Part shown: positions 1 through 64,000 of the stretch, in pieces
How the letters are laid out: each line of letters starts with the position of its first letter
How positions within the stretch are numbered: position 1 is the stretch's first letter
Assembly: GCA_003856375.1 (NCBI GenBank)
Contig: CP034120.1
Coordinates: forward strand, 1,364,001-1,428,000
Source of the DNA: Glaciecola amylolytica
GTDB lineage: Bacteria > Bacteroidota > Bacteroidia > Flavobacteriales_D > Crocinitomicaceae
DNA: 64,000 nt
Direction: 5' to 3'
The notes under the pieces: model-generated
The model's database searches: none
What the model was told of the DNA's origin: nothing
Seen by the model: the letters and a program-made list of their open reading frames with translations, nothing else
Position numbers and translations under genes: made by a program

Positions 1-1
1 C

Positions 2-1510
2 ATGTATAAACGCTTTGAGAAGTTTAAAAAGCAGTTTATCCGTGAGATCGTAGATGAAGATTTACAGCGTTTGACGCAGATTCCGATGATTCGTATCACC
101 CGTTTCGATTCCGACAAGGCAGATGAATTGATTGCCAAGCTGGAGGCTGAAATGGAAGAGGTTAAAAAGCATCTGGAAAACCTTGTTGAATACGCGATCG
201 AATATTACAAAAATCTGAAGAAACTTTTCGGAGCAGGAAAAGAGCGTAAAACAGAGATGAAAGTCTTTGATAACATCGCTGCAACGAAAGTAATTATTGC
301 GAATCGCAAATTATACGTAGATATCGACGAAGGATTCATTGGTTGGGGCTTGAAGAAAACCGAAGCGGTCAACGATTGTTCTGAAATTGATGATATCATT
401 GTTTTCTTCGATACAGGGAAATTCATTGTTACAAAAGTATCGGAGAAGAAATTTGTCGGGAAAGGAATTGTTCATGCCGATGTTTGGAAAAAAGGAGATA
501 AACGCACGATTTACCATGTAATGTATCAGGATGGAGCCGGTGGTGCTACCATGATGAAACGTTTCTTTGTGAATTCGGTGACGCGTGACACGGAATACGA
601 TCTGACCCGTGGAATCAAAGGTTCGAAACTGTTGTATTTCTCGGTTCATCCGAACGGAGAACGGGAAGTAGTAACGGTAATGCTTCGTCCACGACCGCAT
701 TTGAAGCGTTTGCGTTTTGATATCGACTTGGGAGATTTATTGATCAAGGGTCGTCAATCAGCCGGAAATCGTGTGACGAAAGAAATCGTTCAGAAGATTA
801 CTCAAAAAGAAGTGGGCGGATCGACTTTAGCTGCACGTAAGATTTGGTACGACACGGTTGTAGGCCGTTTAAATGACGAAGGAAGAGGAAAATTCCTGGG
901 TTCATTCAAAGGAGAAGACCGCATTTTGACCTTGTATAAAAATGGAGATTACAGATTGTCTACCTTCGATTTGGCAAACCACTTCGATGAAGATATGATT
1001 CACATTGAGAAATGGGTTCCGGACAGACCGATTTCAGCCGTTTATTACGACGGGGAGAAGGATTTGCATTATGTGAAACGCTTTGTGTGCGAAATCACCA
1101 CAGATAAGCGCGTGAGTTACATTTCGGAAACGGAAGGTTCTTATTTGGATTGCGTTTCAACGGCATTCAAACCGGTTGTCAGAATTGTATATAACAAATT
1201 GCTGAAGGAAACGAAAAATCTTCCGGATAATGAAGTTTTCCTCTCGGATTTCATTGATGTGAAAGGAATGAAGGCGCAAGGAAATCAGTTGACAAAACTG
1301 AAGGTTAAAGAAGTGGTTCTGACGCATGAAATTGAAGGTTCGGAACCGTGGCCGGATGAAGAGCCTTTGGAACTGGAAATTGAAAACCAGGATGACGAAG
1401 ATCTCAATGACGGAGATTCTGATGAAAACGGAGGAAATGGTAATCCGACGATTGAGTGGGATTTAACCAAAGATCCCGACGATCCGGATGATCAGCCGAA
1501 ATTGTTTTAA
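2..1510 (+). CDS. parC: DNA gyrase/topoisomerase IV subunit A, C-terminal part (5' cut by window)
   Basis: This is the last 502 residues of a type IIA topoisomerase A subunit. It carries the end of the coiled-coil/tower region (a charged helix around residues 40-80) and then a beta-rich DNA-wrapping C-terminal domain. The stretch TRDTEYDLTRG followed by GSKLLYFS is typical of the Bacteroidota gyrase/topo IV A paralogue. The tail (about residues 445-500) is very acidic (Asp, Glu, Asn), as often seen in this family. The family is about 850-900 residues long, so the ATG at position 2 is internal and the catalytic tyrosine lies outside the window. The protein breaks and rejoins DNA together with a ParE/GyrB subunit. 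Whether it is ParC or a second GyrA cannot be settled here. A terminator follows directly. Confidence 0.9.
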   Translation: MYKRFEKFKKQFIREIVDEDLQRLTQIPMIRITRFDSDKADELIAKLEAEMEEVKKHLENLVEYAIEYYKNLKKLFGAGKERKTEMKVFDNIAATKVIIANRKLYVDIDEGFIGWGLKKTEAVNDCSEIDDIIVFFDTGKFIVTKVSEKKFVGKGIVHADVWKKGDKRTIYHVMYQDGAGGATMMKRFFVNSVTRDTEYDLTRGIKGSKLLYFSVHPNGEREVVTVMLRPRPHLKRLRFDIDLGDLLIKGRQSAGNRVTKEIVQKITQKEVGGSTLAARKIWYDTVVGRLNDEGRGKFLGSFKGEDRILTLYKNGDYRLSTFDLANHFDEDMIHIEKWVPDRPISAVYYDGEKDLHYVKRFVCEITTDKRVSYISETEGSYLDCVSTAFKPVVRIVYNKLLKETKNLPDNEVFLSDFIDVKGMKAQGNQLTKLKVKEVVLTHEIEGSEPWPDEEPLELEIENQDDEDLNDGDSDENGGNGNPTIEWDLTKDPDDPDDQPKLF

Positions 1511-1520
1511 ATAGTAGAAG

Positions 1521-1546
1521 AGTCCTGATGAAAGTCAGGACTTTTT
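1521..1546 (+). terminator. Rho-independent terminator of the topoisomerase gene
   Basis: An 8-bp perfect stem AGTCCTGA/TCAGGACT with a 6-base loop is followed by TTTTT. It starts ten bases after the stop codon. Confidence 0.85.
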
Positions 1547-1615
1547 GTTTGTTATAGGCTGCTGAACGAAGTTGATGTTGGCTTGTGTCAAAATCAGAAT
1601 AATGCCGGATTCCTC

Positions 1616-1660
1616 TGATACCGGACTTCTAAGTGTTTTTAACGGTTACGAAACGGATAA
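1616..1660 (+). repeat. 45-bp dispersed repeat, copy 1
   Basis: One of four gap-free 45-bp copies (others at 27268, 27459 and 50851). All begin TGATA, share GTTTTTAACGGTTA in the middle and end AACGGATAA. This copy matches the one at 50851 at 43 of 45 positions. It is intergenic, between the topoisomerase terminator and the ATPase promoter. Its function is unknown. Confidence 0.85.
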
Positions 1661-1673
1661 AAATGCAATCAAA

Positions 1674-1753
1674 ATTATACCTTTTAGTATTATACCATTT
1701 AGTATTAAATATGAAAATTAATTGTACCTTAGAGTATAATTGAGTGCAATTAT
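1674..1753 (+). promoter_or_regulatory. Iterons and dyad upstream of the AAA+ ATPase
   Basis: Two adjacent 15-bp units, ATTATACCTTTTAGT (1674-1688) and ATTATACCATTTAGT (1689-1703), differ at one base. A diverged third unit, ATTGTACCTTAGAGT, lies at 1721-1735. Directly after it is the dyad ATAATTG-N4-CAATTAT (1736-1753), which overlaps the expected -33 region of the ATPase promoter. The layout suggests operator sites for an unknown regulator, possibly the ATPase itself. This is inference. Confidence 0.5.
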
Positions 1754-1768
1754 GTCGAAAAAAAATCG

Positions 1769-1776
1769 TATTTTTG
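1769..1776 (+). promoter_or_regulatory. -7 element of the AAA+ ATPase promoter
   Basis: TATTTTTG matches the Bacteroidota -7 consensus TAnnTTTG and lies 17 bases before the ATG. The -33 box is poor, which fits a regulated promoter. Confidence 0.6.
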
Positions 1777-1793
1777 ATTAAAATCTAATCACT

Positions 1794-2963
1794 ATGCAAG
1801 AAGTCTATTCCCCATTTGTTTTTGGGAACACAGTCAGTATTGAAGCTTATACCAACCGGGAGAGTGAAGCACATCGCCTGAGACAAAATCTTTTGGGTGG
1901 AATCAATACCATTCTGATTTCTCCCCGCCGCTGGGGGAAATCATCACTTGTCGAACGGGTCTTAATTGATATCAATAAATCGGAGAAAAAATGTAAAACT
2001 GTTCTGCTCGATTTGTTTACGGTAAACAACGAGGTGGAGTTTTTTGAGCTATTCACGCGGGAAGTGATCAAGGCAACTTCTACTAAATGGGAAGATTGGC
2101 TGCATGACACTAAAAACTTCCTTTCTAACATGGTTCCAACGGTTCATGTGGGAGTAAATCCTCATTTGGATTTCACAATCAAATACGAACATGAAAAAGT
2201 ACGCGAGTTTGCAGATGAGATTCTCAATCTTCCGGAACGGATTGCCAAGGAAAAAGGAATTCGTTTGGTGATTTGTCTTGACGAGTTTCAGAACCTCACG
2301 AATCTCTTGGAATATGAATCTCTGGAAAAGAAAATGCGTGCGATCTGGCAGCGGCAAAAACTGGTTTCCTATTGCTTGTTTGGAAGCAGAAGACATATGT
2401 TGGAAGAGATTTTCAATAATCCGTCCAAACCCTTTTATCGTTTTGGGGATTTGATGCTGTTGCCGAAGATTTCGGAAGATGCGTGGGTCAAATTCATTCA
2501 GGCCAGCTTTAAGAAAACCGGAAAACAGATTTCCAAAGAAATTGCGACGATTATTCCCCGTTTGATGAAAAATCACTCGTGGTACGTACAACAGCTTTCT
2601 CATTATGTCTGGAATCACAGCCGGCAGGAACCGGTCAACAAACAAACCATTCAAAATGCATTGACTGAATTGATCTTCGCGAATCAGCCTTTGTATCAGC
2701 GCGAGATTGAAGGAATGAGTTCCACACAGGTGAATTTGTTGAAAGCCATTTATCAAAAAGAGAAACAATTGACAGCTGCCGGAGTAATGCGTCAATACAG
2801 TTTGGGAACACCCCGAAATGTTTCCAAAAACCGTCTGGTTCTGGAAGGAAGGGATATGATCATCAAAGAAGAATCCGGTATTTATGAATTTCTGGATCCC
2901 GCTTTTGAATTGTGGCTCGGGAAACAGTATTTTCAGGTTCAATGGGTGGCAGCGATAGACTAG
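1794..2963 (+). CDS. AAA+ ATPase of the archaeal-type ATPase (PF01637-like) family
   Basis: A 389-residue cytoplasmic P-loop ATPase. The Walker A is atypical, ISPRRWGKSS at residues 42-51, with Arg-Arg-Trp instead of the usual small residues. Walker B is LVICLDEF at 158-165. A sensor-like segment follows (FGSRRHML near 196), and the C-terminus looks like a winged helix (about 305-370). This is the 'ATP-binding protein' family that is abundant and multi-copy in Bacteroidota. No cellular role is established, and DNA-related or defence roles are only guesses. It is monocistronic, with its own promoter, iterons and a dyad upstream. The start ATG at 1794 fits the promoter. Nearby genes are unrelated, so context does not help. 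Confidence 0.85.
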   Translation: MQEVYSPFVFGNTVSIEAYTNRESEAHRLRQNLLGGINTILISPRRWGKSSLVERVLIDINKSEKKCKTVLLDLFTVNNEVEFFELFTREVIKATSTKWEDWLHDTKNFLSNMVPTVHVGVNPHLDFTIKYEHEKVREFADEILNLPERIAKEKGIRLVICLDEFQNLTNLLEYESLEKKMRAIWQRQKLVSYCLFGSRRHMLEEIFNNPSKPFYRFGDLMLLPKISEDAWVKFIQASFKKTGKQISKEIATIIPRLMKNHSWYVQQLSHYVWNHSRQEPVNKQTIQNALTELIFANQPLYQREIEGMSSTQVNLLKAIYQKEKQLTAAGVMRQYSLGTPRNVSKNRLVLEGRDMIIKEESGIYEFLDPAFELWLGKQYFQVQWVAAID

Positions 2964-3050
2964 AAAGATTATTTCTGAAGCAATCGATTTTTTGGTAGAA
3001 AAGTGATAGTTGCGCGCGCATTAATATTACGATTTTCATAGAAATGACCC

Positions 3051-3073
3051 TTCTAGGGTTATAAACCCTAGAA
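3051..3073. terminator. Perfect 10-bp hairpin between convergent genes
   Basis: TTCTAGGGTT-ATA-AACCCTAGAA forms a perfect 10-bp stem with a 3-base loop. It lies 88 bases after the ATPase stop, with no T-run on the plus strand. It may act as a weak terminator or as an mRNA 3'-end stabiliser. Confidence 0.6.
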
Positions 3074-3074
3074 C

Positions 3075-3120
3075 GAAAAAAGGATGTTTACTTTTCTGGA
3101 TGCAACTAAACAACATCCTT
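3075..3120 (-). terminator. Terminator of the desaturase gene, overlapping its last codons
   Basis: On the minus strand AAGGATGTT (the final codons of the gene) pairs perfectly over 9 bp with AACATCCTT, followed by a run of T. Confidence 0.75.
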
Positions 3121-4191
3121 CTTACCCAAACGCTTCATGTGTCTGAAATGCGAAGCCAAAGCTTCACCTGTACTGGAATAAGAATAGTAAGTCACGCCGT
3201 ATTCTTCACAGGTTTTTGCTACGATTTTTTGAATTTCAGGATAATGAATATGCGAAATTCGAGGGAAAAGGTGGTGTTCAACCTGAAAGTTCAATCCGCC
3301 CACTAACCAGCTTACGACTTTGTTGTCTACTGCAAAATCACTCGTTGTTGCCAACTGATGAACAGCCCATTCGTTTTCAACCATCAAAGATTCATCTTCA
3401 GCGTGCTCAAACTCTACATTTTCAACAACGTGAGCTAATTGAAAAACAAAAGACATCGTCAATCCGAGCATCATATGCATCAACGTGAAGCCAAGAATCG
3501 TCCAGCCAATTCCCCAAACAAATGAAGGAAGCACTAAATACAACCCGAAGTAGATAATGCGCGTTGTCCAGAACATCAGGTGATCAACAGGCTTCATCTT
3601 ACCAACTTCAACATTGAAACGCGATCCTAAAATGTAATCTTCAAAATCCTTTACCAAAACCCAGTAAATAGTAGAGATTCCGTATAAAAAAGGCAAGTAG
3701 ATATGTTGAAAACGGTGAGCTTTATAACGTGGTTGAGTATCACTCATACGCAGAAACGGCGTTTTGGAGATATCGTCATCAATTCCATCAATGTTTGTGT
3801 ATGTGTGGTGAACCAAATTGTGCTTTTGACGCCACATAAACGCATCACTTCCCAATGCATTCATAGATAGGCCAAAGAAGTAATTCACATTTTTGTTTTT
3901 GGAAAAAGCATCGTGACAAGCGTCGTGCATGATATTGAATCCGACCAAAGCCTGAACGAAACCTAAGGAGGCAGATAACAACAAGGCCACATATCCCGGA
4001 ATTGGCAAAAGCATGATTGTAAGATAAATTGCGATGTATGTTGTAATGATAATGGTCGTCTTCAGATACAGTTTCCAGTTCCCCGAAGTTTCCAATTGAT
4101 TTTCATCAAAGTAGTTTTGAACAGATTTTCTCAATGTGGAGAAAAACTCACCCTGCGGTTTGGAAAATTGTACTTTTTTCAAGCGATTCAA
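3106..4191 (-). CDS. Membrane fatty acid desaturase (acyl-CoA/lipid type)
   Basis: A di-iron membrane desaturase that introduces a double bond into acyl chains, probably acting at the inner membrane. All three histidine boxes are present: HDACHD (residues 89-94), HNLVHH (124-129) and QVEHH (303-307). Hydrophobic segments lie at about 43-85 and 190-245. The length (361 residues) is normal for the DesA3/linoleoyl-CoA desaturase-like group. No ATG is available at the N-terminus: the frame opens with TTG at 4191, and a second TTG at 4182 would give MKKVQFSK, closer to what I recall of flavobacterial homologues. The true start is one of these two. It is divergent from rocD and shares the 4192-4439 intergenic region with it. 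Confidence 0.92.
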   Translation of the reverse strand: MNRLKKVQFSKPQGEFFSTLRKSVQNYFDENQLETSGNWKLYLKTTIIITTYIAIYLTIMLLPIPGYVALLLSASLGFVQALVGFNIMHDACHDAFSKNKNVNYFFGLSMNALGSDAFMWRQKHNLVHHTYTNIDGIDDDISKTPFLRMSDTQPRYKAHRFQHIYLPFLYGISTIYWVLVKDFEDYILGSRFNVEVGKMKPVDHLMFWTTRIIYFGLYLVLPSFVWGIGWTILGFTLMHMMLGLTMSFVFQLAHVVENVEFEHAEDESLMVENEWAVHQLATTSDFAVDNKVVSWLVGGLNFQVEHHLFPRISHIHYPEIQKIVAKTCEEYGVTYYSYSSTGEALASHFRHMKRLGKKDVV

Positions 4192-4311
4192 ATTTTATAG
4201 TTCTGCAAAGCTACGAAATAATTGTTTTTGATCCGGATTTATTAACGGATGAGTCAATGATTCCTAACGGATTGAAGACTTCCGGGGAAATACATTTTCA
4301 TACCCGATCGG

Positions 4312-4343
4312 TTTTTTAAAACATGAATATTTGTATATCTTTG
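4312..4343 (+). promoter_or_regulatory. rocD promoter
   Basis: The -7 box TATCTTTG at 4336-4343 matches TAnnTTTG exactly. A T-rich stretch (4312-4317) stands where the -33 box should be. The start would be near 4350, giving a leader of about 90 bases. Confidence 0.65.
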
Positions 4344-4412
4344 CAGCTCTCAGGGATGATTTCTCTCCTGCGACTGCAAATGAGGAAAGGATGATTGCTC
4401 TCCGTGACGAGT
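4343..4412 (+). promoter_or_regulatory. Structured leader of rocD with a tandem 15-base motif
   Basis: The leader holds GGATGATTTCTCTCC (4354-4368) and GGATGATTGCTCTCC (4389-4403), 35 bases apart and identical at 14 of 15 positions. Each can fold into a 5-bp stem with a bulged T and a 4-base loop. The first is also enclosed by CAGG/CCTG and GCAG/CTGC pairs. I do not recognise it as a named riboswitch. It could be a tandem ligand- or protein-binding element controlling ornithine aminotransferase. Confidence 0.5.
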
Positions 4413-4439
4413 AATAATAAGCTTTAAAAAAGTAATATT

Positions 4440-5681
4440 ATGGTAGCATTAGACAAATTGTCATCGGAAGAATTGATGCAGTTGGAAGACCGTTATGGAG
4501 CACACAATTATCATCCGCTTCCCGTTGTACTTTCAAAAGGAGAAGGTGTGTATGTTTGGGATGTGGAAGGCAAAAAGTATTTTGATTTCCTTTCTGCATA
4601 CTCTGCCGTAAATCAGGGGCACTGTCACCCGAAAATTGTAAAAGCATTAACAGATCAGGCTCAAACGCTGACTTTGACTTCAAGAGCATTTTACAATGAC
4701 ACATTGGGTGTTTACGAGAAATTTGTAACAGAATATTTTGGTTTCGACAAAGTGCTTCCGATGAATACCGGAGCTGAAGCGGTTGAAACAGCGATTAAAG
4801 TAGCCCGCAAATGGGGGTACGAGAAAAAAGGTGTGGCAGAGAATCAGGCACAGATCATTGTGTGTGAGCAAAACTTCCATGGAAGAACCACAACCATTAT
4901 CTCTTTTTCAAGCGATCCGGATGCAAATACAAACTTCGGACCTTTCACTCCAGGATTTATCCGCATTCCTTACAACGATTTGGATGCATTGGCAGAAGCA
5001 GCAAAACAACCGAACGTAATTGGGTTTTTAGTAGAGCCGATTCAGGGTGAAGCAGGTGTTTATGTTCCGAATGACGGATACTTAAGCGGAGCGAAAGCAA
5101 TTTGTGAAAAGAATGAAATCCTGTTTATCGCTGATGAGGTTCAGACAGGAATTGCACGTACCGGAAAATTATTGGCTGTTGATCATGAAAATGTAAAACC
5201 GGACATTTTGATTCTTGGAAAAGCAATTTCAGGAGGAGTTTATCCGGTATCGGCAGTCTTTGCCAATGACGAAATCATGATGGTGATTAAGCCCGGACAA
5301 CACGGATCTACTTTCGGAGGAAACCCCCTGGCAGCTAAAGTTGCAATTGCAGCTTTGGAAGTGGTGACAGAAGAAAAACTGGCGGAAAACTCAGAACGTT
5401 TAGGAAAATTGTTCCGCGAAAAAATGAATGAGATCATCGAAAAGACTGATCTGATCGTGAAGGTACGTGGAAAAGGACTGTTGAATGCAATTATTGTAAA
5501 CGATACAGAACAAAGTAAAACTGCCTGGAACCTGTGCGTAGAATTGAAAAACAACGGTTTGCTTGCTAAGCCGACTCACGGAAATATCATTCGTTTTGCT
5601 CCGCCGTTGGTGATGACGGAAGAGCAATTGCTTGAATGTGTGGCAATCATCGAAAAAACGATTCTGAAATTTAAGAAGTAA
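4440..5681 (+). CDS. rocD: Ornithine--oxo-acid transaminase
   Basis: A class III PLP aminotransferase that moves the delta-amino group of ornithine to 2-oxoglutarate, giving glutamate semialdehyde (arginine/ornithine breakdown to proline or glutamate). The PLP lysine is K261 in [10 protein letters not shown]232 in FIADEVQTG contacts the PLP ring nitrogen, and the [13 protein letters not shown] motif is at 108-120. The N-terminal [13 protein letters not shown] is typical of ornithine aminotransferase rather than of acetylornithine aminotransferase. Length 413 residues is standard. It is a single-gene unit with a promoter and a structured leader upstream and a terminator downstream. No other arginine-pathway gene is in the window. 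Confidence 0.93.
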
Positions 5682-5726
5682 GATTCTAAAAAATACAGGC
5701 GATATTTCGCCATGAATAAACGATCG

Positions 5727-5757
5727 AATCCCTTGTACTCCGTGCAGGGGATTTTTA
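5727..5757 (+). terminator. Terminator of rocD
   Basis: AATCCC/GGGATT with an extended inner stem is followed by TTTTTATTT. It runs into the stop codon of the convergent hydrolase gene. Confidence 0.7.
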
Positions 5758-6705
5758 TTTTCCGGAACAACGCTCGTTCAACCAGTTTTGAATATCCTGA
5801 AAAACCTGATGTTTCACCTCTTCATTCAGAATTTCATGCCTCATTTGAGGATACAGAATCAGATTGGTGTTGGAAAAACCTTCTTTTTTCATACGGGTAA
5901 CCGTTTCTGCTACTCCTTTTCCAAAATCACCGATAGGATCTTCGGCGCCGCTGACGAACAGAAACGGAAGATCTTTGGAGATGTTACTTGCCCAATCATT
6001 TCTGGTTGACTTGACGTTTAACGTCAGTAAGGTGTGAAATGCGTTGTTGGTAAATGGAATGCCGCAAAGTTCATCCTCCAAAAAAGCAGCTCGGTTGGCT
6101 TTATTCACACTCAGCCAGCTTGTATCAGCTGCATCTTCATCACCTTTGAAGCGTTTATTATTCATATTATTGAAAAACTGGTTCAGCGCTTTGCTTCTTC
6201 TTTTTGGTGCCAGTATATTTAGAATGGAAAGTACAAATTTGGCTATCGGAGCGATGAATTGTTTTCCGCCGGTTCCCACGATAACAGCTCCGTTAAACCG
6301 ATGATGAGCTTGTTGGAGCAAACACCGCGTGATGAAAGATCCCATGGAATGTCCGAGAACAAAATGTGGAACGCCCGGGAAGTTCTGTTCCAGGAATTCG
6401 GCCATTTTCTCAGCATCATCAACCACGCGTTTAGCAGCATCATTCGAATGAAAATAACCCAGATGAGCTTTTGAAGCAGCTGTTTTCCCGTGTCCTGCAT
6501 GATCGTAAGTCAAAACGGCATACCCGCTTTCAGAAAGAAAACGCGCAAATTCAGTATAGCGTCCGCTGTGTTCCTGCATTCCGTGTAAGACGAGAACAGT
6601 GGCTTTTACAGGCTTTTCATCTTCCCGGAAAAGATTGTAAAAGATGGCTTGTTCTGTTCCGGAATCGGGTGTTTTAGCTGTGAAACCAGTTGTGTGTTTG
6701 ATCAT
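5755..6705 (-). CDS. Alpha/beta hydrolase, monoacylglycerol lipase-like
   Basis: A 316-residue cytoplasmic serine hydrolase of the Hydrolase_4 (lysophospholipase/monoacylglycerol lipase) type. Visible parts are the oxyanion strand LVLHGMQEHSGRY (38-50), YDHAGHGKT (67-74), the nucleophile elbow GHSMGS with Ser120, the acid in SGAEDPIGDFG and the late His in MRHE near residue 290. It probably releases fatty acids from monoglycerides or lysolipids. There is no signal peptide. The ATG at 6705 is the only reasonable start. Confidence 0.87.
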   Translation of the reverse strand: MIKHTTGFTAKTPDSGTEQAIFYNLFREDEKPVKATVLVLHGMQEHSGRYTEFARFLSESGYAVLTYDHAGHGKTAASKAHLGYFHSNDAAKRVVDDAEKMAEFLEQNFPGVPHFVLGHSMGSFITRCLLQQAHHRFNGAVIVGTGGKQFIAPIAKFVLSILNILAPKRRSKALNQFFNNMNNKRFKGDEDAADTSWLSVNKANRAAFLEDELCGIPFTNNAFHTLLTLNVKSTRNDWASNISKDLPFLFVSGAEDPIGDFGKGVAETVTRMKKEGFSNTNLILYPQMRHEILNEEVKHQVFQDIQNWLNERCSGK

Positions 6706-6909
6706 TCTGCTTTTTTTTTGTGACGGACATGGTCTAAAAGTTAAGGAATATAGTGATAAGATTTGTACGAAGGCAGAGGCATCTTACAAATTGACGGATG
6801 GTTTTTCCTGCAGTTACACAAAATTAATACTCAGATTGCTTAAAAATTAGTTGAATTTTCAGGAGATTTTTTTTGACTCTGCTTATCTTCGGCGAAAAAA
6901 AATACCTAT

Positions 6910-7422
6910 ATGCTATTAATTGTTATACCGGCAGTTATCGTTCTGATCTTTGTTATTGCAGTGATCGTCATTAAGAACGGACTTATTGCCAAAGAAAATC
7001 AGGTTGAAAATGCTTTTGCATCCGTAGATGTGATGTTGAAGAAACGTTTCGATCTGATTCCTCAATTAACCTCTTGCGTCAGCGGATACATGACTCATGA
7101 AAAAGATTTGCTGGAAAAACTAACGGCTTTGCGTTCCGGTTCGAGAGATACGGAAGCTTTGGCGCAAGGAAATCATGATCTGCAAAATCAATTCAGCCAA
7201 TTTTTAATCAAAGCGGAAGCTTACCCGGATTTGAAAGCAAGCGAGCAGTTTATGATGCTTCAAAGAAGTATGAACGAAATGGAAGAGCAATTATCTGCAG
7301 CCAGAAGAACATACAACATGTCGATTGAAATCTTTAATAATGCGGTTCTTCAGTTTCCTTCGTCTGTGATTGCAAGACGAAACAGAATGGAAAAGAAGGA
7401 ATATTTGAAATTCAACGATTAA
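6910..7422 (+). CDS. LemA family protein
   Basis: 170 residues. One N-terminal membrane helix (about 2-23), then the LemA helical bundle with the hallmark NAFASVDVMLKKRFDLIPQL (39-58) and a C-terminal YNMSIEIFNN-like motif. LemA proteins sit in the membrane with the helical domain in the periplasm, and their function is poorly known. The next gene follows after 4 bases and encodes a DUF3137 protein, a recurrent LemA partner, so the two form an operon. Confidence 0.9.
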   Translation: MLLIVIPAVIVLIFVIAVIVIKNGLIAKENQVENAFASVDVMLKKRFDLIPQLTSCVSGYMTHEKDLLEKLTALRSGSRDTEALAQGNHDLQNQFSQFLIKAEAYPDLKASEQFMMLQRSMNEMEEQLSAARRTYNMSIEIFNNAVLQFPSSVIARRNRMEKKEYLKFND

Positions 7423-7426
7423 GAAG

Positions 7427-8410
7427 ATGGAAGGAATGGATTTTGCACAATTGCAGGCAACGATGATTGCCGGCGATCTGGGAGTTCTTGAAACGGAAAG
7501 AAAAGCATTCATCAAAAAATTCTGGAAACGGTTTTTCATTTGTTTGGCAATTCTGGTTGCAACGGTCGTTTTGATGGGATCGATCAATATGAAAGGATTC
7601 GGTTCGGCATTTATTGTTGGCGGATTGATTCTAATCGCTTCGGCAATTTTTCTGGGAATCAGCTACAATCGCTTCTACAAGCATTTCAAAGCACAGTTTA
7701 AAGGAAAAGTAATTCCTACGGTGGTGAAATTTGTAGATGAGAGATTGGTTTACGAACCTTCGAGAAGTTTGATTGATCAATACACGGAAAGTAAAATCTT
7801 TTCTCAGCGTTATGATCGCTACAAAGCCGAAGACACGATTTCGGGAGCCTTTGATTCGACTGATTTTTCCTTCGGGGAAATTCATACGGAATACAAAACG
7901 GTAAGTACGGATAAGAACGGAAATCGCAGGGAAAGCTGGCATACGATCTTCAAAGGAATGTTTTTTGTGAGTGAATTTCACAAGAATTTTCACGGAGAAA
8001 CCATTATCGACGCCGATTACATGGAGCGTTATTTAGGGAAACTCGGTCGGAAATTGCAGCAATGGAATCCAAGTCGTGCGGGAAATCTGGTAAAACTGGA
8101 AAACCCTGAATTTGAGAAGAAGTTTGCGGTTTATAGTACGGACGAACAGGAATGCCGTTATATTCTGAGTCTTTCCATGATGGAACGGCTTCTGGAAATG
8201 AGTAAGAAGATTAATTTCCGGATTTCGATCTCATTCCGCAATAATCAGGTTTATCTGGCCGTTTTCAATAACATGGATTTGTTCGAGCCTTCTGTTTTCG
8301 GAAGCTTGCTGAAAGAAGAAGACTATAAAATCATTATTTCAATGTTGAAGTTAATGACCGGAGTGATCGAAGATTTGAATTTGAACACGCGAATCTGGAC
8401 AAAAGAATAA
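7427..8410 (+). CDS. DUF3137 domain membrane protein (LemA partner)
   Basis: 327 residues with two membrane helices (about 32-50 and 58-76), then a soluble domain with the TDFSFGEIHTEYKT and KGMFFVSEFHKNFHG segments typical of DUF3137. Function unknown. The close link to lemA (4-base gap) suggests a joint membrane complex. A second Met three codons in could also be the start. Confidence 0.85.
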   Translation: MEGMDFAQLQATMIAGDLGVLETERKAFIKKFWKRFFICLAILVATVVLMGSINMKGFGSAFIVGGLILIASAIFLGISYNRFYKHFKAQFKGKVIPTVVKFVDERLVYEPSRSLIDQYTESKIFSQRYDRYKAEDTISGAFDSTDFSFGEIHTEYKTVSTDKNGNRRESWHTIFKGMFFVSEFHKNFHGETIIDADYMERYLGKLGRKLQQWNPSRAGNLVKLENPEFEKKFAVYSTDEQECRYILSLSMMERLLEMSKKINFRISISFRNNQVYLAVFNNMDLFEPSVFGSLLKEEDYKIIISMLKLMTGVIEDLNLNTRIWTKE

Positions 8411-8434
8411 TCGATTTAGTAGTCTGATTCAGGC

Positions 8435-8466
8435 TTCCCCCTTTGGAGGGGATTGAGGGGGGGAGG
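8435..8466. repeat. C/G-rich extragenic palindrome
   Basis: TTCCCCCTTTGGAGGGGA followed by a G-rich arm. CCCC/GGGG can pair around TTTGGA, with a second G-run as an alternative partner. I recall similar TCCCCCTTTGGAGGGGG elements scattered in many Bacteroidota genomes. It may serve as the 3' hairpin of the LemA operon. Confidence 0.6.
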
Positions 8467-8540
8467 ATATTTAAGTCTTCGTTTTCCGACTTGAATTCAT
8501 CGCATATAACTATATTTGAACACATAAAAATTGAATCAAT

Positions 8541-9947
8541 TTGGCAACAAAAATAAAATTTGGAACAGATGGTTGGAGAGCAATCATCGCGGATGAGTTT
8601 ACGGTAGAGAATGTAGCCAGAGTGGCTTATGCAACTGCGCAATGGCTTAAGAAATCAGACTGGAATTCAAAGATCGCTTTGGGGCATGATTGCCGTTTTG
8701 GAGGTGAGTTGTTTGCTGAGACTGTTGCCAAAGTGTTATTGCATGAAGGAATCGAGGTGAAAATGTCCAAAGGATTTGTTTCAACTCCTATGATTTCATT
8801 GGCTGCAAATCAATTGGGCTGCGGTTTGGGAATTGTCCTGACAGCAAGTCATAATCCTCCTTCTTACAACGGTTTCAAATTGAAAGCACATTACGGTGGT
8901 CCTTTGACTCCGGAATTGGTTCAGGAAATTGAAGACATCATTCCGGATTCGGTTCCTTTTGATTACGTTTCTGTGGATTTGAGCACCTTTGAAAACTCCG
9001 GAAAACTGGAGATCATGGATTTCGAAACACGTTATGTAGAACATATCGAGAAGAATTTTGATCTGGAAGCAATTCGCAAATCAGGATTGAATCTGGTTTA
9101 TGATGCAATGTATGGAGCAGGCCAAAACGTAATCCGACGTATTTTGCCGGACGTACAGTTGTTGCATTGCGAATACAACCCTTCGTTTCACGGTCAGGCA
9201 CCGGAGCCGATTCAAAAGAATCTGAAAGAACTGGAGCAATTCATTTTGGCAAAAGGAAACATTCATTGTGCTTTGGCAACCGATGGTGATGCAGACAGAA
9301 TCGGGCTTTACAACGGAAAAGGGGAGTTTATCGACTCGCATCATATCATTTTGCTGTTATTGCATTATTTGGTTTCCAATAAAGGAATGTCAGGTAAAGT
9401 CGTAACAGCTTTCAGTACAACACCACGCGTGAAAACGCTGGCTGAACATTATGGTTTGGAATACCAGGTCGTGAAGATCGGTTTCAAATACATTGCCGGA
9501 ATCATGGTGGAAGAAGATGTATTGATCGGTGGAGAAGAATCAGGAGGAATTGCTGTGAAAGGCCACATTCCTGAGCGGGACGGAATCTGGATGGGATTGA
9601 TCATCTGGGAATATATGGCAAAATCAGGTAAAACTCTGGATCAATTGATCGAGGAAGTATACGAGATTGTCGGTGCATTCAAATTTGAACGAAATGACTT
9701 GCACATTACAGAAGACTTAAAGCAGGCTATCGTTGCAAAATGCAGTAAAAATGAATACCAGTCATTCGGAAAATATACTGTGAAAGAAGTCGGAACAATT
9801 GATGGATGGAAGTTCTTCTTTGATGATAACCGATGGATGATGATTCGCGCATCGGGAACGGAACCGGTTCTGAGAACGTATGCAGAAGCTCCGACACTGG
9901 AAGAAGTTCGGGAAATTCTAAAAATAACCGAAGAAACAATATGCTGA
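8541..9947 (+). CDS. Phosphoglucomutase/phosphomannomutase family protein
   Basis: An alpha-D-phosphohexomutase that interconverts hexose 1- and 6-phosphates for polysaccharide or cell-wall precursors. All four active-site loops are present: phosphoserine TASHNPPSYNG (Ser103), metal loop DGDADR (248-253), sugar loop GGEESGG (330-336) and phosphate loop RASGTEP (near 443). 468 residues is the usual size. The start is TTG at 8541: FGTDGWRA must be kept and no ATG or GTG is available. It could be the glucosamine mutase of this organism, since substrate cannot be read from the motifs. Confidence 0.9.
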   Translation: MATKIKFGTDGWRAIIADEFTVENVARVAYATAQWLKKSDWNSKIALGHDCRFGGELFAETVAKVLLHEGIEVKMSKGFVSTPMISLAANQLGCGLGIVLTASHNPPSYNGFKLKAHYGGPLTPELVQEIEDIIPDSVPFDYVSVDLSTFENSGKLEIMDFETRYVEHIEKNFDLEAIRKSGLNLVYDAMYGAGQNVIRRILPDVQLLHCEYNPSFHGQAPEPIQKNLKELEQFILAKGNIHCALATDGDADRIGLYNGKGEFIDSHHIILLLLHYLVSNKGMSGKVVTAFSTTPRVKTLAEHYGLEYQVVKIGFKYIAGIMVEEDVLIGGEESGGIAVKGHIPERDGIWMGLIIWEYMAKSGKTLDQLIEEVYEIVGAFKFERNDLHITEDLKQAIVAKCSKNEYQSFGKYTVKEVGTIDGWKFFFDDNRWMMIRASGTEPVLRTYAEAPTLEEVREILKITEETIC

Positions 9948-9950
9948 TAA

Positions 9951-9980
9951 AAAAAGCGATTCGTTAACGAATCGCTTTTT
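9951..9980. terminator. Bidirectional terminator
   Basis: A perfect 30-base palindrome centred on CGTTAACG, with AAAAAGCG on one side and CGCTTTTT on the other. It lies between the convergent mutase and His-rich protein genes and can end transcription both ways. Confidence 0.92.
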
Positions 9981-9984
9981 TTAT

Positions 9985-10536
9985 TTAATGATGTCTGTGA
10001 CCTTTGTGTTTTCCGCGTCCGTGCCCATGACCACTTCCGTGATGATGGTGATGCACAGTCGGGTCGCGCACCACTACATAATGTTCTTCCACGTAAACAG
10101 GATGAGGCGGATTGATTTCCAAATGAAAACTGATGTTTGATTTTGGTTTACTTTCCACACGAACCTTCGGAACGACTGCCGGTTTCGCGATCCGGTATTC
10201 ATAATACGTTTTTCGATGCTCCACATTGTAATAATACGGATGTGTTGAAGTTATCCAGAGAGCAAATCTCGGAGAACCCGCATAGGTAACGGAAACATAC
10301 CTTTCAGGTAAATGCTTTATGCCTTTCCAGTGTGTTTTTTCCCAAACGAAATAAACATGCTGAACCGGATCGTAATACACGTTTTGCCGCGGATAATAAT
10401 AGTATTTGTTTTTCTTCAGTGCTTGTTTTTGCAAAGAATAAGGCCGCTGGTCTTGTTTTGCACTCACAAATCCTGCGATACTGAATGAAAAGCAAACCAT
10501 CAGAATGCGGATCCAATAAAAGTTTGATGATTTCAT
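9985..10536 (-). CDS. Secreted protein with a His-rich tail, unknown function
   Basis: 183 residues. A signal peptide (about 1-26, ending FVSAKQ) is followed by a Tyr-rich region (KKNKYYYYPRQNVYYDP) that resembles a cell-surface beta domain. The last 25 residues are dominated by His and Gly, with five consecutive His and then alternating His-Gly. The tail is natural and suggests binding of Zn, Ni or Cu in the periplasm or on the surface. I cannot name a family with certainty. It stands alone, divergent from aroC. Confidence 0.75.
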   Translation of the reverse strand: MKSSNFYWIRILMVCFSFSIAGFVSAKQDQRPYSLQKQALKKNKYYYYPRQNVYYDPVQHVYFVWEKTHWKGIKHLPERYVSVTYAGSPRFALWITSTHPYYYNVEHRKTYYEYRIAKPAVVPKVRVESKPKSNISFHLEINPPHPVYVEEHYVVVRDPTVHHHHHGSGHGHGRGKHKGHRHH

Positions 10537-10753
10537 AATTCAAAAATTTGTGTTTGTAGCAGATTGATTTCAATTGTCTTGCCAAAACGGTTTTTAGTCG
10601 GGATAATTATCGTTTTTAGGTTGGATTACAGTTTGTTACAAGGGGTTAATGCAAGTAGTAAACGATTTATTCAAAATGAAAATATATTTCAATTTGAATT
10701 TTGTTTTTTCAAAATGGAATGATAAAATAGCAGATCTATCTCTCTGATTTGAC

Positions 10754-10761
10754 TATTTTTG
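10754..10761 (+). promoter_or_regulatory. -7 element of the aroC promoter
   Basis: TATTTTTG fits TAnnTTTG and is 24 bases before the aroC ATG. The -33 box is weak. Confidence 0.5.
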
Positions 10762-10785
10762 AAGGAATCATTGATGTAAAGAGAT

Positions 10786-11853
10786 ATGGCAGGTTCAAGT
10801 TTTGGTATTTTGGTTCGATTGACAACTTTTGGAGAATCGCATGGAAAAGCCATCGGTGGAATTTTAGAAGGAATTCCGGCCGGATTTTCTCTGGATCTCA
10901 ATGAAATTCAAAAAGACCTGAATCGAAGAAGACCCGGGCAATCTGCCATCGTTACACAACGTAAGGAATCGGATCAACTTCAGATTTTATCCGGCGTTTT
11001 TGAAGGAAAAACCTTAGGAACACCAATCGGGTTTTTAATCGAAAATGAAGATCAGAAATCGAAAGATTATGAAGAGATTCAGCAGGCTTTTCGTCCGTCT
11101 CATGCAGATTTCACCTACCAGCAAAAATATGGAATCCGGGATCACAGAGGCGGCGGACGTTCATCAGCCAGAGAAACAGCTTCAAGAGTTGTTGCGGGTT
11201 CGATTGCCAAACAAATTTTAGAATCAAAAGGAATTCACATCGATGCATTTGTAGACCAGGTTGGAAATCTGAAATGGGAAGGCGAGTGGAAAGCCGAATT
11301 GAAAGAAATCAGTGAATCAAATATCGTTCGGGTGCCTTCTTCAGAGCTGGCTTTGAAAATGGAAGAACTGATAAAAGCAATCCGCAAGGAAGGTGATACG
11401 ATCGGAGGAGCTGTAAGATGTGTTATTTCCGGAGTTCCTGTTGGTTTGGGAGAGCCGGTTTTCGACAAGCTGCATGCCGAATTGGGAAAAGCCATGCTTT
11501 CCATCAATGCGGTGAAAGGTTTTGAGATTGGTTCCGGATTCGGGGCAATTTCAATGAAAGGTTCGGAACACAATGATCTTTTTACAACAGACGGACATAC
11601 AAAAACGAATTATTCGGGCGGAATTCAGGGTGGAATTTCCAATGGAATGCCGATCGATTTCAGAGTCGCTTTCAAACCCGTTGCAACCATTATGCAAACT
11701 CAGGAAACGATCAATGAATCTTTCGAAGCAACCGAAATAAAAGGAAAAGGAAGACACGATCCGTGTGTTGTTCCCAGAGCAGTTCCTATCGTTGAAGCAA
11801 TGGCAGCATTGGTTATTCTGGATTATTTGTTGATGCAGGAAGCATATAAATGA
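10786..11853 (+). CDS. aroC: Chorismate synthase
   Basis: The last enzyme of the shikimate pathway: it removes phosphate from EPSP to give chorismate using reduced FMN. Signatures are [10 protein letters not shown] (17-26), RRRPGQS (47-53), [18 protein letters not shown] (the second signature) and the C-terminal [18 protein letters not shown]. 355 residues is full length. The final ATGA is shared with the next gene, so the two are translationally coupled. No other aro genes are in the window. Confidence 0.97.
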
Positions 11854-13655
11854 GCATGACAGCATTGGAACGGATTCTTCAAAAAAAATGGATGATTGGA
11901 TTGCTTTTCCTTTCAATCACCGTTTTGTTCGCTACAAAATCAGATCACAGATACGGATGGAGTCATTATGACGAAGACAAAGCCATTCCGATCCTTTCCG
12001 ATGGTGCCGGTTATTACGCCTTCTTACCACGTTGGTATATTCATCATTCATCAAATTTTGAATTTATCGATACAATTCAGGTGCGTTATCCGAATGCGGG
12101 ATTCACAGCGAATATTGATTATTTACCCGATGGAAGAAGAGTTGACAAATATTTCACCGGAACAGCTGTTTGTCTGACACCTTTTTTTGCAATCGGACAT
12201 ATTCAGGCCGGTTCGATCGGTGAAATTCAGGATGGTTACAGCTGGCCTTATTTGTTTTGGCTCTGCGTCGGGATTATCTGCTATTCTGTTTTAGGATTGT
12301 GGGGACTTTTTCTGGTTCTGAAGAAATTCCGGATTTCCTGGTTCGCTATTTACATCACGATCCTCGGATTTGCTGTCGGAACCAACTTGTGTTTCTATTC
12401 CTACAGAGATGTTCCTTATGCACATATTTTCTCGTTCTCGGTAATAAGCTGGATGTTTTATGCCCTCTTGATCTGGATTGATGAAAACCGGCTGAAACAC
12501 TTGTTATTTTTCTCTTTGTTGTTGGGACTCAGTATGATTATCCGGCCAACGAACGGATTGTTTCTCCTCATTGTTCCGTTTTTATTTCCGGATAACAAAA
12601 CGCTGTGGGAACGATTGAAGCAACTGTTTCAGCATCAAATAACTCATCTGATTACAGCGATTGCCGTGTTTTTGATCCCGATAGCCATTCAGGTGTATTC
12701 AAGCTATCAGCAATTCGGAAAAGTACAGTTCAATGGCTACAACAATGAAGGATTCAGCAATATCACCGATCCGTATTTTTGGTCGACCTTGTTCGGGTTT
12801 CGGAAAGGGATTTTTATCTATGCTCCCTTTTTACTGCTGATCATTCCCGGATTTATCGTTCTATTCATTAAAAACAGACGTTTGTTCTACGGATTCTTCC
12901 TGTTTTTTGTGGTATCCGTTTACATTTTGTCATCCTGGTGGTTCTGGAGCTATGGCGGTTCATTGGGTTATCGCTCGATTGTAGATTTCTATAGTGTTTT
13001 AGCCGTACCGATCGCATTTTTGCTGCACTATTCCAAATCGCTTTACAAAGTCATAATCTGTCTTTTTGTGCTTGCTTCCTGCTATGTTTATCAGGTTTAC
13101 GAAGTTCAGTTTCAGCAGTGCATTATTCACTTCGATGAGATGGATTATCCGAAATGGAAACACGTTTTTATGAAAACGGATAAGCGCTTGAATTTCATGT
13201 ATTACAGCCGGATAGACAGTCTTCCTGAAAAGATTACTCCGGTGGGTCCGATCCGAACTGTTCAATTGGGAGGTGCAGACATGAAAAGAGAAGTAATCTT
13301 TGATTTTCTGGAAGATCAGCCTTTGAAACCGAATTTTCACGATTCACTGGCGATCAATCCCAAATTAAGTTCTTACCGGATGGGAGCAAAATTGACCGGT
13401 GAAATGTATCTGTACGAACCCGCTTCCGTCCCGACAGTTATTTTCTATTGCTTTAAAAATGACAGTTTGGTGGGAAAAACAATCGTGAATCTGGGAGCCA
13501 GAATGAATCAAACGAAGCAATGGGAAAAGCTGGAAGTAGACTTTGATCCTTTGGTTGAATGGAATTCATTCGATTTTGTGAATGTGGATTTTTACTTTGA
13601 TCCGAACTCGGCAAAGATTAAAAACTTCGCACTTCAATTCTATAAATTTAAATAG
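11850..13655 (+). CDS. Polytopic membrane protein, GT-C glycosyltransferase-like
   Basis: 601 residues with about 10-12 membrane helices over residues 15-425 and a soluble C-terminal domain (430-601). The first loop carries paired acidic residues ([21 protein letters not shown], trimmed here to its core HYDEDKA...DGAGYY), as in lipid-linked sugar transferases of the GT-C fold, where an early Asp is catalytic. Substrate unknown, and the link to chorismate synthase is probably only transcriptional. It overlaps aroC by 4 bases. Confidence 0.6.
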
Positions 13656-13762
13656 TTCAGACCGTTTTGAATCAAAGAAGAATTTTGGGTTTAAATTTTT
13701 AAAATTTTTATGCATTTTCTGTTATTTTCTTGAATGATTTACCATGAAAAATACTTAAATTC

Positions 13763-15043
13763 ATGGGCATGAAACGTAAGAAAATAGTCATCATAGGTGG
13801 TGGCTTTGCGGGATTGAATCTCGCCCGTAAATTGGCGAAAGCCGATTGTGAAATAATCCTGGTGGACAAACAAAATCACCACATGTTTCAACCGCTGTTT
13901 TATCAGGTAGCGAGTGCACGCCTGGAGCCTTCAAGTATCTCTTTTCCCTTTCGTGCAATCTTCAGGCGCAGAAAAAATGTGGAGTTCAGATATGCAACCG
14001 TGGAGCGCGTACGAACAGAAGATAATCTGATCGAAACGTCGATGGGAGATATCAGCTACGATGAATTGATCATTGCAACCGGCTGCCGAACAAACTTCTT
14101 CGGAAATCCGGATCTGGAAAAACACACGATGGCCATGAAGTCGACACAGCAAACGATCCACATCCGTAACACCATTCTGACGAAGTTTGAAAAAATCATG
14201 TTCGTAGACAACAAACAGGAAGAGGAAGAGTTGATGAACCTGGTGATTGTTGGTGCCGGACCTACCGGAGTAGAGCTTTCAGGAGCATTTGTGGAAATGA
14301 AAACCAAAGTCCTTCCGAAAGATTACCCGAATTATGATTTTTCGAAACTGAAAATCATTTTGCTGGAAGGAAGCCCCAATACACTGAATGCGATGAGTGA
14401 AAAGTCACGTATGTGGTCACGCAGGTATTTGGAGAAAATGGGTGTGGAAGTACGGACTTCAACAGTTGTTTCCGGATATGACGGTCACAAACTGGAATTG
14501 AAAACCGGAGAGATTATCCCGACGCAAACCGTAATCTGGGCTGCAGGAGTTCAGGGAAATGTATTGGAAGGTTTGGATCAGGCTGAATTGGTCAGAGGAC
14601 GATATACCGTTGACAGACATTCTTTGGTGAAAGGTTACAACAACATTTATGCTATTGGAGATATTTCCTACATGGAAACTGAGAAATATCCTCAAGGGCA
14701 TCCGCAGTTGGCAAACGTAGCAATCAATCAGGGACGTATTCTGGCAATGAACTTTCGTGCACTTTGGTCCGGCAAAGCACTTCGCCCTTTTGAATACAAA
14801 GACAAGGGAACGATGGCAACAGTTGGAAAACACAAAGCGGTTGTCGAGCTGCCGAATTTCAAATTTCAGGGATATTTTGCCTGGATGGTTTGGATGGCTT
14901 TGCACTTAATGCTGATTTTGAGCATTCGGAATAAAATTGCTGTTTTCTTCAATTGGGCATGGCGCTACATCACCGGTGATACCTCATTGAGATTGATTTT
15001 GAGAGACGAAGTTGACCGGGATGTCATGAGACGAAACGATTGA
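13763..15043 (+). CDS. ndh: Type II NADH:quinone oxidoreductase (NDH-2)
   Basis: A single-subunit, non-pumping respiratory NADH dehydrogenase. FAD site IVIIGGGFAGLNLA (residues 8-21), NADH site LVIVGAGPTGVELSG (about 158-172), second FAD motif YAIGDIS (near 296). A C-terminal amphipathic/hydrophobic region (FAWMVWMALHLMLILSIRNK, around 373-392) anchors it to the inner face of the membrane. 426 residues is normal. Two Met codons (13763, 13769) are both possible starts. The gene is monocistronic and is followed by a strong hairpin that reaches into the next gene. Confidence 0.92.
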   Translation: MGMKRKKIVIIGGGFAGLNLARKLAKADCEIILVDKQNHHMFQPLFYQVASARLEPSSISFPFRAIFRRRKNVEFRYATVERVRTEDNLIETSMGDISYDELIIATGCRTNFFGNPDLEKHTMAMKSTQQTIHIRNTILTKFEKIMFVDNKQEEEELMNLVIVGAGPTGVELSGAFVEMKTKVLPKDYPNYDFSKLKIILLEGSPNTLNAMSEKSRMWSRRYLEKMGVEVRTSTVVSGYDGHKLELKTGEIIPTQTVIWAAGVQGNVLEGLDQAELVRGRYTVDRHSLVKGYNNIYAIGDISYMETEKYPQGHPQLANVAINQGRILAMNFRALWSGKALRPFEYKDKGTMATVGKHKAVVELPNFKFQGYFAWMVWMALHLMLILSIRNKIAVFFNWAWRYITGDTSLRLILRDEVDRDVMRRND

Positions 15044-15075
15044 TTTATTCTGAAATCATTGAAAATAAGAACCTA

Positions 15076-15114
15076 AAACCGTAGTTTTGATTAAACTCAT
15101 CAAGACTGCGGTTT
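15076..15114 (+). promoter_or_regulatory. 16-bp hairpin covering the sensor-kinase start codon
   Basis: Bases 15076-15091 pair continuously with 15099-15114 (16 bp including two G-T pairs, 7-base loop). The 3' arm ends inside the TTG start codon at 15113-15115. There is no good T-run after it, so it is either a weak terminator of ndh or a translation-blocking structure for the kinase. Confidence 0.6.
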
Positions 15115-18100
15115 GCTGTTAAAGAATTACATTCTCTGTTTATTCCTGCTTGTTTGTGCTGTTGTTTGGACTCAGCCAAATACAGGGCAATTTGTCAATT
15201 ACACGATCAAAGACGGGTTGTGTGAATCCGTTTGTACCGGAATCTCACAAGACAGCCGCGGATTCTATTGGATTGCAACCCAGGAAGGAATTAATCGCTT
15301 CGACGGCAGAAATTTTAAATCCTATTACCCCAGCGAAATGTTGGGAGAAAAGCAATTGCTCGACAATTCAAAAGTGTTTTCTGAAATTTCCCCGAATCGT
15401 TTGATTGTCACTTTGGGAAATGCAAAAGCCTTCATACTGAATTGTATTTCTCAGGATTTAGTACCCATCCGATCTTTGAAAAACCGGCCTGCATTAGATT
15501 TTATCCGGGTGAATCAGAATAAGTTCATTGTACCTTCTTTTGATACGGTTTTCATTCTGAATAATCAGTTGGAAGTGCTGGATGCACTTGTACCACCATT
15601 GAAAATCAAAAGAACCGGGATTCAACTGAAAATGCTCAGTGATTCAAAGTATCTGGTATGTTCCGCCAAAGAGTACTTTTTATTTGATCTCACAACAAAA
15701 CAATTCAAGACCTTTCAAACAGATTTGCCGGTTGACGGGCTTTTTAATTCCGGATACGGATTGCTTCACGTCGATACAACCCACCAATGGATCTATTTTG
15801 TCAATTACTTCAAAGGATTATTCCAATTGGATTATTCCGGAAAAGTACTTTTTTCCTGGGGAGCTCAAACTACAGACAGCAAAATGCCTGGATTGCCAAG
15901 CTGCATGATAGCCGATAAAAACAATCCGGAAATGGTTTGGATTGCAGGCGATCGCGGTATTTGTCACATGAATATGCTTTCCCGCAAGACTGTTTTGTAT
16001 GAAAACCATCCCCAGATTCCTTTTTCATTGGGAGATAATCAGATTACGAATTTATTTCTGGATCGTTATCAGAATTTGTGGGTTACGACCATGAAAGGTC
16101 TGAGTCTGTTGAATAAAAATGCAACTTTGATCGATTACTGGAATCTACCCGTCAGCTCTGATGAGCCAATGATGAATATGTGCAGGATTTCGAAACAGGA
16201 ATTGCTTGCTCCGAAATATTTTTCCGAAGTTTTAAAGATAAATGAACGCAATAAAGAATTTGAAGCATTTCATGCTGGGAAATTGACCGGATCGTGGTTT
16301 GTTTTTAAAGATGGAACCGCGTTGATTCATGGTGGAAAAGGGATTGTATTGAAACAAGTTGATCTTCGATCTGATCGCGTCACTGAATTGACATTTCTGA
16401 AAGATTATTTCAAAGGATCTGAGTTGGTTGTTTTCGGATTCCGGCATAGTTCCGGAGATTGGTGGTTTAGCGGAAATCAGGGCGGAGGATTGGTGCGAAT
16501 CAACCCGAAATCAAAAAAGACAGTACATTTCTCACGGGCAAAAAAAACATTTTCAGGATCGTATTTTACACATCATTCCGAAACTCTCAATGGAGATATT
16601 TGGTTTTCCAGTAATAAAACACAGACTTTGACTCATTGGATCAAGGAAGAAGACCGCTTTGAAGAATTGAATTTCGAGCACATCTTAAAGTTTCAACACC
16701 AAAGTATTATATTGTGTATGACCACAGATAAAAAAGGAAACGTCTGGATTGGTTTTGACGGAGGAGGATTAGCCCGTTACGAAGTTTCTTCAAAAAAAAT
16801 GCTCTTTTTCGGGAAGAAGCAGGGAATTCCATCCAATTTCATTTATAACCTGCTCTTTGATAGCCGTAACCGTTTGTGGATTGGAACGAAAAAAGGATTG
16901 GCTTGTTTAAGTGCGGATCTGAAAAAAGTGCAATCTTTTGGGGTGGGGAACGGTTTTCCGGCTGAATGCTTTGACCAGACTTCTTATTTTGATGCACAGA
17001 CCGGAATGATCTGGATTGCTTCTGACAATTATTTACTGCGTTTTCTTCCGGATAAATTGCTGAAAGTCGAAAAACAGCATCTGAAGATTTTTATTGATGA
17101 ATTTTGGGTTTCAAACAAAAAACAATCTTTGGGAAGCGAAGTGAATTATTCCTTTTCTCCTACTCAAAATACCATTCAGTTGAGTTTTGCATCGATCAAT
17201 TCCTCAGGTAAAAGCCGGATTGAATACAGTTATTGGCTCGAGGGTTCTTCCAGTTCCTGGGTTTCTTTGGGAACGAATTCAAGCGTCAATTTCCCTTCTC
17301 TGCCTTACGGAACTTATACATTTCGTCTTCGGGCAAAAATTCAGGGAACTAAAAACTGGATCTATTTAAAAGAACCGCTTCATTTCACGATAGAAACTCC
17401 CTGGTATCGCAGTTGGTGGTTCAAATTGCTCGTGTTTCTTGCAAGTGCCGGACTTGTCTTTTTCGTAACCCGGATGTATTTCCTGGGAAAAATTGAAAAA
17501 CAACGGGCCGTTTTGGAAAAACAACGAGCCGTTCAAAATGAGCGCGACAGGATTGCTTATGACATGCATGACGATCTGGGAAGCGGATTAACCCGGATTT
17601 CCTATCTGAGTAAAGAAGCTTTGAGAAAACAAGAGAATCAGCAGGAATTGGAACGGATCAACTCGGCCTCACTTGAATTGGTGGAGAATATGAGTGAATT
17701 GATCTGGGCCATGAAGGTGGAAAACGATACACTGACGGATTTGCTGGCATATTTGCGGCATTATGCGATGGAATATCTGGAAACGAATCAGATTGCGGTT
17801 CAGATTGATTTGGATGAGGTGGAAACAGATTCCATTATTTCCGGAGAGGCACGACGGCACATTTTCCTGATCTTTAAGGAAGCGCTTCACAACATTGTAA
17901 AGCACGCTCAAACAGAAAAGGTTGAAATCAAAATTGAAGCGAAGGAAACGCTCCGGATTCAAATCCGGGATTTCGGGAAAGGATTGGATGAAGGAGAAAG
18001 CGATAAAAAATTCCGGAATGGAATGAAAACCATGAAAAAGCGGACAGAGCAATTGAAAGGGAACATGGAATTGTCAAATGCCGTTCCCGGATTGAAATTG

Positions 18101-18124
18101 GAGTTTGAATTTCCGCTTTCGTAA
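15113..18124 (+). CDS. Hybrid beta-propeller sensor histidine kinase (Y_Y_Y / HisKA_3 type)
   Basis: 1003 residues. A signal peptide (1-20) is followed by a large periplasmic two-component propeller region with repeated WIATQEGI, WIAGDRGI, LWVTTMKG, VWIGFDGG and LWIGTKKG blades (about 30-650). Then come a Y_Y_Y domain (about 670-760) and one membrane helix (about 768-790). The cytoplasmic part has a HisKA_3 dimerisation domain (AYDMHDDLGSGLTR, phospho-His near 819) and an HATPase_c domain (N-box EALHNIVKHA, G-box FGKGLDEG). It senses an extracellular cue and phosphorylates the LuxR-type regulator encoded just downstream. The start is TTG, chosen because it gives an intact signal peptide and no ATG exists in frame. 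Confidence 0.9.
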   Translation: MLLKNYILCLFLLVCAVVWTQPNTGQFVNYTIKDGLCESVCTGISQDSRGFYWIATQEGINRFDGRNFKSYYPSEMLGEKQLLDNSKVFSEISPNRLIVTLGNAKAFILNCISQDLVPIRSLKNRPALDFIRVNQNKFIVPSFDTVFILNNQLEVLDALVPPLKIKRTGIQLKMLSDSKYLVCSAKEYFLFDLTTKQFKTFQTDLPVDGLFNSGYGLLHVDTTHQWIYFVNYFKGLFQLDYSGKVLFSWGAQTTDSKMPGLPSCMIADKNNPEMVWIAGDRGICHMNMLSRKTVLYENHPQIPFSLGDNQITNLFLDRYQNLWVTTMKGLSLLNKNATLIDYWNLPVSSDEPMMNMCRISKQELLAPKYFSEVLKINERNKEFEAFHAGKLTGSWFVFKDGTALIHGGKGIVLKQVDLRSDRVTELTFLKDYFKGSELVVFGFRHSSGDWWFSGNQGGGLVRINPKSKKTVHFSRAKKTFSGSYFTHHSETLNGDIWFSSNKTQTLTHWIKEEDRFEELNFEHILKFQHQSIILCMTTDKKGNVWIGFDGGGLARYEVSSKKMLFFGKKQGIPSNFIYNLLFDSRNRLWIGTKKGLACLSADLKKVQSFGVGNGFPAECFDQTSYFDAQTGMIWIASDNYLLRFLPDKLLKVEKQHLKIFIDEFWVSNKKQSLGSEVNYSFSPTQNTIQLSFASINSSGKSRIEYSYWLEGSSSSWVSLGTNSSVNFPSLPYGTYTFRLRAKIQGTKNWIYLKEPLHFTIETPWYRSWWFKLLVFLASAGLVFFVTRMYFLGKIEKQRAVLEKQRAVQNERDRIAYDMHDDLGSGLTRISYLSKEALRKQENQQELERINSASLELVENMSELIWAMKVENDTLTDLLAYLRHYAMEYLETNQIAVQIDLDEVETDSIISGEARRHIFLIFKEALHNIVKHAQTEKVEIKIEAKETLRIQIRDFGKGLDEGESDKKFRNGMKTMKKRTEQLKGNMELSNAVPGLKLEFEFPLS

Positions 18125-18126
18125 CA

Positions 18127-18173
18127 TCAACCGTTTGGTTCATTGTTTTAAAAAGAACAAAGGGTTTAATTTG
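18127..18173 (+). promoter_or_regulatory. Operator plus promoter of the response regulator gene
   Basis: The 17-bp site TCAACCGTTTGGTTCAT (18127-18143) contains the dyad AACC-N4-GGTT. One base after the dyad is ATTG (18142-18145, -33), then 20 bases, then TTAATTTG (18166-18173, -7, one mismatch to TAnnTTTG). The ATG at 18181 follows so closely that the mRNA is probably leaderless. The same dyad and spacing recur at 18867. Confidence 0.7.
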
Positions 18174-18180
18174 TAAATAA

Positions 18181-18804
18181 ATGATTGGGATTTGCATCAT
18201 AGAAGACATTGTGGATATTCAGAACGGGTTGCGTGCCGTAATCGAAAGTGATGAACGCCTGAAATGGATCGAATCTTTTGATACGGCAGAAGCTGCTATT
18301 GATAAAATCCCGGTTTTGAAACCGGATGTAGTCGTTACGGATATCAATCTTCCCGGTAAAAACGGAATAGAATGCGTTTTCGAACTGAAAAACAAAGATC
18401 CGAAAATCCAATTCATGATGTTCACTATTTACGAAGACAACGATCAGGTTTTCGAAGCCTTGAAATCAGGTGCAACAGGCTATATTCTCAAAAATACCAC
18501 TCCTGAAAAAATTGTGGAGGCCATTATTGAATTGTATGAGGGCGGAAGCCCGATGTCGCCGAAAATTGCACGAAAAGTGTTGCAATCATTCAACATGACG
18601 AAGGAAAATCCGGTTATTCAACTGCTTTCAAACAGAGAACGGGAAGTGCTCGAGTTGCTCAGCAAAGGATATTTGTACAAAGAAATTGCAGACCGACTGG
18701 ATATTACCTTAAGTACGGTGAAGCGCCATTTGAATCACATCTACGAAAAATTGCAGGTACAGAACAAAACCGAAGCGGTAAACAAGCTGTACGGAAAATC
18801 TTGA
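18181..18804 (+). CDS. LuxR/NarL-type response regulator
   Basis: 207 residues. Receiver domain 1-125 with the acidic pair E8-D9, phospho-acceptor Asp54 in VVTDINLPG, and the Lys in YILKNTTPEKI. A LuxR helix-turn-helix follows (145-200: LLSNREREVLELLSKG, then YKEIADRLDITLSTVKRHL). It is the cognate partner of the sensor kinase 56 bases upstream, but it has its own promoter. A 17-bp dyad abuts that promoter and recurs before the next gene, which suggests that it activates both. Confidence 0.93.
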   Translation: MIGICIIEDIVDIQNGLRAVIESDERLKWIESFDTAEAAIDKIPVLKPDVVVTDINLPGKNGIECVFELKNKDPKIQFMMFTIYEDNDQVFEALKSGATGYILKNTTPEKIVEAIIELYEGGSPMSPKIARKVLQSFNMTKENPVIQLLSNREREVLELLSKGYLYKEIADRLDITLSTVKRHLNHIYEKLQVQNKTEAVNKLYGKS

Positions 18805-18866
18805 TTTGATTAATAGCTAACTCCTTTTACACTTTTCAATTTTTCATTCTCACTTTTTACTTTAAG

Positions 18867-18914
18867 ATGAACCAAACGGTTGATTGACAAGCCATTCTCC
18901 TTGACGTAAGTTTG
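18867..18914 (+). promoter_or_regulatory. Operator plus promoter of the beta-helix lipoprotein gene
   Basis: ATGAACCAAACGGTTGA (18867-18883) is the exact reverse complement of the 17-bp site at 18127. Its dyad AACC-N4-GGTT is one base before ATTG (18883-18886, -33). This is followed by 20 bases and a perfect -7 box TAAGTTTG (18907-18914). The site abuts -33, the position expected of an activator. Confidence 0.75.
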
Positions 18915-18930
18915 TTGAAAATAAACAACT

Positions 18931-20070
18931 ATGAAGAGAATTAATCGTGTGGCGGAAAGATGTTTGAACCACTTTGCCTATTTGTCATTTGCCGTAATGG
19001 TAGCTTTGACGTCTTGTAAAAAGAAAAATCCGGAACCAGAGCCTCCGTTACAGAACCCGACTCCAACACCGGCGAATTGTAATGTCATTGAGATAAATAA
19101 TGATATTACTGCTCCTACAACATGGACTTCCGGTAATGTGTATGTTATCACCCAATGGATTGATATTGACGCTCCGTTGGTGATTGAAGCAGGAGTGATT
19201 GTGAAGTTTAAAAGTGTTGCCGGATGGGAAGTTTATGCGAAAGTAACAGCGAATGCTACTGAAGATAATCCGATCGTTTTTACTTCTTACAAGGATGATA
19301 ATTACTGCGGAGACAGTAATGGAGATGGTACGGCTTCCACACCTGCCAAAGGAGATTGGGGCTATGTGAATATGCGCGGCGACCAGCATGGTTCTCTTTT
19401 CAGATACTGTAAGTTTCTGTATGGTGGAGGAGAAGGCGGAGGCCGTGTTGTGATTGCAAATGCTGGTACCGGTAACATTCACGACTTTACTTTTGATTAT
19501 TGTACGTTTGCCCATACTTATGGCGGTACAAGCTATAACACGGCTGCTTTCGACGGGGCGCAAATGAAAGACCCGGCCGTGAGTGTTGTTACCAACAATA
19601 TTTTTTATGATAACGCCATACCCATTCTTATAAGTGGTTATTACGCATTGGATGGAAACAATAGTTACCACAATCCGGATAACACAAACCAAACGAATAA
19701 ATATAACGGTATTGTTGTATATGGTTCGGGTATGAGAAACACAACTGTTGTTTATAGTGAAACGGAAGTGCCTTATGTTCTGAATGTCGGAGGAAACAAT
19801 TATCTGAGTTCAACCGGCAGTGAATTGTTCGTTGTAGGCGCTAATGTTGTTGTCAAATTGAGTTCAGGAGGAGAGATTTCAGGATGGAATGCAAGCAATT
19901 TCAATATTCATCCTTCAGCAGTGTTTACTTCTGTAAGGGACGATGCTCATGGAGGTGATTCGAATGGCGACGGCAATGTATCAGTTCCTGCAACCGGCGA
20001 TTGGACCGGTGTGAATCTGGGATTTAATGACGGTTGGTATACAACCAATGTGTTTTACAGTGTTCATTGA
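18931..20070 (+). CDS. Lipoprotein with right-handed beta-helix fold
   Basis: 379 residues. A lipoprotein signal ends LTSC with the lipidated Cys near 29, then KKKN and a Pro-rich linker. The rest consists of short beta-strand repeats (for example VFTSYKDDNYCGDSNGDG and, 250 residues later, VFTSVRDDAHGGDSNGDG) typical of parallel beta-helix or pectate-lyase-like proteins. DSNGDG looks like a calcium-binding loop and occurs twice. There are no catalytic residues I can assign. It is probably an outer-membrane surface lipoprotein induced by the regulator encoded upstream. Confidence 0.8.
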   Translation: MKRINRVAERCLNHFAYLSFAVMVALTSCKKKNPEPEPPLQNPTPTPANCNVIEINNDITAPTTWTSGNVYVITQWIDIDAPLVIEAGVIVKFKSVAGWEVYAKVTANATEDNPIVFTSYKDDNYCGDSNGDGTASTPAKGDWGYVNMRGDQHGSLFRYCKFLYGGGEGGGRVVIANAGTGNIHDFTFDYCTFAHTYGGTSYNTAAFDGAQMKDPAVSVVTNNIFYDNAIPILISGYYALDGNNSYHNPDNTNQTNKYNGIVVYGSGMRNTTVVYSETEVPYVLNVGGNNYLSSTGSELFVVGANVVVKLSSGGEISGWNASNFNIHPSAVFTSVRDDAHGGDSNGDGNVSVPATGDWTGVNLGFNDGWYTTNVFYSVH

Positions 20071-20099
20071 TCATTTTAAGAAAGATTCAAAATAAACAC

Positions 20100-20309
20100 A
20101 TCGTGCAAAGTAGGTGTGATCAGGGAGAATATAGTAAAGGTGATGATAGCACCGACTTCTCCCGCAATGGGTATTTAGGATGATTTTTGGAATTGCAAAA
20201 ACAACGCGGACGTTTCAGACGCTTGTATTTTGTATGCAGCACGCACACTAATGACCCGGAGATACCCACATGAAGCGGTCAGACTGTCAAGGAGTCTGGC
20301 CGTTTTTTT
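20100..20309 (+). ncRNA. Candidate structured RNA with its own terminator
   Basis: Three nested or serial helices are visible. GGGAGAA (20123-20129) pairs with TTCTCCC (20157-20163), enclosing GGTG/CACC (20139-20142 with 20150-20153). TGGGTAT (20168-20174) pairs with ATACCCA (20262-20268), enclosing an imperfect ACAA-c-GCG/CGC-TTGT stem. The transcript ends in a 10-bp terminator. I see no TAnnTTTG box directly upstream, so it may be processed from the lipoprotein mRNA. It does not look like tmRNA, RNase P or SRP RNA. A flavobacterial 6S-like RNA was considered but cannot be shown. Confidence 0.4.
20276..20309 (+). terminator. Strong Rho-independent terminator
   Basis: CGGTCAGACT pairs with AGTCTGGCCG over 10 bp (one G-T), loop GTCAAGG, followed by seven T. 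Confidence 0.93.
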
Positions 20310-20496
20310 ATTTTGATATGTTGTTCAATAGTTTGAGACAGGCAAAGAATTAATGAAGACTTTGAACAATAGGATTCAAAGGATTGAGCCCAAATTTGCA
20401 ATATCGCAATATTACGAACCGACCTGAAGTTTAGAATTATGTTATAAGGATTAAGGTGTTGATTGTTAGTTTTTTATTGCGTAAATCGTTATTCCA
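20310..20496. other. Gene-free remainder between convergent units
   Basis: Together with the RNA candidate this makes a 426-base stretch without a protein gene. The right part holds an 8-bp inverted repeat TTGTTCAA/TTGAACAA and a short GCAATAT duplication, and nothing else I can name. Confidence 0.5.
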
Positions 20497-21096
20497 CTAC
20501 GGATGAAGCGGAATGGTATAATTGAAATGAAGATTTGTCATATAACGTCCCTGACCTGTCCCGACTTTGAGTGAATCAATTGTTCCGTAAATGCGGATAG
20601 AGTTTCCAATTACCTGAGCACTGATTTGTGGATTTACCACCTCAAAACTTCCACCGGGATTCTGACCTCCCCAAACCAAAATCTGCACTTCTTTCGATTC
20701 ACTTCCGTCATTCCATTGCGAGGAAGAGCTGTTGATCTTGTCGGCAAGAGCGGATAGGGTAAGAGCCGGATGATTACCTGGACTGGAGTACTGAAACAGG
20801 AATGAAAAATCCAATGTCAATCGTTCAGTTCCGGGCTCAATGTTCTCATTCAGATTCGGCCCTTTCAACCAGGTTCTGATCCGGTAATGTTTAAACGACG
20901 AATCATCCCATTCGATGGTTTGAAATATGTTTAAAGAAATCCCATTCGTATCGAACTGAAACGTTTCAGAATCCACTTCTCCGGAATGTCCCAAAGAATA
21001 ATTCGTTATCGGAGTATTGTCCGGTTCTGTCTTCTTCTTTTTGCAGGAAACAGTGAGGAAGAATGCGCAAGTAACGAATAGAAGTGCGGTTTTCAT
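20497..21096 (-). CDS. Lipoprotein of unknown function
   Basis: 199 residues with a lipoprotein signal (LTVSC, lipidated Cys near 18, followed by four Lys) and a beta-rich body. No family is recognised. It is a single gene, with T-rich sequence but no clear terminator downstream. It probably sits in the outer membrane facing either side. Confidence 0.7.
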   Translation of the reverse strand: MKTALLFVTCAFFLTVSCKKKKTEPDNTPITNYSLGHSGEVDSETFQFDTNGISLNIFQTIEWDDSSFKHYRIRTWLKGPNLNENIEPGTERLTLDFSFLFQYSSPGNHPALTLSALADKINSSSSQWNDGSESKEVQILVWGGQNPGGSFEVVNPQISAQVIGNSIRIYGTIDSLKVGTGQGRYMTNLHFNYTIPLHP

Positions 21097-21173
21097 AACT
21101 AATGATTTTGCCTGTGTTGATAAGCTAATTTAGCAAAAAAAGAGCGTGAAAACTAAAGGGTATTGATTATCAG

Positions 21174-22058
21174 TTAGTTCTTTATGATTCTTACTGTTTC
21201 TTTAAATTCAGCAGATTGCACAATTGCCAGATAAACTCCCGGATTCAAATCAAACAATTCGATGGGATTTCTAAAAGTTCCGCGTGGCACTTCCCCCGAA
21301 TAAATGTGTTGAATCAATTTACCGCTCATGTCATACAAATTGATTTCCGCTTGTCCCTTTTTAGGGAATTGAACTTCCAACGTGGTGTTTTCAACCGCAG
21401 GATTCGGAAAAGCTGTTGCCTTGTATTCAGTAGGAAAGGGAACGCCGTTTTCATCTAATTCAACTTCATCAACAGTTGCTTCCAGATAATCAACGTAGAC
21501 CATTGTCATCGAAGCACCTCCAAGATAGTATTCATGTTGACTGTCCTGAACGATTTCAACTTCTTCCAATCCTTCTTCCACTTGAACGATCACAGCAGTT
21601 TCCCAATCAGGATCGGCATGAATGACTTCAACCATCGCTACCTTCGGTTCAATGAAAATGGTTTTTTCTTCCGGGGCTTTTTCCGGTTCCTGGATAATTC
21701 TGGCTAAAGCAACTTGTGTGTCACTGATTTTTTTGCGGTCTTTTTCATCTTCACAACTAAATAATGTCAACCCGAAAACAATAATCAAAGCTGCGATGAA
21801 TAAATGCTGAAAATTGCTCTTATTTTGTTCTCTCCAGGCTTCAAACTCTGAGTTCAATGTCATTTCCTGTCCGCTAGTGATTCTGGCACAGATCGATTGA
21901 TCTTTCATTTCCAATAAAGTGCGCTTGATTTCCTGGGTTGATTGAGTACTGAAATCAATGACTTGTTTTGCGCATTGTTGACAAAAAGCTCCTTTTTCAG
22001 TAGGTGTCATCTTATTCCAGTCTTCGGAACAAGCTTGTTGAATTCCAACGTGTTTCAT
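21174..22058 (-). CDS. Membrane protein with N-terminal Cys-rich domain and T9SS type A sorting domain
   Basis: 294 residues with an unusual order of domains. The N-terminus has no signal peptide but a Cys-rich, probably metal-binding module (CSEDWNKM, then FCQQCAKQVIDF, then a Cys near 57). A single membrane helix at about 83-102 ends in FSC. An acidic linker follows (105-200), and residues 213-294 form a Por secretion (T9SS type A) domain: FPNPAVENTTLEVQF, INLYDMSGKLI, LNPGVYLAIVQ. The sorting domain would need export, so the helix must act as an uncleaved signal anchor or the domain has been recruited for another use. Function unknown. Confidence 0.8.
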   Translation of the reverse strand: MKHVGIQQACSEDWNKMTPTEKGAFCQQCAKQVIDFSTQSTQEIKRTLLEMKDQSICARITSGQEMTLNSEFEAWREQNKSNFQHLFIAALIIVFGLTLFSCEDEKDRKKISDTQVALARIIQEPEKAPEEKTIFIEPKVAMVEVIHADPDWETAVIVQVEEGLEEVEIVQDSQHEYYLGGASMTMVYVDYLEATVDEVELDENGVPFPTEYKATAFPNPAVENTTLEVQFPKKGQAEINLYDMSGKLIQHIYSGEVPRGTFRNPIELFDLNPGVYLAIVQSAEFKETVRIIKN

Positions 22059-22228
22059 AAGCTAAGGTGTTTGATCGTTACTAAGTTGTCAGTTTAGATG
22101 CAAGCTAATTCATTTTTCCATAAATCCGAATAAAAATAGTTGAAGCTTCCGTTATCATTGATTAAAATGTCCTTATCACGGAGTGAATACCTTCTAAAAT
22201 GATATCTTTGAAAACAAATTTTTGAAAC

Positions 22229-22708
22229 ATGATTCAACGAATTCAAACAGTTTATTTTTTGATTGCGGCTTTTTTGATTGCAACGACACTTTTTGGAACA
22301 GATTTATTTTCTTTTCACCAGGTAAAAGACATTCACGCTTCGGCTTATGAGTTATTTAGCGGATCCAGAAATGCGAAGAACGAGGTATTGAGAGAATTGG
22401 ATTTTTGGATGCTTTCACTGGTTCAAATCGCCTTTGCTTTGATGATTATTTTTTCCTTTAAAATGCGTCATCGTCAGATTTTTCTGGGTTGGATTTTATT
22501 GGTGTTGAATATTCTAAGTTCAGCTTGGATCATTTTGGGAGCGAATGTTCATTCTTTAGAATGTACGCTTTGTAAGGAACCTGCTACGGATTTGTCATTT
22601 GGAATTGCCTTTTATTTACATGCTGCAGCATTCATTTTTGTTTTCCTTGGAATCAGAGGAGTGAGAAAGGATAAGAAGACGATTGATTCTTTGAACAGAT
22701 TGAGATAA
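22229..22708 (+). CDS. DUF4293 family membrane protein
   Basis: 159 residues with four membrane helices (about 7-24, 60-78, 84-104, 125-146). The MIQRIQTVYFLIAAFL start is the hallmark of this Bacteroidota-specific family of unknown function. A CTLC pair lies in the last extramembrane loop. Confidence 0.87.
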   Translation: MIQRIQTVYFLIAAFLIATTLFGTDLFSFHQVKDIHASAYELFSGSRNAKNEVLRELDFWMLSLVQIAFALMIIFSFKMRHRQIFLGWILLVLNILSSAWIILGANVHSLECTLCKEPATDLSFGIAFYLHAAAFIFVFLGIRGVRKDKKTIDSLNRLR

Positions 22709-22717
22709 CTTTTAATG

Positions 22718-22764
22718 GAGAATTGAGAAGCTTTTCGATTTTCCATTCTTCATTTTCAATTTTT
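22718..22764 (+). repeat. Small palindromic element, copy A
   Basis: GAGAATTGAGAAGCTTTT, then TTTCCATT and TTTTCAATT, in the same order as at 42327-42365. AATGG/CCATT and AATTGA/TCAATT can pair. It lies between two genes. Confidence 0.55.
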
Positions 22765-22780
22765 CCTATTCGATATTCGG

Positions 22781-22800
22781 ATCCCGATAGCTATCAGGAC
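22781..22800. repeat. Imperfect CCGATAGCTATC palindrome
   Basis: The core CGATAGCTATC, flanked by CC and AGG, is a nearly perfect palindrome. Similar elements are common between genes in flavobacteria as far as I recall. Here it sits just upstream of the ABC-F promoter. Confidence 0.5.
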
Positions 22801-22820
22801 GTAATTCGCAATTATAGTGC

Positions 22821-22828
22821 TATCTTTG
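22821..22828 (+). promoter_or_regulatory. -7 element of the ABC-F promoter
   Basis: TATCTTTG matches TAnnTTTG, 22 bases before the ATG. The -33 box is not clear. Confidence 0.55.
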
Positions 22829-22850
22829 CACCCTTAAAACAACAAACAAT

Positions 22851-24722
22851 ATGAATTTTCTTTCCGTTGAAAACCTGACCAAATCCTTTGGAGACCGTGT
22901 AATATTCTCAGATGTTACTTTCGGAATCGATCAGGGAGATAAGGTTGCGATTGTTGCAAAAAACGGAAACGGGAAAACGACTTTGCTGCGTTGTTTGATG
23001 AATCTGGAACAAGTTGATTCAGGTCGGGTTGTTTACAGAAATGATTTGCGCGTTGCATTCATGCAGCAAACAGAAACTCTGGATGAATCGCACACTATTT
23101 TGGAAGCTGTTTTCTCACACGACTTGCCGGAATTGCAGATCGTGAAGAAGTACAATCAGGCGTTGCGTGAAGGAAATGAAGAAGCGATTCATGCTTGTTA
23201 CGAAGAATTGACCGAGCTGAATGCCTGGGATATGGAAGTGAAAGTGAATCAGATTCTTTCCGTTTTGAAGCTGAATGATACGAGTTTGTTGGTCGGAAGT
23301 CTTTCCGGAGGACAAAAGAAACGTGTGGCTCTGGCGCAGGTTTTGGTTGCAGAAGCTGATTTCCTGATTTTGGATGAGCCGACCAACCATTTGGATCTGG
23401 ATATGATCGAATGGCTGGAAGAATACCTTTCAAAGTCGAAATCTACGATCTTGATGGTAACGCACGACCGTTACTTCTTAGAGGTGGTTTGTGATACGAT
23501 CTACGAATTGGAAGACAAAACGATCTACAAATACAAAGGAAATTTCTCCTACTATCTGGAAAAGAAAGCAGAACGCCAGGAGCAATTGCAATCAACGATC
23601 GATAAAGCGAGAAATACGTTTAAGAAAGAATTAGACTGGATTCGTCGTCAGCCGAAAGCCCGCGGGACAAAGCAAAAGGCGCGTGTCGACAATTTTCAGG
23701 ATGTTAAAAAAGTTGCCAGCCAACGCATAGACGAGGATGAAATCGATATTCCGGTAAAAATGGAGCGTTTGGGCTCTAAAATTCTGGAACTTCATAAAAT
23801 CGGAAAAGCTTACGGAAGTAAAGTGATTCTGGATAATTTCTCCTATAATTTCCAGCGAAAAGAACGTTTGGGAATCGTAGGAAACAACGGAACAGGAAAA
23901 TCTACTTTTCTGAATGTTATTCAGGGAAGAGAAGAAGTAGATAAAGGAAAAGTAGTTACGGGGGAAACGGTTGTTTTCGGTTATTACAGTCAGGAATTGA
24001 TCAAAGTTGATGAAGACAAGAAAGTGATCGACGTGATTCGTGACATTGCAGAGTTTATTCCTTTGGAAAAGGGGAAGCAGCTTTCTGCAGCACAGTTTCT
24101 GGAGAAATTCCTGTTTCCGCGCCACATGCATTACAACTTCGTTCATAAATTGAGCGGAGGAGAGAAAAGACGTTTGAAACTGATGACGGTTTTGATGGCG
24201 AACCCCAATTTCCTGATTCTGGATGAGCCTACCAATGACCTGGACATCTTTGTAATGAGTGTTTTGGAAGACTACCTGAGAACATTTGAAGGGTGTTTGA
24301 TCGTTGTTTCGCATGACCGTTATTTCATGGATAAAATGGTAGACCATTTGTTCGTGTTTGAAGGGCAGGGAGCGATTAAAGACATTATTGGAAATTACAC
24401 CGAATACAGAAAGCAAACGGCTGCAGATTACAAGAAAGACAAATCGGATGACAAGCCGGTTGAAGTGGTGAAAGTGAAGCAGATCTCGGAAGAAGCACCG
24501 AAAGAAAAAAGAAAGCTTTCTTTCAAGGAAAAGCATGAATTTGACCAGATTGAAAAGGATTTGGAACGATTGGAAGAAGAAAAAGTGAAATGGACGGATA
24601 TGTTGTCCGATTCGGGTGCAACAAATGAACAGTTGATGGATGCGGGTGCAAAACTGGCAGCTATTGTGGCTGAAATCGATGAAAAAACCGAGCGCTGGAT
24701 CGAACTTTCCGAGTTTGCCTGA
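22851..24722 (+). CDS. ABC-F family ATPase
   Basis: A soluble protein with two ABC cassettes and no membrane domain, 623 residues. Cassette 1: Walker A KNGNGKTT (K42), signature LSGGQKKRVALAQ, Walker B FLILDEPTNHLD. Interdomain linker about 235-300 with the basic IRRQPKARGTKQKAR stretch. Cassette 2: GNNGTGKST, LSGGEKRRLKL, FLILDEPTNDLD. The C-terminal coiled coil (about 540-615) is Uup-like. ABC-F proteins act on ribosomes, and Uup-type members also affect mobile-element excision. Antibiotic resistance cannot be inferred from sequence alone. Confidence 0.93.
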   Translation: MNFLSVENLTKSFGDRVIFSDVTFGIDQGDKVAIVAKNGNGKTTLLRCLMNLEQVDSGRVVYRNDLRVAFMQQTETLDESHTILEAVFSHDLPELQIVKKYNQALREGNEEAIHACYEELTELNAWDMEVKVNQILSVLKLNDTSLLVGSLSGGQKKRVALAQVLVAEADFLILDEPTNHLDLDMIEWLEEYLSKSKSTILMVTHDRYFLEVVCDTIYELEDKTIYKYKGNFSYYLEKKAERQEQLQSTIDKARNTFKKELDWIRRQPKARGTKQKARVDNFQDVKKVASQRIDEDEIDIPVKMERLGSKILELHKIGKAYGSKVILDNFSYNFQRKERLGIVGNNGTGKSTFLNVIQGREEVDKGKVVTGETVVFGYYSQELIKVDEDKKVIDVIRDIAEFIPLEKGKQLSAAQFLEKFLFPRHMHYNFVHKLSGGEKRRLKLMTVLMANPNFLILDEPTNDLDIFVMSVLEDYLRTFEGCLIVVSHDRYFMDKMVDHLFVFEGQGAIKDIIGNYTEYRKQTAADYKKDKSDDKPVEVVKVKQISEEAPKEKRKLSFKEKHEFDQIEKDLERLEEEKVKWTDMLSDSGATNEQLMDAGAKLAAIVAEIDEKTERWIELSEFA

Positions 24723-25098
24723 TTGATCCCGATCTGAGAATAACTTTCCGATAAATTACTCCGGGTTTCCCGCTGTGGGACCGGGTAAATAGATGGATGT
24801 CTATTGGTAAAAATCACCTGAATTAATTCCCAAAAAAAAATGGAAGTCCGTAAACTTTTTTGAGTTTACCGAACCCGGCATTTCTGATAAAAATCAAAGA
24901 ATCTTTTGTTCTGTTTGTGATTTCATCGACTGCTTATCTGGCAGACTCTCCAGGTAAGATGATCGTTGGACGCCTGAAATCCATAACATGTTTTGTTCAT
25001 CGTCCCGATTCCAGACTGAAATGTCAGGTCTTTTATTTTCAGTTTATTGCGATGTTTTAGCATATCGAATAAAATTATTTAGATTTCTTTATTTAATA
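24723..25098. other. Gene-free spacer before the TonB receptor
   Basis: About 375 bases without a convincing gene. It contains a hairpin repeat (24788), a run of nine A and short T-rich stretches. A 66-codon open frame at 24860 lacks coding features and is not called. Confidence 0.6.
24788..24805 (+). repeat. AATAGA-N6-TCTATT hairpin repeat, possible diverged copy
   Basis: AATAGA-TGGATG-TCTATT, preceded by a CCC...GG stretch as in the copies at 27381 and 30715. It is the least certain member of that family. Confidence 0.4.
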
Positions 25099-25131
25099 TT
25101 TTAGACATGTCTAAAAATAGTTTTATATTTG
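25099..25131 (+). promoter_or_regulatory. Metalloregulator-like operator over the TonB receptor promoter
   Basis: TTTTAGACATGTCTAAAA (25099-25116) is a perfect 18-bp palindrome. It covers the -33 region of a promoter whose -7 box, TATATTTG (25124-25131), is a perfect match. The form TTTAGNCNNGNCTAAA resembles operators of DtxR/MntR-type metal repressors. Repression by a metal-loaded regulator is the natural reading. Confidence 0.65.
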
Positions 25132-25147
25132 TGAAAAATATTTTACT

Positions 25148-27232
25148 GTGCGTTACATTACTCTTTTTATTACTTACGGAATTTCATTCATTTCCTTTTC
25201 TCAAAATCAAACGATTGATTCGCTAAAGACTGTAACTGACACGCTCAGAGAAATAGAAGAAGTAACCGTTACGGGAAGTCGGATAGCGGAATCGAAAAAA
25301 AAGAGCGTCATTTCTGTTTCTACGATAGATCAAAAACTATTTCGTGCCATTTCTGCCACTTCCATTTCTGATGCTTTGAAATTCTCTCCCGGAATCCGGA
25401 TGGAAACCAATTGTCAGACATGTAACTACACACAGGTGCGAATGAATGGTTTGGGAGGATCTTATTCTCAAATTCTGATCAACGGAAGACCTTTGTTCTC
25501 CTCTTTGATGGGTTTGTATGGTTTGGAGCAAATTCCGACCAATGTTGTAGACCGGATCGAAATTGTAAACGGAGGAGGTTCTGTGCTTTACGGTTCGAAT
25601 GCCATTGCCGGAACCATTAATATTATCACCAAACACCCGACCGGTAATTTTTTCGAAGTTTCGGATAAACTTTCAATGATTCAAAACGGACCTGTTGAAC
25701 AAGTGATTCAGTTGAACGGAGCTTTCGTTTCGAAATCAAAGAAAAGCGGGATTCTTTTCTCCGGAATGAATAAGATCAGAGACGGTTATGACAGAAACGG
25801 GGATGGATTTACAGAAATTCCGCGGGTAAACAACACCTTGTTGGGATTGAATGCTTTTCAAACGGTAGGGAAATCGATTGAACTTCGGGCAGATTTCTGG
25901 GTTCTACATGAACAACGGCAGGGCGGACAATTCTGGAAAGGAGATCCGCAACAAGCCGAACAAAGTGAATTCCGGAATCAGTTGTCGAGCATCGGTCAGT
26001 TTTCCGGAATCTGGAAATCGCGCAACAAGAAATGGAATATTCAGGCATATACCGGATATCAGAAGACAAACAGAAATCATTACACGGGAATTGACCACGT
26101 GAATGCCTGGGGGAAAACCAATAACGTAACCTGGCAGTCAGGAATTCAGTCAGGATATACTCAAAAGTTCGGAGAAAAAACCAAAATGACGATGGTCGGA
26201 GGTTTGGAACATTATTACGATGCCATTCAGGATACGATTCGCGGATACGATTATTTCATCAATCAACAGATCAATCAGTTTGCAGCATTTTTGCAGGATC
26301 AGATGGATTTCGGAGATAAATGGTCTGTAGTTCTTGGTTTGAGAGCAACCAAACATTCCATGCTGAAAAAACCGATTCTTACACCACGTCTGGCACTTTT
26401 ATTCAAACCAAACGGGCAATGGCAATTCCGCTTATCGTACGGAAACGGATTCAAAGCACCGCAAGTCTTTGAAACAGATATGCACATGGCTTTTGCCAAT
26501 GGAGGAATTTCTCAGATCCGGGTGGATTCAAACCTGAAAAGTGAAATCTCGCATGCGTATTCCGCTCAGGTAAACTGGAGCAGAAGAAGAAAGAAAATGC
26601 TGTATTCTTCCGAAACAACCTTGTTTCACACACAATTGCTGCATTCTTTTGTTCTGAATGAAATTCCAAGTGACGATCCTTCCAAAACACTTCTTTTACG
26701 CACCAATGGCTCGAATGCGTCCGTAAGCGGAATCAGTGAATCGATTCGTGTTCGCTGGCACAAATTCATTCAGATCGATCTGAACGTAACGATTCAGGAA
26801 TCAAGATACACGGAAGCGCAGCAATGGTCTTTGGAATTGGAACCGGTAAAACGCTTTTTGAGAACACCGAATACCTATGGTTCATCTACGATCTCCATTT
26901 TTCCGGAAGGTTCCTGGTCGGGATCGGTGAGTTGCGTTTACACAGGAAGCATGCTTGTGCCGCATTTCGGCGGGGCTCCTGAAATTGCGCAGGATGAATT
27001 ACTGCTGACAAAATCATTTTGGGATTTGGGACTCAGAGTCGAAAAAAGTATTCATTTCCATCGTTCGGAGCAAACAATCCGCATCGGTGCAGGAATTCAG
27101 AATCTATTGGACAGCTATCAATCCGATTTTGATACGACGAAATTCCGGGACAGTAACTTTGTTTACGGCCCACCCAGACCGAGAACCTTTTTTGTGGATT
27201 TGAAATGGGTTTTGGGAAATAAGCATGAATGA
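25148..27232 (+). CDS. TonB-dependent outer membrane receptor
   Basis: 694 residues. Signal peptide 1-18 (ends ISFSQ), a short linker, then a TonB-box-like EEVTVTGSRIAES and the plug domain (about 35-155, with FSPGIRMETNC, MNGLGGSYSQILINGRPL and GGGSVLYGSNAIAGTINIITK). A 22-strand barrel follows, ending in aromatic FFVDLKWVL. A CQTC pair sits in the plug. It imports a scarce ligand, most likely an iron or other metal complex given the palindrome over its promoter. The start is GTG at 25148. No periplasmic or ABC partner genes are next to it. Confidence 0.92.
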   Translation: MRYITLFITYGISFISFSQNQTIDSLKTVTDTLREIEEVTVTGSRIAESKKKSVISVSTIDQKLFRAISATSISDALKFSPGIRMETNCQTCNYTQVRMNGLGGSYSQILINGRPLFSSLMGLYGLEQIPTNVVDRIEIVNGGGSVLYGSNAIAGTINIITKHPTGNFFEVSDKLSMIQNGPVEQVIQLNGAFVSKSKKSGILFSGMNKIRDGYDRNGDGFTEIPRVNNTLLGLNAFQTVGKSIELRADFWVLHEQRQGGQFWKGDPQQAEQSEFRNQLSSIGQFSGIWKSRNKKWNIQAYTGYQKTNRNHYTGIDHVNAWGKTNNVTWQSGIQSGYTQKFGEKTKMTMVGGLEHYYDAIQDTIRGYDYFINQQINQFAAFLQDQMDFGDKWSVVLGLRATKHSMLKKPILTPRLALLFKPNGQWQFRLSYGNGFKAPQVFETDMHMAFANGGISQIRVDSNLKSEISHAYSAQVNWSRRRKKMLYSSETTLFHTQLLHSFVLNEIPSDDPSKTLLLRTNGSNASVSGISESIRVRWHKFIQIDLNVTIQESRYTEAQQWSLELEPVKRFLRTPNTYGSSTISIFPEGSWSGSVSCVYTGSMLVPHFGGAPEIAQDELLLTKSFWDLGLRVEKSIHFHRSEQTIRIGAGIQNLLDSYQSDFDTTKFRDSNFVYGPPRPRTFFVDLKWVLGNKHE

Positions 27233-27247
27233 TCATCAATCTGAATC

Positions 27248-27265
27248 GGGTTTTGTTTAAAACCC
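27248..27265 (+). terminator. Hairpin after the TonB receptor gene
   Basis: GGGTTTT-GTTT-AAAACCC, a 7-bp stem 16 bases after the stop codon. There is no T-run, so it is a weak terminator or an mRNA end hairpin. Confidence 0.45.
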
Positions 27266-27267
27266 AA

Positions 27268-27312
27268 TGATACCGGGCCTCTAAAGGTTTTTAACGGTTA
27301 TGCAACGGATAA
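27268..27312 (+). repeat. 45-bp dispersed repeat, copy 2
   Basis: Same 45-bp unit as at 1616 (39 of 45 identical) and 27459 (42 of 45). Copies 2 and 3 share CCTCTAAAGG, while copies 1 and 4 share CTTCTAA, so there are two subtypes. It opens a 357-base gene-free stretch. Confidence 0.85.
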
Positions 27313-27360
27313 ATATGAGGGAATGCGGAAAAAACAGCTTTATTCCACTCTTTTATCACT

Positions 27361-27432
27361 GTATCCCTTATTACCACTGGGCAAATAGACGCATATCTAT
27401 TTGTCTTTTTAATAGGGAAGGATTCTTCCTCA
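27361..27432 (+). repeat. Hairpin repeat, best copy
   Basis: GCAAATAGA (27381-27389), loop CGCATA, TCTATTTGT (27396-27404): a 9-bp stem with one G-T. The flanks ATCCCTTATTACCACTGGGC and TTTGTCTTTTTAATAG match a second copy near 30697-30760. It is placed between two 45-bp repeats. Confidence 0.65.
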
Positions 27433-27458
27433 AATTCCTGTGATTTCCTAAAACGCCC

Positions 27459-27503
27459 TGATATCGGACCTCTAAAGGTTTTTAACGGTTATGAAACGGA
27501 TAA
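27459..27503 (+). repeat. 45-bp dispersed repeat, copy 3
   Basis: In the same orientation as copy 2 and 191 bases after it, 42 of 45 identical. The two copies bracket the hairpin repeat, which may make a composite element. Confidence 0.85.
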
Positions 27504-27589
27504 TTTTATCAAAAATTAATCTGAATTGAAAACCATCGCCTGAAATCTCGTACAAAGCATCAGTAATATGATTATTTTTAAAAGAAAAA

Positions 27590-28141
27590 ATGAAACTCTG
27601 TTCGCTAATTACTCTGGTCTTTTTCTTTTCAGTAAAACTGAATGCTCAGATTTCCGATTCTGAAATGGAGTCGCTGAAGGCTGATTGGTGGCTGGAACTA
27701 AAAAAGGAAGCACATCAAATGATCCGGAAAATGCCAAAGGAAGAAAGCATGTCCGATTTTTCAGATTCCGTTCAGCGCTTGTTCCTTCAGGATACGTTTG
27801 TTTTGGAAAACATCTTCCGCCGTCAATTGGAAAAGGAATCCACCACTTTGGGAATCAATAAGGCAAATCTTTTTTGTGCTTCGGAATACGAAAAACTGGT
27901 CGATAAGTATTTCTCCATGCTTCAGGCAAAAATGAAGAAAGAAGACTGCGACCTCTTGCTTTCCTGGCAAAAGGAATGGAAAAAACTGATGGCCACCGAA
28001 CAGACCTTGATTGGCAAACTGATGCAGGAACAATATAGTGGCGGGGGAAGTATCCATTCCGTTGAATATACTGCGCGTTTGATGAATCAAAATAAGAACC
28101 GGCTCCTGACAATTATCGATTATTTAACTCACATGATTTAG
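27590..28141 (+). CDS. Secreted protein of unknown function
   Basis: 183 residues with a signal peptide (1-20, ends LNAQ) and an all-helical body containing two Cys (FCASEYEKL and KEDCDLLLSW) that may form a disulfide. The final third, with LIGKLMQEQYSGGGSIHSVEYTARL split over two short motifs (MQEQYSGGGS and VEYTARLMNQNKNRL), vaguely recalls DUF1311/LprI lysozyme-inhibitor proteins, but I would not assign it. It is followed after 4 bases by a lipase gene, so they form an operon. Confidence 0.65.
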   Translation: MKLCSLITLVFFFSVKLNAQISDSEMESLKADWWLELKKEAHQMIRKMPKEESMSDFSDSVQRLFLQDTFVLENIFRRQLEKESTTLGINKANLFCASEYEKLVDKYFSMLQAKMKKEDCDLLLSWQKEWKKLMATEQTLIGKLMQEQYSGGGSIHSVEYTARLMNQNKNRLLTIIDYLTHMI

Positions 28142-28145
28142 CATT

Positions 28146-29225
28146 ATGAAAAATTTGCTGCTGTTTATTTCTCTCTTTTCGCTTACATACTCCTGGTCGC
28201 AAATGAAATCGGGATATGATAAATCCGAAGCAATTGAGTTATTGAAAGTCAATTTTCGTTTTGCAGATTCCACACATTGGGATTCTATGCCGGCACCCGA
28301 ACGTTTTCAATTGAAATACCGTTCCAAAACACTGGGTTTCGATAATAAATGGGATTATTGGGAAGATCAGAAAGGAGTAGGAGTGTTATCACTTCGGGGA
28401 ACAACGAGTTCCTTTACAAGTTGGGGAGCGAATTTTTATGCGGGAATGATTCCGGCGAAAGGCTGGATCAAAATCAGTGAGAAAGACACCTTTTATTACG
28501 AGTTGTCGAAAGATCCGAAGGCTTTGGTTCACGTGGGCTGGACAACCGCTTTGGGATGTTTGTGGAAAGACATGGATTCGGTGCTTTTTGCTCAGATCGA
28601 TCAGGGAAAGAAAGAGTTCTACATTACAGGCCATAGTCAGGGTGGAGCGTTAGCGTATTTGCTGACTGCACATTTGCTGATCATGAAAGAGAATAAAATT
28701 ATTCCTCAGGATGTGCAATTCAAAACCTACTGCAGCGCTGCACCCAAACCGGGGAACTTGTATTTTGCGTACTACTATGAAAAAATGACTCAGCAAGGTT
28801 GGGCCTATAATACAGTCAATGCATTGGATTGGGTTCCGGAATCTCCGTTTTCAATTCAAACGGTGAACGATTTTAACGCTATAAATCCTTTTCAGGATGC
28901 AAAAAAGGCGATCAAAAAACTACCCTTGATTCCACGATTGGTTGTCAGGACGATGTACAATAAAATGGATCGCCCGACGAAGAAATCCCAGAAGCGTTTT
29001 GAAAAATACCTGGGAAAAAGACTCGGAAAATTAATGACAAAAAATCTGAAAGGATTCGAACCGCCTCAGCTATCTCATTCTTCCGGATTTACCCGTTGCG
29101 GAAACTACATTTTGCTTTATCCGGATGTGGAGTATTATCAGAAATTTCCGCAAGATCCCAAGGAAAAATTCATGAATCACATGCTGGAACCTTATTTACT
29201 GCTGTTGGACAAATTACCGAAATAA
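28146..29225 (+). CDS. Secreted class 3 lipase-like hydrolase
   Basis: 359 residues. Signal peptide 1-18 (ends SWSQ). The fold follows fungal-type class 3 lipases: VLSLRGTTSS (80-89, oxyanion region), the elbow YITGHSQGGA with nucleophile Ser164, the acid probably in NALDWVPESP (near 227), and His in the late QLSHSSGF. It would hydrolyse esters of lipids outside the cytoplasm. It is coupled to the small secreted gene upstream. Confidence 0.8.
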   Translation: MKNLLLFISLFSLTYSWSQMKSGYDKSEAIELLKVNFRFADSTHWDSMPAPERFQLKYRSKTLGFDNKWDYWEDQKGVGVLSLRGTTSSFTSWGANFYAGMIPAKGWIKISEKDTFYYELSKDPKALVHVGWTTALGCLWKDMDSVLFAQIDQGKKEFYITGHSQGGALAYLLTAHLLIMKENKIIPQDVQFKTYCSAAPKPGNLYFAYYYEKMTQQGWAYNTVNALDWVPESPFSIQTVNDFNAINPFQDAKKAIKKLPLIPRLVVRTMYNKMDRPTKKSQKRFEKYLGKRLGKLMTKNLKGFEPPQLSHSSGFTRCGNYILLYPDVEYYQKFPQDPKEKFMNHMLEPYLLLLDKLPK

Positions 29226-29236
29226 TATTATATTTG
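29204..29236 (+). promoter_or_regulatory. Promoter at the end of the lipase gene
   Basis: GTTG (29204-29207), 21 bases, then TATATTTG (29229-29236), a perfect -7 box. It would transcribe the 29437 gene with a leader of about 195 bases in which I see no clear structure. Confidence 0.6.
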
Positions 29237-29436
29237 AGTAACACTGTTTTATGACATACTTGATACTATTCGCGAGACCAGAAAATTTCGCTTTTTCCAA
29301 AGTGAAGCTAAGGATCAATTTTTCTCACTGAAATTAAGTGGCTTGCAAACTGGTTTTGTGGCTGCCAGATCGTGTTTGGTAAAATCAAGGGTTTGTAAAT
29401 AGTTGAATTGATTTACTAACTAAATTAAATGCCGGT

Positions 29437-29940
29437 ATGCCGAATAAAATTCGATTTTCAGAAACTCAGAAATTCAGACAGTGGTGGTTGTGGTTTATTT
29501 TGGCAGGTACCAAAGGAATCATGGGATTCTTTATCGTGACTCAGACAATGTATGGAGAACCTTTTGGAGATAGTGAATGGGAAAACGTAGGTTTGTTAAT
29601 CGGGTTTTTCCTGATGCTGGTTATTTCCATGTTGTTTTTCTTCCTGCGTCTGGAAACCAAAATCTCGGAGGAAGGAATTTTAGTGCGGTTTTATCCGATC
29701 CAATTGAAATTCAGACAATACAAGTGGGAAGACATCGATCAGATTTATTTGCGTGAGTATTCACCGATTACAGAATATGGAGGTTGGGGAATTCGATACA
29801 GTTTTACCGGAAATGGAAAAGCGCTCAATGTTTCCGGAAGAAATGGATTACAACTTGTGTTTAAAGATGGCCGGAAGTTGCTGATAGGAACGAACAAATC
29901 AGAAGACCTGATGCAGGTTTTGAGTGTATTGGGAAAATAA
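29437..29940 (+). CDS. Two-helix membrane protein with PH-like domain
   Basis: 167 residues. Two membrane helices (about 15-34 and 50-70) followed by a beta-rich domain (73-167; ETKISEEGILVRFYP, WEDIDQIYLREY, GLQLVFKDGRKLLIG) that resembles bacterial PH domains (bPH). Function unknown. It is convergent with the SanA-like gene, only 17 bases apart. Confidence 0.65.
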   Translation: MPNKIRFSETQKFRQWWLWFILAGTKGIMGFFIVTQTMYGEPFGDSEWENVGLLIGFFLMLVISMLFFFLRLETKISEEGILVRFYPIQLKFRQYKWEDIDQIYLREYSPITEYGGWGIRYSFTGNGKALNVSGRNGLQLVFKDGRKLLIGTNKSEDLMQVLSVLGK

Positions 29941-29957
29941 CTATAATTGAAAATGGA

Positions 29958-30611
29958 TTATCCGATCTTCACTGGATCTCCCAGAAACTTAGAATCCACT
30001 CCGAACATCATGTCCCAAAATACTTTCATCCGTGCAAAGCACTCGCGTACTTTTGTTTTGAAACCACCCATTTTGGCAACATCCTGAGCGTTGTAGCCAT
30101 AAACAGTCATCCCAAAATGTTCCCCAAGATAAATAGCGCGCTCGTTGTGAAAACGCTGTGAAACTACGATCACTTCCTTTTGTCCGAATACTTTCAATGC
30201 GCGCTCCATCGAATCCAGTGTTCTGAATCCTGCATAATCCAGGTAAATTCTATTGGCAGGAATTCCGGCAGCGATCAATGCGTTTTTCATGTCCGTCGGT
30301 TCGTCGTAAGTTGCCACACTGTTGTCGCCGCTTACCAGAATGAATTTCACTTTTCCTGCCCGGTACAATTCCACCGCAGCTTTGATTCTGTAAGAAAAAT
30401 AGAGGTTGTCATTTCCATGCTTATTGGTTCGGGATGTTCCTAAAACCACGGCCACTTTTACTTTCGGACATTCACTCACCCGGTCGAAGATTTTTCCTTC
30501 CGCATTCGACTGAATAGCCCAATTGGCTCCGAAAAACCAAAATACCACGAAGAGGAAAGAGAAAAGAAAGATTCGTTTCAAAAGTTTAGACCGGTTTGTT
30601 TTTGGTTTCAT
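29958..30611 (-). CDS. SanA/YdcF-like DUF218 membrane protein
   Basis: 217 residues. One N-terminal membrane helix (about 12-32), then a DUF218 domain: VAVVLGTSRTNKHGND, YSYRIKAAVELYRAG-like helix, FILVSGDNS, YDEPTDMKNALIAAGIP, DYAGFRTLDSMERAL and VVSQRFHNERAIYL. The SanA/ElyC group affects envelope integrity and vancomycin exclusion in enterobacteria. The biochemical activity is unknown. Confidence 0.87.
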   Translation of the reverse strand: MKPKTNRSKLLKRIFLFSFLFVVFWFFGANWAIQSNAEGKIFDRVSECPKVKVAVVLGTSRTNKHGNDNLYFSYRIKAAVELYRAGKVKFILVSGDNSVATYDEPTDMKNALIAAGIPANRIYLDYAGFRTLDSMERALKVFGQKEVIVVSQRFHNERAIYLGEHFGMTVYGYNAQDVAKMGGFKTKVRECFARMKVFWDMMFGVDSKFLGDPVKIG

Positions 30612-30696
30612 GGATGACGTAAGATTTGCCGTAAAAGTAATTGGAAATGATGATACTTAAACGGCCCTGATAAAATTTTTCGGATTGAACGAAATC

Positions 30697-30760
30697 CCTT
30701 GCTGTCACTGGACTAATAGATGTATGCCCATTTGTCTTTTTGAAGTAGAAGAACACCTCT
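30697..30760 (+). repeat. Hairpin repeat, second clear copy
   Basis: ATCCCTT..TCACTGGAC, AATAGA-TGTATG-CCCATT, TTTGTCTTTTTGAAG: the same order of blocks as at 27361-27432. The stem is partly lost (GAC/GTC and AAT/ATT remain). It lies downstream of clpB in opposite orientation to that gene. Confidence 0.6.
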
Positions 30761-30818
30761 TTCAAGTCAATTTTGAGTAGTCCGCTTATGTCAGGAGTAT
30801 GGAGAACGACATACGGAC

Positions 30819-30849
30819 AAAAAAAAGCGAGACAAAACCTTGCCTCGCT
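30819..30849 (-). terminator. Terminator of clpB
   Basis: On the minus strand AGCGAGGCAA pairs with TTGTCTCGCT (10 bp, one G-T), loop GGTT, followed by eight T. Confidence 0.9.
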
Positions 30850-30876
30850 CTTTCACCTTATCTAAACTACTACTAC

Positions 30877-33501
30877 TTATAAATTAATGAGGATTTCTTC
30901 TTCCTGAGAGATCGGTTTTCTGAACACGATCTTCCCGTCAAAAATGTCCATGACTACTGTTAGTGAAGTATCCAGTGTTCCGGCAAGTAAAGCCTTGGAT
31001 AATTCATTCAGAACCTGTTTCTGAATCACACGTTTCACTGGTCTTGCACCGAAGTGAGGATCATATCCGGCTTCCACCAAATGTTCCTTCGCCTCCTCTG
31101 TCATATGCATTTTGATTCCTTTATCAAGGAGCATTTCTTTCAATTGGTTCAACTGAATCTGAACAATTTGTTTGACATAACGCTTGTTCAAAGGAGTGAA
31201 GATGATCGTTTCATCAATCCGGTTCAAAAACTCCGGTCTGATTGTCTGCTTCAATAATTCAAGCACTTTGAATTTCGCTTTATCCATTGCTTCGTGGAGA
31301 TTTTCTTCCTTAACACCTTCAAAACTTTCCTGGATCAGATGTGATCCCATATTGGAAGTCATGATGATGATCGTGTTTTTGAAATTCACGGTTCTTCCTT
31401 TGTTATCAGTCAAACGCCCGTCGTCCAAAACCTGAAGCAACACATTGAATACATCCGGATGTGCTTTTTCAATTTCATCCAGCAAAATGATGGAATAAGG
31501 TCTTCTTCGAACGGCTTCTGTCAATTGTCCGCCTTCATCGTATCCGACATATCCCGGAGGCGCTCCGACTAATCGGCTCACACTGTGTTTTTCCTGGTAT
31601 TCCGACATATCGATTCGCGTCATGGCATTTTCATCGTTGAACAAGAAATCTGCCAATGCTTTTGCTAATTCTGTTTTACCAACACCCGTCGGACCTAAGA
31701 AAATAAATGATCCGATCGGTCTTCGCATATCCTGCAATCCTGCACGGCTTCTTCTCACCGCATCGGATAAAGCTTCAATTGCTTCTTCTTGTCCCACCAC
31801 TCGTTTTCCGAGTTCATCTTCCAGACGAAGCAGTTTTGAAACTTCACTTTCAATCATTCTGGAAACAGGAATTCCTGTCCATTTCGAAATAACATCTGCA
31901 ATTTCTTCCGCATCAACTTCTTCCTTGATGAGTTTTGAATTTGCCTGCAGTTCGGTCAATTTTTGCTTTGCCTGATCCAGTTGGATTTCAGCTTCCTTGA
32001 TTCGGCCATAGCGGATTTCGGCTACTTTTCCGTAATCACCCGAGCGTTCAGCCTGATCAGCTTCCTGTTTCAGATTTTCGATCAGCTCTTTGGTTTTTTG
32101 AACTCCGTCTACAATGTCGCGTTCAGCCTGCCATTTCGCGTTGAAGGCATTGCGCTGTTCTTCCAGCGTCGCCAATTCTTTTCCCAAAGATTCCAATTTC
32201 TTGGTATCGTTTTCACGTTTGATGGCTTCACGCTCGATTTCCAACTGCATGATTCGTCTGTCTAATTCATCTAATTCCTCCGGTTTTGAATTGATTTCCA
32301 TTCGAAGTTTAGATGCAGCCTCATCAATCAAGTCAATTGCCTTGTCAGGTAAATGGCGCTCCGTAATGTATCGTTGAGACAATTCCACAGCAGCAATAAT
32401 CGCAGCATCCTTGATCAGAACTTTGTGGTGATTCTCATATTTTTCCTTGATACCCCGTAAGATCGAAATGGCATCTTCCGTATCCGGTTCGTCAACCAAT
32501 ACCGGTTGGAAACGACGTACCAACGCCTTGTCTTTTTCGAAGTATTTTTGATATTCATTCAATGTCGTTGCACCAACTGCACGCAATTCTCCTCTTGCCA
32601 AAGCAGGTTTCAGAATGTTTGCAGCATCCATTGCACCTTCGCCACCTCCGGCACCAACAAGGGTGTGAATTTCATCAATAAACAGGATGATTTCTCCGTC
32701 TGCATTGGTCACTTCTTTTACCACAGACTTCAAACGTTCCTCGAATTCACCTTTGTATTTTGCGCCGGCAACCAAAGCTCCCATGTCCAAGCTGTAAACA
32801 ATTTTGGATTTCAGGTTCTCAGGAACGTCGCCGTCAATGATCCGATGTGCGATTCCTTCTGCAATAGCTGTTTTACCAACTCCCGGTTCACCGATCAGAA
32901 TCGGGTTGTTTTTAGTTCGTCGGGTTAAAATTTGCAATACACGGCGAATTTCATCGTCCCGGCCGATAACAGGATCTAATTTCCCTTCTTTCGCCAGTTC
33001 ATTTAAGTTCTTGGCGTATTTTTCCAATGATTTATAGGTTCCTTCTTGTTGATTGGAAGTGATTTTTTCTCCGTTTCGTAAATCCATAATATTTTTTAGT
33101 ACTGTTGTTTTGTTGAGTTTCGCATCTCTTAGCAATTGTCCGATCTGATCTTTCGACTCGATCAAAGCCAGAAAAAGCATTTCTACGGTGACATATTCAT
33201 CACCCTGTTCTTTGGTCAGTTTTACCGCCAATTGAAGTGTTTCCTGTGCTTTTGGCGAAAGATAGATTTGGCCTCCGGAAACTTTGCTTTGATTTTCCAG
33301 AATCCGGTCCAATGCCAATTGAATGGTTTGAGGATTCAGTTGTGATTGCTTTAATAAATAAGGAACCACGTCGTTATCCTTTAAAAATATTCCTTTGAGT
33401 AAGTGTGCATTCTCGATAGCCTGATGCCCTTCGGTTTGAGCATACTCTTGAGCCGCCTGAATTACTTCCTGGGTTTTTATTGTGAATTGATTGCTATCCA
33501 T
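30877..33501 (-). CDS. clpB: ATP-dependent disaggregase ClpB
   Basis: An Hsp100 chaperone that, with DnaK, pulls proteins out of aggregates. 874 residues from the ATG at 33501 ([12 protein letters not shown]). A longer frame to 33588 is open but its N-terminus is not conserved. Clp_N repeats 1-150; AAA-1 with Walker [14 protein letters not shown] and Walker [16 protein letters not shown]; the middle coiled coil about 400-530; AAA-2 with [15 protein letters not shown]-terminal D2-small domain with [11 protein letters not shown]. It is monocistronic. No CIRCE repeat was seen upstream, so heat control must work otherwise. Confidence 0.96.
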
Positions 33502-33670
33502 TTTTGTTCGGTTTTGTTTCCTTCCTTTCGTCAAATCGCGAACCAAAGCGAATGGAAACCCTTTTTTAGGACAAAAAGGCAGTTTCACTCAGTTTGAAGC
33601 GACAAAATGACATTGTTTATTCTTGATAATCGAAAGAATTAAGTAGTAATTTAGCCGAAAAATTACACGG

Positions 33671-33781
33671 ATGTCTAAAGCTAAAGAGATTTACAAAAAA
33701 CTATACCCTTATTTTGTGGATGTTTGGCAATACATTGTAATCATTGTCATTTTCATCATTGCTGCGATTTTTATTCTTTAA
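33671..33781 (+). CDS. Small membrane protein, 36 residues
   Basis: ATG at 33671, stop TAA at 33779. A basic/aromatic N-terminus (MSKAKEIYKKLYPYF) is followed by one strongly hydrophobic helix rich in Ile and Val that runs to the C-terminus. Upstream there is a reasonable promoter (CTTG, 21 bases, TAATTTAG). It is divergent from clpB. The charge pattern and helix make a real small membrane protein likely. Function unknown. Confidence 0.6.
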   Translation: MSKAKEIYKKLYPYFVDVWQYIVIIVIFIIAAIFIL

Positions 33782-33967
33782 GTTTCTGTGCGAGAGGATA
33801 GAAGATACTTTGTTTTTTCTTCCGTAAATGCTCAAACAACAATAAGCGTTGCTGGTAAGAGCGCTAAAAACTTGCATATTTGTGGTAAATGATCATGAAA
33901 TATCGTTGTCTGCCTAAGACAGGAAGCTACTCTGAGCAGATCCGGTCGAACAGGAGTCGGAATGGCC

Positions 33968-33997
33968 ATTGTCAATCAAATAGAATCGTTATTTTTG
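33968..33997 (+). promoter_or_regulatory. Promoter of the glycosyltransferase operon
   Basis: ATTG (33968-33971), 18 bases, TATTTTTG (33990-33997). It gives a leader of about 12 bases before the TTG start at 34015. Confidence 0.6.
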
Positions 33998-34014
33998 TTC
34001 AAAAAGTTTAAACG

Positions 34015-34965
34015 TTGGAAAATCAACTTGAATTATCAATCGTCGTTCCTTTATTCAATGAAGTAGAATCACTGCCTGAATTGCATGCATGGATCAAACG
34101 CGTACTCAATGAGCATAAACTCTCGTATGAGGTTATTTTCGTTGATGATGGAAGCAAGGATGGTTCCTGGAAAGCGATTGAATCCCTGAAATTGGAAGAT
34201 TCCAATGTTCGCGGGATCAAATTCCAACGTAACTACGGTAAATCTGCTGCGCTTCACACCGGTTTTCAGGCTGCTTTAGGAAAAGTGGTTGTAACCATGG
34301 ATGCAGACCTTCAGGATTCTCCGGACGAACTTCCGGAATTGCACCGGATGATAACGGAAGATGATTTTGATGTGGTTTCCGGATGGAAGAAAAAGCGCTA
34401 CGATCCGATTACTAAAACTATTCCGACCAAACTTTACAATTGGGCAGCCCGCAGAATGACAGGAATCTACCTGCATGATTTCAATTGTGGTCTGAAAGCA
34501 TATAAAAATGTGGTGGTAAAAAGTATTGAGTTGTATGGAGACATGCACCGCTACATTCCGCCATTAGCAAAGTATGCCGGCTTTAACAAAATAGGTGAGA
34601 AGGTGGTGATTCATCAGGCACGAAAATACGGAACAACCAAATTCGGGTTAAACCGGTTTTTGAACGGTCCTTTGGATTTGATGACTGTTGCATTCATGGG
34701 GAAATTCGGTAAAAAACCGATGCATTTTTTCGGAGCAATGGGAACGTTGTTGTTTATCATTGGATTTGGAATCACCTTTTACCTGGCAATCGATAAATTA
34801 TTCATTCATTCTACGGCAAAGAAATTGGCGGATCGCACAGAATTCTTTGTTGCTTTGGCAACGATGATCATGGGAGTTCAATTCTTTTTAGCCGGGTTCT
34901 TGGCTGAATTAATCGGTAGAAACTCGTCTTCCCGAAATCATTATCTGATAGAAACGGAAATCTGA
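34015..34965 (+). CDS. Family 2 glycosyltransferase, dolichol-phosphate-sugar synthase/GtrB-like
   Basis: 316 residues. GT-A domain with SIVVPLFNEVESLPEL (8-23), FVDDGSKDGSW, the DxD-type MDADLQDSP (near 100) and a conserved HDFNCGLKAYK. Two C-terminal membrane helices (about 242-262 and 282-303). This group transfers sugar from a nucleotide donor to polyprenyl phosphate at the inner membrane. The start is TTG at 34015, just before the conserved strand. It is followed after 8 bases by a HAD phosphatase gene, so the two may work in one glycan or LPS pathway. Confidence 0.9.
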   Translation: MENQLELSIVVPLFNEVESLPELHAWIKRVLNEHKLSYEVIFVDDGSKDGSWKAIESLKLEDSNVRGIKFQRNYGKSAALHTGFQAALGKVVVTMDADLQDSPDELPELHRMITEDDFDVVSGWKKKRYDPITKTIPTKLYNWAARRMTGIYLHDFNCGLKAYKNVVVKSIELYGDMHRYIPPLAKYAGFNKIGEKVVIHQARKYGTTKFGLNRFLNGPLDLMTVAFMGKFGKKPMHFFGAMGTLLFIIGFGITFYLAIDKLFIHSTAKKLADRTEFFVALATMIMGVQFFLAGFLAELIGRNSSSRNHYLIETEI

Positions 34966-34973
34966 AAATCTCA

Positions 34974-35525
34974 ATGAAAGATTGGAATTTGGACAAATCA
35001 TGGACTCTGTTTCTGGACAGGGACGGCGTGATCAATGAACGCATTATGGATAATTATGTGAAACGGACGGAAGAGTTTGTTTTGCTTCCCGGGGTTTCCA
35101 AAGCCATTTCCAAAGCCAATCACTTGTTTTCGCGGATTTTGGTTGTCACAAATCAGCAGGGAATAGGAAAAGGTTTGATGACTGAGCGTAACCTTTCGGA
35201 CGTTCATAGTTATTGTAGTGAGCTGTTGAAATCCGAAAATGCCCGAATTGATGCGTATTATTTTGCACCTAATCTGGCAGCGGAGAATTCTTCTCTTCGA
35301 AAGCCGGGTTCAGGAATGGCGCTTCTGGCAAAAGCTGATTTTCCGGAAATTGATTTCGAAAAATCAATCATGGTGGGAGATTCCGATTCCGATATCGAAT
35401 TTGGCAGGAAACTTGGAATGAAGACAGTGTTTATAAGATACAATGGTGCAACAAATCATGCAAGTGCCGACTTAACCTGTGATTCTTTGGAATCATTTAT
35501 AAACTTATTGGACTATGATAATTAG
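34974..35525 (+). CDS. HAD-IIIA phosphatase, GmhB/HisB-N-like, without the zinc-loop cysteines
   Basis: 183 residues. HAD motifs: LFLDRDGVINE (Asp15 nucleophile, Asp17), VVTNQQGIGKG (motif II Thr), RKPGSGM (Lys) and MVGDSDSDIEFG (motif IV). This is the layout of heptose-1,7-bisphosphate 7-phosphatases and histidinol phosphatases. The usual zinc loop just before RKPG (Cys-x-His ... Cys-x-Cys) is replaced by FAPNLAAENSSL, so no zinc is expected. Substrate uncertain: a sugar phosphate used with the preceding glycosyltransferase is plausible. It overlaps the next gene by 11 bases. Confidence 0.82.
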   Translation: MKDWNLDKSWTLFLDRDGVINERIMDNYVKRTEEFVLLPGVSKAISKANHLFSRILVVTNQQGIGKGLMTERNLSDVHSYCSELLKSENARIDAYYFAPNLAAENSSLRKPGSGMALLAKADFPEIDFEKSIMVGDSDSDIEFGRKLGMKTVFIRYNGATNHASADLTCDSLESFINLLDYDN

Positions 35526-36273
35526 GATTTTTTTCATTATGATGCTTTTCACTCCTTTTATTTGGGGGCAAACAGTTAATCAGAAAGATACGCAAGGCAG
35601 AAAACAAGGTGTCTGGCAAAAAACATATCCGAAATCCCGCGCTTTTGAATACAAAGGTCAGTTTAAAGACGACAAGCCGGTTGGGACTTTCAATTATTAT
35701 TATCCTTCCACAAAGGTGAAGGCAGTTATCAAACACGAAGAGAAAACAGGGCGCTCCAGTGCAGTAATGTATCATGAAAATGGAGTTCTGATGGCAAAAG
35801 GAATCTTCCGAAATCAGGAAAAAGACAGTATTTGGGAATATTACGGACCATCCGGAAGATTGAGTACGAAAGAAACATATTCGAAAGGAAAACTGAACGG
35901 AAATCAAACGATTTATTATGTGTTTGAAGATCCGAGTGATAAACGTGTAGTGGTTGCGAAGGTAACTCCTTATAAAATGGGAGTAATCAACGGAGAGGTG
36001 ATTGAGTACTTCGATACCGGGGTGATTAAAAGTAAAGTGACTTATATCAACGGAAAGAAGGAAGGGATTGCAGTTACTAATCACCCGAACGGGAAAGTGA
36101 TGATCACAGAACGGTTTAAAGGTGGAATTCAACATGGCTGGCAATCTGCGCATGACCAAACCGGAAAGGAAACCGGAAAGCAATATTATCGCTTGGGAAA
36201 AAGAATCGAGGGAAAAGAGCTTGAAAAATATTTGAAACAGTTGAAAGAAAAAGGAATCAATCCCAATGAATGA
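35515..36273 (+). CDS. Secreted MORN-like repeat protein (YwqK-type)
   Basis: 252 residues with a signal peptide (1-19, ends WGQ). The body is made of about seven MORN-variant repeats of the form G-x-W-x-x-Y-y/x-G (KQGVWQKTYP, PVGTFNYYYP, DSIWEYYGPSGRL, LNGNQTIYY, INGEVIEYFDTG, KEGIAVTNHPNGK, QHGWQSAHDQTG). These repeats are widespread in Bacteroidota secreted proteins and have no assigned role. It overlaps the HAD gene by 11 bases, so the three genes form one operon. Confidence 0.8.
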   Translation: MIIRIFFIMMLFTPFIWGQTVNQKDTQGRKQGVWQKTYPKSRAFEYKGQFKDDKPVGTFNYYYPSTKVKAVIKHEEKTGRSSAVMYHENGVLMAKGIFRNQEKDSIWEYYGPSGRLSTKETYSKGKLNGNQTIYYVFEDPSDKRVVVAKVTPYKMGVINGEVIEYFDTGVIKSKVTYINGKKEGIAVTNHPNGKVMITERFKGGIQHGWQSAHDQTGKETGKQYYRLGKRIEGKELEKYLKQLKEKGINPNE

Positions 36274-36342
36274 TTTTTCATCAAGAAGCTCTGTTTGAAT
36301 AATTTTGATGACTAAAAATGCTTTTTTTCGTACATTCGGTCT

Positions 36343-37026
36343 GTGAATAAGTTCAGTTTTATAACAATCATTGCTTGCTGCCTCTTGCTTGCTGCTTCTA
36401 ATTCGTGCAAAAAAGACGAAGCGGTGGAAATGTATTACGACTATTTCCCGCAAACTCAAGGACGTTATGTGGTTTACTCCGTTCATGAAGTGGTGGTAGA
36501 CGCACAGATCAATCAAAAAGACACCTTCGATTATTTTATCAAAACAGTTATCGGGGATACGATCATAGACAATGAGGGAAGAATTGCCCGAAAGTTTGAA
36601 CGTTATAAAAGTACGGATGCTGCTGGCCCATGGAGTATTCAGGATGTGTGGACATCTATCATCGATGGCCCGAGAGCAGAATTAGTTGAAGAAAACAACC
36701 GCACAATTAAATTGGTTTTTGCTCCTAGTGAAGATGACGAGTGGGATATGAACGCTTATAACACGCTGGATCCTTTGGATTGTTACTATTCCGGTCTGCA
36801 TGAATCGTATTCGCTGGGCGGAAATGCATTTTCATCCACCGTTACCGTAGAACAGGAAGATTTCTCTTCATTTATAGATTCCAGGAGAAAATACGAAGTC
36901 TATGCAAGAGGAGTAGGAATGGTGTATAAATACTATAAGGACTTCATCATCATCAACGGGAACCCGAATAATGTCAAAAAGGGAAGATTATTGATTATGT
37001 CGGCGGTTTCCTTCGGTCAGGAATAA
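36343..37026 (+). CDS. Lipoprotein of unknown function
   Basis: 227 residues. A lipoprotein signal ends ASNSC (lipidated Cys near 22), followed by KKDEAVEMYYDYFP and a beta-rich domain. No family is recognised. The start is GTG at 36343, chosen because it gives the complete signal peptide. It lies 69 bases after the MORN gene and may belong to the same operon. Confidence 0.75.
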   Translation: MNKFSFITIIACCLLLAASNSCKKDEAVEMYYDYFPQTQGRYVVYSVHEVVVDAQINQKDTFDYFIKTVIGDTIIDNEGRIARKFERYKSTDAAGPWSIQDVWTSIIDGPRAELVEENNRTIKLVFAPSEDDEWDMNAYNTLDPLDCYYSGLHESYSLGGNAFSSTVTVEQEDFSSFIDSRRKYEVYARGVGMVYKYYKDFIIINGNPNNVKKGRLLIMSAVSFGQE

Positions 37027-37252
37027 TTTTTATTTTCTTCCAAACTACCAAATGCTTTCAATTCCGGATCGATTGTGTTTTAAAGAAATCACCTGCTGAA
37101 AATTGATTTCCGGATAGTTAAACGGATAACAGTAAGCTAGTTATCATTGGGTGTTAAATCATTCACAACCTGATTCTTTGTGAGAATTTGTCTGAAGAAC
37201 TTGCTGCAAATCAAAGCTCCCCGCGATTTTTTTCAAAAGGTTTTACACATAA

Positions 37253-37284
37253 GTTGACATTGATAACCTTAAATGATATATTTG
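37253..37284 (+). promoter_or_regulatory. secDF promoter
   Basis: GTTG (37253-37256), exactly 20 bases, then TATATTTG (37277-37284): a textbook Bacteroidota promoter 24 bases before the ATG. Confidence 0.8.
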
Positions 37285-37308
37285 CGGGCTTAAAATATAT
37301 CAATCAAA

Positions 37309-40300
37309 ATGCGTAATAAAGGATTTTTCTGGTTTTTAACGATTTTGCTTACTGCAGTATGTGTCTATCAATTGTCATTTACTTGGGTATCCATCAACGT
37401 TGAAAACGATGCTGAACGTGAAGCCCTACTAAGAGTTGAGGAGTTAAAAAAAGAAGCTGCCACAAACGGTGATTCTGTAACATTAAATAACGGAACAACT
37501 ATCGATTTTAGTAAGCCTGAATCATTTGAACTTGCAAAAGCTGCAATGATTAACCAGGTTTTATCTGAGAAAGCTGAGAAAGCAGTTTACCCGGTAATTG
37601 GTACAAAATTTAAAGATGTAAAGGCTCGTTCTTTGGCATTTGGTTTGGATTTAGTAGGAGGTATGAGTGTAACAATGGAAATCGATGTTCCGGAGTTCAT
37701 CAAATCATATGCTCGTAACCCACGTGATTTAAAGTTCAGCAAACCATTTGATGCTGCTTATTCGATTCATACAACTCAGGGAGGTGACTTCATCGATTTG
37801 TTTATCGAGCAGTTCGAAAAGAAAAATAAAGGAGATAAATTAGCTCGTATTCTTGCGCTTTCTGAAGTGAAAGAGTTGTCTTACAATTCTTCGAATGCAG
37901 ATGTTGCAAGCTACTTCCACGATAAGATTGCAAGCTCAATGGACGGAGTGGAGCAAATCATGAGTCGTCGTATTAACCAGTTTGGTGTTGCACAGCCGAA
38001 TATCCAGAAAGAATCACGTAAGAATCGTTTGTATATCGAGCTTCCGGGAGTTCAGGATGAGGCAACTGTAGCTAAGAAATTACAATCTACGGCGAATCTT
38101 CAGTTCTACGAAACATATGCTTTGGCAGAAGTTCAAACAGCATTGAGCAACGCAAACGTTGTTTCAAGATCTCCTGAAATCAAAAAACTTGAAATCGATA
38201 CAACATCAGTTTCTACTGATTCAACAGGTACTGATACTGCAAAAGCTGCTCCGATCAAACCACTTTCTTTGAAAGGAACTGGTAACATGAAAAAGCCGTT
38301 GTTTGACTATTTGAAAGTTCAACCGGGAATGGGATTGGGAACTGCAATTGCAGAAGATGTTGAAAAAGTAAACGAAATTTTAAAGCGTTCTGATATTATC
38401 AGCTTGTTCCCTGAGGATTTGAAATTCATGTGGTCAGCGGATCTGGAAGATGTTCAGAATGGAGCGAAAGCTTACGTATTATATGCAGTAAGAATTCCTG
38501 AAGGAGGAAAAGCACTTGTTGGTGGTGGAGACATTAAATCAGCAGTACGTTCTTACAACCAGCAATCGTTGCAAACAACTGTAAGTTTGACTATGTCTGC
38601 AGACGGTTCTCAGAAGTGGGGATCAATGACAGAGAAAAACGTTGGTCGTTCGGTTGCAATTACAATGGATGATGTAGTTTATTCTGCACCGGTTGTTCGT
38701 GATGCGATTCGCGGTGGTTCAACTGAAATTTCCGGAGACTTCAGTATTGCTGAGGCAGATGATTTGGCTGGATTGTTGAATGGTGGAGCACTTCCTGCAC
38801 CATGTATCATCAAAGAACAAACGAAAGTTGGACCAACGATCGGTAAGGAAAACTCCGAATCAGGATTGGTTTCATTTGCATTTGCTTTCCTTGCGGTATT
38901 TATTTACATGTATTTCTACTACGGAAAAGGAGGTTTGATTGCAAACATCGCTTTAGCAGTTAACGTAATCCTGATCTTCGGTTGTTTGGCTTCTTTCGGA
39001 GCAGTGTTGACTTTGGCAGGTATTGCTGGTATCGTATTAACGATCGGTACGGCCGTCGATGCGAACATCCTGATCTTTGAAAGGATTAAGGAGGAGAACG
39101 CACTCGGAAAATCTCCTGAAGAAGCAGTGAATATCGGTTTCATCAAAGCATTACCTTCTATCATCGATGCGAACGTAACTCACTTATTGGTTGCAATCAT
39201 CCTGAAGATCTTTGGTCGTGGAGAAATCGAATCATTTGCAACAACATTGATCGTGGGTATTTTCACATCTGTTTTCTCTGCAATTATCATCTCTAAATTG
39301 ATCATTACATCTTCTATTGAAAAAGGACGAAAAGTTTCTTTCAGTACGAAGTATACACATAACATGTTCTCTAACTTCCATTTTGACTGGATCGGGAAAA
39401 GAAAGTATTTCTACATCTTCTCTATCACAGTTTCAATTTTAGGAGTTGTTGCGATGGCTTCCAGAGGATTAAAACAAAGTGTTGAATTTACCGGAGGTAG
39501 AACATTCGGTGTGAAAATGGAGAAAGCAGCTGATATTGAAACGATCAGAAATGCGATGGAATCTGTTTTCATTGAAAAAGACGGTGAGAAATCCAACGTT
39601 GAGATTAAAACGAAATCCAACTCGTACAACGTAGAAATCACTACAAACTACAAATTGGCTGATGCATCTGCAACAACGGATGTAGAGCAAAAAATGAAAG
39701 ATGGATTTGAGAAAATCAAAGATAAATCAGGTCAGATTCAGGTGACGGATATCCGTTCGATTTCCGCTTCTGTTTCGGAAGAAATGTGGTCTTCGGCAAC
39801 ACTTTCGATTATTCTGGCTTTGATTGCAATCTTTGCCTACATCTTCATCCGATTCGGTCAGTGGCAGTACTCTTTGGGAGCAATCATCGGATTGGCGCAT
39901 GACGTTCTGTTCGTACTCTCAGTCTTTGCATTGCTTCACGGGTTCTTACCATTCAGTTTGGATGTAAACCAGGCGTTTATTGCCGCGGTACTGACAGTAA
40001 TCGGTTACTCGATGAACGATACCGTGATTGTATTTGACCGTATTCGTGAAAGCTTGAACTTCGATAAGAATGAGCATGAGCACAAGCAAGTGATCAATGA
40101 AGCATTGAACAAAACGTTAAGTCGTACCTTCAACACTTCCATGATCTTGTTCGTAGTATTGTTGGTGATGTTCATCTTCGGTGGACCAGCAATTAAAGGA
40201 TTCTTGTTCGCATTGTTGATCGGTGTGGTAATCGGAACATACTCTTCATTGTGTGTGGCAACACCAATTTTGATCGACTTTACAAAGTCATTCAAAACAA

Positions 40301-40314
40301 AGAAAGTAAAATAA
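37309..40314 (+). CDS. secDF: Protein translocase subunit SecDF (fused SecD-SecF)
   Basis: 1001 residues. SecD half: first helix 7-27, a large periplasmic P1 domain (about 60-510, including the inserted Thr/Ser-rich linker near 300), then helices with LTIGTAVDANILIFERIKEE (the D4 motif). SecF half from about 690: one helix, a periplasmic domain, then helices with VIGYSMNDTVIVFDRIRE. Proton-driven RND-type motor that pulls exported proteins through SecYEG. Fused SecDF is usual in Bacteroidota. Codons here are visibly more uniform than in neighbours (many GTA, GCA and ATC), which suits high expression. Confidence 0.96.
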   Translation: MRNKGFFWFLTILLTAVCVYQLSFTWVSINVENDAEREALLRVEELKKEAATNGDSVTLNNGTTIDFSKPESFELAKAAMINQVLSEKAEKAVYPVIGTKFKDVKARSLAFGLDLVGGMSVTMEIDVPEFIKSYARNPRDLKFSKPFDAAYSIHTTQGGDFIDLFIEQFEKKNKGDKLARILALSEVKELSYNSSNADVASYFHDKIASSMDGVEQIMSRRINQFGVAQPNIQKESRKNRLYIELPGVQDEATVAKKLQSTANLQFYETYALAEVQTALSNANVVSRSPEIKKLEIDTTSVSTDSTGTDTAKAAPIKPLSLKGTGNMKKPLFDYLKVQPGMGLGTAIAEDVEKVNEILKRSDIISLFPEDLKFMWSADLEDVQNGAKAYVLYAVRIPEGGKALVGGGDIKSAVRSYNQQSLQTTVSLTMSADGSQKWGSMTEKNVGRSVAITMDDVVYSAPVVRDAIRGGSTEISGDFSIAEADDLAGLLNGGALPAPCIIKEQTKVGPTIGKENSESGLVSFAFAFLAVFIYMYFYYGKGGLIANIALAVNVILIFGCLASFGAVLTLAGIAGIVLTIGTAVDANILIFERIKEENALGKSPEEAVNIGFIKALPSIIDANVTHLLVAIILKIFGRGEIESFATTLIVGIFTSVFSAIIISKLIITSSIEKGRKVSFSTKYTHNMFSNFHFDWIGKRKYFYIFSITVSILGVVAMASRGLKQSVEFTGGRTFGVKMEKAADIETIRNAMESVFIEKDGEKSNVEIKTKSNSYNVEITTNYKLADASATTDVEQKMKDGFEKIKDKSGQIQVTDIRSISASVSEEMWSSATLSIILALIAIFAYIFIRFGQWQYSLGAIIGLAHDVLFVLSVFALLHGFLPFSLDVNQAFIAAVLTVIGYSMNDTVIVFDRIRESLNFDKNEHEHKQVINEALNKTLSRTFNTSMILFVVLLVMFIFGGPAIKGFLFALLIGVVIGTYSSLCVATPILIDFTKSFKTKKVK

Positions 40315-40332
40315 GGATTTATATAAGAATGA

Positions 40333-40364
40333 AAAGCGGCTTGTTAATGACAGGCCGCTTTTTT
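40333..40364 (+). terminator. secDF terminator
   Basis: AAAGCGGC ... GCCGCTTT with the inner TGT/ACA pair and a run of T after it. Confidence 0.85.
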
Positions 40365-40414
40365 GTTTTAAGCCATTTTACAACCTTTGATTTTGAGATA
40401 CATCAAAATAGAAA

Positions 40415-40492
40415 ATGCACGTCATGATTGTTATTGTATCACTCGTTCTGGCTCTATTGGTAGGAAATATTCTTATTCAGAGAAAAGATTGA
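40415..40492 (+). CDS. Candidate 25-residue membrane peptide
   Basis: ATG at 40415 (second ATG at 40424), stop TGA at 40490. The peptide is an uninterrupted hydrophobic helix (MIVIVSLVLALLVGNILIQ) ending in the basic RKD. It lies in the short gap between the secDF terminator and the convergent exonuclease gene. No good promoter is evident, so it may be chance. Confidence 0.3.
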   Translation: MHVMIVIVSLVLALLVGNILIQRKD

Positions 40493-40501
40493 AAAACAGA
40501 C

Positions 40502-41881
40502 TTAACCGTTAAAAGGAATTTTTAAAAGTTCAGGATTCTTTCTGAGATAATATCTGAGAATGGTTCGGACATCTTTGTCTTCGGGATGAAGATCAATGTA
40601 ACGAAGCCAGTTTCGGTGTGCTTGTTTTACCGTATAATAAGGAACGAAACCGAAACCACGATAAGAACCGTTTTCGATCCAAACCACGCTTTTTTCACGC
40701 TTGTCTCTTCCGCCTTCAACAATAAAGAAACTATCGTCGTCAAAAGTCAGGGAATTGATCAATGCAAGAACACGTTCATTATAAGATTCCGGAGTTTCCA
40801 TACCAACGCAGGCACCATGGCATTTTTTGACCTGATAACCGAAGCAGCTACCCGTACTTTTTTCCAAACCGCATAGTTTCTGACACAACTGATGTGTTTC
40901 CACGAGCATGAAAATGTAATCGTTTGCTTCTCTTTTTGTAGTAAAAGTGGTCAAAGGAACACTGGATGATTTACTTATTTTATCGACGTATAATTGCAGA
41001 TATCCTTTTTGGTCTTCGAAATAGAACAAACCATAAGCATAGGTATTCTTTCGAAGTGCACGATTGTATACCGGCTTATGAATTTTAATCAGTTCCGATT
41101 CGTATAAAAGTGCAATCAGTTCCGAGCCCGTCAGTTCGAATTCGATTCGTGCGATTTCCTGCCGCATAACAGAACCTTTGAGCGTTTTCACATTCTTGAG
41201 ATGCTGCTCAATGCGTTTTCTGATATGTTTGCTCTTCCCGATATAAATCAATTGATTGGTATCGTTGAAAAACTTGTAAACTCCGGGTTTGTTCGGAATT
41301 TCTTCCAAAGCTTCCAGATCCAGATTCGGATGCAGGATTTTAGGGTTTACATCTTCCTGAATGAACGTCCCCAAACCTTTTGAGTCCGTTGCAAACAATT
41401 TGGTAAACAGATGCGCAGTTGCTTCTGCATCACCTTTTGCCCGGTGCCGGTCTGTCAATTCAATTCCAAGTGCTCTTGATAATTTCCCCAAACTGTAGGA
41501 ATCATGCCCGGGAAGTACGTATCGGGAAGCTCTCACGGTACATAAGTGCGCTTTCCGGTAATCGTAACCAAGTAATTTGAATTCATGCCGGATAATTCCG
41601 TAATCAAATCCCACATTGTGAGCAACGAAAATACAGTCTTCAGTAAATTCGATGATCTGCTTGGCAATTTCATAAAACTTGGGAGCATCCTCCACCATTT
41701 TGTCGTGAATTCCCGTTAATCTCGAGATAAATTCGGGAATCGGCATTTCAGGATTGACCAAGGTGGCGAAAGAGCTGATAATTTGCGTACCATCATGCTT
41801 GTAGATCGCGATTTCTGTGATCTTTGAGGATTTTGTTGATCCACCGGTTGTTTCGATATCTACAATGGCATAATTCATCAT
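40502..41881 (-). CDS. DEDDh exonuclease fused to a GIY-YIG nuclease domain
   Basis: 459 residues. N-terminal DnaQ/epsilon-type 3'-5' exonuclease (1-170): IVDIETTGG (Asp8, Glu10), AHNVGFDYG and the DEDDh His in HRAKGDAEAT. Then a UvrC-N-like GIY-YIG domain (about 198-275): NKPGVYKFFN, LIYIGKSKHIRKRIEQH, ESELIKIHKPVYN. The C-terminal region carries four Cys in CGLEKSTGSCFGYQVKKC-like spacing (about 342-360), as in Cho/UvrC. It probably acts in DNA repair. This fusion is known in Bacteroidota and Actinobacteria. Two adjacent ATGs are possible starts. Confidence 0.9.
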   Translation of the reverse strand: MMNYAIVDIETTGGSTKSSKITEIAIYKHDGTQIISSFATLVNPEMPIPEFISRLTGIHDKMVEDAPKFYEIAKQIIEFTEDCIFVAHNVGFDYGIIRHEFKLLGYDYRKAHLCTVRASRYVLPGHDSYSLGKLSRALGIELTDRHRAKGDAEATAHLFTKLFATDSKGLGTFIQEDVNPKILHPNLDLEALEEIPNKPGVYKFFNDTNQLIYIGKSKHIRKRIEQHLKNVKTLKGSVMRQEIARIEFELTGSELIALLYESELIKIHKPVYNRALRKNTYAYGLFYFEDQKGYLQLYVDKISKSSSVPLTTFTTKREANDYIFMLVETHQLCQKLCGLEKSTGSCFGYQVKKCHGACVGMETPESYNERVLALINSLTFDDDSFFIVEGGRDKREKSVVWIENGSYRGFGFVPYYTVKQAHRNWLRYIDLHPEDKDVRTILRYYLRKNPELLKIPFNG

Positions 41882-41969
41882 GCGAAGTTACGGAATTTTT
41901 TATCTGAAGGATCGCTTCAGAATTCAAACCGAAGTTAAATAAGTTAAACAAGGAGTGGATAATATTCCT

Positions 41970-41977
41970 TAACTTTG
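41970..41977 (+). promoter_or_regulatory. -7 element of the 85-residue protein gene
   Basis: TAACTTTG fits TAnnTTTG and is 17 bases before the ATG at 41995. Confidence 0.5.
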
Positions 41978-41994
41978 CCCAAAATTGTATCAAA

Positions 41995-42252
41995 ATGGCA
42001 AATAAGAGATTAATCAAAAAGCAATTGAACGGGATGATTATTGACGTTCTTGACGAATGTTTTTCAATTCAATTGTATAACGATTCCAAAACTGAAGCTA
42101 CAGACAAGTTGATCGATGAGGCATTGAACTTCGGAGATGATGTTTTGGCAAAGATTCACGAAGCTAAATCAAAGAAAGATTTTCCTGCTATTCGTCAGAT
42201 GATGGAAGATAAAGGAGTTTATTTTATTGAGGAATTGAACGGTTTGCAATAG
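41995..42252 (+). CDS. Small conserved-looking protein, unknown function
   Basis: 85 residues, all-helical by eye, charged, no signal or membrane segment. It starts MANKRLIKKQLNGMIIDVLDE and ends YFIEELNGLQ. Regular coding pattern, its own -7 box upstream and a terminator downstream support a real gene. I cannot assign a family. Confidence 0.75.
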   Translation: MANKRLIKKQLNGMIIDVLDECFSIQLYNDSKTEATDKLIDEALNFGDDVLAKIHEAKSKKDFPAIRQMMEDKGVYFIEELNGLQ

Positions 42253-42274
42253 GATTTAAATGAATCAGATATGG

Positions 42275-42306
42275 AGCTCATTCTTTCGATAGGATGGGCT
42301 TTTTTG
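42275..42306 (+). terminator. Terminator after the 85-residue protein gene
   Basis: AGCTCATTC pairs with GATGGGCT (one G-T, one bulge), followed by TTTTTT. Confidence 0.7.
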
Positions 42307-42318
42307 TTAAGTGAAAAT

Positions 42319-42367
42319 ATACAATTGAGAATTGAAAAGCTTTTACAGTTTCCATTTTCAATTGTAT
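42319..42367. repeat. Small palindromic element, copy B
   Basis: ATACAATTGA (42319-42328) and TCAATTGTAT (42358-42367) are perfect 10-bp terminal inverted repeats. Alternatively AATTGAAAA (42330-42338) pairs with TTTTCAATT (42355-42363). The interior shares GAATTGA-AAGCTTTT and TTTCCATT with 22718-22764. It borders the acyltransferase stop codon and may serve as its terminator. Confidence 0.6.
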
Positions 42368-42368
42368 T

Positions 42369-43484
42369 TCATGCTCTGAAGTACTTTTTTAAATCAAGTA
42401 AGGGTTTTTCAAAGCAGCGATAGGAAAGAATCGAAAGCAGGCTGTTTAAAGCGATCAATAATACAAAATAGAGTACAAACCACCCGATTTGCTGCGTCAT
42501 ATTCAGTGTTTCGAAAGTCTTGCATAGGTAAAAGATCACGATGCAATGAAACAAATAGAATCCATAGGTTAATTTCCCGGCTCTTTCAAAATACGGAATC
42601 CGGTCGGCTTTGTAAAAAGAGTTCTTTGCCAGTAATTGTTCTATGAGAACAAAAGCGAAAAACAATCCGGAGATGATTCGTTCCAATGCAATGAGTTTAC
42701 CCGGAAGCAATTTCGGAACCAAAAACAAGAATCCGATTCCAAGAAGATAAATGAGGAAAATGTATCCCTTTTTCAACTCCTGAATGAAGTGAATCGTTGA
42801 TTTCTCGAAAATCCATGTTGCCAATAAACCACCGATTGCCATATCCGAAATCACACTTAAGGAATGATAATAAAGGATACTTGTGTCATCTGCATGGAAA
42901 AAGCGAAAGATCACAGAACTGAGTACAACCAGCAGGAAGAAAATCTGAAAGGACCGGATCGATTTCCATTTGAGCAGCCCGATAATCAATCCCCAGCCGA
43001 GATAGAACTGCTCTTCGATACTCACACTCCAGGTTGCGGTAAGAAAATTGAGACTGTCTTTACTTCCGTGAATAATCTCATCAAAGTTTGAAAGGAACAG
43101 TGCGTAACGCCAGAATTCATGAACGGTTTGAGTTCCGAAGGGCAGATGTGGAAACACAAAGAAACCGAACAGAACAATCACAAAATACAAAGGCCAGAGT
43201 CTCAAAATTCTCCGGATGAGGAAGAAACCGATGTGAATTTTACCCTTTTCCTTGAGTTCTTTCAAAAGGAGGTAGGTAATCAGAAATCCGCTGAGTACAA
43301 AAAACAAATTCACACCGTAATGTCCGGCCGAAGTCAGTTTTCTGACAACCAAAAAAGGAGTTGATTCAAAAAAACTTCCCCAAACTTCCCTGTTAATAGT
43401 GAAGCCGTGAAAGAGAAAAACCATCAAAGCACCAATGAATCTTAATCCATTTAAGTTCTCAAAATGAATTTTCGTTTGCTGCAT
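42369..43484 (-). CDS. Acyltransferase family 3 membrane protein (OafA/YrhL-like)
   Basis: 371 residues from the ATG at 43484. The frame is open ten codons further to a TTG, which is less likely. About ten membrane helices. Conserved features: LNGLRFIGALMVFLFHG (catalytic-type His), HYGVNLFFVLSGFLITYLL, FLIRRILRLWPLYF (Arg-rich loop) and TATWSVSIEEQFYLGWG. These integral enzymes move acetyl or other acyl groups onto surface glycans or lipids. The acceptor is unknown. It is monocistronic. Confidence 0.9.
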   Translation of the reverse strand: MQQTKIHFENLNGLRFIGALMVFLFHGFTINREVWGSFFESTPFLVVRKLTSAGHYGVNLFFVLSGFLITYLLLKELKEKGKIHIGFFLIRRILRLWPLYFVIVLFGFFVFPHLPFGTQTVHEFWRYALFLSNFDEIIHGSKDSLNFLTATWSVSIEEQFYLGWGLIIGLLKWKSIRSFQIFFLLVVLSSVIFRFFHADDTSILYYHSLSVISDMAIGGLLATWIFEKSTIHFIQELKKGYIFLIYLLGIGFLFLVPKLLPGKLIALERIISGLFFAFVLIEQLLAKNSFYKADRIPYFERAGKLTYGFYLFHCIVIFYLCKTFETLNMTQQIGWFVLYFVLLIALNSLLSILSYRCFEKPLLDLKKYFRA

Positions 43485-43586
43485 TTGTAGTCTGTACTTT
43501 TTCGGGTTGTTCAAATGTACTTATTTTTTGCAGGAACGTTTCTAAACTCGGCTGGTCTTCATCAGTCAAGCTATTGCTTTTTCTTT

Positions 43587-43594
43587 TAACTTTG
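43587..43594 (+). promoter_or_regulatory. -7 element of lhgO
   Basis: TAACTTTG, matching TAnnTTTG, 16 bases before the ATG. Confidence 0.5.
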
Positions 43595-43610
43595 CGCAAA
43601 TTTTATCTAC

Positions 43611-44822
43611 ATGGCATTCGACATAGCAATTATCGGTGGTGGAATCGTTGGAGCGGCAACATTCTATAAATTGCAAACAAGATATCCGGATCTGGCAATC
43701 GTATTGATTGAAAAAGAAGCGAAACTGGCAGATCATCAAACGGGAAACAATTCAGGAGTTATTCATAGTGGTTTGTATTACAAGCCGGGGTCTTTAAAAG
43801 CAAAGAATTGTGTTGCAGGAAGACATGAATTGGTTGCTTTTGCGAAAGAACACCACATTGCTCATGACGTTTGCGGTAAAGTGGTTGTGGCAACAGATCC
43901 GTCTGAGTTGTCCAACATGGATAAAATTTTCCAGAACGGTTTGGCGAATAATACGGAAGGAATTGAAATGATTGATGCGAAACGTGTCAATGAAATTGAG
44001 CCTTTCGTAAAAAGCATCGGAGGAATTTGGGTTCCTTGTACGGGAATTATCGATTTCCGTGGCGCTACCGAAAAAATGGCTGAGATTGCTCTTTCCATGC
44101 AGTCTAAAAGTGCCATGAAATTGAGCCATGAAGTGATTGGAATCGAACGATCAGCTGAAAAAACAGTGGTTGTTACCAATAAAGGAAATATCGAAGCGAA
44201 GTACCTGATTTTCTGTGGCGGTCTTCAGGCAGATCGTCTGGCGAAAAAAGACGGTGTGAAGTTGAAAGAAAAAGTGGTTGGTTTCAGAGGTGATTATTAC
44301 GAATTGACCGAAGAAGCGAAACACAAAGTGAAGAATTTGATTTACCCTGTTCCGAATCCGGATTTCCCTTTCCTGGGCGTGCATTTCACACGTATGACGA
44401 ACGGAGAAATAGAATGCGGACCAAACGCTGTGTTTACCTTCAAACGCGAAGGATACGGGAAAACAGATTTCTCCATGAAAGATACTTTTGATGCTTTGAC
44501 ATACAAAGGAACCTGGAAATTGTTTTTCAATAACATGAAATTCGGAATTGACGAATACAGACGCGCTTTCTCAAAACGTTTGTTTTTGAAAACACTTCAA
44601 CGTATGATCCCGAGCTTGACGATGGAAGACATTCATCCGGGAAGAGCAGGGGTTCGTGCCCTTCTTTTAGCTGAAGATGGTGACACACGCGACGATTTCC
44701 GTTTTGAATTCCATGATAATTCCATTCACGTTCTGAATGCACCTTCTCCGGCTGCTACGGCTTCTTTGGCAATTGGTGGTCAGATTGCAGATGAGGCTGA
44801 GAAGCATTTCGGATTGAAATAG
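43611..44822 (+). CDS. lhgO: L-2-hydroxyglutarate oxidase
   Basis: 403 residues, a DAO-family FAD enzyme that oxidises L-2-hydroxyglutarate to 2-oxoglutarate and passes electrons to the quinone pool. FAD motif IAIIGGGIVGAATFYKL (5-21), LIEKE at the end of the second strand, HQTGNNSGVIHSGLYY (typical of LhgO), and the C-terminal HPGRAGVRALLL and FHVLNAPSPAATASLAIGG segments (first letters as read: IHVLNAPSPAAT). Membrane association is peripheral. It is likely transcribed with the next gene, 31 bases downstream. Confidence 0.92.
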   Translation: MAFDIAIIGGGIVGAATFYKLQTRYPDLAIVLIEKEAKLADHQTGNNSGVIHSGLYYKPGSLKAKNCVAGRHELVAFAKEHHIAHDVCGKVVVATDPSELSNMDKIFQNGLANNTEGIEMIDAKRVNEIEPFVKSIGGIWVPCTGIIDFRGATEKMAEIALSMQSKSAMKLSHEVIGIERSAEKTVVVTNKGNIEAKYLIFCGGLQADRLAKKDGVKLKEKVVGFRGDYYELTEEAKHKVKNLIYPVPNPDFPFLGVHFTRMTNGEIECGPNAVFTFKREGYGKTDFSMKDTFDALTYKGTWKLFFNNMKFGIDEYRRAFSKRLFLKTLQRMIPSLTMEDIHPGRAGVRALLLAEDGDTRDDFRFEFHDNSIHVLNAPSPAATASLAIGGQIADEAEKHFGLK

Positions 44823-44853
44823 TAAGTTTTCATAAGTACCTAAATCATATTAT

Positions 44854-45684
44854 ATGGAAGCTTACATTCAGGAATCCTTTTTAATGGAAGAAGGGATTGA
44901 AAAACTGGTTGAGCGTAAACATTATACTTCGGATCATCTTTTGATCGAATTTGAAGACTTGTGGTACGATGATTCGATCAAGACTTTTTTTGTTTATGAT
45001 GATCTGAAAAGGCTTGTTCAAAACACAGAATATCAGGATGGAATCGAGATTTCGAAAACGTGCTACACATACGATAAAGCAGGCGAAATCATTGAAGAGA
45101 TTATAGAAGTGAACGGTTATCTTTTCGAAAAGCATCTATTGGAAAAAACACCCACGGGATTCAACAGGAAAACCTTTCAGGATGATTTGTTGATTGAAGA
45201 GATCATTCGCGAGTCGAAAGGTGAAAACACACACGAAGAAAGACTATACAATTCGGGAGAATTAATAGAGCATCATTTTGTGACTAAGTTCCCCGCATCC
45301 AAAAGAGAGATCCACGAAATTCATTTGATCCGGGATAAAAAACGGATATTTGTTGAAGAGCAGTTTGACGCAGATGATAATATTGTACATCTGAAAGAAA
45401 CGAACGAAAAGCAACAGGTTTTAATTGAGTTTCAATCCGAATTTCAAAATGGATTACATATTCGGAAAACAATGATTCATCACACAGACCAGAATGAAAT
45501 CGGAGTTGAAAAATCGGAATACGATGCTTTCGGTAATCTAACCGGATGGATGAAACAAGACCGGCATGGCAATCCGATTGAAACTAATCAGACTTCGTAT
45601 GACGAATTCAACAGGCAAGTCTCCTACATCAGTATTAAAAACGGGCAGAAATCACACGTTGTTATGCGTTATGTGAACCTCTGA
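44854..45684 (+). CDS. YD/RHS-like repeat protein, unknown function
   Basis: 276 residues without a signal peptide. The middle and end have loosely repeated strands of the type Y-D-x-x-G-x-I/L (CYTYDKAGEIIEE, FDADDNIVHLKE, SEYDAFGNLTGWMKQD, SYDEFNRQVSYI), as in single YD repeats of RHS proteins. A toxin domain is not seen. Strongly acidic. Function unknown. Confidence 0.65.
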   Translation: MEAYIQESFLMEEGIEKLVERKHYTSDHLLIEFEDLWYDDSIKTFFVYDDLKRLVQNTEYQDGIEISKTCYTYDKAGEIIEEIIEVNGYLFEKHLLEKTPTGFNRKTFQDDLLIEEIIRESKGENTHEERLYNSGELIEHHFVTKFPASKREIHEIHLIRDKKRIFVEEQFDADDNIVHLKETNEKQQVLIEFQSEFQNGLHIRKTMIHHTDQNEIGVEKSEYDAFGNLTGWMKQDRHGNPIETNQTSYDEFNRQVSYISIKNGQKSHVVMRYVNL

Positions 45685-45789
45685 ATAAAGCAGTTGGTTT
45701 TGCTTTTACTTAATGACTGGCTTCATTCTAACCTTGAATCATAATATTCCAGTGACCTAAAGTTTTTGCAAAAATAACTGGCGTTTTAC

Positions 45790-45819
45790 TTGTTTAGGAA
45801 CTAAATTATTATATATTTG
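45790..45819 (+). promoter_or_regulatory. Promoter of a leader or small RNA
   Basis: TTG (45790-45792), 19 bases, TATATTTG (45812-45819). The next start codon is about 260 bases away, with a terminator in between. Confidence 0.7.
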
Positions 45820-45825
45820 TTATGC

Positions 45826-46003
45826 TCCTCTCGAGGACAAACTGAAATCTTTATAGTCCATTTACATAGGACTAGTTCAACGAAACCTTAATATTCGACT
45901 GAAAGAGTAGAATTGTAACCGGCTGTTGCGTTTTGATAAAATTGGCAGACTGTTTAGTCAAAAAGGAGTCTTTAAAATAGATGACTTGACTAAAATTTTT
46001 TTT
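45826..46003 (+). ncRNA. Candidate small RNA or attenuator leader
   Basis: A transcript starting near 45826 would contain CCTC-TC-GAGG at its 5' end and the hairpin TAGTCC/GGACTA (45854-45874). It would end at TTTAGTCAA/TTGACTAAA plus a T-run at 46003, about 178 bases in total. Either it is an independent small RNA or the terminator is conditional and controls the downstream secreted genes. Confidence 0.45.
45953..46003 (+). terminator. Terminator inside the 45.8-46.0 kb leader
   Basis: TTTAGTCAA (45953-45961) pairs perfectly with TTGACTAAA (45986-45994), followed by eight T. A competing inner AGTC/GACT pair exists, which could be part of a switch. Confidence 0.65.
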
Positions 46004-46081
46004 GAGGGTTATTATTAAAACACACATCTATTAATTACCATTTGTCTACTAAAATAGACCGATGCTACTAACTGTTAGATT

Positions 46082-46504
46082 ATGAAAAGGGAACTGTTCA
46101 AATGGACAAAAAGTATTGCTGTATGCATACTTTTTAGCTCGACAGCGTTTTCACAGGAGGAGCACCAGCTCATTACCACTCCACAACTTAAAATATCCTA
46201 TGTGGGTGGCCTTTGTGACGTTGAATCGGGAAAACAAGCTTATCAATTTGCTTTTTTAAAGCTTCAGAATCTAACCAATGCAACCGTGCATGTTGGGTTC
46301 AACATTGTTGTTCAGTATGAAGAAGGATGTTCAGGCTGCAATGGCAATGATGAAAGCCTCTACTACTTAAGTTTGTCGCCAAACCAGGTTTATGAAGCCA
46401 ATTGTGGTGCGGACGACAAATCTAAAATCTACCTCCGAAACCCGAATTTTCCGGGGGCTTGGAATTTTCAGCAATTACGCATTGAAAATTTGATCGTCGA
46501 ATAA
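46082..46504 (+). CDS. Secreted protein, unknown function
   Basis: 140 residues with a signal peptide (1-25, ends TAFSQ). The mature part is beta-rich with a Cys cluster (GLCDVESG, then EEGCSGCNGND, then EANCGADD), suggesting disulfides. No family is recognised. It is 62 bases before the large T9SS protein gene and probably in the same transcript. Confidence 0.7.
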   Translation: MKRELFKWTKSIAVCILFSSTAFSQEEHQLITTPQLKISYVGGLCDVESGKQAYQFAFLKLQNLTNATVHVGFNIVVQYEEGCSGCNGNDESLYYLSLSPNQVYEANCGADDKSKIYLRNPNFPGAWNFQQLRIENLIVE

Positions 46505-46566
46505 AACTGCGGGAGCAGGAAAGTCCTTTCGACTGAGATTTCATAAACTTCTTATTAACTACTACC

Positions 46567-49500
46567 ATGAAAGCAGCATTACTTTTAATGTGCGTGCTCG
46601 GCTATGCAGCAGGGTTTTCACAAACGTGTAACGTCACGGTTACAGGACCGTCACAGGTATGTCCCGGGGTTCCGGTTACTTTTACCGGAGCAGGAACCGT
46701 AACACAAGCCAATCAGGCTTTTAATTTTAACAACAATTTACTTCCGGCGGGATGGACTGTTTCAGGAACAGCAAATTATGGCGTCTTGTGCGGAAATTCG
46801 TTGGATAACACCTCGTATTTCTGGGCATCAACTGCCGGAGGAACTCCTCAAATCACAACAGGTATTTTCGATGTTTGTTCCGGTGGAACTCTGGATTTCG
46901 AAATGAAATATGCCATTCAGGGAGGAGCAGTTCCTTGCGAAGGACCAGATGAGCAGGACGAAGGCGTTTCGATCGAGTACAGTACCGATGGCGGAGCAAC
47001 GTGGGTTGAATTTGTTTATTTCAGTCCATGGGGATTCCAGCTTGCGGCAAATCCGGGAGGGAATGCTTCTGTAAACGGAGCAACAGCCTACACCAACTGG
47101 GGCAATTTCTCTATTCCGATTCCTCCGGGAGCAGCAACCACCAATACCATGTTTCGTTGGATTCAGGTAAATTCATCCGGTGGTTGTTGTGATAACTGGG
47201 GATTGGATAACATCTTCATCAATGCAGGCCCGTGTCTGACAACCAATATCGGGTGGGATATTTCTGGAAGTAATACTCCGTCTACCAATAACGCAACCAT
47301 TCCGATTTATTCGGATACGGTGATTATTGCAGGTTTGTATGATGATAACGGAAATCTTTTGTGTCAATCTGCTCCGTTTCCGGTAACAGTGTTTATTCCG
47401 TTCATTGACGGTGGGCCGGACCAAACAATTTGTGAAGGTCAAAGTGTGACATTGTCTGCTTCAAGCGGAACGAATTTTGTTTGGGATAACGGTGTAACAA
47501 ACAATGTAGCATTTACACCGCCGGCAACACAAACTTATACGGTAAACGGAATCGACCTGAATGGTTGTGCGGCTACAGATCAGGTTTTGATTACGATAAA
47601 TCCTTCCAATCCGTACACGGTTTCCTATCCGAATCCTGCATATTGTATTGACGCTCCAGACCCGGTTCCGGCATTGTCGACTCCTTTGGCAGGAATCTAC
47701 AGCGTTGCTCCGAATACCGTTACAATTAATCCGGCTACGGGAGTTCTGGATTTATCTTCAAGCACCACAACGACTTCTCAGCTTTACACAATTACATTTA
47801 CACCGGGCGTTCCTTGTTATGGGGTAACGACTACAGTGGTAACAATCAATGCACTTCCGGTTGTGAACGCAGGATCTGATACAAGTGTTTGTGCCGGAAG
47901 CCAGATTATCGTACAGGCAACGGGTACGGCAGCAACTTATGTCTGGAATAACGGAATTCCTGCTAACGGTTCGAATGTTACTCCTCCTCAGGGTTCAACA
48001 ACTTATTCCGTAACAGGTACAAGTGCGGGAGGATGTGTCAATACCGACAGCAGAATAGTAACGGTAAATCCATTGCCTTCCGCAACAATTGCCGGAAATA
48101 CGACCGTGTGTTTGAATGCTCCGCAGCCAACAGTGACCTTTACCGGATCAAATGCTACGGCGCCGTATACTTTCAGTTATGCATACAACGGTGGTGCAGT
48201 TCAGCAAGTGGTTTCCAATGCTGCCGGTGTAGCAACGATTTCCATTCCGACAAATACAACCGGATCTCACAAATACAAGCTGTTAGGCGTTCAGGATGCG
48301 AGCCCTACCGCATGTCAGAATCAATTACTGGATTCAGTGATTATTTTGGTGAACGGTCTGCCCACAGCTTCTATTGCAGGAAACAGTACAATCTGTCAGC
48401 ATTCCAATCAACCGCAGGTTACTTTTACGGGTGGCAATACCGTGGGACCTTATACGTTTACCTATACTTTGAATAATGCTCAGCAGACTGTTACGACATC
48501 AAACGGATCGAATACAGCAATCATCAATGTTCCAAGCAATGTGGTGGATACTTTTGTTTACCAATTAATCAGTGTTCAGGACGGATCTTCAACAGCTTGT
48601 TCGGCGAATCAAGCCGGAACTGCAACGATCATTGTGAATCCGCTTCCAAACGCTTCGATTTCCGGAAATATCAGTTTGTGTCTGAATGAAAATCAACCAC
48701 TTGTTACATTCCAGGGTACAAATGGAGTTTCGCCATTCGTGTTTACCTATTCAATCAACGGAGGCGCGAACCAGACTGTTTCTTCCAATACCGGACAAGT
48801 AACCGTTTCGGCCCCAACGAATGTTTCGGGAGATTTTACATATCAGCTGATTTCCGTACAGGAAGGATCAGTTTCTACATGTACGAATGCGATCGGAGAC
48901 AGTATTTTGGTAAGAGTATGGGATTTACCAACTGTTTTTGCCGGAAATGATTTTCCGGTTTGTGACGGAGCATCTGCTGTTTTAAACGGTCAGGGAGCTT
49001 CTACTTACGTTTGGGATAACTACGTGGTTAATGGAGTTGCTTTTGTTCCTCCGGCTTCCGGGAATTATACAGTGGAAGGAACAGACATAAACGGTTGTAA
49101 AAATACAGATGTCATTTACATTACGGTGATTCCGATTCCACAAGTTAATTTCACGACATCAATCGCTCAGGGCTGTTCACCTTTGGTTGCAACATTAACC
49201 AATCAATCGACCGGAAACCTGAACAATTGTCAGTGGTTTTTATCAGACGGATCACAGTATACCGGTTGCGGAACAGTAGCTGTTACGCTTGACAATCCGG
49301 GATGCTACGATGTTACATTGACTGTTTCAACCCCGGAAGGATGTACCAATACAGGAACACAGTCGGCATTTTTATGTGTGTATCCGAATCCGATTGCAGA
49401 TTTCGATCTGGACCCGGCAAATTTGGAGATGTCTAATACGTTTGTCAACTTCTTCAATCATTCCTACGGAGCAACAAACTATCAATGGGATTTCGAAGAC

Positions 49501-49923
49501 GGATTTGGCAGTATCAATGAAAATCCGACACATTTGTTCCCCGGAAATGAGCCCGGAGATTATGAAGTGATGCTCATTGCAATCAGTGAATATGGTTGCA
49601 GAGATACGATGTACAGAACCGTGCACGTGGCAGAAGATCTCATTTATTATGTTCCGAATGCCTTTTCTCCTGATGGAGATGAATTCAACAATGTGTTTCA
49701 TCCGGTTTTGACAGCAGGTTTTGATACGCAGAGTTATCATCTGCAAATCTTTAACAGATGGGGAGAGCTGATATTTGAATCGCTGAATTACGAACAGGGA
49801 TGGGATGGAACATATCACGACGAACAACTGCTTGACGGAACGTATATCTGGAAAATCAAGGTGAAAAATAAACATTCGGATAAAAAAGTTGAACTGGAAG
49901 GACATGTTACCTTGCTGAAATAG
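46567..49923 (+). CDS. Large secreted Ig/PKD-repeat protein with T9SS type B sorting domain
   Basis: 1118 residues. Signal peptide 1-19 (ends GFSQ). A reelin-like or carbohydrate-binding-like segment (50-220, with EYSTDGGATWVEF) comes first. Then Ig-like modules, two with VWDNGVTNN/VWNNGIPANG-type motifs and three close repeats starting ATIAGNTTVC, ASIAGNSTIC and ASISGNISLC, each ending in a YQLISVQ(D/E)G-like strand. A PKD-type domain lies near 860-960. The gliding-motility-associated C-terminal domain (about 1030-1118; VPNAFSPDGDEFNNVF, LQIFNRWGELIFES, GWDGTYHDEQLLDGTYIWKIK) directs export by the type 9 system. It is probably an adhesin or surface protein. Cys pairs in each repeat suggest disulfides. 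Confidence 0.92.
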   Translation: MKAALLLMCVLGYAAGFSQTCNVTVTGPSQVCPGVPVTFTGAGTVTQANQAFNFNNNLLPAGWTVSGTANYGVLCGNSLDNTSYFWASTAGGTPQITTGIFDVCSGGTLDFEMKYAIQGGAVPCEGPDEQDEGVSIEYSTDGGATWVEFVYFSPWGFQLAANPGGNASVNGATAYTNWGNFSIPIPPGAATTNTMFRWIQVNSSGGCCDNWGLDNIFINAGPCLTTNIGWDISGSNTPSTNNATIPIYSDTVIIAGLYDDNGNLLCQSAPFPVTVFIPFIDGGPDQTICEGQSVTLSASSGTNFVWDNGVTNNVAFTPPATQTYTVNGIDLNGCAATDQVLITINPSNPYTVSYPNPAYCIDAPDPVPALSTPLAGIYSVAPNTVTINPATGVLDLSSSTTTTSQLYTITFTPGVPCYGVTTTVVTINALPVVNAGSDTSVCAGSQIIVQATGTAATYVWNNGIPANGSNVTPPQGSTTYSVTGTSAGGCVNTDSRIVTVNPLPSATIAGNTTVCLNAPQPTVTFTGSNATAPYTFSYAYNGGAVQQVVSNAAGVATISIPTNTTGSHKYKLLGVQDASPTACQNQLLDSVIILVNGLPTASIAGNSTICQHSNQPQVTFTGGNTVGPYTFTYTLNNAQQTVTTSNGSNTAIINVPSNVVDTFVYQLISVQDGSSTACSANQAGTATIIVNPLPNASISGNISLCLNENQPLVTFQGTNGVSPFVFTYSINGGANQTVSSNTGQVTVSAPTNVSGDFTYQLISVQEGSVSTCTNAIGDSILVRVWDLPTVFAGNDFPVCDGASAVLNGQGASTYVWDNYVVNGVAFVPPASGNYTVEGTDINGCKNTDVIYITVIPIPQVNFTTSIAQGCSPLVATLTNQSTGNLNNCQWFLSDGSQYTGCGTVAVTLDNPGCYDVTLTVSTPEGCTNTGTQSAFLCVYPNPIADFDLDPANLEMSNTFVNFFNHSYGATNYQWDFEDGFGSINENPTHLFPGNEPGDYEVMLIAISEYGCRDTMYRTVHVAEDLIYYVPNAFSPDGDEFNNVFHPVLTAGFDTQSYHLQIFNRWGELIFESLNYEQGWDGTYHDEQLLDGTYIWKIKVKNKHSDKKVELEGHVTLLK

Positions 49924-49951
49924 CGAACATCAAAGAATACATGATGGAATG

Positions 49952-49983
49952 ATCACCCCGGGATTTGTCCCGGGGTGATTTTT
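49952..49983 (+). terminator. Strong terminator after the T9SS protein gene
   Basis: ATCACCCCGGGA-TTTG-TCCCGGGGTGAT, a perfect 12-bp stem with a 4-base loop, then TTTT. Confidence 0.93.
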
Positions 49984-50046
49984 GTGTTTACCGGCGAAAA
50001 CCAATTTCGTTTTTTCAGCGTATTTTTGAGGAAACAAATCAGATTT

Positions 50047-50811
50047 ATGAAAATTCTCATTTCCCCGGCAAAATCCATCAACGAAAACTGTTCTTTTCCC
50101 GAATTCAGCTACACACAACCTGCATTTTCAAAGGAAGCAAAAACGTTAGCAGGAAAGTTGAAAAAGTTGAAGGCGAAGGATATTATGGAATTGATGCATG
50201 TTTCGAAAGACATTGCTGAGCTGAATGTGAATAGAAATAAAGCCTGGTATCTTTCTCCGGAACCGACAGATGAAGTGAGACCTGCTGCGTTTTTATTTAC
50301 CGGAGAAGTGTATAAAGGATTGAATATTGAAACACTTTCTGAGAAAGAATTGGAAAAAGCACAGCGAAATCTGAGAATCTTATCCGGAATGTATGGTTTG
50401 CTTAAACCAATGGACCTGATTCATCCGTACAGATTGGAAATGGGAACAAAATGGGATATTAAGGAAAACGTAGCGAACTTGTATCAGTTTTGGGGAGATA
50501 AGCTTACGAAATCCCTGTTGAAAGAAACGGAGAAAAACGAAGCAATCATCAATCTGGCTTCGAATGAATACAACAAGGCAATTCAGTGGAAAAAAGTTAA
50601 AAACCCGGTTGTAACACCCGTTTTTAAAGAGTTTAAGAATGGAGAGTACAAAGTGGTGATGATTTTCGCAAAGCATGCGAGAGGAGCAATGGCCAGATAT
50701 ATTGTTCAGAATGAAATTACCAATCCGGAAGATCTGAAAGCATATAATGTAGATGGATATGCATTTGATGAAAAGCAGTCGACTGCTTCAGAATGGGTTT
50801 TCACGCGATAA
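50047..50811 (+). CDS. yaaA: Peroxide stress protein YaaA
   Basis: 254 residues from the ATG at 50047, which gives the conserved start MKILISPAKSIN. A frame open to 49975 would run through the terminator region and is not used. Further family motifs: RPAAFLFTGEVYKGL, LRILSGMYGLLKPMDLIHPYRLEMG, NLASNEYNKAI and FAKHARGAMARYI. In E. coli YaaA lowers free intracellular iron during hydrogen peroxide stress. Cytoplasmic, monocistronic. Confidence 0.93.
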   Translation: MKILISPAKSINENCSFPEFSYTQPAFSKEAKTLAGKLKKLKAKDIMELMHVSKDIAELNVNRNKAWYLSPEPTDEVRPAAFLFTGEVYKGLNIETLSEKELEKAQRNLRILSGMYGLLKPMDLIHPYRLEMGTKWDIKENVANLYQFWGDKLTKSLLKETEKNEAIINLASNEYNKAIQWKKVKNPVVTPVFKEFKNGEYKVVMIFAKHARGAMARYIVQNEITNPEDLKAYNVDGYAFDEKQSTASEWVFTR

Positions 50812-50850
50812 AAAGACAGGGCTTATCGGGAAGGTTTTCCTGAAACTCTC

Positions 50851-50895
50851 TGATACCGGACTTCTAAATGTTTTTAACGGTTAAGAAACGGATAA
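50851..50895 (+). repeat. 45-bp dispersed repeat, copy 4
   Basis: Differs from copy 1 (1616) at two positions only, although 49 kb apart. Intergenic, 40 bases after yaaA. Confidence 0.85.
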
Positions 50896-51003
50896 ATTCT
50901 CCGATTTAAACAGAAACAATCAGGAAGTAAAAACAGAATAAAGGAATAGTGTTTTATTTCTGACGAATCATCTTAGAATTCTTAACATTCTGCTGATGAA
51001 AAC

Positions 51004-51022
51004 TTACCTTTGCATGAGGTAA
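51004..51022 (+). promoter_or_regulatory. sdaA promoter -7 element inside a dyad
   Basis: TACCTTTG (51005-51012) matches TAnnTTTG. It is enclosed by TTACCT (51004-51009) and AGGTAA (51017-51022), a 6-bp inverted repeat with a 7-base spacer that covers -7 and the likely start site. It could be an operator or a 5'-end hairpin. Confidence 0.55.
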
Positions 51023-51066
51023 GATTACTCTTTCTTTATGTAACCTTGCGTCTTTAAAACTCACCC

Positions 51067-52491
51067 ATGGAACAAATTAGTGTCTTTGATATTTTCAAAA
51101 TCGGAGTAGGGCCGTCGAGCTCTCATACGATGGGACCCTGGAGAGCTGCTCAGCAGTTCATCAATCTGTATAAAATCAATCCCGGGATTAATGAAATCAA
51201 GCGAATTCATGTGGATTTGTACGGTTCATTAGCAAAAACAGGGAAAGGTCATGGAACAGATATCGCGGTTTTATTGGGATTGATGGGAGAAGATCCTGTT
51301 ACAATTGAGGTCAACACGATCAATCCGAAATTTGAAAAAATTCATCAGACCAGGACACTTGAAATTTGTGGTGAGCAAGTGATTACATTCGATCCTGTTA
51401 CAGATTTGATTTTCCATTTCGATAAATCACTTCCCGGACATCCGAATGCGCTGACTTTGACAGTTACGATGATGGATGGATTCGAGGAAGCGCATACCTA
51501 TTATTCTGTTGGAGGCGGCTTCGTGGTGAAAGAAGGAGAGGAAGGAAAAGATTCGTCCAATTCGGTACAATTGCCGTTTCCTATCGAAACAGCTGCAGAT
51601 TTGAAAAAGTACTGCGAAGAACAAAAGGTAGGAATCTCTGAAATCGTTTTGCAAAATGAACTTGCCTGGAGACCTCAGGAAGCAACCATTTCCGGATGTC
51701 TGGAGATTTGGGATGCGATGCGCGAATGCGTTTACCGTGGTGTGAATACAGAAGGAACTTTGCCCGGAGGATTGAACGTAAAGAGAAGAGCATATGAAAT
51801 GAGCCGTAGACTGTTGAACGGAATTGCCTGTAAGGATTCGAAAGATTTTATCAGGCAGATTCAGGCTACGAGCAATATTTTTCAGAACACCTTGAATTGG
51901 GTAAGCTGTTTTGCACTTTCTGTAAACGAAGAAAATGCGGCATTCGGAAGAGTGGTAACAGCGCCAACAAATGGTGCGTCGGGAGTTATTCCGGCAGTGT
52001 TGATGTATTATGTCTGTTTTGCCGGAGGAACCGAAGAGAAAGACATTATTCGGTTCATGACAGTTGCGGCTGAAATCGGAAGTATTTTCAAGAAACGCTC
52101 AACAATTTCTGCCGCGATGGGAGGATGTCAGGCTGAAATCGGAGTTTCATCCGCAATGGCTGCTGCTGCTTTAACCGAATGTTTGGGTGGAAACCCGAAT
52201 CAGGCAATGATGGCTGCTGAAATTGCTATGGAACATCATTTGGGATTGACTTGTGACCCGATCGGAGGATTGGTTCAGATTCCGTGTATTGAACGGAATA
52301 CAATGGGGGCAATCAAAGCGATTACCGCGTGCCAGCTGGCGTTACAGGGAAATCCGGATACTGCAAAAGTTTCATTGGATGGTGTGATCAAAACGATGTG
52401 GGAAACTGCTTTGGACATGAACGAAAAATACAAGGAAACTTCTGATGGCGGATTGGCAACGAATATTCCGGTGAATATTTCGGAGTGCTAA
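51067..52491 (+). CDS. sdaA: L-serine ammonia-lyase (serine dehydratase), iron-sulfur type
   Basis: 474 residues, single-chain form. The beta domain is at the N-terminus (1-165; [18 protein letters not shown] is the substrate-linked signature) and the alpha domain at about 190-474. Cys residues for the oxygen-sensitive [4Fe-4S] cluster are in [17 protein letters not shown] and QIPCIERN. The reaction is serine to pyruvate and ammonia. It lies upstream of the methionine operon but in a separate transcription unit. Confidence 0.95.
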
Positions 52492-52604
52492 CTAATTCAA
52501 AAGTTTAAAAATTCAAAATTGGTTTAATTAAGTAATAGTTTGAATACTTAAGCCATTGAACCTGATTGTTTTATTTCAATTTATCAAATTTTTTTCGAAA
52601 GAAA

Positions 52605-52637
52605 TTTGCATTTATCAATTTCTTTTAAGAATCTTTG
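52605..52637 (+). promoter_or_regulatory. Promoter of the methionine operon
   Basis: TTTG (52605-52608), 21 bases, AATCTTTG (52630-52637; one mismatch to TAnnTTTG). The transcript would start near 52644, just before the riboswitch. Confidence 0.7.
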
Positions 52638-52654
52638 CATCGTAATTCTAAGCG

Positions 52655-52785
52655 AGAATACAACTAGTTTATACAGAAGAGGCGAGAGACGGACTTTAAG
52701 ACCCTCTGGCAACCAACTTTAAGTGCTGATGATTTCTGTCAGTATTGGAAAACCGGTGCCAACTTCCGAGCGTGATACAAATTGT
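52655..52785 (+). promoter_or_regulatory. SAM-I (S-box) riboswitch
   Basis: Core conserved blocks are present in order: AGAGG-CGAGAGACGGA, CCTCTGGCAACC (52703-52714), the P3 hairpin TGCTGA/TCAGTA, and ACCGGTGCCAACTTCC (52752-52767). These are the aptamer elements of S-box riboswitches, which bind S-adenosylmethionine. The edges are approximate because P1 is imperfect. No terminator with a T-run follows, so control is probably at translation or through the downstream leader ORF. Confidence 0.85.
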
Positions 52786-52812
52786 GATCAGGCGAATATA
52801 AAAATTGTGTTT

Positions 52813-52914
52813 ATGAAAAGTGCAAAAATTTACGATCAAAACTTCAGCCCGAACCCCGGGTCAAATCCTTCATTTTCTTTCGTTAGCCAAATGTGTTGTT
52901 GTTGCTGCTGTTAA
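52813..52914 (+). CDS. Poly-cysteine leader peptide upstream of metX
   Basis: 33 codons (MKSAKIYDQNFSPN...). The last seven residues before the stop are Met and six Cys (codons TGT TGT TGT TGC TGC TGT at 52894-52911). An in-frame ATG at 52723 would start inside the riboswitch aptamer and is not used. Six Cys in a row at the very end is the pattern of a stalling leader peptide. Poly-Cys leader ORFs that sense cysteine are known from mycobacteria. Stop to metX start is 39 bases. Confidence 0.75.
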   Translation: MKSAKIYDQNFSPNPGSNPSFSFVSQMCCCCCC

Positions 52915-52952
52915 TTTTCTCAGCTCAATAGTTTTTCATTTACAACACATTT
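52889..52952 (+). promoter_or_regulatory. Leader hairpin linking the Cys codons to the metX start region
   Basis: AAATGTGTTGT (52889-52899), which spans the Met and first two Cys codons of the leader, is the exact reverse complement of ACAACACATTT (52942-52952). The latter ends one base before the metX ATG (52954). The 11-bp helix would hide the ribosome landing site, and a ribosome stalled at the Cys codons would open it. Confidence 0.75.
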
Positions 52953-52953
52953 T

Positions 52954-54000
52954 ATGTCAACAATTTATTCAAAGGCTTTGCTTTTGCAGCCAACACAGCA
53001 ATTTTTTTCGCAGAAAAGCGCATTTACCTTAGAATCGGGCAAAAAACTGTCGGAAATCTCTTTGGCGTATCAAACCTGGGGAAAACTCAATGAAGATCAG
53101 TCGAATGTGGTTTGGGTGTGTCATGCGCTCACCGGAAATCATCTTGTTCAGGAATGGTGGGACGGATTGTTTGGAACCGGAAAATGTTTCGATCCTGAAA
53201 ATTATTTTATCGTTGCGGTAAATGTTCCCGGAAGCGCTTACGGATCAACAGGTCCTTTGAGCGAAGAATTGCCTGAAAATGAGCGTTTCGATCAATTTCC
53301 CGTACTGACGATCCGCGATATGGTCAAAGGATTGGAACTGGTTCGGAAAGAACTGAAAATCGAAAAAATTCATGCTTTAATCGGAGCTTCACTGGGTGGA
53401 CAGCAAGTATTGGAATGGGCGCTTTTGATTCCGGATAAAATAGAACACATTATTCCGATTGCAACAAACCTGAAACATTCTCCCTTCGGAATTGCATTCA
53501 ATGAAGCGCAGCGAATGGCGATCGAATCCGATCCGACTTTTTTCTCAAAAACCGAACACGGTGGAAGAAACGGATTAAAAGCTGCAAGAGCAATCGGGAT
53601 GCTGAGTTACAGAACCTATGACGGTTACAAGATCACTCAAAGTGAAGAAAACGATGCGAAATTCGATGATTTCAGAGCGAATTCCTACCAACGGTATCAG
53701 GGTGAAAAACTAGCCGGACGATTCAATGCGTTCAGTTATTGGTATTTGTCCAAAGCAATGGATTCGCACAATGTTTTCAGAGACAGAGACGAAAAAGTAT
53801 TTGAGCGATGTCTCATGCCTGCTTTGGTAATTGGAATTGATTCGGATTTACTTTTCCCGATTACAGAGCAGGAAGAAATCAGCAAAATTTTGCCAAACGC
53901 TGCATTGATTAGCCTGCAGTCAGATTTTGGTCACGACGGATTTTTAGTAGAAACGGAAACATTGGCAAATCACATTAAACAATTTTTAAAAAACAATTAA
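52954..54000 (+). CDS. metX: Homoserine O-acetyltransferase
   Basis: 348 residues, alpha/beta hydrolase fold. It makes O-acetyl-homoserine (or O-succinyl; acyl choice is not readable here), the first committed step of methionine synthesis. Oxyanion region WVCHALTGNH (54-63), GSAYGSTGP, nucleophile Ser146 in IGASLGGQQ, Asp in GIDSDLLFP and His in SDFGHDGFL (near 325). First gene of metX-hom-osmC-metZ, with a 1-base gap to hom. Its expression is expected to depend on the SAM riboswitch and the poly-Cys leader. Confidence 0.95.
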   Translation: MSTIYSKALLLQPTQQFFSQKSAFTLESGKKLSEISLAYQTWGKLNEDQSNVVWVCHALTGNHLVQEWWDGLFGTGKCFDPENYFIVAVNVPGSAYGSTGPLSEELPENERFDQFPVLTIRDMVKGLELVRKELKIEKIHALIGASLGGQQVLEWALLIPDKIEHIIPIATNLKHSPFGIAFNEAQRMAIESDPTFFSKTEHGGRNGLKAARAIGMLSYRTYDGYKITQSEENDAKFDDFRANSYQRYQGEKLAGRFNAFSYWYLSKAMDSHNVFRDRDEKVFERCLMPALVIGIDSDLLFPITEQEEISKILPNAALISLQSDFGHDGFLVETETLANHIKQFLKNN

Positions 54001-54001
54001 G

Positions 54002-55249
54002 ATGAAAAAGCAACTCACAATAGGATTATTTGGTTTCGGATGTGTTGGAACCGGTTTGTATGAGGTTTTAAATAAGACAACCTTGCTTCAGGCTTCCATT
54101 AAACACATTGTCATTAAAGATTTAAGCAAAAAACGCATCATTGATCAGAGTTATTTCAGTACGGATGCAAACCGCATTTTGAATGATGAGGAAATCAATG
54201 TGGTGGTGGAATTGATCAACGACTACGAAGCGGCCTATGAAATCGTTACCAGAGCATTGAAAGCCGGAAAGCATGTGGTTTCTGCAAATAAGAAACTGAT
54301 TGCTTACTATCTGGACGAATTGGTTTCTTTAGCAAAGGAAAATAACGTGTCGTTTCTATATGAAGCATCGGTAGGTGGTTCTATTCCAATCATCCGAAAC
54401 CTGGAAGAATATTATAACAATGATTCGCTTTCGAATATCCACGGAATTGTAAACGGAACAACGAACTACATTCTCACGAAAACAAGCGAAGGTCAGTCGT
54501 TCGATGGAGCGCTGAAAACTGCTCAGGAATTGGGCTTCGCTGAATTGGATCCAACTTCAGATGTGGATGGTTTTGATGCCAAATACAAATTGGTCTTGTT
54601 GCTGAAGCACGCATTTGGCTTTACGGCAAAGCAGGATCAGGTGTGGAATTATGGAATTCGCCAGTTGAAGGATTGGGATGCGACCTATGTACGTGAAAAA
54701 GGCTTGAAGATTAAACTGTTGGCTTTCGGAACGCGAATCAACAATCAGATTGTAGGTTTTGTGGCTCCTCATTTGATTCCGGATAATCATTTTGCATTCA
54801 ATGTGGAAAATGAGTTCAATGCCGTTGTTGTGGAAGCATTGTTTTCAGACAAACAATTATTTCTTGGAAAAGGTGCAGGAAGCCATCCAACGGCAAGTGC
54901 GGTGCTTTCCGATATTTCCGCGTTGCAATTTGATTATGCATACGAGTACAAAAAATCTGCAACGGAGGAAAGTCTGAATTTTGAAACGGACTTCTCGGTA
55001 AAGGTTTACATCAGTGCAACTTCTCAGCAAAAACTCGATCAGATTGAATTCCTGGAAACGCATGAATCCTATTCCGGACAATCTCACAGTTATAAAATCG
55101 GGGTTGTTGCTTACGAAGAAATTTTAAAACAAAACTGGAACGATGCGTCTGATTATTTTCTGGCAGTGGTTCCTGATAGTGTTCAATTGGCAAAAAAATC
55201 CGACCTTAATGCTGAAAATAAAACGCATTTAATAGAGGAATTGTCATGA
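54002..55249 (+). CDS. hom: Homoserine dehydrogenase
   Basis: 415 residues. It reduces aspartate semialdehyde to homoserine, the acceptor used by MetX. NAD(P) motif IGLFGFGCVGTGLYEVL (7-23), AGKHVVSANKKL, YEASVGGSIPIIR, and the catalytic region IVNGTTNYIL ... LGFAELDPTSDVDGFDAKYKL (motif cores). No fused aspartokinase is present, so this copy is dedicated to the methionine operon. Its last bases ATGA overlap the osmC start. Confidence 0.94.
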   Translation: MKKQLTIGLFGFGCVGTGLYEVLNKTTLLQASIKHIVIKDLSKKRIIDQSYFSTDANRILNDEEINVVVELINDYEAAYEIVTRALKAGKHVVSANKKLIAYYLDELVSLAKENNVSFLYEASVGGSIPIIRNLEEYYNNDSLSNIHGIVNGTTNYILTKTSEGQSFDGALKTAQELGFAELDPTSDVDGFDAKYKLVLLLKHAFGFTAKQDQVWNYGIRQLKDWDATYVREKGLKIKLLAFGTRINNQIVGFVAPHLIPDNHFAFNVENEFNAVVVEALFSDKQLFLGKGAGSHPTASAVLSDISALQFDYAYEYKKSATEESLNFETDFSVKVYISATSQQKLDQIEFLETHESYSGQSHSYKIGVVAYEEILKQNWNDASDYFLAVVPDSVQLAKKSDLNAENKTHLIEELS

Positions 55250-55659
55250 AATTGGATTTAAAACTGGTAGAATCGCCATTCGTAATAGAAGTAAAAAATG
55301 AATCAGGTGTTTCGATTAAGATGGATGCTACCGAAAAAATCGGGGGAAAAAACAAAGGAATGCGCCCGATGGAAGTGCTTGCCAGCTCGTTGGCAGGTTG
55401 TATGTCGATCGATGTCTTACTGATTTTGCAAAAGCAGCGTCAGGAAGTTACTTTCTACGAAATAAACATCGAAGGACACAGAAAAGACGCTGTTCCTGCA
55501 GCATTTGAATCCTTTCATTTAATTTTTTCCTTTAACAAAGAAGTCGATCTGGAAAAAGCAGAAGCAGCTGTTAAATTGAGCCACGAAAAATATTGCTCCG
55601 TTTCAGCATCGCTGAATCCGCAGATCATTATAAAAACAGAAGTCAAACATCAATCATGA
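55246..55659 (+). CDS. OsmC family protein
   Basis: 137 residues. The fold and both redox Cys of OsmC/YhfA proteins are present: Cys52 in SLAGCMSID and Cys117 in HEKYCSVSAS. OsmC/Ohr proteins reduce organic peroxides with thiols, but the YhfA-like branch is uncharacterised. It lies between hom and metZ with 4-base ATGA overlaps on both sides, which points to a role tied to sulfur metabolism, for example handling reactive sulfur or thiol peroxides. That role is inference. Confidence 0.9.
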   Translation: MKLDLKLVESPFVIEVKNESGVSIKMDATEKIGGKNKGMRPMEVLASSLAGCMSIDVLLILQKQRQEVTFYEINIEGHRKDAVPAAFESFHLIFSFNKEVDLEKAEAAVKLSHEKYCSVSASLNPQIIIKTEVKHQS

Positions 55660-56825
55660 ATAATTACAGAAGCGAAACCTTAGCAATCCGAATTCAAAAT
55701 GAACGTTCTCAGGAAGCGGAACACAGTGTTCCCTTGTACCTGACTTCGAGTTATGTTTTTGATGACGCGGAACAAATGCGGGCAGCTTTTTCGGATGAAA
55801 TTGAAGCAAATATCTACTCGCGTTATTCAAATCCGAATGTAGATGAATTGCTGGAAAAGGTTTCGCGCCTGGAAGGTGGAGAAGCGGCTTGGGGAACTGC
55901 AACCGGAATGGCTGCCGTTTTCACCACGTTTGCTGCCCTGCTTCAAAACGGAGATCACATTGTTTCGTCCAAATCGGTTTTCGGGTCCACACATCAGTTG
56001 TTTGTGAACATTCTCCCGAAATGGGGAATCACAACGACCTATGTTGATGCAATTGATTACGAAGCATATGAACAGGAAATCCGGCCTGAAACGAAGATTG
56101 TTTACATTGAAACTCCTTCCAATCCGGGGCTGGACATCATTGATATCAAACGTCTGGCGGCGATTTGCAAGTCGAAAAACGTGTTGCTGGTGGTGGATAA
56201 TTGTTTTGCAACTCCGGTTTTGCAGCAGCCGCTTGTTTTGGGAGCTGATATCACCATTCATTCTGCAACCAAATATATGGACGGACAAGGACGTGTTTTG
56301 GGCGGATTGATCGTTTCGACAAAAGAAACGATTGCTAAAATTCAGGCTTTTGCTCGTCACAGCGGTCCGGCATTGTCACCGTTTAATGCGTGGATTCTTT
56401 CAAAGGCTTTGGAAACCTTGCATTTGAGAATGGAAAAACACTGCCAGCAAGCATTCGAGATTGCCAAAAGACTGGAGAAAAACGAACACGTGGATTGGGT
56501 GAAGTATCCGTTTCTAGGATCGCATCCGCAGCACGATATTGCCCGCGAACAAATGAAACACGGAGGTGGAATCGTTACCTTTCAAGTCAAAGGTGGATTG
56601 CAGGCCGGACGAAAGTTTCTGGACAGTTTGAGTTTGTTTTCACTTACTCCGAATTTGGGCGACAGCCGCAGTATTGCAACTCACCCGGCTTCCACAACAC
56701 ATAGCAAACTGAAGCAGGAAGAACGCGAAGAAGTGGGGATTTCCGATGGATTGGTTCGTTTGAGTATCGGCTTGGAACACATTGAAGATATTTGGGAGGA
56801 TTTGGAAGCAGCTTTAAAGGCTTAA
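55656..56825 (+). CDS. metZ: O-succinyl/acetylhomoserine sulfhydrylase
   Basis: 389 residues from the ATG at 55656, which overlaps the osmC stop. An open frame to 55593 inside osmC is not used. Cys/Met-metabolism PLP enzyme: RYSNPNVDELL (56-66), GTATGMAAV, ETPSNPGLDI, VVDNCFATP, and PLP lysine K206 in HSATKYMDGQGRVLGG, the MetZ-type form. It adds sulfide to activated homoserine, giving homocysteine directly. A link to cysteine status fits the leader of this operon. Confidence 0.93.
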   Translation: MNNYRSETLAIRIQNERSQEAEHSVPLYLTSSYVFDDAEQMRAAFSDEIEANIYSRYSNPNVDELLEKVSRLEGGEAAWGTATGMAAVFTTFAALLQNGDHIVSSKSVFGSTHQLFVNILPKWGITTTYVDAIDYEAYEQEIRPETKIVYIETPSNPGLDIIDIKRLAAICKSKNVLLVVDNCFATPVLQQPLVLGADITIHSATKYMDGQGRVLGGLIVSTKETIAKIQAFARHSGPALSPFNAWILSKALETLHLRMEKHCQQAFEIAKRLEKNEHVDWVKYPFLGSHPQHDIAREQMKHGGGIVTFQVKGGLQAGRKFLDSLSLFSLTPNLGDSRSIATHPASTTHSKLKQEEREEVGISDGLVRLSIGLEHIEDIWEDLEAALKA

Positions 56826-56840
56826 TCGGGTAAAATCAAT

Positions 56841-57305
56841 ATGGATCAGATAAAGATCATCGACTATTCGGAAGAATTGAAAGAGTATATCAAAATCCTC
56901 AATTACGAATGGCTTGAAACATATTTTTGGGTGGAAGAGGGAGACGAAAAATCCCTTTCCAACCCGAAAGAACACATTATCGACAAAGGCGGCTTTATTT
57001 TTTACGCAGCAAAAGGAAATGAAATCATTGGAACGGCTTCTTTGATAAAAAAGTCTGATACTGTTTTTGAATTGGGGAAAATGGCTGTAGCTAAAACCGC
57101 TCAGGGTTTTGGAATCGGAACGCTTTTGTTGGAACATTGCCTTGAAATCGCAAAACAAAAACAAATCGAGAAGCTGATTTTGTATTCAAACACCATGCTG
57201 GAATCAGCAATTCATCTTTACCGGAAATACGGATTTGAAGAAATTGAATTGGAACCGGGAGTGTATGAACGCGGAAATATTAAGATGGAAAAGAAGCTTT
57301 TTTAA
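56841..57305 (+). CDS. GNAT family N-acetyltransferase
   Basis: 154 residues with the GNAT core: IIGTASLIKKSD strand, the acetyl-CoA loop ELGKMAVAKTAQGFGIGTLLLEHCLEIAK (V-x-x-x-x-x-G-x-G-x-L, trimmed) and the late YRKYGFEEIE. Substrate unknown. It lies 15 bases after metZ and may be in that operon. Confidence 0.88.
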   Translation: MDQIKIIDYSEELKEYIKILNYEWLETYFWVEEGDEKSLSNPKEHIIDKGGFIFYAAKGNEIIGTASLIKKSDTVFELGKMAVAKTAQGFGIGTLLLEHCLEIAKQKQIEKLILYSNTMLESAIHLYRKYGFEEIELEPGVYERGNIKMEKKLF

Positions 57306-57352
57306 CAATTGTTAGATCAACTAAATTCCCGCAACAAACTACCTTTATCTTC

Positions 57353-58144
57353 ATGGAACGTTTTGTGACTATCCGGCCGAAGAATGAACTGGTATCAAAA
57401 TACATTTCATACTATTATTTCCACCATTCCAATGAGGTGGATTTCCGGAAAAACTACCTGTTTTACCCTCATTTTAAACACGGATTTACGGTTTACAAGG
57501 AAGGAGAAAGCTTCAGAACCTTGTTCACGATGAATTACGACCGGCAAATTCCTGTTGAATTAAAGGGGATTTTTCAGAAGATCGGAGTGGCTTTTAATCC
57601 ATTGGGAATTAATCGTTTTGTTTCAGTGCCTGTTTCGGAGTTGTATGATCCGAAGACATTTTCATTTTCACATTGGAATCCGGATATTTTTCCTGAATTA
57701 AAGGAAGTGTTCGATGTGGAGGAAACAGAGCTGAAAAGAGATCTGCTGGATGCTGTTTTTGAAAAACGTTTTAAGCCGAATCCGGAGTTGAAACAGGTGG
57801 AAGCGGCATTGGAACATATTTTTGAATCTTTTGGTACGATTCAGGTAGATGAATTGGCTTCGAAGATCGGAATCAGCCGGAAAACGCTGCTTCGCCACTT
57901 TAAAAAGCATCTTTACTGTTCAATTGAAGAATACAAAAAAGTAGTCAAGTTCCGGATGAGTATTCAGGGAGCAAACAATTTGGGATTAAAGAATCTGACG
58001 GAAGTTTCTCTTTACAGCTTGTACTACGATCAGTCTGATTTTACGAACCGTTTCAAAGAACTGACCGGACAAAATCCGAGTACTTTTTTCGCATCCATTC
58101 AAAAAATGGGAGAAGAAGATATTTTTTGGAAGTTTGACGAATAA
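57353..58144 (+). CDS. AraC family transcriptional regulator
   Basis: 263 residues. N-terminal ligand domain of the DUF6597 type (about 5-115, with YISYYYFHHS near the start), C-terminal AraC HTH (about 150-250): IQVDELASKIGISRKTLLRHFKK as first helix-turn-helix and YDQSDFTNRFKELTGQNPSTF as the second. Target genes are unknown. It is divergent from nothing and follows GNAT by 47 bases. Confidence 0.9.
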   Translation: MERFVTIRPKNELVSKYISYYYFHHSNEVDFRKNYLFYPHFKHGFTVYKEGESFRTLFTMNYDRQIPVELKGIFQKIGVAFNPLGINRFVSVPVSELYDPKTFSFSHWNPDIFPELKEVFDVEETELKRDLLDAVFEKRFKPNPELKQVEAALEHIFESFGTIQVDELASKIGISRKTLLRHFKKHLYCSIEEYKKVVKFRMSIQGANNLGLKNLTEVSLYSLYYDQSDFTNRFKELTGQNPSTFFASIQKMGEEDIFWKFDE

Positions 58145-58220
58145 AAGTCCCAATTCTACAAGTATTTGGTTTTTGAGCTGCTTAATTTTGTAACTCATAA
58201 CAAAGCCCAATAAATATCAA

Positions 58221-59228
58221 ATGATCAGAACCACATCTATTTTCAGTGCATTGATTTTTACTTGTTTTTTCTGGGTGCGGAATGCGCACGCAAATGCACA
58301 ACAAGAAAAGACGTATGATTCATTGGTAACACTGGCATTTGGTCTTTATGAAATTAAAGAGTTCAAAGCCTCTGCAGAGAAATTTGCAGAGGCTTTTGTC
58401 ATTTTTGGCGAAAAAACTCATCCGGAAGATCGTTACAATGCGGCTTGTTCATGGGCTTTATCCGGGAAATCCGATGCTGCTTTTGAGCAGTTGTTTCAAA
58501 TTACCAAAAGCGGATATTACACCAATCTGAGTCATATCAGTTCTGATTCGGATCTCAATTCTTTGCATAAGGACAAGCGCTGGAAGAAAGTTATTGAGCT
58601 GGTAACAAAGAATAAAGAAAAAGCAGAAGCGAAGTTTGATAAACCGCTGCTTATGAAACTGGATTCGATTTATGACGAAGATCAGGGAATCCGGATGAAG
58701 ATGGGTGAAATTCAGGAGAAATACGGATGGAATTCCCCGCAAATCGATTCCTTGTGGAAAATAGCAGGCGTGAAAGACTCCCTGAATCTGATTGAGATCA
58801 CAAAGATTCTCGATACAAGAGGATGGCTGGGAGCTGATGTAGTAGGTAAAAAAGGAAATTCTACCTTGTTTTTGGTGATTCAGCATGCCGATCAAAAAAC
58901 ACAGGAAAAATACCTGCCCATGATGCGTGAAGCAGTTGCGAAAGGAAATGCTCAGGCTTCAAGTCTGGCTTTGCTGGAAGATCGTGTGGCACTCGGACAA
59001 GGCAAAAAACAGATTTACGGCAGTCAGATCGGTTTTTTCAAGGAAACAGGAGAAAACTATGTTTTGCCCTTGGAAGATCCTGATAACGTAAACAAACGCA
59101 GAGCGGAAGTAGGTTTGAATTCTCTGGAAGAATATATTAAGTATTGGGAAATGACCTGGAATCTGGAAGAATACAAAAAGAATCTTCCGAGATATGAAGA
59201 AGAGCAGAAGAAATACAACCGGGATTGA
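58221..59228 (+). CDS. Secreted TPR-like protein with DUF6624-like domain
   Basis: 335 residues with a signal peptide (1-26, ends ANAQ). A short TPR-like helical part (33-130: SAEKFAEAF, YNAACSWALSGKSDAAFEQLF) is followed by a region with DEDQGIRMK, IDSLWKIAGVKDSLNLIEITKIL, LGADVVGKKGNSTLFLVIQHAD and LEDRVALGQGKKQIYGSQ that matches what I remember of DUF6624. Function unknown; periplasmic. Confidence 0.75.
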   Translation: MIRTTSIFSALIFTCFFWVRNAHANAQQEKTYDSLVTLAFGLYEIKEFKASAEKFAEAFVIFGEKTHPEDRYNAACSWALSGKSDAAFEQLFQITKSGYYTNLSHISSDSDLNSLHKDKRWKKVIELVTKNKEKAEAKFDKPLLMKLDSIYDEDQGIRMKMGEIQEKYGWNSPQIDSLWKIAGVKDSLNLIEITKILDTRGWLGADVVGKKGNSTLFLVIQHADQKTQEKYLPMMREAVAKGNAQASSLALLEDRVALGQGKKQIYGSQIGFFKETGENYVLPLEDPDNVNKRRAEVGLNSLEEYIKYWEMTWNLEEYKKNLPRYEEEQKKYNRD

Positions 59229-59246
59229 TTACGAATTGCCTGAGCC

Positions 59247-60047
59247 TTATTGACAATGCTTTTTTTGTAAGTTCCAACCTTCAATATCTCCTAGTTTATA
59301 AGCGTTTTCAAAGTCTTTGCATGCTTCTTCTTTTTTCGATAAGCGCAAATAAATCTCACCACGATAAATGTAAATACCGGATTTGGGTACATCGTTGTAC
59401 TCAAATGCTTTCGTAAACAGAGCGATCGCTTCATTAAAGTTGCCCAGATTTGCCTGAGCTAATCCCGATAATGTAATGTTTAATGCATTCGGAGATAAAG
59501 AAATTGATTTGTTGAATGCTTTTAATGCCTGATCATATTTAACTGTACGGAGGTAGATTTCACCTAAAGTTCCATAAATTTCGTGATTGGTTGAATCTAA
59601 ACTGATTGCAATAAATAAGTCTTCGATAGCTTCATCATATCTGTTTAATTCTTTTTCGCACAATGCCCGATCTAAAAAATTGTTCATGTCTGTTTTATCA
59701 AGACTAATTGCTTTTGTAAATGTCAAAATTGCTGTTTCAAGATCTCCATATAGCGCGTAAACATTTGCAAGATTTCTGAAAGTACTGGAACGAGTCGAAT
59801 CACATGTTGCAGCTACAAGTAAATCATTCATCGCCAAGGCTAATTCATTCGATTGTTTATATGCAATACCTCTCAGAGCATATGCTTTACAATCTTTATT
59901 ATCGGATTCGATCAATTTGGTGGTCAGTTCAATTGTTTTCTTATAATCATTTTCATCATAGCTTTTTTTGCTTTGTTCGTAAAGAGAACTTTGAGAAAAT
60001 GAATTCAAAATAATAAACAACGATAAGAGTAAACTGATAAATTTCAT
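59247..60047 (-). CDS. Secreted tetratricopeptide repeat protein
   Basis: 266 residues from the ATG at 60047, giving a clean signal peptide (MKFISLLLSLFIILNSFSQ). An ATG three codons upstream is also possible. About six TPR units cover 24-255 (for example CKAYALRGIAYKQSNELALA, NNFLDRALCEKELNRYDEA, HEIYGTLGEIYLRTVKYDQA). A scaffold for protein interaction, partner unknown. It is convergent with the DUF6624 gene, 18 bases apart. Confidence 0.88.
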   Translation of the reverse strand: MKFISLLLSLFIILNSFSQSSLYEQSKKSYDENDYKKTIELTTKLIESDNKDCKAYALRGIAYKQSNELALAMNDLLVAATCDSTRSSTFRNLANVYALYGDLETAILTFTKAISLDKTDMNNFLDRALCEKELNRYDEAIEDLFIAISLDSTNHEIYGTLGEIYLRTVKYDQALKAFNKSISLSPNALNITLSGLAQANLGNFNEAIALFTKAFEYNDVPKSGIYIYRGEIYLRLSKKEEACKDFENAYKLGDIEGWNLQKKHCQ

Positions 60048-60224
60048 ATTGAGCATGAATGATTTAGGATTACTAAACTACGAAAAATTCAATCTGAAAG
60101 CACGAATTGTTTAAGACTACTTCCTCAATCGCAGCTGCATAATTAACTTAAATTTGACCAGCGTTGGTAATTCCTAATTCGGCATTCGTAATTATAAATT
60201 ATCTTTACGTCAAATTTATAAAGC

Positions 60225-60827
60225 ATGTCACAAGATATTCAAGCAGTTAGCTACTGTATTGGCTTAAGCGTTGCAGATAGCCTATTACAACAAGATTTGG
60301 GAGGAATTGATCCGGCTGTTATGGCGGAAGCAATTTCAGATGTTTTTCAAGGGAAAACAATGAAGTATTCACCGGATCAGGCGAACGAAATCATTCAAAA
60401 ATATATTCAGGAAATCACTACTTCTAAGTTTGAAGTACATAAGAACGAAGGAGAAGAATTTCTTGCTGAAAATGCAAAGAAAGAAGGAGTTACAACAACT
60501 GATTCAGGTTTGCAATACGAAGTAATTGAATTGGGAACGGGTGATAAGCCGAAAAGCACGGATACGGTAAATGTTCATTATCACGGAACATTGATTGACG
60601 GAACAGTATTCGATAGCTCTATTACACGCGGAATTCCTGCAACATTCGGAGTGCATCAGGTGATTAAAGGTTGGACAGAAGCATTGCAATTAATGCCGGT
60701 TGGATCTAAATATCGTTTGTACATTCCTCAGGATTTAGCTTACGGAGCACATCCACATCCGGGAGGAGCAATCAAGCCGTTTATGACACTTGTTTTTGAT
60801 GTTGAACTTTTAGGAATTGAAAACTAA
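60225..60827 (+). CDS. FKBP-type peptidyl-prolyl isomerase, FkpA/MIP-like, cytoplasmic
   Basis: 200 residues. N-terminal dimerisation helices (1-75, with SYCIGLSVADSL) and a C-terminal FKBP domain (about 95-198): VNVHYHGTLIDGTVFDSS, VIKGWTEALQLMPVGSKYRLYIP, LAYGAHPHPGGAIKPFMTLVFDVELL. It catalyses cis-trans isomerisation of proline bonds. Unlike most FkpA proteins it has no signal peptide. One base separates it from a second, lipidated FKBP gene. Confidence 0.93.
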   Translation: MSQDIQAVSYCIGLSVADSLLQQDLGGIDPAVMAEAISDVFQGKTMKYSPDQANEIIQKYIQEITTSKFEVHKNEGEEFLAENAKKEGVTTTDSGLQYEVIELGTGDKPKSTDTVNVHYHGTLIDGTVFDSSITRGIPATFGVHQVIKGWTEALQLMPVGSKYRLYIPQDLAYGAHPHPGGAIKPFMTLVFDVELLGIEN

Positions 60828-60828
60828 G

Positions 60829-61755
60829 ATGAAAAAAATAATTTTAGCATCCCTGTTGCTAGCATTGAATGTTGCTTGTGGGAGTGATTCGACTGAAGCA
60901 GGAGGAGTAAAATCATTGCCTTTAGATTCACCGAAGCAGAAGATTTCCTACTTGATGGGATCAGATAATGCCGGACAGTTATTGCAGGACCCGAATTTTG
61001 CAAAATACGATAAAGCAGAGATTCTGAAAGGATTTAAGACTGGTTTGAATGACGAGAAGTCCTTTGATGCGGCTTGTCAGCAAACGATTCAGAAATTGTT
61101 GGGACAAACTCAACAAGAGTTTCACGAAGAGCACGCAAAAGAAGCTTCTCTTTGTATCGGGAAATTTCTTGGAGGAATGTTCAAAACAAGCTGGGAACAG
61201 GCAAAATCTTATGATGAATTCGACAAAGAATACTTGATCTACGGTTTTGAATTGGGATTGAACAAAGCGGACACATTGATTAAGAAAGATGTGAAAGACA
61301 TGATGATGAAAGATTTCATGACGAAGATCAATAACCGTGTAATGGCTGAAGTAACGAAAAGAGAAAATGCTTATTTCTCAAAAGTGAAAACAATCGCGGG
61401 AATTAAGGAATTGCAAAACGGAATCTATCTGGAAACCATCAAAGCAGGAAATGGCGCAAGCCCAACAGCTGCAAGTGATGTAAGAGCACATTATGTGTTG
61501 ATGAATACGGAAGGCGATACCTTACAGTCATCGTTGAGTAATCCGCAAATTCCGGTGTTCAACTTAGGATCAGTAATCCCTGGATGGACGCTTGGTATTC
61601 CGGCGATGAAAAAAGGAGGGAAGTACAAATTGTACGTTCCACAAAACATGGCATACGGTAAACAATCTCCGGATCCGAACAGCATTCCGCCGTTCGCAAC
61701 ATTGGTTTTCTACGTAGAACTTGTTGATTTCGGCCCGATGGGTACTTTGAAATAA
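60829..61755 (+). CDS. FKBP-type peptidyl-prolyl isomerase, lipoprotein
   Basis: 308 residues from the ATG at 60829 (a TTG at 60817 would overlap the previous gene). A lipoprotein signal ends NVACGSD (lipidated Cys near 17). The FKBP N-terminal helical domain (30-180) is larger than in its neighbour. The C-terminal FKBP domain (205-300) has GWTLGIPAMKKGGKYKLYVPQ and NMAYGKQSPDPNSIPPFATL, but a shortened hairpin (DTLQSSLSNPQIP) where FxDSS normally stands, so activity may be reduced. It pairs with the cytoplasmic FKBP as an envelope folding factor. Confidence 0.92.
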   Translation: MKKIILASLLLALNVACGSDSTEAGGVKSLPLDSPKQKISYLMGSDNAGQLLQDPNFAKYDKAEILKGFKTGLNDEKSFDAACQQTIQKLLGQTQQEFHEEHAKEASLCIGKFLGGMFKTSWEQAKSYDEFDKEYLIYGFELGLNKADTLIKKDVKDMMMKDFMTKINNRVMAEVTKRENAYFSKVKTIAGIKELQNGIYLETIKAGNGASPTAASDVRAHYVLMNTEGDTLQSSLSNPQIPVFNLGSVIPGWTLGIPAMKKGGKYKLYVPQNMAYGKQSPDPNSIPPFATLVFYVELVDFGPMGTLK

Positions 61756-61773
61756 GAACTGAAAAAGAACTTG

Positions 61774-61805
61774 AAAATCCTTCGTCACTGACGAGGGATT
61801 TTTTG
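61774..61805 (+). terminator. Terminator of the FKBP operon
   Basis: AAATCCTTCGT pairs with ACGAGGGATTT (11 bp, one G-T), then TTTT. Confidence 0.88.
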
Positions 61806-62090
61806 TTTTGCAGAGAATCGGGTGATACTAGAAATTCTTTGGGTCGTTTATACCTTGCATAATATCTTCTCAGACTATCCTGCGTCTTTATTCGCCATTT
61901 AAGCAAGGCCGGTAGGCTCGCTCTAATCTGTGCATCTGTGGGAAAGATAAAGAGTGCCTGCTAGCAGACACTGAAATTATGAATCATGCAGGTGCTTTTT
62001 GGAACCGCCTGATTGAAATACAGAAATCCACTTTTTAGCTTAAGGGACAAATCATTTTCAATGAATCCTGCTGTTTATACCTTGTTCAGA
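61806..62090. other. Gene-free spacer, about 285 bases
   Basis: No ORF with coding character. It holds the palindrome AGTGCCTGCTAGCAGACACT (61953-61972; CTGCTAGCAG core with AGTG/CACT arms) and otherwise nothing I can name. It may be decayed sequence. Confidence 0.5.
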
Positions 62091-62702
62091 TCACAATTTG
62101 AAGAAAAAGGCAATCCGATAGATCAAAGGAATTAAAGTTCCGTTTTCCTTTTTCATGAAATACCCGGTTCTGAGCGGGCTGTTTGCATTATCGATAATAT
62201 CGTACATGATTCCGGCATTCAAACGGAAATTTTGTTCTTCACCGAATGCATGGGAAAACCCAAAACCAAGCAAGCCGGTTGGCGCCCAGACTCTTTTAGC
62301 CGAAATAACCCCATTTGCATAACTATACGGATTTGAAAGCATTTCGAATTCAAATCCTACAAACAGGTAGTTGAAAAAACGGGCATGAACGAAGGCTCCT
62401 CCGCCATAAACAGAATAGGAACCCGAAAGACCGGTTTGCGGGCTCTTGTAAGAAGAATAATGATAGCGTAGAGAAGGACCGAAAGAAACATATTTGTTGC
62501 GGACAATCCCGAATTTTAAACCCAATCCACCGGTACCACCGTAACTACCTGCAGAAAAGTGTATATCCGCACCGATTTCATAGTAAGGTTCGAAACGGGA
62601 ATCAGTTGTTTTTTCATCATCTACGTACAGTTCATCATCTACCTGACTGAAACTGGTGAGAGAAGTAAAAAGAATTAAAAAGAGTGTAGCAAACTGTTTC
62701 AT
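62091..62702 (-). CDS. Outer membrane beta-barrel-like protein
   Basis: 203 residues. Signal peptide 1-19 (ends TSFSQ), an acidic linker, then alternating amphipathic strands (YEIGADIHFSAGSYGG, LGLKFGIVRNKYVSFGPSLRY, GGGAFVHARFFNYLFVGFEFEM, GLLGFGFSHAFG) and the C-terminal aromatic IYRIAFFFKL. An eight-stranded barrel is likely. Role unknown. It overlaps the esterase gene by 4 bases and is the last gene of a leftward operon. Confidence 0.78.
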   Translation of the reverse strand: MKQFATLFLILFTSLTSFSQVDDELYVDDEKTTDSRFEPYYEIGADIHFSAGSYGGTGGLGLKFGIVRNKYVSFGPSLRYHYSSYKSPQTGLSGSYSVYGGGAFVHARFFNYLFVGFEFEMLSNPYSYANGVISAKRVWAPTGLLGFGFSHAFGEEQNFRLNAGIMYDIIDNANSPLRTGYFMKKENGTLIPLIYRIAFFFKL

Positions 62703-63325
62703 AATATTGCGATAAGTGTTTCTTCGTGAATGTCGTGTTTGCCTTCAAAACGGGCAATTTGAATTCCTTTCGACCGATAATCAGCAATCAGGGATTCCTG
62801 TTCGGATGCTGGAAAATATTCGTCTTCGGCTCCAAGAACAAAGGTACATTTTTTAGCAATCGATCTGTGTTCTTCAATCGTCAGGTCCGGAGGATAAACG
62901 CTGGCCCAGGAAATGAAATGGTCGCAGTTGATTTTTCCATAAGACAACCATCTGGCAGCAGTTGCACCTCCCTGTGAAAAACCAAGTACGGTGATTTTTT
63001 CTGCAGGATGTTTTTGACTGATTTCCTGATGAAGCAAATCAAGTGACAAAACGTTTAATCGAATGTCTTCTTCCCTCCATTCGCGCGTCATCCAGGATGC
63101 ACCAACCCTTCCTGAAGTTCCTTTCAAGTAAAAGCGGTGTCTTCCTTCCGGAAATACGAAAAGCGTGTCGTTTAAAGAAATTCCTGCGAACTTAAGATGA
63201 AAATATGCAACCAGCTGACCGTAACCATGCAAGACATAAACGATGTGTTTAACAGGTTCTTCAGGGACAATCAACCGATATCTCAAAGAAGACGGAACTT
63301 CAATAACAGCTTCTACGGAACTCAT
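62699..63325 (-). CDS. Carboxylesterase/phospholipase-like alpha/beta hydrolase
   Basis: 208 residues of the Abhydrolase_2 type. YVLHGYGQ (30-37, oxyanion), VLGFSQGGATAARW with nucleophile Ser117, acid in LGAEDEYFP and His in EGKHDIHEE near the end. Cytoplasmic, no signal peptide. Substrate unknown. It has 4-base overlaps with both neighbours. Confidence 0.88.
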   Translation of the reverse strand: MSSVEAVIEVPSSLRYRLIVPEEPVKHIVYVLHGYGQLVAYFHLKFAGISLNDTLFVFPEGRHRFYLKGTSGRVGASWMTREWREEDIRLNVLSLDLLHQEISQKHPAEKITVLGFSQGGATAARWLSYGKINCDHFISWASVYPPDLTIEEHRSIAKKCTFVLGAEDEYFPASEQESLIADYRSKGIQIARFEGKHDIHEETLIAIL

Positions 63326-64000
63326 ACCCTTCGAGGTAAGTTTTTAGCAAATTCAGGATAAAGGCGGTATTTTTTAGCCACAGGATCCAGGAAGAATTTG
63401 AACTTCAACGTCTTTTTCTTTGTGATGGAAGGAATGTATTGGTAGATATCTCCGATATTTTTGGTGTGTGCATCAATCTCACTTTCATAAATGGCAATAT
63501 CCATCGGAACCTGCTGCGGATTTTCTTCATAAGAATGAATAAATGCTTCCGGCTTATCTTCTCCCGCATGATCAAAACATTTCCACTGGAAAACCATCAT
63601 CAGATCGTGGTCATTGAACACAGAGAAATAACTTTTCCATCCGGAATTACGAATGCGGTATCCGATAATGATATCTTTTCTGGTTGGTGCAACAATGGAA
63701 CGGAACTCAACATCCAATTCTCTTCCCGGACTTGAAGGAGCAAAGATGGGATTTGAAATGCGGTCGATAGCTCCGTCGTAATAGAAGATGTAGTTGTAAT
63801 TTCCGGTATATCCTACTTCAGCGGCTTTTGCCTCGTTTTTGTTTTTAATGGATTGATTGATTGCATACTCCATTCTGTTCAGCGTAATAATCGCATCTTC
63901 AATCGTGTCGGCATTGATGTATTCCTTGTAAATCCGGATACTGTATTTTTCATTGGCAGGAATAGCCAGTGAGGCCGTGATTTCCCGTTTTGCGCGGGCA
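63322..64000 (-). CDS. Protein of unknown function, 5' end beyond the window
   Basis: The reading frame stays open to the right edge. Reading back from the internal ATG at 63873 gives in-frame residues including ITASLAIPANEKYSIRIYKE, so that ATG is not the start. The visible part is about 225 residues, mixed alpha/beta, with YIFYYDGAIDRISNPI, IIIGYRIRNSGWKSYFSVF and DIAIYESEIDAHTKNIGDIY. No family is recognised. It overlaps the esterase gene by 4 bases. Confidence 0.75.
   Translation of the reverse strand, partial: ARAKREITASLAIPANEKYSIRIYKEYINADTIEDAIITLNRMEYAINQSIKNKNEAKAAEVGYTGNYNYIFYYDGAIDRISNPIFAPSSPGRELDVEFRSIVAPTRKDIIIGYRIRNSGWKSYFSVFNDHDLMMVFQWKCFDHAGEDKPEAFIHSYEENPQQVPMDIAIYESEIDAHTKNIGDIYQYIPSITKKKTLKFKFFLDPVAKKYRLYPEFAKNLPRRV

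Follow-up and report, generated by a model that had tools for sequence, protein, structure and literature searches.

The window, by which we mean the whole 64-kb stretch of DNA analysed, comes from a member of the genus Fluviicola (Crocinitomicaceae, Bacteroidota). It contains an operon of sulfur genes headed by metX, which is preceded by a leader with several recognisable parts. The features of the locus are these:

52666-52804, + strand: SAM-I (S-box) riboswitch aptamer (Rfam RF00162)
52813-52914, + strand: leader ORF of 33 codons, ending Met-Cys6-stop (translation; Cys tail in 12/12 genus loci)
52847-52861, + strand: hairpin within the leader ORF, GCCCG-AACCC-CGGGT (offset test in genus leaders)
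52889-52899, + strand: 5' arm of the helix predicted to mask the metX start, over the Met-Cys-Cys codons (sequence, inverted-repeat test, fold)
52894-52911, + strand: six Cys codons TGT TGT TGT TGC TGC TGT (sequence, translation)
52921-52929, + strand: CAGCTCAAT segment, some of which forms, with the later Cys codons, the inner part of the same predicted hairpin
52942-52952, + strand: 3' arm of the helix predicted to mask the metX start, with its end 1 nt 5' of the ATG (sequence, inverted-repeat test, fold)
52954-54000, + strand: metX, homoserine O-acyltransferase (NCBIfam TIGR01392, 332 bits, E 3.5e-99)
54002-55249, + strand: homoserine dehydrogenase (NF004976, 345 bits, above cut-off; PF00742)
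55246-55659, + strand: OsmC-like protein, in the operon (PF02566)
55593-56825, + strand: O-succinyl/acetylhomoserine sulfhydrylase-like PLP enzyme (NF006003, 527.7 bits, above cut-off)

The metX score of 332 bits falls below the TIGR01392 cut-off of 500. The true start of the sulfhydrylase-like gene probably lies downstream of 55593, since close homologues align from residue 22. An L-serine ammonia-lyase gene (51067-52491) sits just 5' of the sulfur operon. A cystathionine beta-synthase-like gene (G000:C1:1430054-1431397) is found close to the metX operon, about 2 kb past the right end of the window. Serine is also a substrate of cystathionine beta-synthase.

The aptamer is the sole Rfam match at gathering within the window, and its score (44.4 bits, E 7e-7) equals the gathering score exactly. 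A sequence-only reading of this DNA had placed an S-box aptamer upstream of metX at 52655-52785; the RF00162 match confirms its presence and moves its limits by about 10-20 nt. The leader ORF starts at 52813, 9 nt past the final aptamer position, and translates as MKSAKIYDQNFSPNPGSNPSFSFVSQMCCCCCC followed by a stop. A gap of 39 nt separates this stop from the metX ATG at 52954, with no stop/start overlap. The Met codon at 52891-52893 lies directly 5' of the Cys codons, and AAATGTGTTGT (52889-52899) and ACAACACATTT (52942-52952) are exact reverse complements. Both the 33-codon frame with its Met-Cys6-stop end and the perfect 11-bp complementarity had been described in the sequence-only reading and hold letter for letter. 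The predicted fold brings the Cys run together with both the metX start and the CAGCTCAAT segment (z -1.99; 8/200 shuffles as good). A run of at least three Cys codons with a stop directly behind it occurs once in the 64 kb, both strands included, as does an 11-nt perfect inverted repeat with a spacer of 20-49 nt, a description that the leader/metX repeat fits. When the 30 nt 5' of metX were shuffled with dinucleotides kept, a perfect helix of at least 11 pairs arose in 2/1000 cases, rising to 22/1000 with G-U pairs allowed. A simple pattern scan of 52480-53000 identified no intrinsic terminator, and Rfam identified no further RNA between aptamer and metX at this leader. Two weak Rfam matches there (E 0.16 and 4.1) belong to eukaryotic families on the opposite strand and were discarded.

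A search with the metX protein gave matches at E 1e-60 in 87 of 240 family genomes, from which the 30 best loci were retrieved. Within the genus metX is present in 12/14 genomes, the window included, and all 12 loci have the order aptamer, leader, metX with an in-frame leader and a Cys tail. The tail reads Cys6, Cys5, Cys5-Arg, Cys4 or Cys3 and is kept among loci in which the middle of the peptide drifts. Met directly precedes the Cys run in 11/12 leaders, with Met-Met-His in the twelfth (L041). Aptamers reach the RF00162 gathering score at 11/12 loci (44.4-62.2 bits); the exception is L037, whose genome (G052) has two aptamer matches at E 0.001 or better. Genus genomes G053 and G057, which have no metX match, contain only one aptamer match each.

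The sequence-only reading had proposed, as its own check, conservation of the Cys codons and of the complementarity in relatives. The Cys run passes this check at 12/12 genus loci, and a start-proximal helix of at least 11 pairs (G-U allowed) is predicted at 10/12. These ten helices comprise three unrelated sequences. In an eight-species clade the Cys region can form a helix of at most 11 pairs, G-U allowed, with the 30 nt upstream of metX; L041 has a 12-bp helix of wholly different sequence on the codons just 5' of the Cys run, and L044 an 11-pair, G-U-rich version. No convincing helix with the metX start was found at the other 2/12 genus loci, L043 and L042, where the longest have 8 and 6 pairs. 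Shuffled sequences did as well in 3-62/1000 cases at the ten loci with the helix, in 285/1000 at L043 and in 924/1000 at L042. Duplex energies compared with shuffles gave p values from 0.001 to 0.21 across the 12 loci. Within the eight-species clade the first three Cys codons are invariably TGT, and two different C-to-T changes leave the pairing intact, a G-U taking the place of a G-C in each case. Swapping the downstream regions among five groups gave no significant result (11/120 and 12/120 permutations as good), because the U/G-rich Cys codons pair with many A/C-rich regions. The predicted helix is well kept in position, and its covariation is limited, as a U/G-rich run pairs easily. Masking is itself an inference, and this step is clade-specific and statistically modest.

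Outside the genus, the Cys region pairs with the sequence that follows it better than shuffles do, at p<0.05, in 10/38 rows (median p 0.24), one locus being counted twice (L132 and L156). Seven of the ten significant rows are metY loci of the same family, and at all six family metY loci the pairing beats shuffles (p 0.003-0.017). Such pairing as a phylum-wide feature is not supported.

A further structure lies inside the leader ORF. In 10/12 genus leaders a 5-bp hairpin starts at an offset of 34 nt from the leader ATG, and in 2000 shuffled leader sets the maximum at any one offset was 2. For this test the aligned ATG was taken by hand as the start in L034 and L037; it lies 9 and 21 nt, respectively, into their longest frames. 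The stems vary by species (GCCCG/CGGGT, GACTC/GAGTC, AGCCT/AGGCT, ATCCG/CGGAT, ATCTG/CAGAT and others). Re-dealing the 3' arms among species lowered the number of pairs from 60 to a mean of 36.8, and 0/20000 deals reached 60. The stems had been hand-picked for pairing, so that 60/60 arises by construction and only the shuffled comparison counts. The folding energy of the leader interior is not unusual against shuffles (mean z -0.44, 12 leaders), and the hairpin is demonstrated by the position test only. Pacing of the ribosome and pacing of co-transcriptional folding are possible roles.

The arrangement recurs outside the genus. A scan of 84,980 species genomes for an aptamer core with four Cys codons behind it yielded 92 stretches, 80 of which were listed. 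Among the 80 listed, reading by eye identified 37 with an ATG ORF that begins 32-65 nt downstream of the first base of the core motif and has a Cys run near its stop. The Cys run ends a longer open frame in five listed loci of Saprospiraceae type, and in 12 of Hymenobacter type the in-frame ATG is either missing or late. None of the 19 listed stretches titled outside Bacteroidota has an ORF of the leader kind, and seven others also failed to qualify. The scan demands Cys codons and hence gives no measure of frequency, which comes from the protein searches. Of the best 30 family metX loci, 27 have an aptamer and three have none within 700 nt; 17 of the 27 have an ORF with at least three Cys, and two leaders end MCLACR, with two Cys. 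In a sister genus (g5, eight loci) metX itself starts 48-49 nt past the aptamer core with no leader between, and leader ATGs mostly lie 40-50 nt past the core. A search of 249 order genomes gave 15 metY loci, six with an aptamer and nine without; all six aptamer-bearing loci belong to the window's own family, and a Cys-tailed leader is present in 6/6. In the phylum search 223/296 genomes match, and 19 of the best 30 loci have an aptamer by a simple pattern. Of these 19, 11 have a Cys-tailed leader by reading and eight do not (L171 has two Cys); a scripted count gave 12, which includes L177 and L187, judged spurious, and misses the true leader of L189. The recurrence in other families of the phylum, the leader start at the gene-start position of the sister genus and the internal hairpin had all been missed by the sequence-only reading.

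In 35 ORFs with at least three Cys after metX or metY aptamers, Cys makes up 52% and Met 11% of the last ten residues, and Cys 2% of the remainder. Three of the 35 are wrong or doubtful (L042, where the wrong ORF was picked, L177 and L187). The Cys pattern varies (CCCCCC, MCCC, CCCCMCC, CMCMCCCCC, CCMMRCC). The genes behind the leaders, metX or metY-metX-hom among them, are mostly for sulfur assimilation. In L124 (Thermoflexibacter ruber) phosphoadenylyl-sulfate reductase (cysH) lies downstream of the leader, and in L068 (Hymenobacter nitidus) an amino-acid permease stands behind a less certain leader without ATG.

Several side observations concern individual loci. The g5 loci with direct metX are L046, L048, L051-L055 and L057; g5 genome G028 also has metY with an aptamer and Cys leader (L158). 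In L068, L071, L080, L085, L088 and L108 (Hymenobacter, Solirubrum) an aptamer and a Cys tail without in-frame ATG precede a gene of 480-530 aa. A hairpin with a varying stem and a conserved loop, (A)GGGCC(C), lies between the Cys leader and metY in L155-L159, and also in L099 and L114 (for example CTGAC-AGGGCCCG-GTCAG); L160 has no such hairpin, and in L155 and L156 T-rich sequence follows it. Two regular hairpins (ACACGT..ACGTGT type; the second, for example, GGATAG..CTATCC) come after the leaders of L181, L185 and L186, whose tails are rich in Cys/Met. Rfam scans of L067, L078, L092, L099, L114 and L132 gave the SAM aptamer only, plus one tRNA elsewhere in L092.

A control set was formed from the genome's other SAM aptamer (L001) and the 29 best-scoring family aptamers, all of which precede one gene family. 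This we take to be methionine synthase (metH), from its start ILILDGAMGTM. An ORF with at least three Cys follows 0/30 of the metH aptamers. The gene starts within 80 nt in 21/30, and only nine leave more room. Where there is room, a Cys leader is present at 33/44 metX/metY loci vs 0/9 metH loci (Fisher p 4e-5, a rough value as the loci are related). Another aptamer (L008) precedes a PLP enzyme and is followed, read by eye, by a plain terminator-like hairpin. By comparison of these loci, the Cys leader accompanies sulfur incorporation and not SAM control generally.

The window's genome has no recognisable serine acetyltransferase (CysE), the best match scoring 38 bits against a cut-off of 210.65, and no recognisable separate cysteine synthase. 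The cystathionine beta-synthase model, which matches cysteine synthases too, gives one match only in this genome; it matches in all 14 control genomes without ever passing its cut-off. The one matching protein, of 453 aa and encoded by the gene about 2 kb past the window, scores best as cystathionine beta-synthase (491 bits, just below the cut-off of 510), with 466 bits as cysteate synthase and 371 or less as cysteine synthases. An enzyme of cystathionine gamma-synthase/lyase type is also present. As neither CysE nor a separate cysteine synthase is recognisable, yet cystathionine beta-synthase is, the cell's cysteine probably derives from this operon's product, homocysteine, or from uptake. 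With homocysteine as the cysteine source, SAM and cysteine would be two end products, each with a sensor on the leader.

A CysE-like match of at least 150 bits occurs in 10/36 leader genomes vs 14/22 others (Fisher p 0.013). The threshold was chosen after the scores were known, the genomes are related, and none of the 58 has a match at the curated cut-off. The comparison omits 6/28 non-leader genomes of the two metY searches (those behind L168, L169, L171, L177, L187 and L197) and does not extend to genomes of the family that have metX without a leader. CysE-like genes do occur in some leader genomes, for example G056 of the genus. A link between the leader and absence of CysE-like genes is no more than a hint.

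Parts of this leader resemble known systems. In ermC-type attenuators the start of the downstream gene is masked until a drug-induced stall of the ribosome on the leader codons frees it. The metX leader meets their criterion of base pairing between leader codons and the start region of the following gene (11-bp helix; 10/12 genus loci) and differs in that amino-acid starvation is proposed as the cause of the stall. The criterion of trp/his-type attenuators, an intrinsic terminator between leader and gene, is not met in the pattern scan. Those for SAM-I are, with RF00162 at gathering and a position upstream of metX-hom-sulfhydrylase genes; SAM binding is inferred.

The published systems that follow are described from abstracts or passages of the papers cited. 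Cys-run leader ORFs occur before cys operons in Mycobacterium and P. acnes and before cbs in B. longum; they are likewise short, with a Cys run near the stop, before sulfur genes, and differ in belonging to another phylum, with no riboswitch mentioned in those passages and no conserved hairpin found (PMC1262725). The criterion of a polycysteine leader, a conserved short ORF with a Cys run at its stop before sulfur genes, is met at metX. Going by the title of Canestrari 2020, mycobacterial Cys-run ORFs are reportedly leaderless. The metX leader ORF is not, as it follows a 139-nt aptamer, and it is therefore not classed as the mycobacterial form. In M. tuberculosis, ppe2 and metE have B12 riboswitches with uORFs, and there too a riboswitch-controlled translated uORF alters expression of the next gene (PMC11260477). 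The ppe2 system differs in its B12 ligand and in a uORF that works mainly by termination-reinitiation with stop/start overlap rather than by sensing an amino acid; the metX leader instead combines a Cys run with a start-proximal helix and 39 nt between stop and start. A uORF start close behind the aptamer (9 nt) meets one criterion of the ppe2 type; stop/start overlap, the other, is not met.

A Xanthomonas SAM-I riboswitch also senses uncharged initiator tRNA, and so combines SAM-I with a second amino-acid-supply input, mainly at the level of translation (PMC7270179). It differs in that its expression platform binds tRNA directly, for methionine, and a leader peptide goes unmentioned in the abstract. 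Bacillus clausii metE has tandem SAM-I and AdoCbl riboswitches, again one methionine leader with two inputs; there both inputs are aptamers, which independently control transcription termination (PMC2258182). The uORFC-8-2 motif before cysS in Rhodobacterales places tandem Cys codons of an upstream ORF within a stem, and differs in having two Cys codons, a proposed transcriptional read-through and, in the passages drawn on, no mention of a riboswitch (PMC8632094). For flavobacteria, clues to leader-peptide attenuation before amino-acid operons are reported in general terms, and leaders of this locus type could be among those listed in the supplement (PMC9723704). In Bacteroides, short ORFs were noted in long 5' UTRs (PMC7366714). 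Among the papers listed in searches of the open-licence literature, none describes a SAM riboswitch combined with a Cys leader, which is weak evidence of absence.

We propose that the operon, which would make homocysteine, the branch point to methionine/SAM and to cysteine, is controlled by a two-sensor leader RNA. The proposal builds on the observed anatomy and conservation of the leader, on the position and covariation of its internal hairpin and on its association with sulfur-incorporating genes. The 3' strand of P1 of the SAM-I aptamer lies just 5' of the leader ATG, and SAM would close the leader start region, just as it would close off the gene start at loci with metX directly behind the aptamer. 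In SAM-I switches that hide the ribosome site directly, the site is in the 3' side of P1, according to PMC2258182. Because of this statement, and because the leader ATG occupies the position of the g5 gene ATG, we lean slightly towards an action of the aptamer on leader initiation. At low SAM, ribosomes would enter the leader and pass the internal hairpin. Scarce Cys-tRNA, and perhaps Met-tRNA too, would stall them on the Met-Cys6 codons, covering the 5' arm; the stalled ribosome would keep the helix with the metX start open and metX would be translated. With ample cysteine, or an untranslated leader, the helix would close. An ordinary ribosome footprint implies that a ribosome waiting at any of the six Cys codons covers most of the 5' arm. 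One waiting at the stop still covers part of it, and the difference between stalled and finished ribosomes may be weak.

That the leader reads its Cys codons we hold to be very probable, in the absence of expression data. Unmasking of the metX start by stalling in this genus is backed only a little above even. The model as a whole, in which SAM gates ribosome entry and Cys-tRNA shortage stalls the ribosome and frees metX, seems to us reasonably probable; SAM binding, the effect of SAM on leader initiation, stalling and unmasking are all inferred. It lacks expression, stalling and ligand data, and the aptamer stands exactly at the gathering cut-off. The sequence-only interpretation, that low cysteine stalls ribosomes and uncovers metX on a transcript that also senses SAM, is supported, with no data showing an expression response to cysteine or SAM.

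The same sensors could act by transcription attenuation and not by masking of the metX start, for example through Rho when untranslated leader RNA is exposed. Such a mechanism would suit the finding that, outside the family, the Cys region does not generally pair with what lies downstream (10/38 rows at p<0.05), the terminator-like hairpins followed by T-rich sequence seen by eye in some metY-type leaders (L155, L156), and the suggestion of Rho for mycobacterial Cys leaders in PMC1262725. It is harder to reconcile with the window leader, where the pattern scan gave no intrinsic terminator, and with the helix at the metX start in 10/12 genus loci, and we regard it as possible but unlikely. The poly-Cys nascent peptide might instead sense metal, sulfide or redox state, its codons not being the point. 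Long unbroken Cys runs could bind metals, and metal-responsive Cys-rich upstream ORFs exist in other bacteria. Against this, the freely varying Cys pattern suits codon counting better than a defined motif and the downstream genes are mostly for sulfur assimilation, which leaves peptide sensing improbable.

Selection could also act on the TGTTGTTGT stretch solely because, as an RNA arm, it is complementary to the metX start, and its reading as Cys would then be a by-product. An arm would require the TGT found at all first three Cys codons in the eight-species clade; however, the Cys run extends past the arm, its frame is kept in 12/12, and the Cys run persists at loci that lack the helix or have it on other codons (L041, L042, L043), as it does in leaders that use TGC. 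We consider this explanation more improbable still. Chance or an annotation artefact, for which only the marginal aptamer score can be cited, is barely credible for an arrangement that is unique in 64 kb and recurs in other genera and families. A chance origin of the Cys tail and the inverted repeat was rejected, each being unique in that length.

The preferred reading remains the two-sensor leader. Its pairing of aptamer and Cys leader is kept in relatives, which suggests one mRNA sensing methionine-side and cysteine-side supply. On whether a serial two-sensor leader, with a riboswitch that admits ribosomes and an ORF that reads charged tRNA-Cys, constitutes a widespread Bacteroidota class, we are evenly divided. 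Riboswitches and amino-acid leader peptides are usually studied apart; here they apparently stand in series, the riboswitch before the sensor ORF, in a phylum with little-studied leader-peptide control. A Cys/Met-tailed ORF of 20-50 codons between riboswitch and gene, easily overlooked by annotation, provides a search target. If such a class exists, one transcript would weigh both homocysteine end products, SAM and cysteine, in bacteria among which at least the present one appears to make cysteine by reverse transsulfuration. Homocysteine derived from metX, as the likely source of cysteine, offers a reason, open to testing, why a methionine operon would be under cysteine control.
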